Source: Callipepla californica brunnescens
Lineage: Eukaryota; Chordata; Aves; Galliformes; Odontophoridae
DNA length: 64,000 nucleotides
Direction of reading: 5' to 3'
Assembly: GCA_023055505.1 (NCBI GenBank)
Contig: JALIRH010000023.1
Span: 9,058,423-9,122,422, forward strand
The notes beneath the pieces were generated by a model, which saw only the letters and a list, made by a program, of their open reading frames with translations, ran no database searches and had not been told where the DNA came from. The translations under genes were made by a program, and so were the position numbers. Below are positions 1 to 64,000 of this stretch, in pieces. Each line of letters opens with the position of its first letter. The first letter of the stretch is position 1.

Positions 1-314
1 GCTGCTTGCTGCTCAAGGCTGCCCGTTGCTGCTGCTGTTCTCCCCGCTTCTTCCACCCCTGCTCTTTTGCCTCAGACCGTCGGAGCCGCTAGCAACCAGG
101 CCGCCCCTCGGATCCCGGCTGGTGACTTTCCCGGCGCTGTGCAAGCCCTTGCTTCTTTCCTATCTTTCCTATTGCTCGCCTTCCCTTCCCCATCACCCTT
201 ACTGGTAACAGTGTCCGCCTTCCCCTTCCCCATGTCCCTGGTCTCTACTGGTAATAAACTGGTCAGACCAACATTTAAACCGTTTGTCTCCCTCCTTTAT
301 ATTGGAGCGTGACA
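1..314 (+). mobile_element. LTR-like element, 3' part (cut by window start)
   Basis: This is the same sequence as 7467-7780, where the full element is visible. It contains an AATAAA at 253-258 followed by about 55 bp ending in GTGACA, as expected for the R/U5 end of a retroviral LTR. No primer-binding site follows, so it is more likely a solo LTR than part of a provirus. Confidence 0.4.
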
Positions 315-2321
315 GACGGAAAGCACGGGAGGAAGGGAAGCAGAATTATCTGCTCAAACATAAGAATGAAGTGTTATTTTTTTCTATACTTTTACCTTTA
401 CTTTTAGTTTCAGCAGGCTTGAAAATATCAATATAGGAATTGCTGTTTCATCTGTTTCAGTGCTTAACAGATTACAGCAAACAAACAAACCCTTCCATTT
501 GAATACTTCTACACTTCCTCCTGCACTGAACAACTCACATTTAAATGACTGGAAGTACTATTCCAGAACTTCTCCAAAAAACATATAGCAAAAGATGACG
601 ATCACACAGAAAGGGATATCAACTAACAAATATGTAACTTTTAACATTTAAGGTTTTATCGGGGGCAAAGTTTTTAGCGTATCTCTTTTCTATGCTCTAA
701 GTAGTGTGAGGAGATGACCTCAGAACAGTCAACTTGTATTCATGTGGGAGGAACTGGATCGTTTGTACCAGCCCCTGATGGGTATTTGGTCCACAGGGAC
801 ACTAGAGCTAGTGTGAGCTAAGACTTTGCAGCACTCATGCGGCGGTCATCTGAGCTTTAGCACCAGCTTTACTGTATTGCGCAACAACTTGCTAACACAC
901 TTAGGTACAGTGCACCCACGTCTCCTCCAGATACATTTATTTGTGTGCATAAGATGAATACCAGCAATGAGGAGGGAAATTGTCAGCTTTAAACACTTCA
1001 GATTGGCGTGATATGAAGCAAAACTGTTCAGATGGGGAATAAGAAGTTTCATCAGATGTATAGCTTGTACATGAGTGATAAGTTGAGTGATGCATCATGT
1101 TTAATACTTTTCTTCATTTATTCTAAAGTGAGGGCTTCTGGTTTTTTTTTTGTTGTTTTTTTTTTTTGTTTGTTTGTTTGTTTTCGCACGAAATGCTCCT
1201 TTTATCCTACATTTCCTGTGCAACAATTGAAGTGAAGACATTTTTACAGAGTGGGAACTGTTTTTTTCAGAATTTCTTATTACATCTTCATGTCTACGGT
1301 GGCCTGGCCTACCAGCTGCAGTTTGCAAGATTTTAACAGAAACAACCTTGTATGTTGTTGCTTCTTACAATGCTTCAGTCGTAGTTTTTAATGGGGTTAA
1401 TATTCTATGCCAGTGACTTGAGAACCAAAGCACTGATATGTATGTGTACGTGTTTCCATATGTACATTTCTAAGATACATAATATGCATTTCAATTAAAG
1501 AACTGTAAAAGACAAAGGAATTTCCCTTGGAAGTACCTTGAAGAGTTTCAAATTCCATACGTGAGATACTGGTGCTCAAAGCTCTGTTTACCCATAAAAA
1601 TGAGCATTGCTTTCTTACTCCTAAAAGATGAAAATAGGTTGTTTGGGAGATACTTTATGCAAAGTCAAGACTCAAAGATTCAGGTATCAGCTAGACAAGA
1701 TGGAAGTTCACGTTCTCTTCATCTCTGTATGCTTCGATGCGTGTGAAAAATCTTTTGGTTTATTTTCCCCGCTCCGGGCTTTTTTTACCTTAGAATTCTT
1801 CCAGGAAATCAGTAGTGTGAGTTTCAAGGAGAGAGACATACAACAACCCTTTTTTTGTTTAATTTCTGCACTGTTCCAAGTAGATTACCTTATTCATATA
1901 TATATCAGAAGACGAATTAGAATTCTTAAAAGCGTGGGTGATCGAACCAGGTAAAATTTTCGTCATGAATGTTTCATGTGCACATTTTCCAACACAAGCA
2001 AAAATTTAAGAGGACTCTAAAGGCCTAAAGTTTTCCAGAACAGATGCAAGAAAATCCACTTGTTCTCTCCTAAATAGTGAAGAATACGGCCCTAAACCTG
2101 AATGTTTAAGAAGTAGTATGAGATTCAACATGAAGTTAAAAGTTTGCAGTTTCAACTAAAATCACCAATGCCACGAGTTAAGTCACTTGGATTTCCCATA
2201 GAACTGCACAGCTTGGGAAGATACACTTGGGAGAGAGCCAGCACCGATGGGATAGCTGTTGTATGTAAATTTCCCGTTACGCTTGATGTTTATGGACATA
2301 ATAAAAATGGACATGAGTAAT
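315..2321. other. AT-rich spacer of unit copy 1, no gene seen
   Basis: About 2 kb of AT-rich DNA with only short, unrelated open frames on both strands. The one obvious structure is a T-rich simple repeat with TTTG runs at about 1140-1182. No CR1 similarity or protein domain was recognised. As the region upstream of the RING promoter it could hold distal regulatory sites, but nothing specific is visible. Confidence 0.7.
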
Positions 2322-2652
2322 GTCGATGACATCACTGAGCAGCAGACTGTGACATCACCGGGTGACGCATTGTGACTGCTCAGCCCTCACTGCTCCTCTC
2401 CTGGGGCGCTGGCGGAACCCGGCTCATTCTGGCTCGTTCCTGGACCCTGCTGAGCAGTTGTGCGAGGCTTGGAGGTCGAGCAACGGTTTATCTGTGCTGT
2501 GCTGTGCTGGGTCGTGCCTGGGGCTGCTTGCAGCATCTCAGTGCCCGAGCCCAGAGCATTGCTCGTTTCCCCGGCCCTGCCTAGTGCAGGCAACCGGGGC
2601 GCTACAGAGCGCACCCGCAGCAGCGGAGGTGAGTGGTGCGGGGACACCTGGG
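2322..2652 (+). promoter_or_regulatory. promoter / first-exon block A, copy 1
   Basis: This 331-bp block is repeated almost exactly at 3239-3565. I see only two substitutions and a 4-base indel. It starts with clustered CRE-like motifs: TGACATCA twice, then TGACGCA. It continues into a GC-rich stretch and ends with a strong splice-donor context, GGAG|GTGAGT, with the junction at 2628/2629. No TATA box is evident. The nearest good acceptor is at 3710, so exon A could splice to the RING coding exon across a 1082-bp intron. Its use as an alternative first exon is inferred. Confidence 0.6.
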
Positions 2653-2834
2653 GCTTATGGGGCAGCTGCAGGGAGTTACATTCACATCGTTGCCAAAGTG
2701 TATGCTTGAACCTCATCCTGAGCCTCAGTAGACAAACAGTGAAAGTGTCTCTTGCTCAGCATCCTGTGTCATGCCTAACAGCCTGCATGATTGGCAGGCA
2801 AGGGCTGACCTCCCCTGGGAAACCTCTGTGCCAG

Positions 2835-3236
2835 CTGAGGAAGGGTCTGCAGACAAGTCTTGTGAGCAGCAGGGAATTAGGGTTACTTAGCCTACAGAAA
2901 AATGGCATCAGGGGAGACCTTACTGCTCTCTACAGTCATCTCAGTGGAGTCAGAATGGAGGTGGGAATTGGTCTGCTCTCCCAGGAAACAAATGACAAGA
3001 TGCAATGGTGTCAGGCTGCACCAGCAAAGGTTTGGGTTGATGTTAGGAAAATTATATTCACTAAAAGTGTTACGAAGCATTGGAACGGGCTGCCAGAAAG
3101 TAGCTGTATCCACACCTCTGAAGTAAATCTAAAGGACATGTTGATTCAGTCTTTGGGAACTCGGTGTATTGGCAGATTTCTCAGTTCTAGGGTAGTTTTG
3201 GAACTAGATGGTCTTGGAGTACTTTTAGAACCCAGT
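2835..3236 (+). mobile_element. CR1 LINE fragment between the two promoter blocks
   Basis: The translated + strand resembles the last part of CR1 ORF2, with short motifs such as LGLLSLQKNG, GDLTALYSHL and KHWNGLPESS in the CR1 order. The nucleotide end (GGAACTAGATGGTCTT) resembles the CR1 3' untranslated end but lacks the terminal short repeat. It is old and truncated. It produces a long open frame across 2460-3269 together with promoter block A, which I do not consider a gene. Confidence 0.8.
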
Positions 3237-3238
3237 GA

Positions 3239-3565
3239 GTCGATGACATCACTGAGCAGCAGACTGTGACATCACCGGGTGACGCACTGTGACTGCTCAG
3301 CCCTCACTGCTCCTCTCCTGGGGCGCTGGCGGAACCCGGCTCATTCTGGCTCCTGGACCCTGCTGAGCAGTTGTGCAAGGCTTGGAGGTCGAGCAACGGT
3401 TTATCTGTGCTGTGCTGTGCTGGGTCGTGCCTGGGGCTGCTTGCAGCATCTCAGTGCCCGAGCCCAGAGCATTGCTCGTTTCCCCGGCCCTGCCTAGTGC
3501 AGGCAACCGGGGCGCTACAGAGCGCACCCGCAGCAGCGGAGGTGAGTGGTGCGGGGACACCTGGG
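3239..3565 (+). promoter_or_regulatory. promoter / first-exon block B of the RING gene, copy 1
   Basis: This 327-bp block is a near-identical copy of 2322-2652. It carries CRE-like TGACATCA (twice) and TGACGCA motifs within the first 60 bp, then GC-rich sequence, then the donor GGAG|GTGAGT at 3541/3542. It is the proximal promoter and noncoding first exon for the RING coding exon. The only ATG near its start opens a nine-codon frame ending in TGA. The RING frame stays open back through the splice junction into this exon, but I see no in-frame ATG there. CRE-like sites are common in CREB/CREM-driven, often germline, promoters; that inference is weak here. Confidence 0.65.
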
Positions 3566-3710
3566 TCGCTCAGGGCAGCCATGGGTTAGGGTAGGGTGCA
3601 CGAGATAAACCAGTGTGGGGCTTGGGAAGGCTTCCTGCTGAGGAATGGACTGCTGAGGACGTTCAGACGCTGGGACAGAGAGTGACTGTGAGCCTCTTCC
3701 TCTCTTGCAG
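3542..3710 (+). other. 169-bp intron of the RING gene, copy 1
   Basis: The donor GTGAGT at 3542 and the pyrimidine-rich acceptor ending TTGCAG at 3710 are both strong. Splicing joins noncoding exon B to the coding exon, which begins TGTGACACC at 3711. The intron is short for a vertebrate and has no recognisable repeat. Confidence 0.7.
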
Positions 3711-3788
3711 TGTGACACCACCGCTGCAGCTCTGGTGAAGAACAGCTTGTCATCTGCAGTTCTCCCAGCCCACTGCAGCTCAAAGACC

Positions 3789-4829
3789 ATGGCTGCGGAA
3801 GAGCCATGGACGTGTCCCATCTGCGGCGATGTGCGACAGGACGTCGCACGTGTGACTCCATGCAACCACACGTTCTGTGCTGGCTGCATCCATCGGTGGG
3901 CGAGGCTGAAAGACACGTGCCCACTGTGCAGGGCGGCCATGAAGAGCATCCGGGTCTCCATGCGGGGAAACACGTTCCTTGAATGCACGGTGTCCCCACC
4001 CGCATTGCCAGTGCCCATCGGCTTCGGCACCACCACCGGCCCCAGCGGCACCGCGGCAGCTGCTGAACACAGCAATGTGGAAGCAGAGAGAGTGGGTGGC
4101 CTTCTACCGGAGCAGTGGGCAGCACTCTTCAGGGAGAGACGCGACCTCCTGTGGCCGGTGCTGCCCTGGCTGGAGGAGATACTCTCCGTCATCCCGGGGA
4201 TTCGCCCCTGGCAGATCATTATAACGGTGAGCACGATCCAGGTACTGCTATGCCAGGTGGGCCTGGACAGGGCCGCCCTGGTGCGGCGCGCCCATAGCAT
4301 CCTTGGAGCCGTCACCGCACCACTGATGGAAAGGCTCATCAACGTCATCGTGATGCTGTGCGGCCCGGAGGCCCGGAGGCTGCTGGGCCTCCCAGAGCCC
4401 AACAACGCCCAGCAGCAGGAGGACGGCCGCGAAGAGCCCGGCGTGGAACAGCAGCACGAGGACGGCCCCGCGGCCCCGTCCGGTCCCGCCGCGTCCCCGC
4501 AGGGCACCGCCGCCCCCAGCGCCGCTCCCTACGACGGCTCCGCGGGTCCCGAAGCGGAGGAGCTCCCCGGCACGTCCGGCGGGGCTCTGGGCGGGGGTGC
4601 CGCCGAGCTCCCCGCCGCACCCAGCCCCGCGCAGCGGGAGCGGCCCGGCGACGAGCCGGGTCCCGAGGCGGCCGGTCCCTCCGAGCAGGGACGCAGCCGC
4701 GGCCCCTCCGCTCGCGGCCGGGGCGGGAAGCGCTCGGCCGGTGGGCCCCGGCGCCCCACGAAGAGGAGGGCCGCCAGCGCCCAGCGCGCTCCTCCGCCCC
4801 ACAAGAGGCGGCCTCCCCGACGCCCCTAG
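3789..4829 (+). CDS. RING-finger protein, TOPORS/ICP0-like N-terminal RING, copy 1
   Basis: A 346-residue protein encoded in one exon. The start chosen is the ATG at 3789, in an excellent Kozak context (GACCATGG). The frame is open 84 bases further upstream but without an ATG. A C3HC4 RING spans residues 9-47: Cys9, Cys12, Cys25, His27, Cys30, Cys33, Cys44 and Cys47, with Trp37 and the CPLC signature. This implies E3 ubiquitin-ligase activity through an E2 partner. Residues 105-200 are hydrophobic and probably helical, with no family I recognise. Residues 201-297 are rich in Ala, Pro, Gly and Glu. Residues 298-346 are strongly Arg/Lys-rich with nuclear-localisation-like clusters. The RING-first layout resembles TOPORS, but the protein is much shorter and the middle does not obviously match. 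The exon's 3' half is very GC-rich beside AT-rich flanks. An identical copy lies at 11255-12295. Confidence 0.88.
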   Translation: MAAEEPWTCPICGDVRQDVARVTPCNHTFCAGCIHRWARLKDTCPLCRAAMKSIRVSMRGNTFLECTVSPPALPVPIGFGTTTGPSGTAAAAEHSNVEAERVGGLLPEQWAALFRERRDLLWPVLPWLEEILSVIPGIRPWQIIITVSTIQVLLCQVGLDRAALVRRAHSILGAVTAPLMERLINVIVMLCGPEARRLLGLPEPNNAQQQEDGREEPGVEQQHEDGPAAPSGPAASPQGTAAPSAAPYDGSAGPEAEELPGTSGGALGGGAAELPAAPSPAQRERPGDEPGPEAAGPSEQGRSRGPSARGRGGKRSAGGPRRPTKRRAASAQRAPPPHKRRPPRRP

Positions 4830-4868
4830 CCGTTCTTAACACCGCCTGTCCCTTATGATGTAGCGTAT

Positions 4869-4896
4869 AATAAACAAAGGATGTTATAAAAATAAA
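4869..4896 (+). terminator. polyadenylation signals of the RING gene, copy 1
   Basis: Two AATAAA hexamers, at 4869-4874 and 4891-4896, start 40 and 62 bases after the stop codon. The 3' untranslated region would therefore be only about 60-90 bases long. Confidence 0.75.
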
Positions 4897-4914
4897 GGAA
4901 GCGTGGAATCACGC

Positions 4915-5604
4915 ATTGTTCCTAGCGTCCAGTTTTCGAGACGGTTCCCCCTTCACGAGCACCTCTTACGCGCGCTGTGCCATAGAACCCGTGCCCATTG
5001 AGCTGGGCCATCTGATGATTCATATTGAAACTAATGCCACCAAAAAAAGCAAAGAGTCATACTAATTGGGGATTCCAATTAGTGCTCAGAGACACAGAGG
5101 CCCCCATTTGCTGCCCAGATAACCTCTCTGGAGAGGATTTTTCTGAGGTGAGCAGTTATCAGGGAAGACCGAAGCAAAAAATGTGTCAAGTACTTCAGCC
5201 TTCTCCCTGTCTCTTGATACCAGCCTGCTTGTGTCACTCACTAAGGGTTGCCAGTTGGGAGGACAGAGAGCACTGCTTGCACAGCCAATCCCTTTAGCAT
5301 GCTTCCAAAGGATGTAAAGTCCCTTTAAATGTTTTGTACTTTCCTTGTTTCAGTGTCCTGAGACCCTACTGGAATGACAGTGAGCTAATTGTAGTCGTCT
5401 TGTCAGATGTGGTAGAGCCTTCCTGAAGCCTCTGACACTTGACCCCAGAACATTTTATTTTCCTCAGTCTGATGGGATGCTGGCTGCCTTGAGTTTTGTG
5501 GTTTTGCCTTTGAAATAACCTATCTGTGCATAGGTTATCTGTAGTTTCCACACTCCTTGTTTTTGTCCCTCATCGCACTTTGTTTATATTTCATCCTATA
5601 GCCC
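4915..5604. other. spacer downstream of the RING gene, copy 1
   Basis: No gene seen. A short stretch at about 5095-5142 (CATTTGCTGCCCAGATAACC) resembles a stretch at 17888-17930 that runs into a CR1 relic, so part of this block may be very old CR1. The rest is unassigned. Confidence 0.5.
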
Positions 5605-6565
5605 TGACAGCCACCGGTTAATGGCTCAGTGTCTGGATGGAGATCAGTGACAAGCAATGTCCCCCAGATTACTTTTTGTTGTCTTCAACAACAGTGACAC
5701 TGACAGTGGGACCAAGTGTACCCTCTGCGAGTTTGCTGCTGATGCCAAGCTGTGGGGTGCAGTTGTCACACCAAAGGGATGGGATGCCATCCAGAGAGAC
5801 CTAAACAGGCTTGAGCAGAGGTCTCAGGTGAATATCACAAGGTTCAGCAAATCGAAGTGCAAGGTCTTGCACCTGGGTCAAGGCAACCCTGACTATCAAT
5901 TCCAGCTGCAGAATGAAAGGATTTTGCACAGCCTTGCAAAAAGGACCTGAGGGCAGTGGTGGATGGGAAGGTAGACAAGAGACAGCAGTGCACCCTTGAA
6001 GCCCAGAAAGCCAACCGTGTCCTGGGCTGAATAAAATAAATGGCCAGCAGGTCGAGGGAGGTGATCCTTACCTGGAGTACTGCATCCAGATGTGGATTCC
6101 TCAGTACAGGAGAGACATAGACCTTTTGGAGCAGATCCAGAGTACGGCCACAAAGATGATCCATGACGTGGAACACCTGCCCTATGAGAACAGACTGAGA
6201 GAGCTGGGGCTGTTCAGCCTGGAGAAGAGAATGCTGCAAGGTGAGCTGATAGCGGCCTCTCGGTATCTGAAGGGGAGCTACAGGGAAGAAGGGGACAGAC
6301 ACTGTTGCAGGGTTTGTGGTGACAGAACAAGGGGGTATTGTTTCAAGCTCAGAGAGGGTAGATTTGGGTTACTATCAAGGAAAAACCTTCTATAGAGAGG
6401 TTGGTGGAGCCCTGTTACAGGTTGCCCATTTTGCTGGTGGATGCCCCATCACTGGAGACTTTCCAGGCGAGGCTGGACTAGGCCCTGGGTAACCTCATCT
6501 AGCTATGGATGTTCCGTGTTCATTGCAGGGGTGATGGATTAGATGGCCTTCAGAGGTCCCTCTTT
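5605..6565 (+). mobile_element. CR1 LINE, decayed ORF2 3' half, copy 1
   Basis: The translated frames contain CR1 reverse-transcriptase C-terminal motifs in order: CKVLHLGQGN, then IQMWIPQYRRDIDLLEQIQS, then LRELGLFSLEKRML. Frameshifts and stops are frequent, and there is an internal deletion near 6040-6075. It ends in the CR1-typical GATGGCCTTCAGAGGTCCC, without the terminal short repeat. The segment from 6266 on is the part that differs from copy 2, so it also marks the recombination boundary of the array. Confidence 0.9.
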
Positions 6566-6784
6566 TCAATTTCATAGAAAATGCTAATATAGCTTTAATA
6601 ATCAAGTGGTTGAAAGGATTCCATTAGTATCAGCAAGTGAATACAACGTGAATGTATTCTGGAAACATCAACGTCCAAACAGAACTCTTCTCGTAGTAAA
6701 GAAAAAAATGAAGGGTTCCTTTTATCCAACAGAAGAAGCAGACTCGTCATCTCTGCTTTCAGTAATCTGTCATTAATTTGTCAT
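6566..6784. other. short AT-rich spacer before the LTR
   Basis: No gene or recognised repeat. It is present only in copy 1, because copy 2 leaves the unit within the preceding CR1. Confidence 0.6.
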
Positions 6785-7780
6785 TGTCACCTGTTACCTC
6801 AGTGCGGACTTGATTGTAATCCAATTGACAAAGTAGTGACATAGCATGAGTTGAAGCAGTTTTTAACGCAACATGTTATGTTAAAATTAGCTTTATACAC
6901 TGCATAGCAGTATGAGAGTCAGGGGGCTGGAGGGTGGTGTAAGAGACTATTATTTTATCCCGTTGCCTCAGAGTTTGCTGATGAACGTGTCCAAACGTCT
7001 CCAAGCTGGTCCTGGACGAGGTTGTCAAATCCTTTGTCTAAGGGACAAGCAGATGGGCTTGTGCTGGGGCAACGAAAGGGAGATAAGCTGCTGCTCAGTG
7101 TCCGCTTAACACTTTTTTGTGCGGTACTCATCTCCGTGGGGAGACAGCCATCTCAGGAGACGCTTGCCTGGCACACTAGCACGGGATTTGTTACGTAGGC
7201 AAGAGAAATGGAGGATAAAAGAGAGATCGACTGCCATGAGACTGCTGGAGTTGTTTCTGTTGGTGTTGTTGGTGTGCGTTCTTCCATCGGAAGCCTCCTG
7301 AGCTGATTCCCTGCTGCTGAACTCCCTCCTGGGCCTGCTGCCTGAGACATGCTGCTTTCTCCTGGACCTTGCTGCTCCATTGAGGTGTTCTGCCATCTGA
7401 ACCCTCACGAGCTGATGGCTGTTTGCCGCTTCTCCAGTGCTGACCCAGTGCCGCTTCTCCAGGACAGCTGCTTGCTGCTCAAGGCTGCCCGTTGCTGCTG
7501 CTGTTCTCCCCGCTTCTTCCACCCCTGCTCTTTTGCCTCAGACCGTCGGAGCCGCTAGCAACCAGGCCGCCCCTCGGATCCCGGCTGGTGACTTTCCCGG
7601 CGCTGTGCAAGCCCTTGCTTCTTTCCTATCTTTCCTATTGCTCGCCTTCCCTTCCCCATCACCCTTACTGGTAACAGTGTCCGCCTTCCCCTTCCCCATG
7701 TCCCTGGTCTCTACTGGTAATAAACTGGTCAGACCAACATTTAAACCGTTTGTCTCCCTCCTTTATATTGGAGCGTGACA
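6785..7780 (+). mobile_element. LTR-like element spanning the unit junction
   Basis: Candidate solo LTR of about 1 kb. The proposed ends TGTCAC (6785) and GTGACA (7775-7780) form a 6-bp terminal inverted repeat of the TG...CA type. A TATA-like ATAAAA lies at 7215-7220 and AATAAA at 7719-7724, about 56 bases before the end. No matching target-site duplication is visible: TGTCAT precedes and GACGGA follows. No primer-binding site or polypurine tract adjoins it. The 3' end is better supported than the start. It could be an old avian endogenous-retrovirus LTR carrying its own promoter and poly(A) signal, placed upstream of each RING gene. Confidence 0.4.
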
Positions 7781-9787
7781 GACGGAAAGCACGGGAGGAA
7801 GGGAAGCAGAATTATCTGCTCAAACATAAGAATGAAGTGTTATTTTTTTCTATACTTTTACCTTTACTTTTAGTTTCAGCAGGCTTGAAAATATCAATAT
7901 AGGAATTGCTGTTTCATCTGTTTCAGTGCTTAACAGATTACAGCAAACAAACAAACCCTTCCATTTGAATACTTCTACACTTCCTCCTGCACTGAACAAC
8001 TCACATTTAAATGACTGGAAGTACTATTCCAGAACTTCTCCAAAAAACATATAGCAAAAGATGACGATCACACAGAAAGGGATATCAACTAACAAATATG
8101 TAACTTTTAACATTTAAGGTTTTATCGGGGGCAAAGTTTTTAGCGTATCTCTTTTCTATGCTCTAAGTAGTGTGAGGAGATGACCTCAGAACAGTCAACT
8201 TGTATTCATGTGGGAGGAACTGGATCGTTTGTACCAGCCCCTGATGGGTATTTGGTCCACAGGGACACTAGAGCTAGTGTGAGCTAAGACTTTGCAGCAC
8301 TCATGCGGCGGTCATCTGAGCTTTAGCACCAGCTTTACTGTATTGCGCAACAACTTGCTAACACACTTAGGTACAGTGCACCCACGTCTCCTCCAGATAC
8401 ATTTATTTGTGTGCATAAGATGAATACCAGCAATGAGGAGGGAAATTGTCAGCTTTAAACACTTCAGATTGGCGTGATATGAAGCAAAACTGTTCAGATG
8501 GGGAATAAGAAGTTTCATCAGATGTATAGCTTGTACATGAGTGATAAGTTGAGTGATGCATCATGTTTAATACTTTTCTTCATTTATTCTAAAGTGAGGG
8601 CTTCTGGTTTTTTTTTTGTTGTTTTTTTTTTTTGTTTGTTTGTTTGTTTTCGCACGAAATGCTCCTTTTATCCTACATTTCCTGTGCAACAATTGAAGTG
8701 AAGACATTTTTACAGAGTGGGAACTGTTTTTTTCAGAATTTCTTATTACATCTTCATGTCTACGGTGGCCTGGCCTACCAGCTGCAGTTTGCAAGATTTT
8801 AACAGAAACAACCTTGTATGTTGTTGCTTCTTACAATGCTTCAGTCGTAGTTTTTAATGGGGTTAATATTCTATGCCAGTGACTTGAGAACCAAAGCACT
8901 GATATGTATGTGTACGTGTTTCCATATGTACATTTCTAAGATACATAATATGCATTTCAATTAAAGAACTGTAAAAGACAAAGGAATTTCCCTTGGAAGT
9001 ACCTTGAAGAGTTTCAAATTCCATACGTGAGATACTGGTGCTCAAAGCTCTGTTTACCCATAAAAATGAGCATTGCTTTCTTACTCCTAAAAGATGAAAA
9101 TAGGTTGTTTGGGAGATACTTTATGCAAAGTCAAGACTCAAAGATTCAGGTATCAGCTAGACAAGATGGAAGTTCACGTTCTCTTCATCTCTGTATGCTT
9201 CGATGCGTGTGAAAAATCTTTTGGTTTATTTTCCCCGCTCCGGGCTTTTTTTACCTTAGAATTCTTCCAGGAAATCAGTAGTGTGAGTTTCAAGGAGAGA
9301 GACATACAACAACCCTTTTTTTGTTTAATTTCTGCACTGTTCCAAGTAGATTACCTTATTCATATATATATCAGAAGACGAATTAGAATTCTTAAAAGCG
9401 TGGGTGATCGAACCAGGTAAAATTTTCGTCATGAATGTTTCATGTGCACATTTTCCAACACAAGCAAAAATTTAAGAGGACTCTAAAGGCCTAAAGTTTT
9501 CCAGAACAGATGCAAGAAAATCCACTTGTTCTCTCCTAAATAGTGAAGAATACGGCCCTAAACCTGAATGTTTAAGAAGTAGTATGAGATTCAACATGAA
9601 GTTAAAAGTTTGCAGTTTCAACTAAAATCACCAATGCCACGAGTTAAGTCACTTGGATTTCCCATAGAACTGCACAGCTTGGGAAGATACACTTGGGAGA
9701 GAGCCAGCACCGATGGGATAGCTGTTGTATGTAAATTTCCCGTTACGCTTGATGTTTATGGACATAATAAAAATGGACATGAGTAAT
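7781..9787. other. AT-rich spacer of unit copy 2, no gene seen
   Basis: Counterpart of 315-2321, with the same short frames and the T-rich/TTTG simple repeat at about 8606-8648. Nothing further is recognised. Confidence 0.7.
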
Positions 9788-10118
9788 GTCGATGACATCA
9801 CTGAGCAGCAGACTGTGACATCACCGGGTGACGCATTGTGACTGCTCAGCCCTCACTGCTCCTCTCCTGGGGCGCTGGCGGAACCCGGCTCATTCTGGCT
9901 CGTTCCTGGACCCTGCTGAGCAGTTGTGCGAGGCTTGGAGGTCGAGCAACGGTTTATCTGTGCTGTGCTGTGCTGGGTCGTGCCTGGGGCTGCTTGCAGC
10001 ATCTCAGTGCCCGAGCCCAGAGCATTGCTCGTTTCCCCGGCCCTGCCTAGTGCAGGCAACCGGGGCGCTACAGAGCGCACCCGCAGCAGCGGAGGTGAGT
10101 GGTGCGGGGACACCTGGG
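9788..10118 (+). promoter_or_regulatory. promoter / first-exon block A, copy 2
   Basis: Counterpart of 2322-2652, including the clustered CRE-like motifs and the donor GGAG|GTGAGT at 10094/10095. Confidence 0.6.
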
Positions 10119-10300
10119 GCTTATGGGGCAGCTGCAGGGAGTTACATTCACATCGTTGCCAAAGTGTATGCTTGAACCTCATCCTGAGCCTCAGTAGACA
10201 AACAGTGAAAGTGTCTCTTGCTCAGCATCCTGTGTCATGCCTAACAGCCTGCATGATTGGCAGGCAAGGGCTGACCTCCCCTGGGAAACCTCTGTGCCAG

Positions 10301-10702
10301 CTGAGGAAGGGTCTGCAGACAAGTCTTGTGAGCAGCAGGGAATTAGGGTTACTTAGCCTACAGAAAAATGGCATCAGGGGAGACCTTACTGCTCTCTACA
10401 GTCATCTCAGTGGAGTCAGAATGGAGGTGGGAATTGGTCTGCTCTCCCAGGAAACAAATGACAAGATGCAATGGTGTCAGGCTGCACCAGCAAAGGTTTG
10501 GGTTGATGTTAGGAAAATTATATTCACTAAAAGTGTTACGAAGCATTGGAACGGGCTGCCAGAAAGTAGCTGTATCCACACCTCTGAAGTAAATCTAAAG
10601 GACATGTTGATTCAGTCTTTGGGAACTCGGTGTATTGGCAGATTTCTCAGTTCTAGGGTAGTTTTGGAACTAGATGGTCTTGGAGTACTTTTAGAACCCA
10701 GT
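10301..10702 (+). mobile_element. CR1 LINE fragment between promoter blocks, copy 2
   Basis: Counterpart of 2835-3236, with the same CR1 ORF2 C-terminal motifs and truncation. Confidence 0.8.
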
Positions 10703-10704
10703 GA

Positions 10705-11031
10705 GTCGATGACATCACTGAGCAGCAGACTGTGACATCACCGGGTGACGCACTGTGACTGCTCAGCCCTCACTGCTCCTCTCCTGGGGCGCTGGCGGAA
10801 CCCGGCTCATTCTGGCTCCTGGACCCTGCTGAGCAGTTGTGCAAGGCTTGGAGGTCGAGCAACGGTTTATCTGTGCTGTGCTGTGCTGGGTCGTGCCTGG
10901 GGCTGCTTGCAGCATCTCAGTGCCCGAGCCCAGAGCATTGCTCGTTTCCCCGGCCCTGCCTAGTGCAGGCAACCGGGGCGCTACAGAGCGCACCCGCAGC
11001 AGCGGAGGTGAGTGGTGCGGGGACACCTGGG
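10705..11031 (+). promoter_or_regulatory. promoter / first-exon block B of the RING gene, copy 2
   Basis: Counterpart of 3239-3565. The donor is at 11007/11008. It retains the same CRE-like motif cluster and the same differences from block A. Confidence 0.65.
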
Positions 11032-11176
11032 TCGCTCAGGGCAGCCATGGGTTAGGGTAGGGTGCACGAGATAAACCAGTGTGGGGCTTGGGAAGGCTTC
11101 CTGCTGAGGAATGGACTGCTGAGGACGTTCAGACGCTGGGACAGAGAGTGACTGTGAGCCTCTTCCTCTCTTGCAG
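11008..11176 (+). other. 169-bp intron of the RING gene, copy 2
   Basis: GTGAGT donor and TTGCAG acceptor, matching the copy 1 intron. Confidence 0.7.
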
Positions 11177-11254
11177 TGTGACACCACCGCTGCAGCTCTG
11201 GTGAAGAACAGCTTGTCATCTGCAGTTCTCCCAGCCCACTGCAGCTCAAAGACC

Positions 11255-12295
11255 ATGGCTGCGGAAGAGCCATGGACGTGTCCCATCTGCGGCGATGTGC
11301 GACAGGACGTCGCACGTGTGACTCCATGCAACCACACGTTCTGTGCTGGCTGCATCCATCGGTGGGCGAGGCTGAAAGACACGTGCCCACTGTGCAGGGC
11401 GGCCATGAAGAGCATCCGGGTCTCCATGCGGGGAAACACGTTCCTTGAATGCACGGTGTCCCCACCCGCATTGCCAGTGCCCATCGGCTTCGGCACCACC
11501 ACCGGCCCCAGCGGCACCGCGGCAGCTGCTGAACACAGCAATGTGGAAGCAGAGAGAGTGGGTGGCCTTCTACCGGAGCAGTGGGCAGCACTCTTCAGGG
11601 AGAGACGCGACCTCCTGTGGCCGGTGCTGCCCTGGCTGGAGGAGATACTCTCCGTCATCCCGGGGATTCGCCCCTGGCAGATCATTATAACGGTGAGCAC
11701 GATCCAGGTACTGCTATGCCAGGTGGGCCTGGACAGGGCCGCCCTGGTGCGGCGCGCCCATAGCATCCTTGGAGCCGTCACCGCACCACTGATGGAAAGG
11801 CTCATCAACGTCATCGTGATGCTGTGCGGCCCGGAGGCCCGGAGGCTGCTGGGCCTCCCAGAGCCCAACAACGCCCAGCAGCAGGAGGACGGCCGCGAAG
11901 AGCCCGGCGTGGAACAGCAGCACGAGGACGGCCCCGCGGCCCCGTCCGGTCCCGCCGCGTCCCCGCAGGGCACCGCCGCCCCCAGCGCCGCTCCCTACGA
12001 CGGCTCCGCGGGTCCCGAAGCGGAGGAGCTCCCCGGCACGTCCGGCGGGGCTCTGGGCGGGGGTGCCGCCGAGCTCCCCGCCGCACCCAGCCCCGCGCAG
12101 CGGGAGCGGCCCGGCGACGAGCCGGGTCCCGAGGCGGCCGGTCCCTCCGAGCAGGGACGCAGCCGCGGCCCCTCCGCTCGCGGCCGGGGCGGGAAGCGCT
12201 CGGCCGGTGGGCCCCGGCGCCCCACGAAGAGGAGGGCCGCCAGCGCCCAGCGCGCTCCTCCGCCCCACAAGAGGCGGCCTCCCCGACGCCCCTAG
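11255..12295 (+). CDS. RING-finger protein, TOPORS/ICP0-like N-terminal RING, copy 2
   Basis: The 346-residue product is identical to that at 3789-4829, with the same ATG, RING cysteines and histidine, helical middle, low-complexity linker and basic tail. There are no disabling changes, so both copies could be expressed. The identical reading frame, together with identical noncoding flanks, says nothing by itself about selection, because the whole unit is homogeneous. Being beside the array edge, this copy has different downstream flanking DNA from copy 1 beyond 14052. Confidence 0.88.
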   Translation: MAAEEPWTCPICGDVRQDVARVTPCNHTFCAGCIHRWARLKDTCPLCRAAMKSIRVSMRGNTFLECTVSPPALPVPIGFGTTTGPSGTAAAAEHSNVEAERVGGLLPEQWAALFRERRDLLWPVLPWLEEILSVIPGIRPWQIIITVSTIQVLLCQVGLDRAALVRRAHSILGAVTAPLMERLINVIVMLCGPEARRLLGLPEPNNAQQQEDGREEPGVEQQHEDGPAAPSGPAASPQGTAAPSAAPYDGSAGPEAEELPGTSGGALGGGAAELPAAPSPAQRERPGDEPGPEAAGPSEQGRSRGPSARGRGGKRSAGGPRRPTKRRAASAQRAPPPHKRRPPRRP

Positions 12296-12334
12296 CCGTT
12301 CTTAACACCGCCTGTCCCTTATGATGTAGCGTAT

Positions 12335-12362
12335 AATAAACAAAGGATGTTATAAAAATAAA
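12335..12362 (+). terminator. polyadenylation signals of the RING gene, copy 2
   Basis: AATAAA at 12335-12340 and 12357-12362, placed as in copy 1. Confidence 0.75.
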
Positions 12363-12380
12363 GGAAGCGTGGAATCACGC

Positions 12381-13070
12381 ATTGTTCCTAGCGTCCAGTT
12401 TTCGAGACGGTTCCCCCTTCACGAGCACCTCTTACGCGCGCTGTGCCATAGAACCCGTGCCCATTGAGCTGGGCCATCTGATGATTCATATTGAAACTAA
12501 TGCCACCAAAAAAAGCAAAGAGTCATACTAATTGGGGATTCCAATTAGTGCTCAGAGACACAGAGGCCCCCATTTGCTGCCCAGATAACCTCTCTGGAGA
12601 GGATTTTTCTGAGGTGAGCAGTTATCAGGGAAGACCGAAGCAAAAAATGTGTCAAGTACTTCAGCCTTCTCCCTGTCTCTTGATACCAGCCTGCTTGTGT
12701 CACTCACTAAGGGTTGCCAGTTGGGAGGACAGAGAGCACTGCTTGCACAGCCAATCCCTTTAGCATGCTTCCAAAGGATGTAAAGTCCCTTTAAATGTTT
12801 TGTACTTTCCTTGTTTCAGTGTCCTGAGACCCTACTGGAATGACAGTGAGCTAATTGTAGTCGTCTTGTCAGATGTGGTAGAGCCTTCCTGAAGCCTCTG
12901 ACACTTGACCCCAGAACATTTTATTTTCCTCAGTCTGATGGGATGCTGGCTGCCTTGAGTTTTGTGGTTTTGCCTTTGAAATAACCTATCTGTGCATAGG
13001 TTATCTGTAGTTTCCACACTCCTTGTTTTTGTCCCTCATCGCACTTTGTTTATATTTCATCCTATAGCCC
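12381..13070. other. spacer downstream of the RING gene, copy 2
   Basis: Counterpart of 4915-5604. No gene seen; possibly part of a very old CR1. Confidence 0.5.
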
Positions 13071-14052
13071 TGACAGCCACCGGTTAATGGCTCAGTGTCT
13101 GGATGGAGATCAGTGACAAGCAATGTCCCCCAGATTACTTTTTGTTGTCTTCAACAACAGTGACACTGACAGTGGGACCAAGTGTACCCTCTGCGAGTTT
13201 GCTGCTGATGCCAAGCTGTGGGGTGCAGTTGTCACACCAAAGGGATGGGATGCCATCCAGAGAGACCTAAACAGGCTTGAGCAGAGGTCTCAGGTGAATA
13301 TCACAAGGTTCAGCAAATCGAAGTGCAAGGTCTTGCACCTGGGTCAAGGCAACCCTGACTATCAATTCCAGCTGCAGAATGAAAGGATTTTGCACAGCCT
13401 TGCAAAAAGGACCTGAGGGCAGTGGTGGATGGGAAGGTAGACAAGAGACAGCAGTGCACCCTTGAAGCCCAGAAAGCCAACCGTGTCCTGGGCTGAATAA
13501 AATAAATGGCCAGCAGGTCGAGGGAGGTGATCCTTACCTGGAGTACTGCATCCAGATGTGGATTCCTCAGTACAGGAGAGACATAGACCTTTTGGAGCAG
13601 ATCCAGAGTACGGCCACAAAGATGATCCATGACGTGGAACACCTGCCCTATGAGAACAGACTGAGAGAGCTGGGGCTGTTCAGCCTGGAGAAGAGAATGC
13701 TGCAAGGTGAGCTGATAGCGGCCTCTCGGTCTCTGAAGGGGAGCTACAGGGAAGAAGGGGACAGACACTGTTGCAGGTTTTGTGGTGATAGAACAAGGGG
13801 ATATTGTTTCAAGCTCAGAGAGGGTAGATTTGGGTTACTATAGAGAAAAAATCTTTTATGGTGAGGATGGTGAATGGAGCCCTGTTACAGGTTGCCCATT
13901 TTGCTGGTGGATGCCCCATCAGTGGAGACTTTCAAGGTGAGGTTGGACTAGGCCCTTGGTAACCTGATCTAGCGATGGATGTTCCGTGTTCATTGCAGGG
14001 GTGATGGACTAGATGGCCTTCAGAGGTCCCTTCCAACTCCAAGGATTCTGTT
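13071..14052 (+). mobile_element. CR1 LINE at the right edge of the array
   Basis: The same decayed CR1 as 5605-6565 up to about 13731, then a tail that is clearly a different CR1 copy. The tail differs by scattered substitutions and small indels (for example around 13840-13870) and ends GGTCCCTTCCAACTCCAAGG, the usual CR1 3' end, which copy 1 has lost. The element looks like a chimera of two CR1 sequences. Confidence 0.88.
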
Positions 14053-14447
14053 AAAGGGCCATTTGATGAAAGGCTAGGTAATCTTTGTCTGTTCAGCCTA
14101 GGGAAAAGAAGAACAAGGGGAGATCTGATTAATGTTTATCTAGAGGAAATTGGGAGGCAAATGGATGAGGCCTGGCTCTTCTCAGTGGTTTGTAGTGACA
14201 GGATAAGGAGCAATGGCCTAGAATTGGACATGGGAAGTTCCATATGGACATGTGGAAGAACCTTTTTACTGTTTGACAGAGCACTGGAACAGGCTGTCCA
14301 GAGAGGCTGTGGAGTCTCTTTCTCTGGATATGCTTAAGATTCACCTGGACACCTACCTGTGCAACCTGTTGTAGGTTCTGCTTTAGCAGGGGGGTTGGAC
14401 TCGGTGATTTCTTGAGGTCCCTTCCCTGTGATTCTGTGACTCTGTGA
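14053..14447 (+). mobile_element. CR1 LINE 3' end, different subfamily
   Basis: CR1-like order of motifs: a GAAAGGCTAGGTAATC... start, a region resembling FSLGKRRTRGDLINVYLEE, then GCACTGGAACAGGCTGTCC, ending GAGGTCCCTTCCCTGTGATT plus a short TCTGTGA tandem. It is abutted directly by the CR1 of the array edge. Confidence 0.85.
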
Positions 14448-14650
14448 ACCAACCAACCAACCAAACAAACAAACAACCACAACCAAACAACCCAACAACC
14501 AACAAAAGATACCCTTGTACTTAATACCACTACAGAAGTGCATACATCTCACTGGGAAGTAGTGCTTTTTGAAAGTGGTTATTTTGAAGGAAAAACGAAG
14601 AAAAACAACAACAACAACAACAAAACAAACAAACAAACAAAAACATATAT
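14448..14650. repeat. CAAC/CAAA simple repeats
   Basis: Tandem AACC and AAAC units run at 14448-14512, and AAC then AAAC units at 14604-14642. They lie directly after a CR1 3' end. Confidence 0.85.
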
Positions 14651-15524
14651 ATACTTCAGCTCAGGACACATCAAGCTCAGACAACTGTCTGTGTATTTAT
14701 CTCCTGTTTCCAGCCACACAACAGTATAATTTTGTGAGCTCCTATTAATAAGCATAGCTGTCAGTCTTTACTGACTCAAACTTCCACTAAGCCTGTAGCT
14801 AAAAACTTCAATACTGTTGAAAAGTTTTACATGTAATAATAGTGTGGAAGACTGCTTTTACTGTTACAATATCTTTTCCAAATCTTTGAAGTTATTATAG
14901 TTTGTAGAAAGTGTTCTGAAGATTTCAGCAAAAGAGGACATTTGAAAATAAAGCCAAACCTTTTTTCAAAAAATCCACATGTTATATAAAAAATATTTCT
15001 TCTTTTCCATTAAAAGTAAGGTAAAATTTTACTTAGTCTTTCAAAATAATATTCTGGTCTGACTCTCTTTTGTATCCACCAGTCCTAACTATCTTCCAGT
15101 GAATTTTGTCTACACACCAATCTTAAAATAACTTAAACTTAAGGCATGTATGCAGTAGAGTATTTACACGAGGAATACATAGAGTATTTCCACATATTTA
15201 GTATAATGGATGTATACTTTTTTTACTGTGATCGTATTTAATATCTAAGTTCCATGCAACTCTTGAGCCAGACAGATGGAAAAACAGAAAAGACCAAATG
15301 CTTTGTCTATTCTTAGCATAAACGCAGCTAGCACCACATAAATACCAGCTCATGCTCAATGAAAACAGAAAAAATAAAATCCCTTAGAGGAAGGTCCAAC
15401 CCCATTGTTTTTACCTCCAACAGTTTCTGCTTTAACAAGCCCAGTATCTCTCGAAGTCAGTGAGGACACCAGCCAAAGTATTTTTCAGTGATGATACCAA
15501 CCAAGCAAAGTATTTTTCACTAAT
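14651..15524. other. AT-rich intergenic sequence, nothing recognised
   Basis: No convincing open frame, RNA gene or repeat seen. Confidence 0.6.
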
Positions 15525-15765
15525 TGCAGAATCACAGAATCATGGATTTGTAGGGGTTGGAAAAGACCTTAAGAGAGTATTAAATCCAATCCCACTCCTG
15601 CAGCAGGTTGCCTACAGTCAGTTACACAGGAAAGCATCCAGGTGGATTTTGACTATCTAAAGAGACAGAGACTCTACTGTCTCTCTGAGCAGACTGTTCC
15701 ATTACTATGTCTGTTTTCAGCTCAGAGCAACATCTAGTTATCCAGATTTACTCTTGTGAGTTAGG
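15525..15765 (-). mobile_element. old CR1 3' end fragment
   Basis: Read on the + strand, it starts AGAATCACAGAATCATGG followed by GGGTTGGAAAAGACCTT, the reverse complement of a CR1 3' end. Divergence is high and the far end is diffuse. Confidence 0.75.
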
Positions 15766-17392
15766 TAACAAAAACAATCACCAACATCCAAAGCATCAAC
15801 ATCAATTTCGATTCTAGAAATCAGAACAACTGTCAAAAGAACGAGCTAACTGGATTAAAGCAAATATTTGTGTGGAATTTGTGAAGGTACTGTAGTCAGA
15901 AATAAGTATTAAGGAAGCATGTGAGAACACAGAGGGCAATGATTTCTGGATTATTATCTGCACAGCAGTAATTCCCAGATCAGCAGTGGCTTTTGAATCA
16001 GAGTTGGTGTCATCCTCCAGAACTATATTGGATAGATTAGCTCTACCTCGTCTTGACATCATAGAAACTTGTAGTTTCTACCATTCTTTGTTAGAGTGAC
16101 AGAACTGTCTAAAGTAAAACTGCCCTTTGTTGCTTTGAACGTACCACTTCCTATTTCCTGTTCCTTATTCACTCTCTCTCACCCTCCTTAAAATTTTATA
16201 GACCCTTTTGCTGAGTCCTAAAACATTTATTTCCTCACTGAAGAGCGTGTATTATTTGTTTACCATATTCAGTACATATATTCCTGTTGCCTTTTAACCT
16301 TTTTCATTACTTCTATCTCCTTTTCGAAAATCTGAGATGGAAAAGAGGACCAACATACAGAATTGCCTACTTTACTCAATATATATTTAATGCAGTTCAG
16401 GATAGTGACATTCTGATGTTCTCTGCATTTTCTTCAGTAACTTCTACCATTTTATTTACTGTCTTAAATGCTGCCAAGCTGGTGTTCTCATAGATCTGCA
16501 CATTACAAAGCCAAGATCTTATTCTGAATATGTAATTTTTGTGTAGAAATTCATTCATAGGATTGAAGTTGCTGTCCCATTCCATGTCCTTGTTTATATC
16601 TGTGCAGTGATTTCCTCCTCATTATGAAGATGGGACATATCTTTCAACCAGTTTCTTTTACCTGAGCCTATATCTACTGTACAGTGACTCATCTGAAGGA
16701 ATGCCACTTTTCACAAAAGATAGATCTGATTTATTTTTTTTTAATCATTTATTTACATGTCCAGCGCTTAATGATATTTGAATGCTTTCCATCAGTTTCC
16801 TCCATTGGCAGCTGTGTTTACTAAACCATGTTTGCAGGGAGGCACAAAGGGGAACAAATTTTGCATTCAAAAGAGAAGAGAAATGGAAGTCTGGAACAAT
16901 GCACACAGTACAAAACCAGACATACAGTGTGATGTGCTTTGGTGTCTCTGTCACAAGGAACTGCACAACCTATTAAAACCTTAAAAACACACATCACGTG
17001 CTGCATCCTTGTTTTTTGTTTGTTTGTTTGTTTTTACTCATTATACAATCAAATATATTCTAATAGTAGAATTTGCTTTCCTTTGAAATTCTTTGAAAAT
17101 ACAAAGAACATTCTTTTCATCTCATTTGTCTTAAATATGGTAGGAAGGTAGGATACAAATTCCCAAACCTAAGGTTCAGCTGTTAGCATGAGATTGATAT
17201 TTCTGCCTGGTTTACTGAAAAAAAGAAATGAAATCTAAATCACAACTCGTCATTGAAACAAGGCTATTTTGTTTTAAAGTATTAATTCAGTTAGGATAGT
17301 ATTTAACGCAGCATTATAGGTTATAATGTTAACTCTTTCTGAGCAATAAAGAAGCAGTAAATGTTCACTTAAAATAACCTATTGCCTTACAA
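15766..17392. other. AT-rich intergenic sequence
   Basis: Only short chance frames and a (GTTT)n run at about 17011-17032. No gene recognised. Confidence 0.6.
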
Positions 17393-17735
17393 ACAGAATG
17401 TGGCACCAGCTGTTCATATCCTTGAAAGCCCAAAAGAGGGCAGCACAGCTGTTAAAAGGCTGGGAGGCATGTTCAATGAGGAGAGGCTGTGGAAATTCAT
17501 GTTGCTCAGTCTGGAGAAGAGAAGGTTGAGAAGTAATTTTGCTGCTCTTTGCAGCTCCCTGAGGAGAGAAGCAGAAGGTGCTGGGCTCAGCTCCTGTACA
17601 CCAATGGCAATACAGGAACAGCACAGCGCTGTGTTAGGGGAGAGTTGGAGTTGGAGTTGCCTGAAGGAGAAGGAGGAGTCTCCCCATTGCCCCTGAAATG
17701 TCCCTAAGTAACAGATGTGAGGTTCAGTCATTGGA
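17393..17735 (+). mobile_element. CR1 LINE fragment, ORF2 C-terminal part
   Basis: The translation resembles the CR1 segment around FNEERLWKFMLLSLEKRRLR, followed by a region matching the next CR1 block. Both ends are truncated. Confidence 0.8.
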
Positions 17736-17869
17736 AAAAGGAGAGGGCATGGCTAATGTTTCAAACTTGTGAAATCACAACAGTGTTAGGTTGCTCCAAC
17801 CAAGGATCAAATCAGAACCAGTGTCACCAAATAAAGATGAAGGAAGTTAATAATACAGGCTTCTTGCTG

Positions 17870-19960
17870 AGAGGCAATGAGAAACTCATTTGCTGCTCAG
17901 ATAATCTCTCTAGAGAGGTTTACAGCAAACTGGAATACTGTGTTTGATGCTGTAAGCTTCAAGGGAAGAGATGTGGATGAGTGGCCTTCTACACTGAGAA
18001 GTGGATAGATTGTGAAGACCTGTGTCTACAAAACATCCATGATCAGCTTCAGAGCTTCTGAATTAACAATAGGTACCAGACTAGTAAAGGACATCTGGTA
18101 GTATGAGTCTACTACAGACTTCCCGTTCAATGTGAGCCTGTTGAAGAGAACTTCTTGCCTCAGCTACAAGAAGCACTGACCTCTCAGGCCCTCATCCTCA
18201 TGAGGAATTTCAGTCATCCAAATGTCCAATGAAAAAGCGATACATCAGGCTGAAATGGACTCCTGGAGTCCATTCAGGACACTTCCTTATCCAACTACTA
18301 GATAAATCAACCAGCTGTGAAATATTACTGGACCTGATGCTCGTGAGTCTTGAGATCATTAAACAGGTCAAAATTGGAGGCAATCTGAGCTGTAGAGACA
18401 GTGTCAAAGTTGACTTTGTGATCTTGAGGAATATGAACCTGGCAAAGAACAGAGTCAGGACCTTGAAATTTAGAAGAGAAAACTTTTGTCTGTTTAAGGA
18501 GTTATTGGATAAAATTTCCTGGGAAAATATCCTTAGGGAGAAAGGAACAAAACAGAGCTGGCAGTTTTTTAGGATAACATTCTGAGAGTACAAGAGCTCT
18601 CCATCTCCCAGCAGAGAAAATCAAGGATGAGAAATCAAACAGGAAACTGGCATTGCTGAAGAAGGACCTGTTGTCAAATTGAGGGAAAAGAGAGGAACGT
18701 ACAGGCAGTGGAACCAGGGATGGATGGCCTGGAAATAATGACAGCTGTACATGCAGCAATGTGATCAGAAAAGTCAAGGAATAAATCAAACTGACTTGGT
18801 GAGGAATATGAATTCTACACGTACATTTGTCAGAAAAAAAAAGACCAAGGAGTGTGTATCCCCTCCGATAAAGAGGGAAAAATGCACCAATGGATATAGG
18901 GAAGGTTGAGGTACTCAACAAGTTCTTTGCTTCAGCCTTCTCTGACGGTCAGGCTTCCCACATCTTATGTTACTGAGCAACTAGGTGGGAGTCAAGGGAA
19001 CAAAATTCCTTCTACAGTAAAGAAATAGCAAGTTCAAAACCACTTGCTGAGACTGAATGTGTACAAGTCTATGGGGCCAAATGATATGCATCCCAGGGAA
19101 CTGTCTAATGTGATTGCCAATCCAGTGTCCATCATTATGAAGTCATGGCTGTCAAGTGAAGTCTCAGTGTCTGAAAGAAGGAAAACTTCAGTCCCATTTT
19201 TAAGAAAGGGAAAAAGGAAGATCTGAAAAACTGTAGGCTGATGAACCCCACATCTGTGTCTGGAGAGATCATGGAACAGATCCCTCTAGAAGCTATATTA
19301 AGGTGCATGAAAACTGGGGTGGTGATTCCAGATAGCCAACAAAACTTTACCAAGGGCAGATAATGCCTGACAAATCTGGTAGCCTTCTACGATAGTGCAG
19401 TGTCATCAATAAAGAAAGGAAAACTGATGCTCTGCCCTCATGAAGCCCCACCCAGAGTAGGTCCCTGTGTTCAGGCCTGGGACTCCCAGTGCAAGAATTG
19501 CAGCTGTTGGAGTGGGTCCAGAGGAAATCCACAAGGGTGGTTGAAGACAGGCCAAGAGACCTGGGCTTATTCAGCCTAGAGAAGAGAAGGCACCAGGGAG
19601 GCTTTATCGTTGCTATCCAGTACTGCAGGAGAGCTTACAAACAGGAGGGAGTGCAACTTTTTATGTGGGAAGGCACTGACGGGACAAGAGGAATGATTTT
19701 AGATTTAAAGAAGGGGAATATACATTACATGTTAGGAAGAAACTTTTTGCTCAGAGATTGCAAAAGCACTGCCACAGGCTGCCCAAAGAAGCTGTGGATA
19801 CCCCAGCTTGGTATCCTTGGTGGCATTCAAGGCCAGATTGGATGGGGCTCTAAGCAGCCTGATCTGTCTGACTGTGCTCATGGTAAATATGCTGGAACTA
19901 GATGACCTTTGAGGTCCCTTCCAATCCAAACTGTTCTATGATTCTGTGACACTGTGTGTC
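17870..19960 (+). mobile_element. long CR1 LINE relic, endonuclease end through 3' end
   Basis: This is the longest CR1 in the window. A late endonuclease segment (LPQLQEALTSQALILMRNF-like) lies at about 18150-18220. The endonuclease-RT linker at 18229-18585 is open for 118 codons. The SMGPNDMHPRELS segment is at about 19060-19105. The RT core is missing: 19381-19440 jumps straight to the thumb/C-terminal region. A normal 3' end with GGTCCCTTCCAATCC and a TTCTATGATTCTGTGA short tandem closes it near 19950. Multiple frameshifts show it is dead. Confidence 0.88.
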
Positions 19961-20429
19961 TATATTACTGCATTTGCATGGAGTTTCTACTGATTTCTAA
20001 AGGAATATTAAATGAAATACCAGTCTGTGTAACACCTCCTATGAATAGGTAGCCTGTCAGTAGTGTTATTTCTAAGGGCTGTAGAATTAACAACTCTGTG
20101 TATTCATTACTGAGTGATAACAATGAGTAACACAATCTTCTTTCAATTCAAATATAAGATTGGTTTACATTCATATTAAATTGACTGTTACAAACTACTT
20201 CATGTATTCATTTTTCTCCTACAGTTTAGACATGCTCCTGCAGAGATGATCATAAGAGAATGCACAGAGTGAGGAATGGATTTTGGCTTGGAAAGCAAAG
20301 GAATCTCCAGTGACAGGAGACATGATTCGGAGAAGACAGGGGGAAAAAAGCCACCTTTCTACCAATCAGTATGCTATCCTTTCAATTTTTGTGTGAAAGT
20401 GCAGGTATTTGATAGCAGATGCAAGATGG

Positions 20430-20835
20430 ATGCTATTTTCCAATAGTCTCGAGTAATCTAGAGAGGTCCCAGATAACTGAAAATTGACAAACATTATCTG
20501 TGTTTCCAAGAAGGATAAGAAAGAAGACTCTGGTAATTATAGGACTGCTGGTGTGTCTTTGATGTCTGGTAAAATCACGGAGATTATTCTGGAAGTTATT
20601 GAAAGAAATTGCTAAAAGGCAACACAGTAAATGGCCGTAGCCAACATGGCTTTATAAGGGTTAAGTCCTGTTAATTTTTTTTTTATTATTATTTTTTTAA
20701 TGACAAAATTCCCACCTCGCTGACCAAGGGAAGCAAGTTGATGTTAACTTTTTGGATCTCAGTAAATCAGTGTCCAGCATAGAGCTAAAAAAGCATAGTG
20801 CAATGGGTGAACAGTTGGCTGTTGGGCTCAGAATG
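20430..20835 (+). mobile_element. ancient CR1 LINE fragment, RT N-terminal part
   Basis: Frames resemble the CR1 RT start: a GNYRT-like stretch, then GKITEIILEVIERN, a QHGFIRVKS-like stretch, and finally LLDLSKSVSS in place of the LDFSKAFD-type motif. It is interrupted by a T-rich insertion at about 20675-20700. Confidence 0.65.
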
Positions 20836-20939
20836 TTACAATAAATATTAGTCTAGTGGCCAGTCACTAGTGAGTTTCCTCAGTGCATGCTGTTCTTGAG
20901 TACATTTTAATAAAGTTTTCTGATTGTACTTAATTAGGA

Positions 20940-21865
20940 GAAGCTGTAAAATCTCTCCCCTGAAACCTCTTTCAGCCTTAAACCACTACCTTTCATTTTA
21001 TCACTAGGTGCCCAAGTCTTTCTCAATTTGTTCTTCTTAGCTTCCTGTATGAAATGAAAGGCTGAAATAAGATCTCCTTGGAGACTTTTCTTCTCCAGGA
21101 TAAAGAACTCCAGCTATCTCAGGAGGCAGTTTCTCTTTTTTTGAAGAAGCGTTCCAGTTTTCTGGTCACATTTGTAGTCTTCCACAGGGCTGACTATAAC
21201 AGGTCTGCATCTTTCTTATGCTGGAACTGAACGCACTTTTCCACTCACAAGTGTGAAATAAAGGAAAGAATCAGCTCCTTTAACCTGCTACCATGTGTCT
21301 TGATGAAGCCCAGAATAAATTTGGCTTTCTAGGCTACAACTGCACACTACCATCTCTTGCCCAGTTTTTCAGCCTACAGTACCATTAAGCACTTCTCTGC
21401 AAGGCTTCTCTCAATCCTTTCATCCCCCACTCTGTGCTGTTTAGGATAGCCTTGACCCAGGTGCAGCTTCTCTTCACCTTGTCTAACTTCATTAGGTTCA
21501 TATGGGGTCAGTTCTCAAGCCTGTTCAGATCCTTCTAGATGGCATCTTTCCCTTCTATCGTGCCAGCTGTACCACTCACAAACTTGCTGAAGGTGCACTC
21601 ATTCACTGTCTATGGAATTAATAAACATTGAGTAGCATCAGTTCCAGTACAGACCCCTGGGGAACACCAGTGATCACCTATCTTCACCAGGTTATTGAGC
21701 CATTGACATCTCTGGATGTGACCAACCAGCCAATTCTTCTTTCAAAATATAGCCTACCCTTCAGAGCCATCTCTTTCCAAATTAGAGGCAAAGATGAATG
21801 AGAATGTGTGACAGGCATTACAGAAGTGAAGGTAGATTATATTAATTTCCTAATATTATTTTTTC
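20940..21865 (-). mobile_element. CR1-like LINE, RT region, antisense
   Basis: The reverse complement resembles CR1 reverse transcriptase from the palm domain to the C-terminus. On the + strand this shows as CAGACCCCTGGGGAACACCA, CTTGCTGAAGGTGCACTC and GATCTCCTTGGAGACTTTTC. It is diverged, with several indels. Confidence 0.75.
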
Positions 21866-21874
21866 AACATTTGT

Positions 21875-21922
21875 CTGAGACTGGGAGTAAGAAATCGACT
21901 GAGACTGGGAGTAAGAAATCAA
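21875..21922. repeat. 24-bp direct tandem repeat, two copies
   Basis: CTGAGACTGGGAGTAAGAAA plus four more bases occurs at 21875-21898 and again at 21899-21922, differing only in the last bases. Confidence 0.85.
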
Positions 21923-21959
21923 GGAGCCCTGGTGAGTTTGTGGCATAGTGTGCTAAAAA

Positions 21960-22960
21960 CTTATCAGCTTCTGTCATCTCATGGACCCACCATTAAGAGA
22001 CCCTAGCTCTTTGTCTCTGCATGCACTTGCCATTTCTTGCCTACTCCTGAGCTTTATTTTGTTCCTCCTGTCCCTTCCACTTCCAGGAGCTGCAGGACAG
22101 TCTCTTAAGGAGTATGCAGCTTGCCTGGTGGAGTCTGAGTGCTTCTTCTGGTCCATATTTAGCCAGCCCTGGGCTGGGCTGACAGTGTAGGAAGAGCCTG
22201 TCTACCTCTGCTGCACCAAAACCCTTCATGACCCTATCCTGGTCATCTGATCCCAGGATGAATGATACCTCGGGACCTAAAGTCACAGTTGCCTTTTCAG
22301 AAAATATCTGCTCAGAGCTAGAGTGGCTCTGGCTACTTTGCTGTGACAGCACAGTCATGCTAGCAGTACTGTGAGAGCTGAGGGAAAGAGATAACATGGA
22401 GGTAGGATTCTGGGGACATGACTCTTTTCTGTCTCCATCTTTCACTCTTCCCCTCTCCTGCCACAAGGAAAAGGAGGGCTCTATTTACAAGCTCTCATTT
22501 TTAGCCATATCTCATTCAATGCAACAACCCAAAAGGCATCAGAATGCTTCATCCAATGCACAGATACTTTTAACATTTTTGTAGACCTTAAGGGGTAAAA
22601 TAAATTCTGACACCTTTCAGAGTCTTGGACTGACTGAGTCACTGGTCAGTCACTGGTCTTGGTAAGCCCTAGCTGGTCCTGCCTGACAGCCTCCAAACTT
22701 GGTACATGGGTCATTCCCCGCCTGCAGAGTAAACCTGAAAGTACAATTTGCTCCAAGTTCTCTCCAATCCTGCTAGCACTCTGCCAGTGTGCCAGCTGCC
22801 TCTCCACTTCTGATACCTGCCACAACGTCTTGTAGTTGGCGCTTCCAGCTTCTGTGCTGCTGGTACTCAGAATAATTTGAAGTTGAATCTGATCCTGTCT
22901 ATCAAGAAAGTAGCTGTAGTTGGTGTTGTTCATAAATTCTAATGAGTAAACCACAAACTA
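21960..22960. other. moderately GC-rich block, unassigned
   Basis: Noticeably less AT-rich than its surroundings, with no gene identified. The longest frame, 22041-22466 on the - strand, has no recognisable domain. It lies on the 5' side of the antisense CR1-like relic and could be an unrecognised retroelement part. GACTGACTGAGTCACTGG repeats with GTCAGTCACTGG around 22629-22656. Confidence 0.4.
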
Positions 22961-24284
22961 GAAAAACTATTTTGTCTTATTTATTAAGAGCAGACGTCCT
23001 TTCTACTTTTTCAGTGGTCATCTTGTCCATGTCTCCTGTGTTTTGTTTGTTTGTTTGTTTGTTTCTGAGGACAAATGTTAATTATTACCTGTGGTTACTT
23101 ACTTTAAAACATCAACAAAGTAAACATAAGAATATATATCTGTAGTGAATTACTGTGAATCGTGGGATCCGCAAACATTTACATACAGTTGGCTATTTGG
23201 CTGCAGCATAACTTCCTGGCCTTCGCTCATAAGCATGTTCCTTTCTATGGTCTTTTGTCTAAGGCAGACCAAAGCCAATGGAAATGCTTCTGTCAGCTCC
23301 AAGAGATTATGAATGAAATCTGGATTCATCCAACTACTTGCAGTTTATGGATAAGGTAGTGCAAAACAACAAAACAAGCAAGCATTGGTTTCAGCTTAGC
23401 ATCACAGCTTCTGAAAGAAAGGTTTTGTTTTGTATTGAAAAAGAATAGATGTTTCCACAAACTAGCCTCTAAGTGTCAAATAGTAACTACTTCTGCAGGT
23501 TATTCATAATCTTCTCCCACACAAGAAACATGATTCTTCAGGAATTTCCCAAATTAAAGAACAAAATGAGTAGAATCAGCTGGGCAGCACTAGAACCAGA
23601 AAGGAGAGGGTTGACTGAGAATCCAGCACAATATTTTTGCCAGGTTGATATTTTAAAGTTTAACCACAAACTGTGGTTCTTTAGAAAAGCAATAACATTG
23701 ATAGACTGACTTGCTACTCTTAAGATCTGTAAAACACTTTTGCTCTCAGAGGTTGTGCATATATTGCCAGACAGACAGGGACCAAGGGTTCCCTAATCTA
23801 GTCTGTTTTCCACATGCTGTAAACACTTACCTGTCAGTTTTAAGTTTTGAATAAGTTCTTGTTCATTAGGAGCTGCACAATTTCTCTTTGATTTCAAGAA
23901 AAAAAAACCTGCAGAAGGGCAGCGCCACAACTTCTGTGTTTTCATTTTCAAGCATGCCTCCAGCAGCAGAGTTTTCAGTAAAAGTATGCACCCCATGCCA
24001 CACTGGAGCAAAAGTTATTATCTCATGCAGTAGCACTTGCTGAGCCATATCTGTTGAAACTGTCGGAGCTGAATGAAAGAGAAGCTTTGGGTGATCACCA
24101 TCAGGCTACTAGTTACTTCAGACTCCAGCCTTCACATTTCAGTGTAGGTGGCTGTTCTGTATCATAATTTCTACTTAATAGCTGTATTATTCATCAGGCA
24201 GAGGCTCCAATAGTGGAAAGCTTTGGGTTTTTTGAATGTCAAGAAGAGTCTATTCCTGATTAATTCTTGTGAGTCCCTGTGTCA
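22961..24284. other. intergenic sequence, nothing recognised
   Basis: Contains a (GTTT)n tract at 23041-23064. No convincing gene or transposon. Confidence 0.55.
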
Positions 24285-24640
24285 TGGTTTTGGGATTTTG
24301 TTAATAACATCTGTTGGGATATAACAACATCCATCTTGCCTCTTTATACCTAGAAACTGGATTTCCTGTGCAGGCCCTTTTCACTTTCGTTTTGCTTAAT
24401 AGCGAAGCCAGCTCACAGGAGGATCTGGATTATTCACTCTCCTTTCTCGAAAACTTCCCCTGCTGTATTGCCCCACACAGTGATATCATCAGTGTATTCT
24501 AAGTGCTCAGTAGCACCGTCCTGTTCCAATGCAGTTTGGATCAACCCATGGCAAATGGTTGGGCTGCACTTCCACCTCTGGGGCAAATGGTTCCAGGTGT
24601 ACTGAACAGCCCTCCAGGTGAGGGAGATTAAGCAGATACT
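24285..24640 (-). mobile_element. ERV-L-like pol fossil, reverse-transcriptase fragment
   Basis: Read from 24640 downward on the - strand, it gives a retroviral RT palm region. Motifs include SPTICHGLIQTALEQ and a YTDDI sequence near 24483-24497 at the place of the catalytic YxDD box, followed by a VWGNTAGEVFEKGE-type segment. Stops and at least one frameshift break it. The spacing and motif style are those of ERV-L/class III endogenous retroviruses. No LTR is seen next to it, so it is an isolated internal fragment. Confidence 0.75.
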
Positions 24641-24757
24641 TGAGGAAGGGATGTTGTGACTCAGATCTGAGGAGGCCCGAGTTATTTGGTGTCTGGCTTA
24701 TGCTTACCAGGCCTTCATACTATCCCAGAGAAGCAGAGAGTTTTTGAAATAGAGTGA

Positions 24758-24988
24758 GAGAGCCTCCGAGCCAAAAGGGACAGTCTTTTAGCTGACAAAT
24801 AGGCTCTCCAGTCCAATTTAGATAGCCTCCAGTCTGAGCAAGATGCCTTCCAGTCTCAACAATATGCTCTCCAGTCCAACATGGACGCACTCCAGTCCAC
24901 ACGTGATGCCCTCTGGTCTGAGAGAGATGTCCTCCAAACTGAGCATGATGCCCTCCAATCCAAACTGAATAGTCCCCAGTCTCAACAA
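24758..24988 (+). repeat. 11 x 21-bp repeat encoding heptads (coiled-coil-like)
   Basis: Eleven consecutive 21-base units without any indel. Read on the + strand each gives seven residues of the form D-A-L-Q-S-x-x (DALQSTR, DALWSER, DVLQTEH, DALQSKL). One unit begins with a TAG stop, and another TGA lies just before the array. The heptad period and Leu/hydrophobic spacing are those of a coiled coil. It adjoins the ERV-L-like fragment but in the opposite orientation. It may be the remains of a retroelement Gag coiled-coil, or of a host gene exon; I cannot decide which. Confidence 0.8.
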
Positions 24989-25019
24989 GTCAGGCTTTTT
25001 ATTTTAACATGAACAGGGG

Positions 25020-28000
25020 CACTACAATGAGGGCTCACAAGTCCTGGATCGAGTAGTCAACTCAGCAGCAAGCAAGAAGGGCCAGTATTCAGTGCTATTT
25101 ATTTCTACTGCAGCAGTACGTCTAAAGTTCAGTTCTATACCATCATTAACAGCAGAATGTTGGTGCTTATATTCACAAGTTTGGAACAATACCAATGAAA
25201 CTGCTATAACAGGATTCCACAATGTGTCAATAGTGACATCAGGTTGTACCAGTTTCTCTGTTTTTCAGTCATTCCTTGCCTTCTCCATTCATTTCAGGAC
25301 ACGTGAACAGTAAATTCTGAAGCAGAGTAAGGAAGCATACCCTCATGCAGAAGACTCAGGTCTAAAATTAAAATGGCAGATGTGGCAGCACATAGCAGAA
25401 GATACTCCATTTCTTCATATGAGCTGTGATCAAAGTAGTCCTTCAGGAATTTTCCATTGTCAAATACCAGAACTAGCAAACGGCCTAAACATTACTTCCT
25501 GCATAGTGCAGAAATGCAGATTTTTCTGTTGAAATGACTTGTGTATATCATGGGAGAAAACCAGGAAGAAATCACAAATGCATACCAGGTCTGCTGTTCA
25601 GTATTTGAGAACCTAGCACTAAAGTTGGTATCTGCCCTTTTTTACTTGGTAGTCTTTTACTAGAGTTGAAATTCAGATTTGTGGATGCCATATTTAGGGC
25701 TATTTGCAGCCCGATTTGCTATGGAAACAAGGATTAAATGATCATATTGCCTTTGTTTCTCCTATTTTTTCAAATCATACCAGCTACACATACATAGCAG
25801 AGAGGAAAATCTGAAAGCTGTAACACTCATAAAAGACTTCTGAAAAAGAGGTCCAGCTAGAAGAGGACTCACTGAAGAAAGGGATATTCCTAGAGTCTAA
25901 CTCTTAGCAATAGCCAGAATATCTGTAAGGGAGATAAACCATCTATTTAAAAGCTTCAGATACAAGAAAGGATTTAAATGTAACTTGAACCTCCCTTATC
26001 ACTTAAGACAACTGACATCAACTAACTAGGAGCTATAAGCCTGTGGTAAATCAAGTTTAATTTATCAATGCCCCCAAATTCACAAGATAGATTAAATAAT
26101 TACTCCAGATGGAGAAAAAGTTTGGACTAGCAGCTTGCCAAACAAATTATTCTGGTTTGTAGAAGTTCCAAATAAAGAGAAATAAGCAGTTAACTGCATT
26201 TTGTTTTGTTTTGTTTATCAGCACACAAAATGTGGTTAACTAAAATCAGAGTGAGATTCTTTGAATACATGCTTAGAGATGCAGAATGCGAGGGAAAAGT
26301 AGCAGAGCTATTTTGGATACCTCTGTGAGGACAAGGAATAAATTACTTTATTTTGAGAAAGTTGCTTTGCATTTCCATGAGAATTGACATTTATTCAGAA
26401 GAGGCAGACCTGCCACGTTTAGAACGTCTGCTGAAAATGGTGGGACCATTTGCATGTTTTTTAAAATACTGTATTTTCCTTCTCTCTTTCTTGCTCTTTC
26501 CCATCTTCCCTAGAACATTCTTTAAAAGCCTTCCCTGAATCGAGACGTTTAACAAGGTCAGTTTGGGCCACTTGCCCACACAGGAAGTGAAATGAAACGT
26601 AGACAGTACCTGTGTTAGCCACCAGCTTTGCAAGCTCTTGTCTGCAGCTGCTGCACCCATGAGGGGGGCCATAAAAACAAAAAAAAAAGATGAAAAGCAC
26701 AACGCCTCAAAGTCAGTACTTATTTTGCAATAGTGGTCACTGAGAACATGACTGCATCTGAAGAGAATTAAGTGAAGTGGATTCTTCAAGACTGACATTC
26801 TTTTCTCATAATATTAATCACAGTGTAAATGTGCAGTAGGATACTAAAACTATGAGAGGAACTTGACCAATATAATTTGCAGTTATGAGGGGGTTTTTGA
26901 GCATCGTTACTGACTTTTTGAAAACAATAGAAACTGAAAGTATTTACTTCCTATCACCAGTTATTATTAAATTTTTTATTACACGTTTTAATCTGAAATT
27001 TCCGTTCCCGTTTCTTTTGAGAAGAGTATGAAATTTACTCCACAGAAGACAATAAAAGTCAAGGAAGTTTAAATATATGTAAATGTACATAATTTAGCGT
27101 AATTCAAGTACATCTAATGCAATTGTGTTTTTCTCAAACATTTATATAGGAACTCTGGAAATCAGGAGCTGGATTTTTTTTCTCTTAACTGTAAGAATGA
27201 CCTCTAATGCAACATCTTCTCATTGAAGTAATAGTATCTGTATTCAGTTCTGTCTTCATACCAACAAAATAAACCTTGCCACATCATTTAGTTTCTGCTC
27301 TAATTGAATATTTTCACTGTAATTCATAGCAAGAAAAAAAGTAAATTATACATAAATAAGTATATATTATAAATTAAATTACATCTTTGTATAATATAAG
27401 CAGTAATTGCAGTATGCTTAAAGTGGGAGGAGTCTTCTGGAGGTTCCGTGCTTAAACATGAATATCTAGAGGTGGTTGTCCAGGAACTCTGTAAAAAAAT
27501 TATGTTTTCCTCTGAAAGACTCCAGATAATGTTAACCTTATACACTGAAAAACAAACAAACAAACAAACAACAACAAAAACCAGAAAGAACCTGCAGTGT
27601 ATTTTATTCTCAAAATAAACAGAAATAACATACCACACTTTTTGAAACTCGTATTAATAATAAATTATTTAAGTTAGCTGTAAATTCTTTGGATCATTTC
27701 AAAGGTTGAATTGATTTGAGTTTTACTACCAGTGGGCTGTACAGTTTCTTAAACAATGGATACATTGCAAATAATGCACATTGTTCATCACAGGGAAAGT
27801 TTCAGGCAGTACATTTTATTGTGTAATTTTACATCATTGCTCAACCACAGAAAACACAGATGGAAACTAAAAGAGCCACAGTAATGGTTGACGAGAACAA
27901 AGAATTTCTTGTTTTCATTAAACACATTCAGGAAACGTATTTTAAAGTTACTTTGCTTCTTTGTTGAAAAATATTTGGAGGAAGGCTTTGGATTTAAGCT

Positions 28001-28590
28001 GCCTTATGTTAAAAATTAAGTAGTTGGAGGTTTCACAACTAGTGCATAGTTCACATTGCATTATATCTTTCCACCTATTTCCATGACCGAATTAAAAAAA
28101 TAATAATGAGAAAAAGAAATCCTAAAATGAAACAACAACAAAAAATCTGCATCTGAGAACAAAACATGTTCGTTCATTTAAATATCACTTTGTTCAAAAC
28201 AGTTAATATCTTGAGTATGGATAAAGGCCTGTAGAGCTGTTAAGGGTAATGGTGTGTACATATGCCAGCATTTGTAGAACTTACCACATCTGCTGAGCAG
28301 ATGCAGCGATGATAGAATTCTGAAATTCAGGGGTAGTGAAGCTTAAGACACCTTATGCAATTCAGTTCATGTTTGCTTGGAGATACGAGTTTTACTTGTT
28401 GTCAGGTGGGAGGTACAAGTTTTGCATTTCTGTAAGACTCAATTTTCATTTCTTGCGTCTAAACAAATAAACTTCCCTGTTTTCCATCTTTGCCAAACCT
28501 TGGTATTTGATGCAAAATAGGATGACACAGAGTCAAACACAAAGTGAGAGCTCATCAGCATTACCAAGCATCTGTATTTATTCATTCTGC
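25020..28590. other. AT-rich intergenic sequence
   Basis: Short frames only. The longest, at 26391-26798 on the - strand, has no recognised domain. A (CAAA)n tract lies at about 27547-27570. The part near 25020-25300 may continue the retroelement-like material upstream, but this is not demonstrable by eye. Confidence 0.55.
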
Positions 28591-28591
28591 T

Positions 28592-28785
28592 GTTGCAGAA
28601 CCTTGGAGAAAGGGCACAGTGCTGGCTCATAGCCAGCCTGTCATCCACCAGGACACTCAGGTCCCTCTCCTCAGAGCTCCTCTCCAGCAGGTCAACCCCC
28701 AGCCTGTACTGGTACATGCAGTTAATCATCCCTAGGTGCAAGACTCTACACTTACTCTTGTTAGACCTCAAAATGAATTTGAAAT
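28592..28785 (-). mobile_element. CR1 LINE fragment, antisense
   Basis: The reverse complement encodes CR1 motifs CRVLHLGMIN, YQYRLGVDLLERSSEERDLS and VLVDDRLAMSQ. It is internally truncated at both ends. Confidence 0.85.
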
Positions 28786-30140
28786 AAAATCACACTCAGA
28801 CATAGTGTGTCCGCTCAAGTCCATTGTGAGAAACAGTTTCTAGCCACAACAACAGCAAAACTGGTAAAAACAGTAAATTTTGTTGAATTCCAAACCTTGA
28901 AGTTTGTGAGCAAGGTGAAAGTCACCAGTGCTTAGCAATGGGATGGCACATTGCCAGAGAGAGTAATTTTTTCTCATGTCACTGACCACATTTGATGAAT
29001 CTCCATGCTTCTTTGTCTGACTGGTTCTGGTAACATTCTGAACTTCTGACATCTCAAGTGAGTGTGTCATGACTGATCATGAACAACCTGGTTTCTAATA
29101 TTTCATTTTTTAATTTCCTTCACCTGATTTAAGCAAGAATTTATTATACCCAGATATGAGATGCAAATATGTAAATCTTACTTCACTAAATTCTTCTTTT
29201 GTGTGTATGTTTCTGTTCAAGTGGCAGGAGATAGAAAATGTTTTTGCTATCTCTTAATAATGAAAAGATCAGAATTGGTAGCCTAGAATCTGAAAAGCAC
29301 TGAAATACACAGATCTTTCTCCCACTATATTCATTAGTTTTAATTTTTATTTTTGTAAGGAATGTATACAGACTTTCTTGTATAATGTTGTCATTTTGTC
29401 CATCTTTCTATTTTTTCATCTTTCCATTAAACAAAGCTATTTTGAAAATATTAAATCTAAACATCAGTTAAAAACAAAAAGAGGGAATTCCATAGAGATT
29501 TCTCATAATTATAGCAGAATTTTAGCAGGAAATCAATAAGACCCAAGAAGGTGAGGAAAAATTAGCTTGCAGGACTGCATACAGTTGTACAACTCAAGCT
29601 CTTGGTAGATAATTTACATCAGAGTTAGACAGACTTTCTGTGTTTATTAGTTCCAATAAAAGCAGAATTAGTTGGAAAGCAATACAGGAAATGAAAACAC
29701 AAATGAAACGAAGAATAACTGAAAGAATTGAATACCACTTGAGAAAAGTAAAGAGCAAATAAAATGAAAACTGAACTAAGAAACTGAGAAAAGATTAGTT
29801 GGAAATTAATGAAGAAATGAAAAATAAAAATTATTTCTAATTTACAGAAATTTAAACCTCATTTAATACAACACACTCTCCATATTTATTCACAATTCAA
29901 ATATGGAATGTCTGCACTGCAAATTAGTTACGGTTGGGTTTACAGCATTAAGCAGTTTATTCCACAACACTTGTTGCAAGAAAAGCATGTGGATGTTACC
30001 ACAAGTCTGATCTGATTCATTTTACCTCAGTTTTGTTCCTATAGTGTTTTAAAAGAAACACTGAGGTCTGAATAGACACTCTTCTGTTAAATTCCCTCTA
30101 CCTTATACTGAACTTCTGCGCGAGGAACAGTTTTCCCATA

Positions 30141-30173
30141 TAATAAATAAATAAATAAATAAATAAATAAAAA
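30141..30173. repeat. (AAAT)n microsatellite
   Basis: Eight or so tandem AAAT units. Confidence 0.95.
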
Positions 30174-32782
30174 TAGTAGAACTACCACCAACAAGAGACA
30201 TCACATCAGAAAATCCTCAAGGTTTTTTGTTTCTGGTTGTTGTTGTTGTTTGTTTGTTTCTGTTTTGTCATTGTTGTTTTCTTTTGGTTCAGATCAATTT
30301 GCCAGTTCTAAAGTAAACAGTATGGAGCAGTCTGAAACTCTGCAGTTTCTCGGAGTTTGCAATTATTTATTATTGTGCCAGCTATTGCTTTTACTTTTCT
30401 TGTCTCAGGACTCTTTCAATGCTGAAATTATTACTGCAGCTCAACAGACTTTGGTTGTTTGTATATTTATTGGCTTTCTTCCAAGGCTTTATCCAAAGTT
30501 TTGTGGATTGGGTGGATTAACACCACCAACACACAACCTGAGGGTCCTCAGTCAACTCAGATAACTTCATGCCTTTTCCTGTAAGAAAAGAGCATTGCTA
30601 GAATGAAGATCAAGCTGCTGGTTAACAGGCAAATTGACTTATTTGCCTCAAGCTGAACTTGTTCGTGGATCTATTTAGGGCTTCAACTTAACATCACTTA
30701 AATGTGCATGATTTGCAGCAGTTACAAATAACAACAATTATTTGTGTTCAGATTTATTAAAGAAGTGAAATAGTGTAATGCAAAAAAATAATAATAATAA
30801 TCTGAAAAGTGAACAGTAAGTTGTCTGGCAAAATAAGTGTAATTTTGTTTTCACTTACTATTTCTGGAGAAATATGCCTAATCCTACAATAAGTAGTAGA
30901 AGTGAATATATAGATACTCCATGTAGAAGCAAAATAAGGAAGCCTATTGTTCACATCAACTGAAGAATCCAAAAGGCAGAGAATTAGAATTTTATACATT
31001 TTTGTCAGTGCTCTTTTGTAAGTCATAGCAATAGACTTTACCTAGTAAATTAAACTGGAATTTTTTCTCGTACAACACATTTCCTTAGAAGATGAAACCT
31101 TTCTTAGGAAGGTCTTGAACATGTTTTAGTGGAATTATGTGTGAGAGCATGTGTAAATAACATAGGTGAATAGGTATACCACGGTACTCAAAGAAAAAGA
31201 CTTTCTGACTGACCTGTGTTTATTCTCAAAAAGCCACTGTTGTGTATTTTTCACATGGACAATTTGTGCTTTTGTGTAATAGCTCTTTCTGTGCAGAAAC
31301 ATGAAAAACATGAAAAACAGGGGACGTAAAAACTCTTCCATATGTTGCTGTAGGAAGTAAATTAAGAGCAAATAATGACATAACCGTCTTCTATTAGATA
31401 GAATCTATTAGGTTAGATTGTGTATTTTGATATCTTTGCACGGAATTTGGCACTTTGGAGGAGATAAGAACATATCCTTTCTTTCTCTTACCTGTTAGAC
31501 AGTTATTTCTCACTGCACTTTTCTATTATCTATCATACCGGAGTAGAAGGATGGGGGAAAAAGTTCATATTTTTCACTGAGCAGAGAGGGAATTTATTAT
31601 CTCTATGTACTTCATCAGTCTTCCTTCATTAGGCTTCAGAAACATTACTTCTGTAAGCTCCCACTCTTCCATCTTTTCAGCTCTGACTAGAAAGCTTGAA
31701 AGCCCTTCAAAATCTCTTTGTAAATTTTCCTTCTGCAGAAAGCAAAGCTGTGAAGACCATAGTGATAAGAGGTGGAAATGTGCCTGATTTCTTTCTGCAA
31801 TACAAGATTGAAACAAAGCCTTGTAGCTTGAAGGACCTCTGATTATCAATGGGCCTGAAGCACCTAGCTTATTACCAGAAAAACATAAAAAATAACATTT
31901 TCCCCTCCTAATTAACATTCACTTTTTCTCTACTTTTCTGAAAATTAAGAAAACCAAGTTGTTACGTCCCCACACATGTCATTTTTCCCCACACTCAATC
32001 AACTCTGCTAAGTTCGTCAGCTGCCAAATGTTTTACGTACATTATCTTGCTAACATTTGCATCCTGTAAAGTTGATCTGTCAGTTTTTTGTAAACTGCAG
32101 ACTTGGCTGTGATTTAACCAATAAGTAGAGTGAAAGAGTATTCTCCATCTTGGCTTGGATTAAATGCAAAGTACTTTGATCAAATATGAAAAAATCTATT
32201 GCTTCCTAATTAAAATAATGTTTTGTTATCAGCTTGTTTCATACTATATAGGGAATTAAAATTTTACTCGTTGCTGAACATATATATTCCTCTACAGCAT
32301 CAGCCAGACATCAAAGATAAGAGGCTTTAAGAGTTTAATTAGAAATGTTTTTAGTCTCAAATATATGCAAAGAAGATTAATACTAGTGGGCTTGAAAGCT
32401 ACATGTGATCTCTGATGACAACTCCTGCTTTGAGGCACATGCTTGTTTTCTAATTAAAACCCACAGTACCAAAATGAAGAGACATGTGCAGCCATTTGTA
32501 TTCTCCAGTCACAGTCACAATTAAAATATTGACACTAATCTCAGGCTCTGCTCTCAGAGGCAGTGAGGAAGACAGCTGAGATTAATATAATTTATCCACA
32601 GAAATTTCCCACAGACCTAGAACTGCCAGTTACAGTAATCACCATTTTCATATATGATCATTTCTTATATGAATCATCACTAGAAGAAAATCATATCAAA
32701 AGTTTTTGAAATAACTGATAAAAATTCTGGTATGTCCAATACTTCTAGTAAGAGTGTGCAATTGGGAAAATGTGACTTGTGG

Positions 32783-32938
32783 AAATGAAGAAGAAAAGTA
32801 AGAAATGTAGGAAAGGATGAAAGGAAAAAAAAAAGAGAGAGAGAGAAAAGGAGATGAAAAAAATAAAAATAAATTAAAAAGGAAAAAAGAAAAAAAAAAA
32901 AAAAAAGAGAGAAAAAAAGGGAAGAAACAGGCCCCAGA
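32783..32938. repeat. GA/A-rich polypurine tract
   Basis: About 150 bases almost entirely purine on the + strand, with GAGA and poly(A) cores. It is followed at 33005-33065 by two imperfect copies of GGATGGATGACGTCCCAT about 40 bases apart. Confidence 0.85.
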
Positions 32939-35900
32939 CTGAGCTACAGTGTGGTGGAGCAGTTCTTGAAGAGCTGTAGCCTTTGGGAAAGCCACACATG
33001 ATCTGGGATGGATGACGTCCCATCAGTCTGGGACACATCAGTCTAGGATGGATGATGTCCCATAGCAGGGATCCCATAGAGACCTGATTGACCATGGATG
33101 GTGGCAGAGTGTTAGAGACAGACAGCAACTGCATTGTCCAGACCTCTGTGCCACTTGAGAAGAAGGTGGGAGAGGGTTGATGGGGAAAATACATTTTAAG
33201 TTTGTTATTAGTTCTCCCTAGTCTGTTAGCAGTAGGCAATAAATTACAATAATCTTCCTTATTCTGAGTCTGCTTTGCCCTTGAGAGTAACTCGTGAGTG
33301 GTCTCCCTGTCCTTATCTCAGTCCGTGAGCCTTTTCTGTCATATTATCTCCCTCGTTCTTTTGAAGTGGAGGAGTGAGAAAGTGTTGTGGTAGAGCTTAA
33401 CTCACCATCAGTGTGAAAGGAGAGCTATCTGAGGACATACTGGATCCCCAGTTGTGACTCTTTCCTTCCCCCTGATCTGCCAAATGTGGCACATACAATT
33501 GGCTCCCCACTGAGTGATGATTTAACCTTGTTTCCTAAGGCAACCTTGGAAAACATTTTTTGGCAGTGCTGTTTCTAGGTATGCTGGTACTCTGTCTATT
33601 CTGAAAGGTTAAAGAATGTAGAAAAAGCAGATATTTATAAAGTTACAAACTTTTCATATTTGTTTCAAGTACACGGCAAAGACTAATGAGAGAAATCATT
33701 TGCAGATGAAAACGGGAAGTTAATCTTTCGAATAATCATTACCTTTTGTATAAAAGCTAACTTTTGGTTAACAGTAGAATAAATTATACCCAAATTTATA
33801 GCAAGTTTATAAAGTGGGGCACACGTTTACATATGAAATTTGGAAACAAGTAGGTGCACTGAATTTCAAGAGAGTTGTGTTCACGCTACGTATCTGAGAA
33901 AAGGTACTCTTTCCATTCTCAGCTGTCTTCTTTTTTTAATCCTCTGCCTATATGTAATATTACTGCATAGTAGTGCAGTGGAAAATTACATAATCTCTTG
34001 ATAACCTCTTACTTCAAATATATCGTAGGACTGATAAGTTTTTTGTTTCTTTGCTTGTTTCCAGTAGGAATTTTCTTTCCTGTCTGAGAACATTTCACTC
34101 ATTAGCTGAGCTGAATAGGTGAATTTTCAAAATTTGCAAAAACATTAATCCATGTTATGTAAAAGTTTGAGGATAGGACTCAAAGCATTTTCTGTCTTTT
34201 TAAAATGTGACTGTTTTTCAGTTGTGGTTTTGTTTATTTATTTATTTTTAACTTGAAATTTAACAGTAAAATGAAAATGTCCTTTTTTTATTAATTAAAA
34301 ATAAGAACTGTGCTGTCAACTTTAGAACTGCATCTTACAGAACTGTGAAAAGTAAAGAGCTAAATGTATTGATTAGCACTACAAGATTACTTAGGTCTTA
34401 TTATGTGATCATATGATGAACAAAAGACACTCCTACAAAATAAAATAGTTTTTTTTCTTTGATTTCTATACTTACATTTTTTTTTTCATGACATCCTTTG
34501 GCAAGAGAAATATTTATTTGCATTATAGAAGCAACTTTGAATCTGGGAGAAAAACTACTGGAAAAAAATCATTTTTATGTTAGATGCTTTCATGAACTTT
34601 TCAAAGCTTTTCAAAATCACAGATACACCTGTTATTTAAGTTTGTGAACACATAACATAGATATACAATATCTTTAATAAACGGACAGTTTACTGAAATT
34701 AATGGTTTAAGAATGGTTATTTCCATTTTGGAATGAATGTTTTTGCTATATTTGTTCAGAATTGCCAAGTGAGACATTAGAATTATTTTTTGTTTGTCAT
34801 ATTGAAGGTGTTCTGGAAGTTATTTTAAAAAGAGATGCAAAAAAGTTTAAAGAACCCAAATAACAGTGACATAATCAAAGAGTAAGATCTACTTAATGAG
34901 TTCTTCACACTACAGCATAATCATTTCTACCTAAGGGTTAAGAAATGAATGTGATAAGCTTAAAACGAGGAAAAAGAAAAGAAACCTAGATCGTATTTTC
35001 ATTTTGTTTGAAGCACGTCAATCAATTTGAGCAGCTTATTTCCTTGGTCACTGCAGAATGAATTTTCTGAAGTATGTTCTGAGTTCAAAATTGATAGTTT
35101 TTTCCATGTTTAGGGAGACAAAAGAAATTAGTGTTAGCACAAATTATTTTGGACGTGTCTGAAGGCAGAGAGAATGATTAGGCAGGGCCATGACAAATGT
35201 AATTAAACTTTCAGGTACAGTAAATGCCGTACTAGAAAGGTTGCCACAGATTTCAGTGAGCATAAAAAGATATTTTCTGATTCAATCAAATTCACATGCA
35301 TCATGAGAAGGAAGAAGAAAGAAAGACAAACAGAGGAGCAAGAGACATAGAGGATCATCTCCTACACTTTCGTGGGCTTTTGTTCTTCTGATGTTCAAAA
35401 TTTAAAGTCCCCCATCTTCATCCCCTTTGCTCTTCCAAGACTTTGAGTAGAAACTGAAGCAGGTAGCATGAGGAGGTAGGGTTGTTCGAACAGGAGAAAT
35501 TAAGTGTTAGAAGTACCTCACAGCAGCCTTGTTATGCCTTACTGGAAAGATAGGCTTTTATTGCTGTCATGGTTTCTGCTGAAAGTGTAGACAAAGGACA
35601 ATGAATTAAAACACAAAACAAACAAACAAAAAATATAAGTGAGGAAAACAGATATAAATTAGGAAAACAGAAAAAGAAATCCACTTTATGAGAGCAATTA
35701 AGGCTGCCAAGATAGTTTATTTAAAGGGTCATAAGGCGAAGACTACAGCAGCCAGGTGTGATTTTAGAGTTGACTCTACTTCGAGAATGATTTTTGACTA
35801 ATTGATTTCGAGAAGTGTCTTTAAATTTAAACAGCACTGTGATTGAAAACACTGAGAAAGAAAGAATGAGGAGGACTTCAAGTTAAGAACTGGTTTCCTC

Positions 35901-38900
35901 AAAACTGAGGCATAAAGTATTTCAGCAGAAAAGGTTGACAGCTGTTTGTATTTTACACAGATAAATTGCGCTCAGTGATCATTTATCATCCACAAGAGAT
36001 AAAAAGAGTATGTGAAGCAACTGGGAAAGGAGGAACAAGAACATTTATGGGATATAAAAAAGGATTAGACCATAGTGAACGAACAGCTGAGAAATCTAAG
36101 TTAGGACAGATGAGATGGTAAGGGGCAGGAGTGAGAAGTGAACGTTGATAAGAGTGAGAGGTTGTAAGAGAACAAAGGGCAAGTAAGACTTGGAGAAAAA
36201 TAACTGATAAGGAGAAGGTCACAACTTCATGTATCTTCTGAAGCAAAAGATAATAATTAAAGTTCCTTCTAGATGATTCTGGTAGAGATAATTAGATTTT
36301 TCACAATAAGTAAAACCGCAGCGAAAACTAATATGATGTATTTTAAAAATATATCTACACAACATTTTCAGTAACAACAGATCTCAAAGATCCTCACTGC
36401 ACATTTTCCACAATATCTCTCAGTACTGAGAAGGATACCAAGCTTTTTATTTATGTGTGGAATAATTATAGAATTAATGTCAAATCATCAGAGGCAGAGG
36501 TGAAGCACTGAAGACAGCACTCATTATGAAATGTTGAGAAGCCTGTGTATTTGAGCTAAAGAAGGAGAGATGGACTTTTTTATCTAGTGACTGATGACAT
36601 CAATTAGAACTCATTTTGTACTTTTTAAGCTATGATCACAAGTGAAAAATTAAAAAGATTAGAAGAGCTTTACAGAAACATCAATAAAAGTCAATCTGAA
36701 ACTATTAGTTTTTAAAGGGCTTCTATAAAAATAGCTTTACTGAGAAGAATTAAAATGAACTCGCGTTGTAAAAAAAATAATAATAATACAGGGGTTACAC
36801 TTGAATTTAGTTAAAATACAAAATCCCATAGTTTTCTTCCCCTGGATGTAAAGTAAGATTTAAAACTCCTGTCAAAAATTCCAAATTTCTGGAGATGTAA
36901 AACTTGGAAATGGTTGGGAAAGAGGAAACGATTGTATAGCACAAGAATCTCTCCCTGTGTGTTAAATTACAAAACTTTTGCTAAATTCTTGTAGCCAATT
37001 CAGGCCCTTTTGTTATCAAAATTAATTGTTTTAGAAAGGTTTTATATACTTTTATTAGAACAGGGACTGTAGCCTGAAGTACTTCTCAGGCTCTCAAAAT
37101 ACAATACTGAGTTCCTATTTGACTCAATTTCAAGTCCTACCCATACGACCCTTTATCTCTATTAAATATTTAAATATCTGAGCTGCAGAACTGTGAATGC
37201 TATTAACTCAACAAAGTATCTTGCACTTCTGTTTAGATATTGTACTAATTGTTCTTGATAGAGTCTTGTTTTAAAAATCCTAATTCTCAAAATGCTACAG
37301 AAAGTATACCAAATATAATAGCATGTGGCATCAAAGAAAAATTACCTTTCTTCCTTCAGGAAATTATATATCTTCCTTGTTTTAGAAATTTAAGAAATTA
37401 AATTATGTTACACTAAACATTAATTACTATAACATCCTGTCATCTCCAAATCCTAGTTTATCTATTTTTATTTAAGACTGATTGTGTAACATAAACTGTA
37501 TTTCCATTCTTATATTATTATCTCCATGTAAATTCCAATTTTAATTTCAAGTAACAGACTGAAAAGCTCCTAACTAGAAGCAAAGTTGTGTTTTTAAGTA
37601 AATATAGAAAACTTTCTTATGATGACTGTAATATCAAGGGAAAAGATACAAAATCAGAAATAGAATAAAGCTTTTTTTGTGCTTCACAATTACAGTGCAC
37701 AGACAAATTCCAATAATTCTGTGAATGTCAAAATCTAAGACTAAGAAGGAAAACATATATATAATATCCAAATAATTATTCAAACACCGTGATAACACTG
37801 ACAGCCTGTTTACCAGAACCCACAAGATTTTTATTTGGGACCAGATTTCAGAGACCGATGCTTCTTTTATAATCGATCATACATTACCTAAAAATAATAA
37901 CAAAAAGAAAACTAGTTTTATTACAGAAACACAACAATGTTATGGATCATCCTTGTTCCTTTGCAAAAAGACCAAATTTCAAATGGGTTACACCTCAGTC
38001 AGTTGAATGTGACTCACCTACCTAAGCAGTGAGTAATAATATTTTTTAAGCACTGACATTAAATACTTGTGTAATAAAAAGATGCAATATCTGTCCTTAG
38101 AATCACATCTTGTTTTTTTGAAGTGTTTGAACATACATTGCTTAGCTTAATTTGGCCTACAAGATTTAGGGAAGTCAAGTACGTTTACCACTTTTACCAT
38201 TCAGTTTGTAAATAAAGAAATGTAAGAAAAATATAAAGTTGCTAGAGATTACACAGAGAAGCTTTAGTAAAGGTAGAATCAAAATCCACTCCCATGGGTT
38301 AACCTGCTGTCCATCTTATTATATGCAGTTAACCCAGCCAGCCAGCTACCTGTTAATTAACCAATGCTCAGAGATGATTTACAGCATTCTTCATTTAAGA
38401 ATTAACAAATCTGAGGCAGCATGTTTTTCTCCACAACAGCAAGACTCACTCTGCTCTTTTCCAAGAGGCAATTTCAGGGCTAAAATGACAAATAATACAG
38501 TACTTGTGAAATATTTCCTTATAAAATTACTGAAATAACATCCAGCAGGAAACAAGTAGTCATTTAGCTATTACCATGTCAAATCCCCTTATAGAATGGA
38601 AGCAAATTACTTCACATAAATGACTACACCACAAAGGAGGCTCAAGCCTTTTCAAGTTCTCTGGTAAATCTTCACCTGACATTGAATATAGCTGGCAGAG
38701 TAACCTCACACACCTTTAAAGCCTCTCAGGAGGAAAGAGTAACATTATTGGCAAGAGCTTCTGACAAAACCATGTTGAGTGGGATGATCAGGCAGCTTTA
38801 AAGCTGAAATGCAATTTTCTTGTTGAGCTTCCACATTAGAACAGATTCTTGGTTGTACTCTGAGTCCTTTTATTTTGAGCCAGTAAATATACCCTTAGGG

Positions 38901-40010
38901 AAAAACACTATAAATAATCATGTTCTCATGGGATATGTTTCATGGGTGAGGAATGTTTAGCTCTGTAAGACCCTAGCTCCAGCAAAGCTCATAAACCTAA
39001 GCTTGACTTTAAGCAACATTTATTATTAACATCAACACTTGCATTTAAATCTCAGAATATCTTATAGTTTGTATTTAACATATAGTTCAGAGGTTCACTT
39101 AGTCAGAGCTCAAAGAAAAATAGGTAATAACATTCTTTAATTCTAAATGAAACTAATTACCAATGCTGAAATAATAAATAAGGAATATGACAAACTAGTG
39201 TACTGGATGCATTCAGCTAATTATTTGAAGGTAAAAACTGACAGTTTTTTTTATTGAGATTTCTTGCTTAGCAAGTAAAAGCTTCAGTTTTAGAAGAATT
39301 TCCACACAGTGAGTACTGGGTTGTATGCACATGTACATGTATGTGACACCAAACAGAAATATAAGCTTTAATTTTCATTTGGAAGAAGTTGTATTTGGTT
39401 CTGCATTATGTGCAAGGAACATTTGTTCATTCAAAGCAGTATTAATTTATATTGATCTTGATAAGAAAAAAAGACTGCTGTTAACAGACTGACTTTCAGC
39501 ATCATAAAATTGGATGGGTATACACAGACATTTTCAGAATTGATTAGAAAAATTACAGTAGTTGTGAATTGTCTTCCACATCGAGCTTTACAGCAACACT
39601 TAGTGCCATTTTTATATTTAGATGTGGCCAGTTCCCACTGAACAGTAAAGATAGAATGTTTACAAAAATCTCTGGGAGAATAACTATATATTTATCTCCT
39701 TGCTCCAACATCTGAGCAATAGTAGTACTTAGAATTGTAATTCGATAGTCCCACACTGATGCTGAATCATTTTATTCTAATCTACAAATTATATCAATTT
39801 TTGTAAGAGATAATGTGCATCTCCAAGGGTTCTTGTAACTACATTAAGCTCCTTTAAATCTCTGATCACCACAGTGAAAAACAGCAGATTAGACAAGGCA
39901 GGTTCCAGAACATGAGGTACTTAATTCAGTTCTCAGTTCCATTAATGCATACTTCAAAATAATTTAGAGACATCCTAGAGGCAATTCCTCTATCATTTTA
40001 TTAAATATCC

Positions 40011-40067
40011 CTTTCTTTTCCTCCCTCCCTCCCTCCCCTCCTCCCTTCCTCCCTCCCTTCCTTCCCA
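40011..40067. repeat. (CCCT)n / CCTT polypyrimidine microsatellite
   Basis: Uninterrupted C/T tract with CCCT repeats. Confidence 0.95.
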
Positions 40068-43000
40068 AACGTCCAAAGGGAAATAAGTAAATTCACATTA
40101 TTTTGTAACTTCCCATTATCTTTTTCTGATACACAGTATTGATGTGCCATATTTATTTGGAACCTGATTTATCTGCAAGACTAGTGACAAAATCCAGATA
40201 AAATAGATGAGTGCTGTAATGCACTTTTTTTTCCTTACACTGCTTTAAGTTGGAAAAGGATTGATTGTGAGTCTGCTTCTGTTCATGTAGATATTCAGCC
40301 TGACTGTTTGAGGAGCTCTGTTAATCTCTATCCTGGACTAACATCTTTTACAACCCTGGAAACATTCAGCAGTTATAAAGACTCTGGGACACTGCCTGTC
40401 AGTGCTGAATCTAACAATGAAAAGAACTTTATACCTATATTTTAAGGTAGCCTGGATTTATTCCTCTAGAAAAGGTAATAATCCTGCAGTTAGTGAAGAT
40501 CTCACCTTCATAAATTCTTCACAACATCATTTCTGGCCATAAAAACTCATAAAAGTAGAGGGAAAACATTCAGATTTATGTTCTGATTCAGCACAAAAGT
40601 TTGTGGACAGAATTCATTGTCAGGACTGCAGAAGTTGTGAGAGGAAGGGAGTATTTCACAGTCTTGAAAACTGTTTGAATAAATTCCCCTCCCCCCCACC
40701 CTCCATCACATTTTATACATATGCATGTTTCATGTTAGATGCATGTACGTTAATAAAAAGGATACAATCATAATGTCAATACAGGAAAACAGTTTTCCAA
40801 AGAAAAAGAATATTGGATTTTCTCTGCTTTAAATTTTTAATGAGCAATAGGATCTGAAATCCAAACCCTTATTTGTGTTGCTTTTACTCTTACTTGATCA
40901 ATTTGGGTCCTAGTCCGTTAGTTTGGGTTAGGGTGAAATATACTGTGCAAGTATTAGTATTGCACTGTAGGGAGTACTGGATTAAAAAGGATCCATAAGT
41001 CACTGTGATGAGTGCCTGGGAAGACATTTTTCTCTGCTATGTAGCAACCCTTTGGAGCAAAATATGCCACACACAAAACAGGTAGCTTTTTCAACCAATT
41101 TAAAGCAATCTAAAACACATTCTTATATAGAAAAGTAAAACTTCAGGTGAAACTCATTCCTCATGTAATGTATTAAAAATATAGTTACATCTGGTGTAGA
41201 CTATGATATATTTCTAGAAATGTATTTGAGAAGAAATTTTAAATGGTTTTGGATTTTTTCAATGGCTTTGGATAATCTTATTTATGCGGAGTTGAAAAGT
41301 ATTGGCACAGACTTGCTATCACTCAAACAAACAATAACATTAGTTGTCTTCAGCAGAACATCTGTCACCTCAGCAGTTGGTATCATTGAAGATTCACAAA
41401 TTTCGTCTTGCCAAGTTCATTTTGGTTTGAAAATGCAAGAGATAGAAGGAAATGAAAGTCCTTGTGGAAGAACACTAATGTAAAGAATGTTTGTGCTGAG
41501 TAAACTTTTGTGGGAGCTTTGTTTATCCTCAGAAGAAAATGTTGAAGAGAATCTCAAGTACAAATGTTAATCACCATAAAGAAAGGAGCATGACAAAGAA
41601 AACAAAGTAAGGCTTGGAACAACATCAGTGAAGGATGAGAGGTATGCAACTCTCAAGTAGTGGGATTTCAACTGGATCTGGATATTACGGAAAAGTATTT
41701 TCATTTTAAGCATGCATAAGTATGCAACTGCTCTGCACTGGTGACAGAATCTCCATTGTTGAATAGTTGGGTTTTTTTCATTTCTTGACTGGTGAGGGCC
41801 TGGAGAATGACAGTATAAACCTCAAGTGAGCCCTGCTTTGAATGACAGGAACCAGAAGTCCTTCCTAATATACACCGTTTTACAGGTATCTCTTGTAACC
41901 CTGCCTGATCCTCCAGAATCTGCACCTATGAAGCTCAGACCTTCTTAAGACCATAATTTTCTAGCAATATGCTTCCTTGTATTCCTTGTGTATGTTAAAC
42001 ATAAGAAAGGTAAGACTATTAGAAAATGGATGCACATGGGCCAATGTTTTCAGCAATTGAAATCAACAGAAAAACTTTCTCTGACCTAGTGGAATTCAGG
42101 TTTCGTTCCTTCTTCTATTTTGAGTAGTAAACCTTAGCTAGATTTTATGTCTACCGTTTTATACAGCAACTAAGATGAAAGAAGTATATTAAAATATTTC
42201 ATTTGTACTCCGTCTGGAAGGCCACTGCAAAAGTCTGAATATACTTATAATTAATTAGAGATGAATATGCATTAGGTTAATTCTCTACTGAATTTGTTGA
42301 AATGTGTCCTACCTGCCATCAAACGGAACTACATATATTCCTCCAATGGGCTGTTTGAACTGCAGTTAATTATACACAGTTGAAATTTAATTTTCTGACA
42401 TACCAGAAGCCATTGTGATACTTCATAAAATGAATCAGAATGCAATAGATTTTTCTTCAGGGCTTAAGTGTAGAAGAGATTATGCCAATTACTCTATTCT
42501 CACCTCCCTCACATGGAATATGTACATGAGTTCATACATGTTTGCATACAAATATTTGTGTACGAGTATAAATACACATGCATCTATACACACATGTATA
42601 CAGATTTAGAAAAATTATTTCAGACTCATATATGGAATTTAATTAATTAAAACTTCAACTATGAACAAAGTAAATAATGTAATTTCCTCATCATGGTATT
42701 TATTTTTTTTTCTGTTTAACACTGTTGTCAGTCTTGTATGGAAGACATACTATCACATGAGTGTTTTGAGTGAGTGTATTGCCTTTAGCAAAGTACAAAA
42801 AACACAATGAGACAGAAGCTGAGAAAAAAAACCATATTTTTTTCATAGGCATTTTAGTTCTATTGTTCATGATAAAAAATGTATTAAGCAAGCAATATTT
42901 AGTATTCCTTATAAACAGTCTACCTAATTTGAGTATCTAATGCCTCTCGTCTTCTGTATGATTGAGCTTTTCAAATCTGTCACTCCTAAATAGTAAAGTT

Positions 43001-43367
43001 AGAATGAAAAGATGGGTGTATGAAGAATGCAATTAGTTAAACTATATGTAAAAAAAATACAGGTTTACAAGATGGAAATGGTTTCTTAAACCAGGTCCTT
43101 TTGACAAGTACAAAATACATATTGAAAAATACTCATCATTTCTGATAATGTTTAGAACAGTATTTAATATATTATTTGACATTTGAATAAAATAATTCAG
43201 TGGGTATATAAAATAAGAAAATTATTTTAAAGCAAATGTATCCTTTCCTTGCAGTTTTTATATATATTTTTTCAAAGAGTTTCAGTGAAAATTAGGTAAC
43301 TTCTCAACTCTAACAGTGTATGGATAAAACAGCGTTTTTTGGGTACAGGATAAATCGAGTAGATGTT

Positions 43368-43391
43368 AATAAATAAATAAATAAATAAATT
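43368..43391. repeat. (AAAT)n microsatellite
   Basis: Tandem AAAT units directly followed by TTTAAAAAAGG. Confidence 0.9.
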
Positions 43392-44456
43392 TAAAAAAGG
43401 TGATGAAAACTACAAGATTCAGCATTAGAAATTCTAATCCAGACAAAGATAATAACAAATCAGACTATAGTATCTATACAAACAAAAATCAAGACTGAGA
43501 AAACCTATCTATACATTCCCTCTAATGTACAATAAAATGTATAGTGCAAGAAGAGACACAAGATGGCACGTAGTCTGTGTTGATATGGATCATGTCAAAT
43601 CCCATTAGTCTTGTACGTTAGTTCAATTTAGTTTACAAATATTTCAATCAGCTCCCAATCCCAAACACATCTTCTTAAATCATGTAAAATCACTGATGAC
43701 TCCTGGGTTGGTCAGTGAACTTTCTAATTACTGTCTATATTTACTATATTCTTTTTCAGTGACAGTGAATTTAATAAAGGAGAATAAATATAAAGCTTCC
43801 ACCGTGATCCACTCTTCCAGAAGAAGCTGAGATACTTCAGGTCTCTTGCAGCTGGTGAGGAACACTGGGGCCATGATTATGTGAAAAATCTTCCTCCTAC
43901 TCTCTGCCAAGCCAAGGGTGGTAAGTTGTCATTCCTACATTTATCCCTAAAATGGCAGTCTAATTACAATGTCTTCTTTTTACAATGAAATGAGCCTTTG
44001 CAGAAAGTGCTCTCTTTAATTAGCTCTCTTTTGACATCTATAGCTGAGGAATCATCTTAGTCAGATGCTAAATCTGCAAATATTACTGTAGCCAGTATGA
44101 TGACAATCATTCACTTTTGAATAATAATTTTCTGCATGATCACTAAGCACTTGAGGAAGAACTTCCATATAATCAAAGACAAGAGCTTCCAACCTTAGGT
44201 TAGATAGCTTAGCAGGATGTAGAAAACAAATTCTATGAACCTCAGGCTAGTAAGTGGTGTAGCATTTCAGCGTGAAATTAATCAAGGTGACAGTGGCAAA
44301 CAGCATTGGTGTAAAAATGAAACAATACGCTTAATCTTCATATCATTCACTTCCAAACTAAATCTTGAGAAATTTGTGATTATATCCAATACTTCAGCAC
44401 AGATGAACATTTCCAGCTCATATTTAGACAGAAAAACAACACACACACATGCACAC

Positions 44457-44481
44457 AAAAAAAAAAAAAAAAAAAAAAAAA
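44457..44481. repeat. poly(A) tract of 25, preceded by (CA)n
   Basis: An ACACACACATGCACAC run leads directly into the A tract. Confidence 0.95.
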
Positions 44482-46767
44482 GATTTGCACATGGTAGAAG
44501 AGGAGAAATAATATGTCATGGTACTGTCTTTCCTGATAACACTGCAAAGTTTTCTAAACCTATTGTACAGCATCAACATGAACTTGAATCAAAGTTCTTT
44601 GATTTTTGAGATATCTTTAAGTAATGAAATCTGGTGCTTACCTGAAGTGCAGAAAATGTCTCATTTTGTGTTCAAAATTAAAAATAGATGTTGTTTTCTT
44701 TCTACATTAGCAAGTTAAGATCTTGTCCACCTAGCACCATTGATATCAAACAGAATCAGTATGTGAGTCTAATTTGGTTCACACTGTTTTTATTAGTTCC
44801 ATTTAAATTGAACAAACATCTTAGTACGAGTTGGTACAGTCTCCATTTGTGATAAGTACTGGTTCACCCACCTTGAGAAATACTTAGCTCAAGCCATCAG
44901 AATTAAAGTCTTTCATCAGTGTATACATAATAAAAACTTTATAATGTGGAGTACAAACACAAGCAAGCAAAAACACAACTGACACACCTAGATCAAACAA
45001 ACAAACAAAAATAAATGTCTCAACTTCAGAAAAGGTTTTTCTTCCTCTGACTAGACAGTCAAAATTGTTTTCAAGAGAACAGAAAGCAGAAGCTATCTCC
45101 TGAGAATATTCCTAAGCAACTTAGTTCAATTATCTTTTCTGGTGCAAGCTCTGACCTGTGTTCTTATTCACATGAAACTTTTCATCTGCATAGATGCCCT
45201 CACCCAGTTGGGTCTCTGAAATAAAAATAAGGTATCTGTCTCATGCTATATAGCTTGAAAATATCCTTTCAAGAAAAGGGCTGCCAGTGTTTGGCAAATT
45301 AATGAGCAATTTGTTTTAATAGCTGTTTAGATATCAAATGTTTCTTTTTAGATAGACAGCTAATAACACTGAATTAGGTCATATTAAGAAAAAAATACTT
45401 TTCCAGTGTTAATAGTTTATCTTCTCATTTACTTTAGTTATTTCTGATTTTCCTCCATCTCTTTCATAGTTGTTCTAGCATATATCATACTACCAGTCAC
45501 TGGACTTTAAATTTGGTTAACCACTAGTCTTGTGTAAAAATAAATAAATAAGTTAGAGGCTGGCAATTTAAACTTCTGCTTGACTGGTTAGCTAATGGAT
45601 GAAATTTAAATCAGAGCTGCAAAACTGTTGCAAGCACAGATTTTGCAGAGCTCTGCCAATTCAAATACATTTTTCTGGTCACTCTAATGTGGGTATGGCC
45701 AAATTAATTAGAAAAGAAACTACTTAAAAGGGGAAGTAAATTAAAAAATCATTTATAGCTCCATGGAAGGGCAGACAAATAAAAATGCGCCTGTCTAGCA
45801 CTCCTTGGCCCAGTAGACCTTGGGCTATTTGCAGTTGGCACTGATTAAAGTATCCATCATGTTCTTAGCTATTCAAATACATTGAATAATTTTGTACTAA
45901 GAATTGTTAAAATCAGAAGCTGGATGAAGAGAACTCCCTGTTATTCATGGCATTATTTTTTCTTAGTGTATATACATCACAAGAGCACATTTTCCAAAGA
46001 TTATCTTAAAACAGTAAACACAATTCATGGGATTATTTTAAAATTTTAAACAGTACTATTGGCAGTATTTGCTCAAGCAAAATGAACATCTTTTGTGAGT
46101 TACTCAGGACAGATATTCTAAGTACCGAGAAAATCAACTAAGCTAGCTCTGTGTTAATGCCACAAGGGGCCCCAAAAAATGAGTTCCTAGCTTAAAAAAA
46201 AGAAGAAGCCTGATCAGAAATGACAGATTGTTTTAGCATCTTTCTTCAAAGCAGAACTTAGGCGGTGAATTTGCTCACTCATTTCTTCATTGGGTGATTC
46301 CATAGCTTAGGTGGTTCTCAGTTTTTGTTTGCTTATTTAGAACAAAGTCTGTTTATACTTAACTGGAAAAATGTTGATGATAGCATATGGTGTAAACCAT
46401 TGGAAGCATTAAGTTTTCTGGATTGAGAAGGTTTAAAATCACTGTTACTTACTCTGATGACATTCTAAATGCAGTCATTTGGCACCTGTTACAACTTTAA
46501 ACAGATTCTTGTTACAAGACTTTCAGTGAAGTAGAGCCTACCTGTCAAATAACTACGAATAAGCATTTCTTGCCTTCTGTCAGTTGTCTGGCTATTAGTG
46601 GTTCAAGAAATAATATTGCACTGAGGCTCAAGAGAAGCTAAGTATTTGTATAGGTATTTCTGCATTATTTTTGCTTTCGTGAAAATTTTATGTGCTGATG
46701 ACATGGACAGATGAAATGTGTTAAACACATTTAAACAGTGAAACAGTTAAAACCACATTGCTAAAAC

Positions 46768-46769
<2 letters not shown>

Positions 46770-46805
<36 letters not shown>
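46770..46805. repeat. poly(T) tract of 36
   Basis: Uninterrupted run of 36 T. No target-site duplication or recognisable reverse-strand retrocopy body adjoins it. Confidence 0.95.
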
Positions 46806-46807
<2 letters not shown>

Positions 46808-49800
46808 TACTTGAGGAAAGCTACAGAGTCTATTCAAGAACCTGGCTTATTTTATTATCTAACTTAATAGATTCTTCAGAGGCTAGTCAATTGTTTCTAC
46901 CTAAGTATGAAGAATGCCTGTGGAGTTCTAGTGCAGTCAGTGAAAGATATCTCTATACCTAAAATTAAAGTGTGGTAGGCATGTGTACATTTTTTTCATT
47001 CTTACTGTAAAAGAATACAGAATATCTTTTTGTGTGGATTGGGTTGTTTATTTATTTTGCTGAGCTGTCACTGTTGAAAATGTTCCCTGGACATGGGTTT
47101 ACCATTGACACCATACACAAATCTGCTGGTTTCAGTCGATTAGGGTTTCATGTCCTGAGATGCAGGAAGATGCTCCACAGGTGAATGCTCAGAGTCCAAC
47201 AGTTTGTGAATGAAAAACTGTGAAACACAGAAATTAGTTCTGTCTTTGTTCTAAAATAAAAATTATTTTCTGTCTGGTTGAGGGAATAAGCCTTAACTGT
47301 AAGAACATGAGAACATACTTAGAAAATACAAAATATGTCCTCAGTGGATGTGTACTGAAGAGAGTTTGTTTTACTAATAAAATGACAAGATGAGGTTCCA
47401 TGTTCTCAGATGTTTGGCTCTGCTCTTCTCTTATTGTCATCACCTAGGAAATATGATTTCTGTATGGCTTCAATAAAAATTGATTTTTTTTTTAAATCAA
47501 CCTTGCGTGAAAGAATTTAGTGCTTAATTCTCTCATTCTGTCTTGGTTTAAAAAAAAAAAATCAAATATATTATGGTTTTACTGTCTTCCCAGGTCTCAT
47601 TACTGGAATACATTCCAGTTCCTTCTCATCTTAACTCTTCTCTTCCACTTCTCTTTTAGAAATAAACTTGTCTTTTATAGAAAAATGTGAGTGTGAGAGC
47701 TGGATGGAAGACACTGTAATGAATACTATCAAGTCCTGCTGTCCTGATGCTCAGGACATTTGGAGTGAAGGCTGCTTTTAGGAGCATGAATGTTCAGCCA
47801 GAAAGTATTCCTGGAGAAATGGAAGAGTCAGAAAATTAAATGTCTGACACATCTTAGATAAAACTAAAATCAAACTTCTCCAGTATTTTGTTCAAACTCA
47901 ATAAGGAAAATTGAAAAGACTGAAGTAGTACAGGCTTAAACTGGTTGTTTTCTGATTCAGCTTTTTATGTCCTTCCAAAAAAAATTATTATTTTGACTGC
48001 TCAACCTTCTTTCTTGAAGAAGGATCTCACATTTTTAGCAAATACAATCTCTAACATAGAGATTGAGGACACTGTCCATTTTTCTACATGACTTATGTAT
48101 TAAAACACAACTTTGGTTCACTGTAACACTGTGTTAGTAATATAAGGATTCAGCAAGTAATATCTTGCTTCTTATTCTTTTGACGATGATAGAAACTAAG
48201 TTTGTCATTAGAATGTTTTTATGTATTTTACTGTGTTTGTTGTACAAATGGATTGGTGTTATGCTGTTGTCAGTCCTTAGAAATGTTTTATGATTAGCAT
48301 TTGAAAAGATTAGTCTTCACTTGGGGTTGGTTTGTTCAGAAGGATGAGTTATTACAATTGAGTATGTGTGTATATAATCTATCTTTGTTCTATTTACCTT
48401 CTTTCTCTGGCAGAAAAGGTGCTGAAAATTGTACAAAATTAATCCGTTATCCAGACAGAGACTATAAAATTGCTGATTTTAAATTAGCTGTTAAGTAACA
48501 GGGTAGTTTTCTAATTTGAGATAAACTGTTTATAATATGGGAAAGAGAGTTATTTCTGTAAGCTGTCATAAGAATTAATGGATACTGTTGTGGAGATAGA
48601 CAACACTAATCCAGTATACCTTCTTGAAACACCACTTGATATTATAAAAATTACTTATCAGTAAAAAGAAAAGTACTTGCTTTTTAAAAAAAATTTGCTA
48701 TCCTTTTAAAGTCTGAAATTCTCACCTTCCCTAAAAAGCAGACATATTTTCCTTTGGTCTGTGGAGGCTTCTCAAGCATGCACCATTAAAAACGTAATCA
48801 AGTAAAGAAATGTATATAAATACAGAAATAAGCAAGACTCTATTCACTTTTGCCATCATGGATGGCTACAGGCTTTTTTTTATTTTTTAAAGCATTCCTC
48901 CTAAAATTAATTTGTTCCTTTAAACATCGTGGTTAATTCCTCAGTTGAAAATTATTTACATGCAAAGTTTGACTTTATTAATTGGATATTTTAGCAATAT
49001 TTTCTGTTGCTTTCTAATTTAACCACCTTCTTTTCTGTGTTCAAATTAAGAATACAAATTTCTTCTTACCTGATAGAAATTCAGCATCACTGCTTCTTTT
49101 GCAGTAGATCACCTCCTCAGAGATTCTTTTCAGGAAACAAAATCAACAAAGCACTTGGAAAATTTGGAAGATGAAAATAATCACATAAAATGATGCGTAT
49201 GTGAACTTTGTTGAATTTACATGAGAAGCACTGTGTACAAAATGATAAAATATTTGTGCTGCCTGATGGAATGGGAAAGGAATTGCTTACATTTACGTCA
49301 TCCAAATACTGATACCCACTGCCATATGTGTTTTATAATCCTCAATTTTTTTTCCTTTTTTTTTCCCAGTAATAAATAATGGTTAGAATGAATTTGCAGG
49401 TTAGAAAAACTATCAAATTAAAAAAGATACCTGAAAAAGACTCAGGACACAGATCGGTAGGATGAAAAATAATCTGTAAGGCTGTCAAGAAATTCCTTTA
49501 TTAGAATTAATTATATTTTATCAATAAAATAATGCTTGCTGTTTAATTACTATTTTATATTATTTCCAATAAAATTCCAAAATTAAATGCAAATTGATTG
49601 TCTGCCTATAATATTTGTACACTTAAACAGTTCAAATTTCAATGTTTCTGCATTGTAACTACTTACTGCATTTTATGCTGACATTTTCCATGATAGTTAT
49701 TAGCCCAAAAAAGCATATTTTTCTTGTTTAAAAAAAAAAAAAGATTAAATTAATTCTATGTTATTAGACTATGAAGAAAAAAGTATATATTCTCTAATTA

Positions 49801-50726
49801 CAAAAGTCTGTAGTGTTTGGCTTGAAGTCTGTGTATCGCAATGGCTGAAACATGGCCTAAACCACTGATTGAGCACCTGGAGAAAAGGCCCAGTCAGCCC
49901 TGGGGGCACAGGCAAAGGCAATTCACTCCTAGCCCTCATTGAAAGGTTGACTGCCACTGAGGAAGGTTCTCTTGTTGGAGATCCCTCCTTTGTGGTTTTT
50001 TTCCTAAGAGCCTAGATTCTTGCAGATGAGTGAACATTCAGTTTTTTTCTTTCTTTGTATCACCTTTTCATTGTGTTGGTCCTGTTGTCTTTACAGTCTG
50101 CCTAGTAAATTGAGTGAGGAATCTAAAACTATACAATAGAATTATGTTCTGCTTAGAGGCTTTGAAAAACGGTTTCAGTTGTACATTTCATAAAACCCAA
50201 TCTTGTAGCTATCACTGAAATAAAATATATATTTCTGTGGAAAAGTGGAACAAAATTACCATTTTTATAGTCATTACAGCTTGAAAGGGAACTAAGATCT
50301 GCTACATATGTATTTTTAATTTACTTTAATTTCCTACACCAGTAGTTTTGATTTTATGTCTAATTTTCACATCTGGTCCATGTAAATGTTCTATTTGTCT
50401 TCAGCATTCTTCAAATGTAGTATCTGTACTTTCAAATTAAGTTTTAAGCTCTTCTTTTGAGATAAAGAATGTTTGTTCCTAGAGTATTCAGGGAGAATGT
50501 TCAAGCTGGATGCATATGAATACAGACAACAAAATTCCCAAATGTTATTTTTAATATTGCTATACTCATTTTTTTAGTACCGTAATAGTACTTGATAATG
50601 TATAAGAATAGCAAATGAGAATATTTTGTTTGGAGATCTTCATAAGGATACTTTCCATAACCCGTTTTTTCTTCTTCCTTGGTTTTATGCTCAGAATATC
50701 CTAGCTTGCACCCTAGCTCCATTCAT

Positions 50727-50968
50727 AGAATCACCAAAGTTGGAAAAAACCTCCAAGATCATCCAGCCCAGCTGTCCACCTACCACTAATGTTTCCCCGC
50801 TAAACCATGTCCCCTAGTACAACATCTAAATGGTTCTTGAATATCTCCAGGGATGGTGACTAAACCACTTCACTGGGCAGCCCCTTCCAGCTCCTGACTA
50901 CTCTTTCAGAGTAAATTTTTCCTTCCATCCAACTTGAATCTCCTCTGGCACAACTTGAAGCCATATAT
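50727..50968 (-). mobile_element. CR1 LINE 3' end, antisense
   Basis: On the + strand it starts TTCATAGAATCACCAAAGTT and continues through CAAGATCATCCAGCCC, the reverse complement of a CR1 3' end. It is truncated after about 240 bp near CAACTTGAAGCCAT. Confidence 0.88.
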
Positions 50969-51652
50969 AGGCTGTTACAGGTTTCTGTGAGGTGCAGTCA
51001 GAACACATCAGAGTGTTGGGACCATAAGAATCAAAAACAAAAATATTTCACTCTCACTATTCATTTATTTGATTTTCAGTTGTTGTTGTTCTGTTTTGTT
51101 TGCTTTTGTAATAGGACTGAGCCAATATCCAAAGTGCATCTTGCAGTATGGTGTGGGTGTACTCCAATACCTTCATATCAGAAATGGTAGATGGAGTGTA
51201 CCTTATAGTACTGTGTAAAGATATCCAAACACTTCTAGTTCTGACAGTATAGACTGACATAACAGTGCATGTACTACATGTCGAGTCATTATTATTCCTG
51301 CCAAACTAAACTCTTTAGTATCTGTCTACTATTAAATGGATTCTGCAGCCTGAGTAGAAGGAAAAAGCATCAGATTCACATTCTTTTTGAAAGTCAAATA
51401 CAGAAAATGAATACCAGCTAACGTCTATGCCAGTTTTATGGGGGCCTAGAAACTCTAATTTACTTCTTGGTAAAAAATAGTTAAAAAAAAATTAAAGTGT
51501 ATATGAAATATATATACTTCATACATACATACATTATATTTCTATAATCGCTATTAGTTGCAGGTCCATGTACTCTTTTGCACCTTATATTAGGAAGGAG
51601 GAGCATTTCCTTTGATCACGTGGTATAGACCTATGCAAAGCAATTCCTGAAT
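50969..51652. other. AT-rich intergenic sequence
   Basis: No gene or repeat recognised apart from short TA-rich stretches near 51500-51545. Confidence 0.6.
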
Positions 51653-51653
51653 C

Positions 51654-52190
51654 TGAATCATAGAATGGTTTGAGTTGGAAGGGATGTTTGTTAACTCCCA
51701 ACTCCCTGCTATAGTCAGGGACATCTCCCACTAGACAGGTTGCACAAAGCCCCATCCAGCCTGGCCTTTAATGCTTCCAGGGTGAGAGCATCCACAACCT
51801 CCCTGGGAAGCCCGATCCAGTGTCTCAGCAGCCAAACAGTAAAGAATTTTTTCCTAATATGTAGTCTAAATCTATGTTCTTCAGGTTTAAAGCCATTTCC
51901 TCTTGTCTTGTTGCTACATGCCCTTATAAAATGTCCCTCCCCGGCTTTCATGCAGGTCTCCACAAGGAAGGCTGCTATAAGGTCCCACTAGAGCTTTCTC
52001 TTCTCCAGGCTGAAAAATCCCAGTTCTCTCAGCCTGTCCCTGTAGGGGAGATGCTCCAGTCCTCTGATCATCTTCATGGCCCTCCTCTGGACCTGCTCCA
52101 ACAGCTCCATGTCCTTCTCGTACTGGCGGCTCCAGAACAGAATGCAGTACTCCAGATGGGGTATCACAATAGCAGAGTCTTAATAAAGGT
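51654..52190 (-). mobile_element. CR1 LINE 3' end, antisense
   Basis: On the + strand it reads ATCATAGAATGGTTTGAGTT, then CCCCATCCAGCCTGGCC and AGCATCCACAACCTCCCTGG, and ends near CTCCAGATGGGGTATCAC. This is a classic CR1 3' end including the last part of ORF2. It is less diverged than most others here. Confidence 0.92.
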
Positions 52191-53939
52191 ATTGAATTAA
52201 TGCCCATTCTGAGTCCTGAAACTTAGTATTTTTTCTTATAGACATCTTCACCTTTTTATTGTTGTTGTTTGTTTGTTAATTATCTCTAAATTGAAGTTAA
52301 CTACTAGTACTGTTTACAGTTTGTCCCCAGAGCAAACAGGAACTTACAGAGCAAATTGCTGGCTCCAGTATCTATATGTCTACTTCCACTTTTAATGAAG
52401 TGGATACTTAGCTTCAGTAAATACACTTCTAATGTTCATTTAGCATTGCACAAAAGTGAAAAGAGTCAGACAAAAATTAGTGGAGTTCTGCAAAAAACAA
52501 AAACTACAAAAAAAAAAAAACAACCACAAAACATGAACTGGGATGAAGATGCTTGGTAGAGGACTTGTTATTAACAAATGCGGTATGTCTGATCTGCTCA
52601 TATAATTTATTGATGGATAAATCAGATGTAAGTGACTGTCGTGAACTGCAATGGATAAATAACCACTCCAAAGTCTTTTCATAGCCTGCATTTATTTGGA
52701 AGGCTAATCCAGAGAACATAAAGATGTTTCTCAACTTTAAAATATGTTCCTAAATATAAATGTTTGATGGATTGCAAGCTTCTTAGGTGTTTTTTTTTTG
52801 AGGTGGCAGTTGTTTGCATGTGACTGGGAGATGGAGCATATCAGCATACAAGAACTCCCACACGACCTGTCAGCAATGGGAAAAGAGCTCTTAACTCAGT
52901 GACAATGGGCAGCAAATATTTCAGACCATTTATAAGGAACTCTTTCTATTATTGCCATAGACAGTGTGAGCATATCCTTTTCCTGCTTCTCCTCCTTCCC
53001 TTACTCCCTCAAACTCTAGAAAAACCAGGCCCCAAACTCCAGTAAATGTGCATGTACCATCTGTCATGACAATTTTCCACAAACATTTTGAGAAGTAGAA
53101 ATTTAAAAAAAGTAAAAAAAAAAAAAAAAAGGAAAGTTACTTTTCTCAACAAAAACAAACTCAAAAAAAGACTCTGAATGAATATTATTTTGTTTTCCCT
53201 ATTATTGGAAATAAGAAGGTTGATATAAAAGGCATGATACCCTTGAGATCACAAAGTTAGAAGCATAGATTTTTTTAAAAAAGATACACATCCTTTCAGT
53301 CCCCATCTAAACTGTGTGAACCAGACACAAATGCATACTCTTGATGCTAGATACTTTGCATCCCACATCTTTGCTTTGTACTGAAACAAAATGATAATTT
53401 CTAAGGTTTTGTTTGTTTGTTTATTTGTTTTTCCCATTAAAAGCCGAGAGGCACCAATGAATGAAATAGCATCTACATGATAGTATAATGAATTTTAGAA
53501 AACATGAAGTACTCAAGGCATGTGTTCAGTATAACCACAGTTCTTTTTTCCTTCAAGTAATGATTTGTTTAGCAGAGAGTTTAGTACCCATTTACTAATA
53601 GAAACACCAGCTTTGTGAATGGCATTGCCAAAGCTTTAGTTTCTACGAGCAGACAGTCATTCTTTGATGAATACAGCCCATGGGGAGAAATGTTATCCAT
53701 CTACTGGAAGAGGTATGATCATTTTTGTGATAAGTCTGAACTATGCTTTAAATTAGTGGACTAGAGGAGCAATGTCCAAAGTTGCGGTGCTTGCATATTC
53801 ATGATCCACTGGAGCTCCCTGCTCCATTTTGAGTTGTGATGACATAGGAATCACAGAAATTTTGTGGGAAAACTCCTGTGCTTAGGAACACACACGACCT
53901 TTAAGAAAAATAGAAAAGGGAAGAGATGAAGTTGTTCTT
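52191..53939. other. AT-rich intergenic sequence
   Basis: No gene seen. Poly(A) stretches lie at 52507-52520 and 53114-53131, and a (GTTT)n run at about 53407-53431. Confidence 0.6.
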
Positions 53940-54205
53940 CATATGGGGTGGTCAGCCCTTAAACGGAGTCTAGGAGAGGTGGAGTCAGACTCCACCCCTT
54001 CTGGCCACACAGGTGAATTGTCCTCACCTGTGCTCCCTCAGCTGACTTAGAGCTTGCATCAAGTGATCAGTTAGTGGTTCAGTCCGAGATTCAGCAGTTC
54101 CCATACAGTGCTGAAGTATTCCTTGTAAATATGTCTTGCTCTAATTAATGCAGCTCTCATCCATTGTAACCATTTTAGTTATTTAACAGTGTGGACACTG
54201 TGCAA
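53940..54205. mobile_element. possible solo LTR or other GC-richer repeat
   Basis: A compositional island in AT-rich DNA. It contains a stem-loop (GGTGGAGT / ACTCCACC, 53978-53996) and a 16-bp hairpin ACAGTGTGGACACTGT at 54186-54201. The block style resembles an avian LTR, but no clear TG...CA ends or target duplication were found, so this is a low-confidence call. Confidence 0.25.
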
Positions 54206-54665
54206 ATTTACAATCCCCATCGTCTCATTGATCAAAGTACATAAGGGAAAAAAGTAGTTTTAAGCAAATTAAAACAGGTTTATTAAGATGGTATTGGGAA
54301 GAGGCTGATTTCTGATAATGATTTAATGGTATTCTGCATGCATTTTGTCATACAGAAGATTCCTGTGCTGCAATATGTATATTATTGGAGTGTTAAAGGA
54401 ATTCCTTAATGCATTCAGTTACAAAATACTAAACATCTGGTATCATTTCACCATGCAAATTTATAAACACAGCCTGCTTCCTCTTTTTTTTTTTTTTTTT
54501 TTTGACCCAGAAGTGTACAGAGCATTCCCATTAAGGTAGTAAGAAATGTTTCATGTGTAGTTTGTTTACAATAAACATTTTGCCTTTGACAATTAGATAG
54601 TAACAGAGGAAGATGTTTTCTCTCAATTTCATGGAATGCAACAAATCTCAGAATGGTATAGTCTG
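54206..54665. other. AT-rich intergenic sequence
   Basis: Contains a run of 20 T at 54484-54503. No gene seen. Confidence 0.6.
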
Positions 54666-54669
54666 AGAC

Positions 54670-55970
54670 CATAAATAATTATGGATCATACGTGGAGACG
54701 CCAGAAAGAACAAGAAAGGCATCTATAGGTACCTCAACCAGAAAAGGAAAGTGCAGGATGGAGTGCCCCCCATAGGGACTGACACAGGCAGGCTGGTAAC
54801 AAGGAGAAGGTTGAGTTACTTAACATTTTGCCTTGGTCTTCCCTAATAACTGTTCTCCACACAGCCCTCAAACATTCAGTTTGGTATGATGGAACTGGAT
54901 AAGCAACATCTCTCCCACTGTAGGTGAAGATCAGATTCATAACTGCCTGAGGAACATGAACATTCGTAAGTCTATGAGCCTTGATGAGATACATCCTAGA
55001 GTCCTGAGGGAATTGTCTGATGTGGTTGCCAAGCCACTCTCTATAATATTAGAGAAGTCAAGGCAATCAAGATAAGTCCCTCATGACCGAAAAAAGGCAG
55101 CATCACACCCAATTTAGAAACAGTAAATAGGATGACCCTGAGAACTACTGACACTGCATCAGTGAACAAAGGAAAAGCCACGCATGTCACCTACCTTGAT
55201 TTCATTAAGGCCTTTGATATGGTACCCCACAACATCCTTCCCTCCATACTGGAAAGATATGGATTTGATTCGTGGACTGTTCAATGGATGAAGGGCTGGC
55301 TGCAGGACCAAATCCAGAGAGTGGTGGTCAGTGGCTCAGTGTCTGGATGGAGATTGGTGGTGTATGGTGTCCCCCACGGACTCTTTAATATTTTCATCAA
55401 GACATTGACAACAAGGTCGAGTGCACCCTCAGCAAATCAATACACCAGGATTGGATGTCATTCAGAAGGCTCAAAAACAGGCTTGAGCAGTGGGCCTGGG
55501 AGAGCCTCATAAAGTTAAACAAATCCAATGCAAGATCTTGCATCTGGGTCAAGGCAATCTTCTTTACCAATATAAGCTGGAGGATGAAAGGATTGGGCAC
55601 AGTCCTGCTGAAAAAGACCTGAGATTACTAGTGGATAGCAAGCTGGACATGAGCCAGCAATTTGCTCTTACAGCCCAGAAAGCCATCTATATCCCAGGCT
55701 GCATCCAAAGAAGTGTGGCCAGCAAGTTCACAGAGGTGACCCTGCTTCTCTATTCTGTGCTAGTGAGGCCTCACCTGGAGTCCTGCATCCAGATGTGGAG
55801 TGTTCAGTACAAGAGAGATGTGGAGCTGTTGGAATGTGTCCAGAGAAGGGGTGAGGCTGGATCAGGCCCTGGGTACATTGTTGTGTCCCTCTTCATTGCA
55901 GAGTTATTGGACTAGATGGCCTTCAAATGTCCCTTCCAACTCTAAGGATTTATGATTCTATGATCACATC
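54670..55970 (+). mobile_element. CR1 LINE, RT region to 3' end
   Basis: Contains an ORF2 segment before the RT, then the RT palm with YLDFIKAFDMVPHNILPS at about 55190-55245 and VVVSGSVSGWR and YGVPHG downstream. An internal deletion removes the catalytic ADD region. The C-terminal motifs ILHLGQGN, LLVDSKLDMSQ and VLVRPHLESCIQMW follow. A second deletion precedes the 3' end (TAGATGGCCTTCAAATGTCC) and the TATGATTCTATGATCA short tandem. Confidence 0.9.
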
Positions 55971-57360
55971 TCATTATCTAGTAAATTGTTTGTTTTTAAG
56001 AACAGATTTTCTGGCACGTGATCATTCTTTCTATTTTTTACCTACAAACAGTCCAGCGTCTTTTCTCAAAATCATACAATGAAAAATTATGTGGTAGGTA
56101 GTTTCAAAAAACCTTAATGCTTTTCTCTAATTGCATTTTTTTTTCAATTGACTGTAATTCTTTTTACTGCATGCTGCAAGAGTCACAAAGGTTCTTTTAT
56201 CTGGCAAAGCTATGGATACTTCATTGTTATATGCCATTTCCACTCAGGTTTTTAGAGTAAAAAATATGATGGGTTTTATTTTCTATCATAACAATAGTGT
56301 GTTGACAGCAATGGATGTACTTGAAATTGTACAGTACTGAAATCTAAAAGCCACATTTCTCCTGAAAACATTTTCATTTTAAGAAAGAAATACTTGAATA
56401 AGGAAATAAGGATTTCCCCCTTATGTTTGACTTCTAAAATTTAATTTAAGATGTACTTATCTTCTGTGAACAATGTAAAAGTTATACGCAACTATGCACA
56501 TAAAAATACTAAGCATTTCAATATTAAGCACATCAATAAAACAATTATGAATGAAACACATAAAATGGAAAATATTTAATAAATATACACTTTTTTACAG
56601 TTTCATAATTTTCATAAGCTTGAAATTATTTTTTTTTGGGGGGGGGAAGAAGCATAAGTAATTCATTTTGATGATTATTTTTTCGTATTTGCTAAATAAT
56701 TCTTTTTAACAGTCTGCTAGAATTTCTCTTCAGCCTTACTGACAATGAAATTTGAAAGAAAAGTAATCATCTAGAAAAAAGCAAGCAAAATTAAGGACCA
56801 ACTAATCTATTTACGAAATGTATTCAATGAGATTAAGAAAACAAAAACAATGCATTAATTGAACACTATTATCTTTCTCCAAAACAAAACAAAAAAAATT
56901 ATGCTAACCTCCCTAGATAGTAACAAAAACGTCTAATAATTCACTTTTGCATACATAAATATAACATTCTGAAATATTTGCACTGAATCCTTAAGACTAA
57001 TTTGTTTTGGAAGTAATTTTAAAATTTCTAGAATTCCCACAATGATATATGAAAATTAGTAGAATATTCAAGCAACTGAATCTTCACATTAACTGCATGA
57101 TAAAAATCTTAAAATACAGAACCTGGAATGCTCCTACATCTAGACTGCCAGCACCAAAACCCATCAACCTTGGAGTCGGCCCCAGCCATTTTAAAGGACT
57201 GACAACCCAACTTGTACCCCACTGAAATCAAGAGAGCACACACGTTCTTCTGTGGGCTTAGTCACTATAATCTACAGGTTATACACCCTCCAAAACAAGA
57301 CTCCTCTTCACATAAGTCACAAAAAGCAGCATCTAAATTGAAACTGTGAGACACAGTGCA
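55971..57360. other. AT-rich intergenic sequence
   Basis: No gene recognised. A T-run followed by eight or more G lies at about 56628-56646. A mariner 5' part might be expected just upstream of 57365 but was not recognised. Confidence 0.55.
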
Positions 57361-57364
57361 ACTG

Positions 57365-57680
57365 AGAAGAAAAGCTTTCTCTTGCAACACAATGATGTCA
57401 AATTCCTACCAGTCTTGGCTGGGCTGTCCTACCACACCCACGTAGACTCTGGATTTGGTGCCTTCTGACTTCCATCTGTTCAAGCTGGTGAAAGGTGAAC
57501 TGTGTGGACAGTATTTTCATAGCAATGATTCCATCATAACAGCTGTGAAACTGTAGGTCACTATTGCTAGTGCTGATTTTCCAAGTATAGTGCACAGACT
57601 CTTGTTCATCGCTGGTGAAAATGCGTATATAATGGTGGTGACTGTGTTGAAAAATGGTTTCATAGTGTTTTTTAGCTGAG
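57365..57680 (+). mobile_element. mariner-family transposase fossil, C-terminal part
   Basis: The + frame through 57446 reads LDLVPSDFHLFKLVKGEL, then GQYFHSNDSIITAV and a segment ending AYIMVVTVLKNGF. This is the arrangement of the mariner transposase end around the third catalytic Asp (the DLxPSD motif). The Asp codons of DLVPSD (57452 and 57467) are kept. Stops at 57443 and 57554 and a likely frameshift near 57400 break the frame, and a TGA at 57677 sits where the protein would end. The N-terminal helix-turn-helix and the inverted repeats were not found. Confidence 0.75.
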
Positions 57681-58834
57681 AATTTGCTCAATCAAATAAT
57701 GTTACTGCAGTCTTTCTAATGGTTGTAGTTTCCAAGAAAATATATAAGAGGTAATATTTTCAGAGCAGTCCATGTAGTGTAGCATCAGCTGCTGTGTTCA
57801 ACAATATAACGGTACAGTTTACTCTCCATGTAATATTGTTTGTCATTTTGCATTCCCAGAATGAAGAGGAGAACAGCTATTTCCAAGACATAGTTTTACA
57901 AAAACTAATATTAATTCTTGTGACATAGTTAAAAAATCATTTTCCCTAGACAATACACATTTTCTAGGCTTTTACCTGGACTGGCATGTTATTTCAGGAT
58001 TTATCAAGACATAGGTAATCTGAGGATTGAACATGACATATTTCCTACTCCTTCCAGAATCAAAGCACTTCATTTGTGTTCACTAAAAAACAAAACAACA
58101 AAGTCTATTGGGGTAGTTCCAATGAACCCAGGAAAACAATTTTTCTTCATACTTGTATAGTGGTTTCTTTAATCCAATGTCCATTTCACAGTTGAGTTAC
58201 AAACTCCAGACTGGGTTACAAGGGAATACTAAAGGACTTTCATTTATACTGCCACCAGACATAACTTTAATGCTGTTCTTGCATTTAGCATCTTTCACCA
58301 GTTTACTGAAGCGTGAGTTCTGTAGTGTACCTCATTGAACTTAGCAGTACCTAAGATAGAAATACATTTGCAGAACAGCTCCCAAGAGATTAGTATGGAA
58401 AATCAGTTCCTTTATTGCAGATGTAACAATTTATAGTGTACCATTAGTATAGCTTTTCTATTAACTTACTGAATACACTAATGCCAAAAAGGCAGCGAAT
58501 TAAGTTTTGTATCTCCCCCTCCCCAACCGTCCCTGAATATGTATTTCTGTAGTGCAATCAGCTTTCAAAGTAAATGTTTTACAATAACATTAAGTGATCC
58601 TAAAATGATGAAAGCATTTTAGAAACAGATAATCTAAAGTTATGCTTCAAAGTCAAAAGGATTGTTTTTACTATGGCATAGGACAGGTACGCTTTACTGT
58701 AAATCTTATTGAGCTGTTGTTACAGTAAAACATTTGCATAATCTTCACCTTGTTTCAAACTGAGTAAAAACAAAATTATTTGAGAATAATTCTCAACATA
58801 AATTGAAGGAGAGAATTTGCAAAGACAGAATTTA

Positions 58835-58934
58835 TATACGTATATCTATACACACACAGAGAGATGTATATATGTATATAAATTTACATATTTACATATG
58901 TATATATACAATACATATATGTAAATGTACTTAA

Positions 58935-58966
<32 letters not shown>

Positions 58967-58975
58967 GTATTTATA
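58835..58975. repeat. composite TA/CA/TG microsatellite
   Basis: ATATGTATATA and CACACA units followed by (GT)n at about 58935-58954 and TATGTGTATG. Confidence 0.9.
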
Positions 58976-60307
58976 GAATATTTATTTATAGTGAGAGATT
59001 AATTAAGAGATTTAATGACATTTAAAAAGAGAGTGCATATCTGAAAAGACCATTCCAAATAAGTGGAGAGTGATAATGAAAAAAATGCTTATTAGTAATT
59101 AAGTTTTCATCTAGCCCACTGGAGAGTTAAGAGAAAATATTTGTATTTTTCTTTTGTAAATTACTCTATATATATCTGATGAAGCAAAAAATTAAAAGTA
59201 AAAATACAAAAAATAACCACAGCATTAAGCATTTTGTCAAGTTGTTTTGTTTGAACTCTTGCGTGTAAAATAAGTCTTACATTTTGACAGAAAATTGTAT
59301 TTTGTTAACAAGGAGAGAGGGTCATGTGTCTTATTGTTCAAAATGATTCTGTTAATCATCTGGAAATGCTACTATAAAATTTTGGAATCTTAGTAGAAAG
59401 TAGACTTAGAAGATTATCTATACATTCATGTAGACTTTTCTTTTTATTTCCCCAAACGACCTTCACTTATAGATGGAAGTCGCAAAATTTAAATTGAGCA
59501 AAAATGATTATATGCTAATATAATGTTTCTTTCTTTTTTCTTGTTAACTTCTGAGTCAATGTAGGCAAGAGAGGCCAATTTCTCAGCACTTTTATGTGCT
59601 TTCTACATAGAAAATGAGACATTTTTCTTTCTTTATTTTAAGCTTATTACTGAATGCTTAAAAGTCAAACCGAAAATGGAAGCTATTCATCCATTTTCTG
59701 CTCTATTTTTTGGAACATTAATGTTTAAAATTTGACCGTGAAATTTATAGAGAATGTAGTTGAAATGATACTGTTGCTGCTTATTGCATTTCTAGTTCAC
59801 CACAGAAGTATTGCTTGTGCTGGCCGACTGAGAATCTGCTGGTCCTTCAAGAAAAGTGATAAAAAACTAAGTGTCCCCCGTATGGAAAAACTTGATAGAT
59901 ACAGTATGAATTGCTTATACTAACTAAAACCCATCTTTAAATGAAAATTTGTATTTTGCCATTTTCTTTAGATCATGTCTTTCTCTGAATTTCGATTTTA
60001 GCATATAAAAGGTGAAACTACTTCTATACTCTTTAATTAAGTAGCAGAATGTAGTAAGTTGGCCATCCTGTTACATTCTCTTTAATAATAAAGAATGATC
60101 TCAAAACATAGTAAAGCTGCACAGCAGTTTCCCTTTGAAACAAACAAAAATCTCTAAGATTCTGAGTTGGAACATCTATAAAATTCGAATACTGAATTCT
60201 GCCTAAAGTCAGCTTGAACTGAACATCAAACTGCTACTGCTGCCACAGAGTTCCAAAAAAGGGAAATGAGTTGTAGTAATCCAGCACTATCATTCCCTTA
60301 AATTCTT

Positions 60308-60345
60308 TACTACTACTACTACTACAACTACTACTGCTACTACTA
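60308..60345. repeat. (CTA)n trinucleotide repeat
   Basis: About twelve CTA units with two single-base interruptions. Confidence 0.95.
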
Positions 60346-63300
60346 AAAGTTAATGTCTAACATCTGACTATGGAAGAAGCTCTGCTAAATCTATAAAAAT
60401 GCATCATGATTATTACCCAAACTCCTTTACACAAGAAAGAAGAATTAAGGCAGAGTTACACAAGTGAAGTTTTTCTACTGGAATATTTACAGAGGGACAG
60501 GATCCCCTTGAAACTTTGCTACTATGCTGACTGGTGACACCAGAAACTGTAGGTGCTTTATTTTTAATTAGCTTTCAGAATGCTAGATTAGTATGGGAAG
60601 AATCCATATATTACAGTGCAAATCTTACATTTTTAGCATATTTTATTCCTCTTGGCAACAGAGAACCAATTTTCCTTGGAAATAATAAGCACTAAGACAT
60701 GATCTAAAAGGTTTAAAAGGAATTTTTGGAAGGACAGAACAAAAAAAAGTAATATTTCTCTTCTCATTGGAGAAATTTACTTTCTGCCTCAGTTCAACCA
60801 ATTTTCAGTTCTTTAACTAATTTGATGCCTTCACTAGAATATATCATAACTGTTACTTCCTTATGTGGAATAGAAATTTAGTTCTCCAAAACACCAGTAA
60901 TAACAACTATCAATTTTACATGCAGCTTCTATAGCCACCAGCAAAGCTGCTGTCAAGAGTATCCTTATTTATCCGATATTTCATCTACCATCTTTATTGT
61001 ATTTTGCAAAAATTTGTTTGTTTGTTTGTAAAGCTGCATTTTTACATTAATAACTTCTAATTTCAAGTGGTAAAGGAAAATTAAGAGGTTAGTAAACTTA
61101 GTACTTAAACTGAACTTCAGAATTAACATGGATTTCATTTTTTTCTGCTTGGATCCTTAATCTTATCTGCTTAACTGACAAACTACATTTTCTTCTGCTT
61201 CATTTTTGCAGTGAGAAAGTAGTGAAAAATGTTATTAAGTTACCAAACATAAATCTGGAATACTCCATTTGCAGGAAAAAAAATCACACTCAATTGGATA
61301 TTGTTTTCGTCTCTCTTTTTATTATGTCAGATAAAGGTCTGCTTGTTCTGTAGAAGTACATTCCCCTCATCCCCCCAGGTTTCTACTTCAACCTGGCCAA
61401 GACCTTGATCAGATCTGACAACAATCAAAGTGTTGCCAAGACAGGTTAACAAACACAATACTGTCTGAAACTGATAGCAGACACCTGGTTAAACAAGTAC
61501 CAGGTAAATAAAATACTTTGGGGAAGTAGAGCACAGTGGGCAAGTTGGTCTTCTCATTTTGTATCCCTGTAGCCAAGGTGGCCTACTAATGGACTTTAAA
61601 TGAATGTGTGTGTTATAGTGAATGTCTGCCTCAAAGGCCAAGCTTAACTTTAGCTAAATAAAGTGGGATTTTTGAATATGTGTGGCATAAAATTGGAGGA
61701 TAAAAAGATGAAAAAACGATGGAAGTAGAGAGAAATAGAGTACACTAATATTCCACTCACAGTTCTGCGGTTCTTTGCAATTCCAATTCATTTGCAGGAA
61801 GTATCAGTATTTATTTTGTCTATATCTGAGATAGTTTATCAAAACTTTCAAATAAAATGTATTTCTACCATGGGTCCATCAGTCCTTTCAGCAGGCTAAC
61901 AGAACCTTTCAAACAAGAATTGCCAAACCACTCTATTTTCTCGGTACTGGTGATACTGGAAAGAGAAGAAGCCAGAATAAGGGCACTGAGGATATTTCAC
62001 ATGATATGCAAGTGCTTCAGTGTGCTCTTACATGCAGAAATCCATGTTTGTTTTCACAGTTATTCACCACTGATATTTTTCTGCACTCAGCTCAGATGTA
62101 TGTCTGCAAGTATGCCTGGATTATGTATTTGGTGAAAGCTAGCTATGATGTGGCTGATGCAATTTAGATGGAACTAGAAGATACAACAATACATCAGATA
62201 CCAGATTCAGATGCCTAACTTCATGGAGTTTTTCCAAGGATGGTAACATCATAAGCTCTGTTACACTCATAAATGTTGTGACATAAAACTTACATATAAA
62301 AAAAATCTCATAATAACAGTAGCTTTGACCTTTAATTTCTATTGTTGATACAGTCTCAAATGTGAATTACCTGCGTAAGTATCACTTGAGCAAATTTTAA
62401 ACAATTGTAAAAAGAAGTTCCACATAATTGCACAGATTATAAGTGTATATATATGTTTTAATTTTACCATTATATGGTACGGTTTTTAACTTTGCTAGCT
62501 CTGTAAAAAAAAAATAAAAAACATAAAAATAAAAAATAATTAGAAAAAGCCGTGCAGAAAAAAAATAATATTCTAGATTAGGAACGTACTGAGAAACAAG
62601 GTAAATTCAAAGTTACAATAGCAGTTGTTCAATTTTCAATTAGTACTTTACACTAATTAGATATGTTACTTAATTTATTTCTGTAGGTTATATGCTTTCA
62701 CCTGTGCTGCTCTTTCTTCATTTATTAACCTTATCTACAGAACAGCAGGGAAACCATCCTACTTTAAGGCTTCTATTTAACTTTTCCCTATTAAAGGATA
62801 GAATGCAAATTAACTGTAACTAATGTCTCTACATTTCTATTATGTCAAATTGAAATTAGTCTGAAAAGATAAGAATAAATTCCCTATGCATAGTAACTCA
62901 TAATCAGTTTCCAACATTTTTATTCTTAATCAAATCATATATAGATTCAGGGAAAATCCACAGATTTTTAAAAAATGTCCAGGTGCCCAGAATTTCAATT
63001 TTAATGACAGGATTGTTTCACTTTATTACAATACTAGCTAGTATATTCTATTTCATGTGTAATATTAAATCGTAAGTGCCCTATATTTCATCATCTGTTT
63101 ATATTTAAGTATTTATATTTTTCATCATATATTTATATTTATGTTTAGTACTGCTTTTCAGTTATTGTTAGACCCTTTCTCCCATTGAAATTGCAGCCAG
63201 TCATAGGATCTGGAAATCATCTGAAAGGTTGAGTTGGATTGGTCACATACAAAAACTAAAAGAAAGCCTTAAATTTTTAGCATTTCTCAGGGATATGACA

Positions 63301-63670
63301 CCTGGATTTACGTTCTCCACTAGTGGTTACTGCAGTCTGGCATCAGTTCCTGGGATCTCCCAACCATCTCACTAAGCTTCCTGGAGTTCCAGGTCCTTAA
63401 TTCTGTCTGACTTCACTGTGCAAAGTTGATAATGCTTCCCTTGTGTTACAGCTAGGCTGCCAAGACTCTCATTTTGCTCTCTGTGCCATTTGCTCTTTCG
63501 TTGTCTACAGCTTAGTGTGGTATGTGCTCAGTGTTAACCTGAAAATAAAAATAGATCTATCAAAATTCCAGTAGAATGTGTTCATGTGGCAACTTCTGAT
63601 ATTAAGTGGAAAGTTCAGATGGGTCATATGACTTACAAGATGAAAACTTCATTTACTATGCATTGACTTA

Positions 63671-63810
63671 CAGAGTTACAGAATGGTTTGAGTTGTAAGA
63701 GATCTTTAAGATCATCTAGTACAACCTCTCTGCTATGGGCAGGGACACCTCCCACTAGACCAGGTTGCTCACAGCCCCATCCAGCCTGGCATTGAATGCT
63801 TCCAGTTATT
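63671..63810 (-). mobile_element. CR1 LINE 3' end fragment, antisense
   Basis: On the + strand it reads AGAATGGTTTGAGTTGTAAG, CTATGGGCAGGGACACCTCC and CAGCCCCATCCAGCCTGGC, the reverse complement of a CR1 3' end. It is truncated at both sides. Confidence 0.88.
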
Positions 63811-64000
63811 AACTGAAGGTAGTTAAACTGGCAAATGTACATTAGAAGCCCAGGCTTTTGAGAACTTGTGTACAAGAATGAAACAAAGTTTATTTTTTTA
63901 TGAGAAAATCTGTATAGCATATCAAACAAATTAATATAAATTGAGTTCAGTTGAAACAGAATTCAGAACTTACATTAATTCAACTTTGACTCCTAGAAAT

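What the first reader, a model, noticed from the sequence alone, without database searches (positions are those of the whole stretch)
1..14052. Near-perfect 7466-bp tandem array carrying an intact RING gene
Two head-to-tail units look identical over about 6.27 kb, including AT-rich noncoding DNA, simple repeats and dead CR1s. Old CR1s cannot stay identical by selection, so the unit was duplicated very recently or is kept uniform by conversion. The array may extend left beyond the window. Multi-copy ampliconic genes with this profile are often on sex chromosomes or in fast-evolving immune or germline families.
Basis: partly seen in the sequence, partly recalled or inferred. Interest (0 to 1): 0.75.

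Follow-up and report, generated by a model that had tools for sequence, protein, structure and literature searches.

The report
Recent tandem duplicate of RING gene
In a New World quail-like bird genome, a 7.5-kb block carrying an intact ubiquitin-ligase-type gene sits twice in a row with no differences over 6.3 kb, which is best read as a recent unequal exchange inside an older gene cluster; nothing ties it to a sex chromosome.

Summary
Window 1-6264 and 7467-13730 are identical (period 7466). The next 297 aligned sites, the 3' tail of a CR1-type element, hold 20 differences plus a 4-bp indel; then homology ends. Each copy carries the same intact 346-codon RING ORF.

The protein belongs to a multi-copy avian TOPORS-like family, closest to New World quails. 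Three Colinus members share one scaffold.

The two CR1 tails look like old copies of one dead insertion: they share 27 to 30 non-consensus states against 9 private ones, and a 1-bp deletion. So the duplication looks older than its identity. Best reading: one recent unequal crossover, in or near that CR1, within an older cluster. Rivals are long gene conversion, a first duplication between two separate CR1s, and an assembly artefact, which sequence alone cannot exclude.

Nothing in the window points to a sex chromosome, and nothing excludes one. No protein-coding gene was recognised in the remaining 50 kb.

Side result: in some quail pairs the predicted-disordered tail is far more conserved than the folded domain, though not across the family. 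A known kind of event, of modest interest.

The parts
1..6264 (.). Identical core of unit copy 1 (the unit continues left of the window)
   Evidence: 0 of 6264 differences from 7467-13730
7467..13730 (.). Identical core of unit copy 2
6265..6561 (+). Diverged 3' tail of the CR1-type element in copy 1 ('R1')
   Evidence: 20 of 297 substitutions and a 4-bp indel against 13731-14031; similarity to other CR1-type copies at 51704-52087, 19542-19919, 55850-55934 and others; the family name CR1 is recalled, no repeat library was available
13731..14031 (+). Diverged 3' tail of the CR1-type element at the right edge of the array ('R2'); its similarity to other CR1-type copies runs to about 14049
6562..7466 (.). 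905-bp segment that closes unit 1 and opens onto unit 2; seen once, with no counterpart right of copy 2
5768..6264 (+). Body of the CR1-type element, identical to 13234-13730
   Evidence: Matches to 55442-55850, 21578-21056 and 52167-51969
3789..4829 (+). RING-finger ORF, 346 aa, copy 1: RING about 8-53, helical domain about 101-205, basic tail 206-346 mostly predicted disordered
   Evidence: ORF; Pfam RING models, best 6.1e-11; model confidence by block
11255..12295 (+). RING-finger ORF, copy 2, identical to copy 1
3239..3579 (+). Probable promoter and 5' noncoding exon B of copy 1 (TGACATCA twice, TGACGCA once; GTGAGT splice donor at 3542)
   Evidence: Sequence signals and the direct repeat; transcription untested
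2322..2666 (+). Direct-repeat copy A of the same promoter/exon module, with its own splice-donor-like GTGAGT
   Evidence: 96.8% over 347 columns; alignment
9788..10132 (+). Promoter/exon repeat A in unit 2
10705..11045 (+). Promoter/exon repeat B in unit 2
3542..3710 (+). Predicted intron (GTGAGT ... CTCTTGCAG) between noncoding exon 1 and the CDS exon
   Evidence: Sequence; the stretch after the acceptor is conserved in P0011, P0013 and P0113
4869..4896 (+). Two AATAAA poly(A) signals (4869, 4891)

Best explanation
The window holds the right-hand end of a tandem cluster of TOPORS-like RING genes in a New World quail-like bird. The cluster is older than its present uniformity. In one recent event, sister chromatids or homologues paired out of register by one 7466-bp unit and crossed over in or just left of the CR1-type element at the unit's end. 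Copy 1's element therefore has the left part of the edge element (R2) and the right tail of the inner one (R1), while the whole unit between became an exact second copy. Steps shown: exact period, zero differences over 6264 bp, a sharp change to 20 of 297 differences inside the CR1 tail, and non-consensus states shared by the two tails. Steps inferred: that a crossover rather than conversion did it, that the unit left of the window is an older and more diverged one, and that the gene is expressed. The encoded protein most likely acts as a RING-type ubiquitin ligase: the RING recruits an E2, the helical domain would bind a partner, and the basic tail would give nuclear or nucleic-acid binding. 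None of these protein roles was tested.
For: Searches give the identity, the boundary and the tail divergence. In one search, of 133 scorable columns, R1 and R2 share 27 states that differ from the consensus of up to five other CR1-type copies in the window; 5 changes are private to R1, 4 to R2. Over six alignment settings the shared count is 27 to 30 and the private ones stay 5 and 4. In all six settings both tails lack one base that the three other copies reaching that spot have (o51, o19, o14); the frame of o51 is open across it, so the common ancestor of R1 and R2 was probably already dead. One crossover explains both the exact copy and the hybrid element.
Against: The R1/R2 similarity ends almost exactly at the 3' end of the CR1 element. 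That is what two independent insertions would show, and is a coincidence under the paralogy reading. The consensus rests on three to five old, divergent copies, so subfamily-diagnostic sites could mimic shared mutations. In a wider alignment o14 also shows a gap near the shared deletion, so only two of three copies speak for it there. The left flank is outside the window, so the predicted older unit was not seen. Zero differences also fit an assembly artefact.
Confidence: 0.5

Rival explanations
1. A first, simple duplication: two separate CR1 insertions of one subfamily flanked a single-copy gene, and non-allelic recombination between them duplicated everything in between.
For: Homology ends at about the CR1 3' end in both copies. 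Repeat-mediated non-allelic recombination is discussed for birds (PMC8665684, passages). CR1-F2 shows recent insertions in chicken (PMC9925758, passages), so young related copies are possible in galliforms.
Against: R1 and R2 share 27 to 30 non-consensus states and a 1-bp deletion, yet differ at only 6.7% of sites while the other CR1-type copies differ from them by about 26 to 44%. Independent copies of an active element should not share a broken reading frame. Of seven landfowl genomes only chicken held intact CR1s (PMC8665684, passage).
Confidence: 0.17
2. Long gene conversion: two old units existed and one overwrote at least 6264 bp of the other, leaving only the edge tail diverged.
For: The same facts on the CR1 tails. 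In Colinus, two family members share 43 of 43 residues at the start of the tail but only 64 of 88 in the helical domain, a pattern expected of conversion in this family.
Against: A tract above 6 kb with no interruption is long for interlocus conversion (general knowledge); one crossover explains the same data. Family-wide, pairs within a species show no clear tail excess.
Confidence: 0.18
3. Assembly artefact: a heterozygous or repeat-rich locus was laid down twice.
For: Zero differences in 6264 bp is also what the same reads used twice would give; read data were not available.
Against: The tails differ at 20 of 297 sites, and the 905-bp joiner 6562-7466 needs sequence linking R1's tail to the unit start. 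Falsely kept alleles would be expected to differ at about 16 to 26 sites at published quail heterozygosity.
Confidence: 0.15

Closest known systems
Avian 'TOPRS ligase' / 'E3 ubiquitin-protein ligase Topors-like' proteins (Numida, Meleagris, Phasianus, Alectura, Penelope, Grus, Pygoscelis and others; names as the sources give them; many relatives are only 'uncharacterized' and one is called PHRF1)
   Same: Same length class, N-terminal C3HC4 RING, same middle domain, Pro/Ala/Gly-rich basic tail
   Different: The window gene is its own copy: the closest hit listed, Colinus P0001 (297 aa, gene model without the RING), is 87% identical over 79% of the query; the highest-scoring hit with a RING over most of the query, Numida P0003, is 64% over 95%
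Human TOPORS (SUMO-targeted ubiquitin ligase; PMC11402782, passages)
   Same: N-terminal RING; the source names of avian relatives point to it; the best structural match of the middle domain is the RBM25 chain 3v53, which I know from recall as its PWI domain, and a PWI-like domain in TOPORS is recalled too
   Different: About 350 aa against roughly 1000 aa (recalled); SUMO-interacting motifs not established here; no direct comparison with TOPORS was run
Tandem gene clusters evolving by unequal crossing over and gene conversion (general class)
   Same: Head-to-tail units, identical interior, diverged edge
   Different: Nothing in principle; left edge unseen

Membership tests
Avian TOPORS-like RING family | C3HC4 RING with all zinc ligands | tested here: met
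   Pattern found at residues 9-47; Pfam zf-C3HC4_2 6.1e-11, 42.4 bits against a cut-off of 27
Avian TOPORS-like RING family | Sequence homology over most of the protein to members named TOPRS or Topors-like | tested here: met
   P0022 and P0025 52% over 99%; P0040 39% over 88%
Avian TOPORS-like RING family | PWI-like helical domain after the RING | tested here: inconclusive
SUMO-targeted ubiquitin ligase | SUMO-interacting motifs and SUMO-dependent ubiquitin ligase activity | not tested
   No motif scan with a control was run; activity needs the bench
Tandem array by unequal crossing over | Head-to-tail units of constant period, uniform inside and diverged at the edge | tested here: met
   Right edge only, 1.88 units
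Tandem array by unequal crossing over | More than two units or copy-number variation between individuals | not testable with these tools
   Window starts inside the array; no reads or population data
Sex-chromosome ampliconic gene | Location on Z or W | not testable with these tools
   The own-genome search did not complete; no protein-coding gene recognised by eye in 14-64 kb

The most novel reading that the evidence does not exclude
The family evolves in modules. Interlocus conversion keeps the GC-rich basic tail uniform among neighbouring paralogues within a species, while the folded PWI-like domain is left free, or pushed, to diversify. Repeated unequal exchange at the CR1 supplies new copies. 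That would make it a turnover-driven ubiquitin-ligase arsenal with a constant chassis and variable target-binding domains.
Probability: 0.22. Interest if true: 0.6.

Novelty: new member of a known kind. Interest (0 to 1): 0.33.

Why it matters
It is a clean snapshot of how a multi-copy bird gene family renews itself, with a marker (the two CR1 tails) that separates the age of the cluster from the age of the last exchange. If the modular pattern holds, the family would be a testable case of conversion and diversification acting on different domains of one protein. Four searches of the held paper library listed no paper about this family: 1 paper; 0; 2; 302 papers with at least two of three terms, 15 listed. 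One of these, PMC7563548 on chicken liver, names a Topors-like gene once, in a table (passage seen).

Tried and rejected
The 345-bp direct repeats (2322-2666, 3239-3579) were first considered as LTRs of a small retroelement. They carry promoter-like motifs and a splice-donor-like GTGAGT and lie just upstream of the RING ORF, so a duplicated promoter/first exon fits better.

Sex linkage was looked for through other genes in the window: 14-64 kb gave no protein-coding exon that I recognised among ORFs of 58 codons or more, read by eye, no Rfam match and GC of 31 to 44% per 2-kb block right of the array. Of the flank, only two ORFs were run through Pfam: one gave nothing, the other (55087-55512) a reverse-transcriptase match of 26.8 bits, below the cut-off of 29.6.

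RING remnants elsewhere in the window: tblastn returned only the two known copies. Viral contigs: no relative confirmed. Phage records: no match.

Results against the side-reading of tail conversion: over 300 protein pairs, 271 scorable, the tail beats the helical domain in 177, and the means are nearly equal (55.7% helical, 57.9% tail); pairs within a species (23) show 57.6 and 61.1%, pairs between species (248) 55.5 and 57.6%. Window against P0106 shows no domain contrast (6 of 88 and 5 of 43 differ, p 0.50). The striking quail pairs were picked after seeing the data: 5 tests on 15 pairs of six proteins. P0106 ends in LSLIHI, which I recognise from recall as a translated sequencing adapter, so that gene model may be chimeric.

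Foldseek against PDB gave no match at E 0.001 or better; the 50 rows shown are mostly RING or U-box chains. The expression table in PMC7563548 was seen as one passage only, so its contrast is not used.
Full report
Observation. Comparing the window with itself gives one long direct repeat, 1-6561 against 7467-14031, at 99.634% with 20 mismatches and one gap. Base by base, positions 1-6264 and 7467-13730 are identical; the first difference is at 6265. The following 297 aligned positions hold the 20 substitutions, with a 4-bp indel, and then homology stops. Left of copy 2 lies a 905-bp segment (6562-7466) that has no counterpart right of copy 2. The window begins inside a unit, so about 1.88 units are visible. 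The finding is therefore real as sequence. Whether the assembly is right cannot be settled here: no reads were available, and the tool holding whole genomes did not answer.

The gene. Each unit carries the same ORF of 346 codons (3789-4829 and 11255-12295). Pfam RING models match within residues 8-53 (best 6.1e-11), and all zinc ligands are present. Upstream lie a promoter-like stretch with TGACATCA and TGACGCA motifs, a GTGAGT splice donor at 3542 and an acceptor ending at 3710; downstream are two AATAAA signals at 4869 and 4891. The exon start before the ATG is conserved in relatives whose gene calls read into it (P0011 and P0013, P0113). The promoter/first-exon module is itself present twice per unit, at 2322-2666 and 3239-3579 (96.8%), with a 572-bp insert between whose CR1-like part I recognised from its translation only; it had no BLAST match to the other CR1-type copies.

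Relatives. A protein search scored 7996 candidates and returned 41 at E 0.001 or better. Those with a named organism are galliforms (taxonomy recalled), the closest being Colinus virginianus (87% over 79% of the query) and Callipepla squamata (78% over 82%). A profile search returned 120 of 7995 scored at 1e-5 or better, adding other birds such as Grus, penguins, Columba, Bubo and perching birds, many named TOPRS ligase or Topors-like. In both searches only the candidates sharing most words were scored, so the counts are lower bounds. The window is most likely from a New World quail (inference from these hits). Members in Numida lie on contigs of 75, 147 and 194 Mb and in Coturnix on 135 and 176 Mb, so the family is spread over several large contigs; which chromosomes they are was not determined.

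Age of cluster against age of identity. The diverging 297 bp are the 3' tail of a CR1-type element. Both tails resemble other CR1-type copies in the window at about 56 to 74%, yet each other at 94% (426-bp alignment including part of the identical stretch). Against a consensus of up to five other copies, 133 columns could be scored: 96 agree with both tails, 27 differ in both tails alike, 5 in R1 only, 4 in R2 only, and in 1 all differ. Six alignment settings give 27 to 30 shared and always 5 and 4 private. Both tails also lack one base that the three other copies reaching that spot have in all six settings, and the frame of one of these copies is open across it; in the wider alignment one of the three, o14, shows a gap there too. 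This says that R1 and R2 probably descend from one insertion that was already dead, and that they parted long before the 6264 bp to their left became identical. Against it: similarity ends almost exactly at the element's 3' end, as two separate insertions would show, and the consensus is thin. Published heterozygosity of 4.17 and 2.48 variants per kb in bobwhite and scaled quail (PMC5592930, passage in the abstract) would give about 26 or 16 differences between two ordinary alleles over 6264 bp; none is seen.

Mechanism. One out-of-register crossover in or near this CR1 within an older cluster yields what is seen: an exact extra unit, and a hybrid CR1 in copy 1 whose left part equals the edge element and whose right tail is the inner type. 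Long conversion, a first duplication between two independent CR1s, and an assembly artefact remain possible, with the weights given above.

Side result. In the pair window and Callipepla P0002, 23 of 105 residues differ in the helical domain but only 4 of 141 in the tail (Fisher p 2e-6). Window and Colinus P0001 differ at 24 of 105 and 12 of 141 (p 0.002); Colinus P0001 and Callipepla P0002 at 28 of 105 and 9 of 141 (p 2e-5). Within Colinus, P0106 and P0001 differ at 24 of 88 in the helical domain and 0 of 43 in the adjoining stretch (p 2e-5), while P0106 matches the window at 82 of 88 in the helical domain and 38 of 43 in that stretch (p 0.50) (all). That is what tail conversion between neighbours would give. 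But these pairs were chosen after looking; over all 271 scorable pairs of 300 the two domains are about equally conserved (55.7 and 57.9%); and the end of P0106 looks like adapter sequence. I hold this as a lead.

Verdict. It is a known kind of event in a little-described gene family.

Noticed in passing
2322-2666 and 3239-3579 (and +7466): The probable promoter and noncoding first exon of the RING gene is duplicated within each unit, with a CR1-like fragment (recognised by eye) between the copies; the second copy starts right at that fragment's apparent 3' end.
   Followed up: partly
6936-7780: Stretch with a TATA-like GGATAAAAG and a downstream AATAAA followed by GGAGCGTGACA, which may be an old solo LTR; no target-site duplication was recognised by eye.
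   Followed up: no
14058-14425: Another CR1-type fragment begins directly after the end of the edge CR1, so two elements abut at the array's right edge.
   Followed up: no
protein P0106 (Colinus H355_003914): Its last residues LSLIHI read like a translated sequencing adapter (recalled); the record is labelled UNVERIFIED_CONTAM.
   Followed up: no
24803-25000: Short minisatellite-like stretch (period 21) that reads as repeated LQSxxDALQS in one frame.
   Followed up: no
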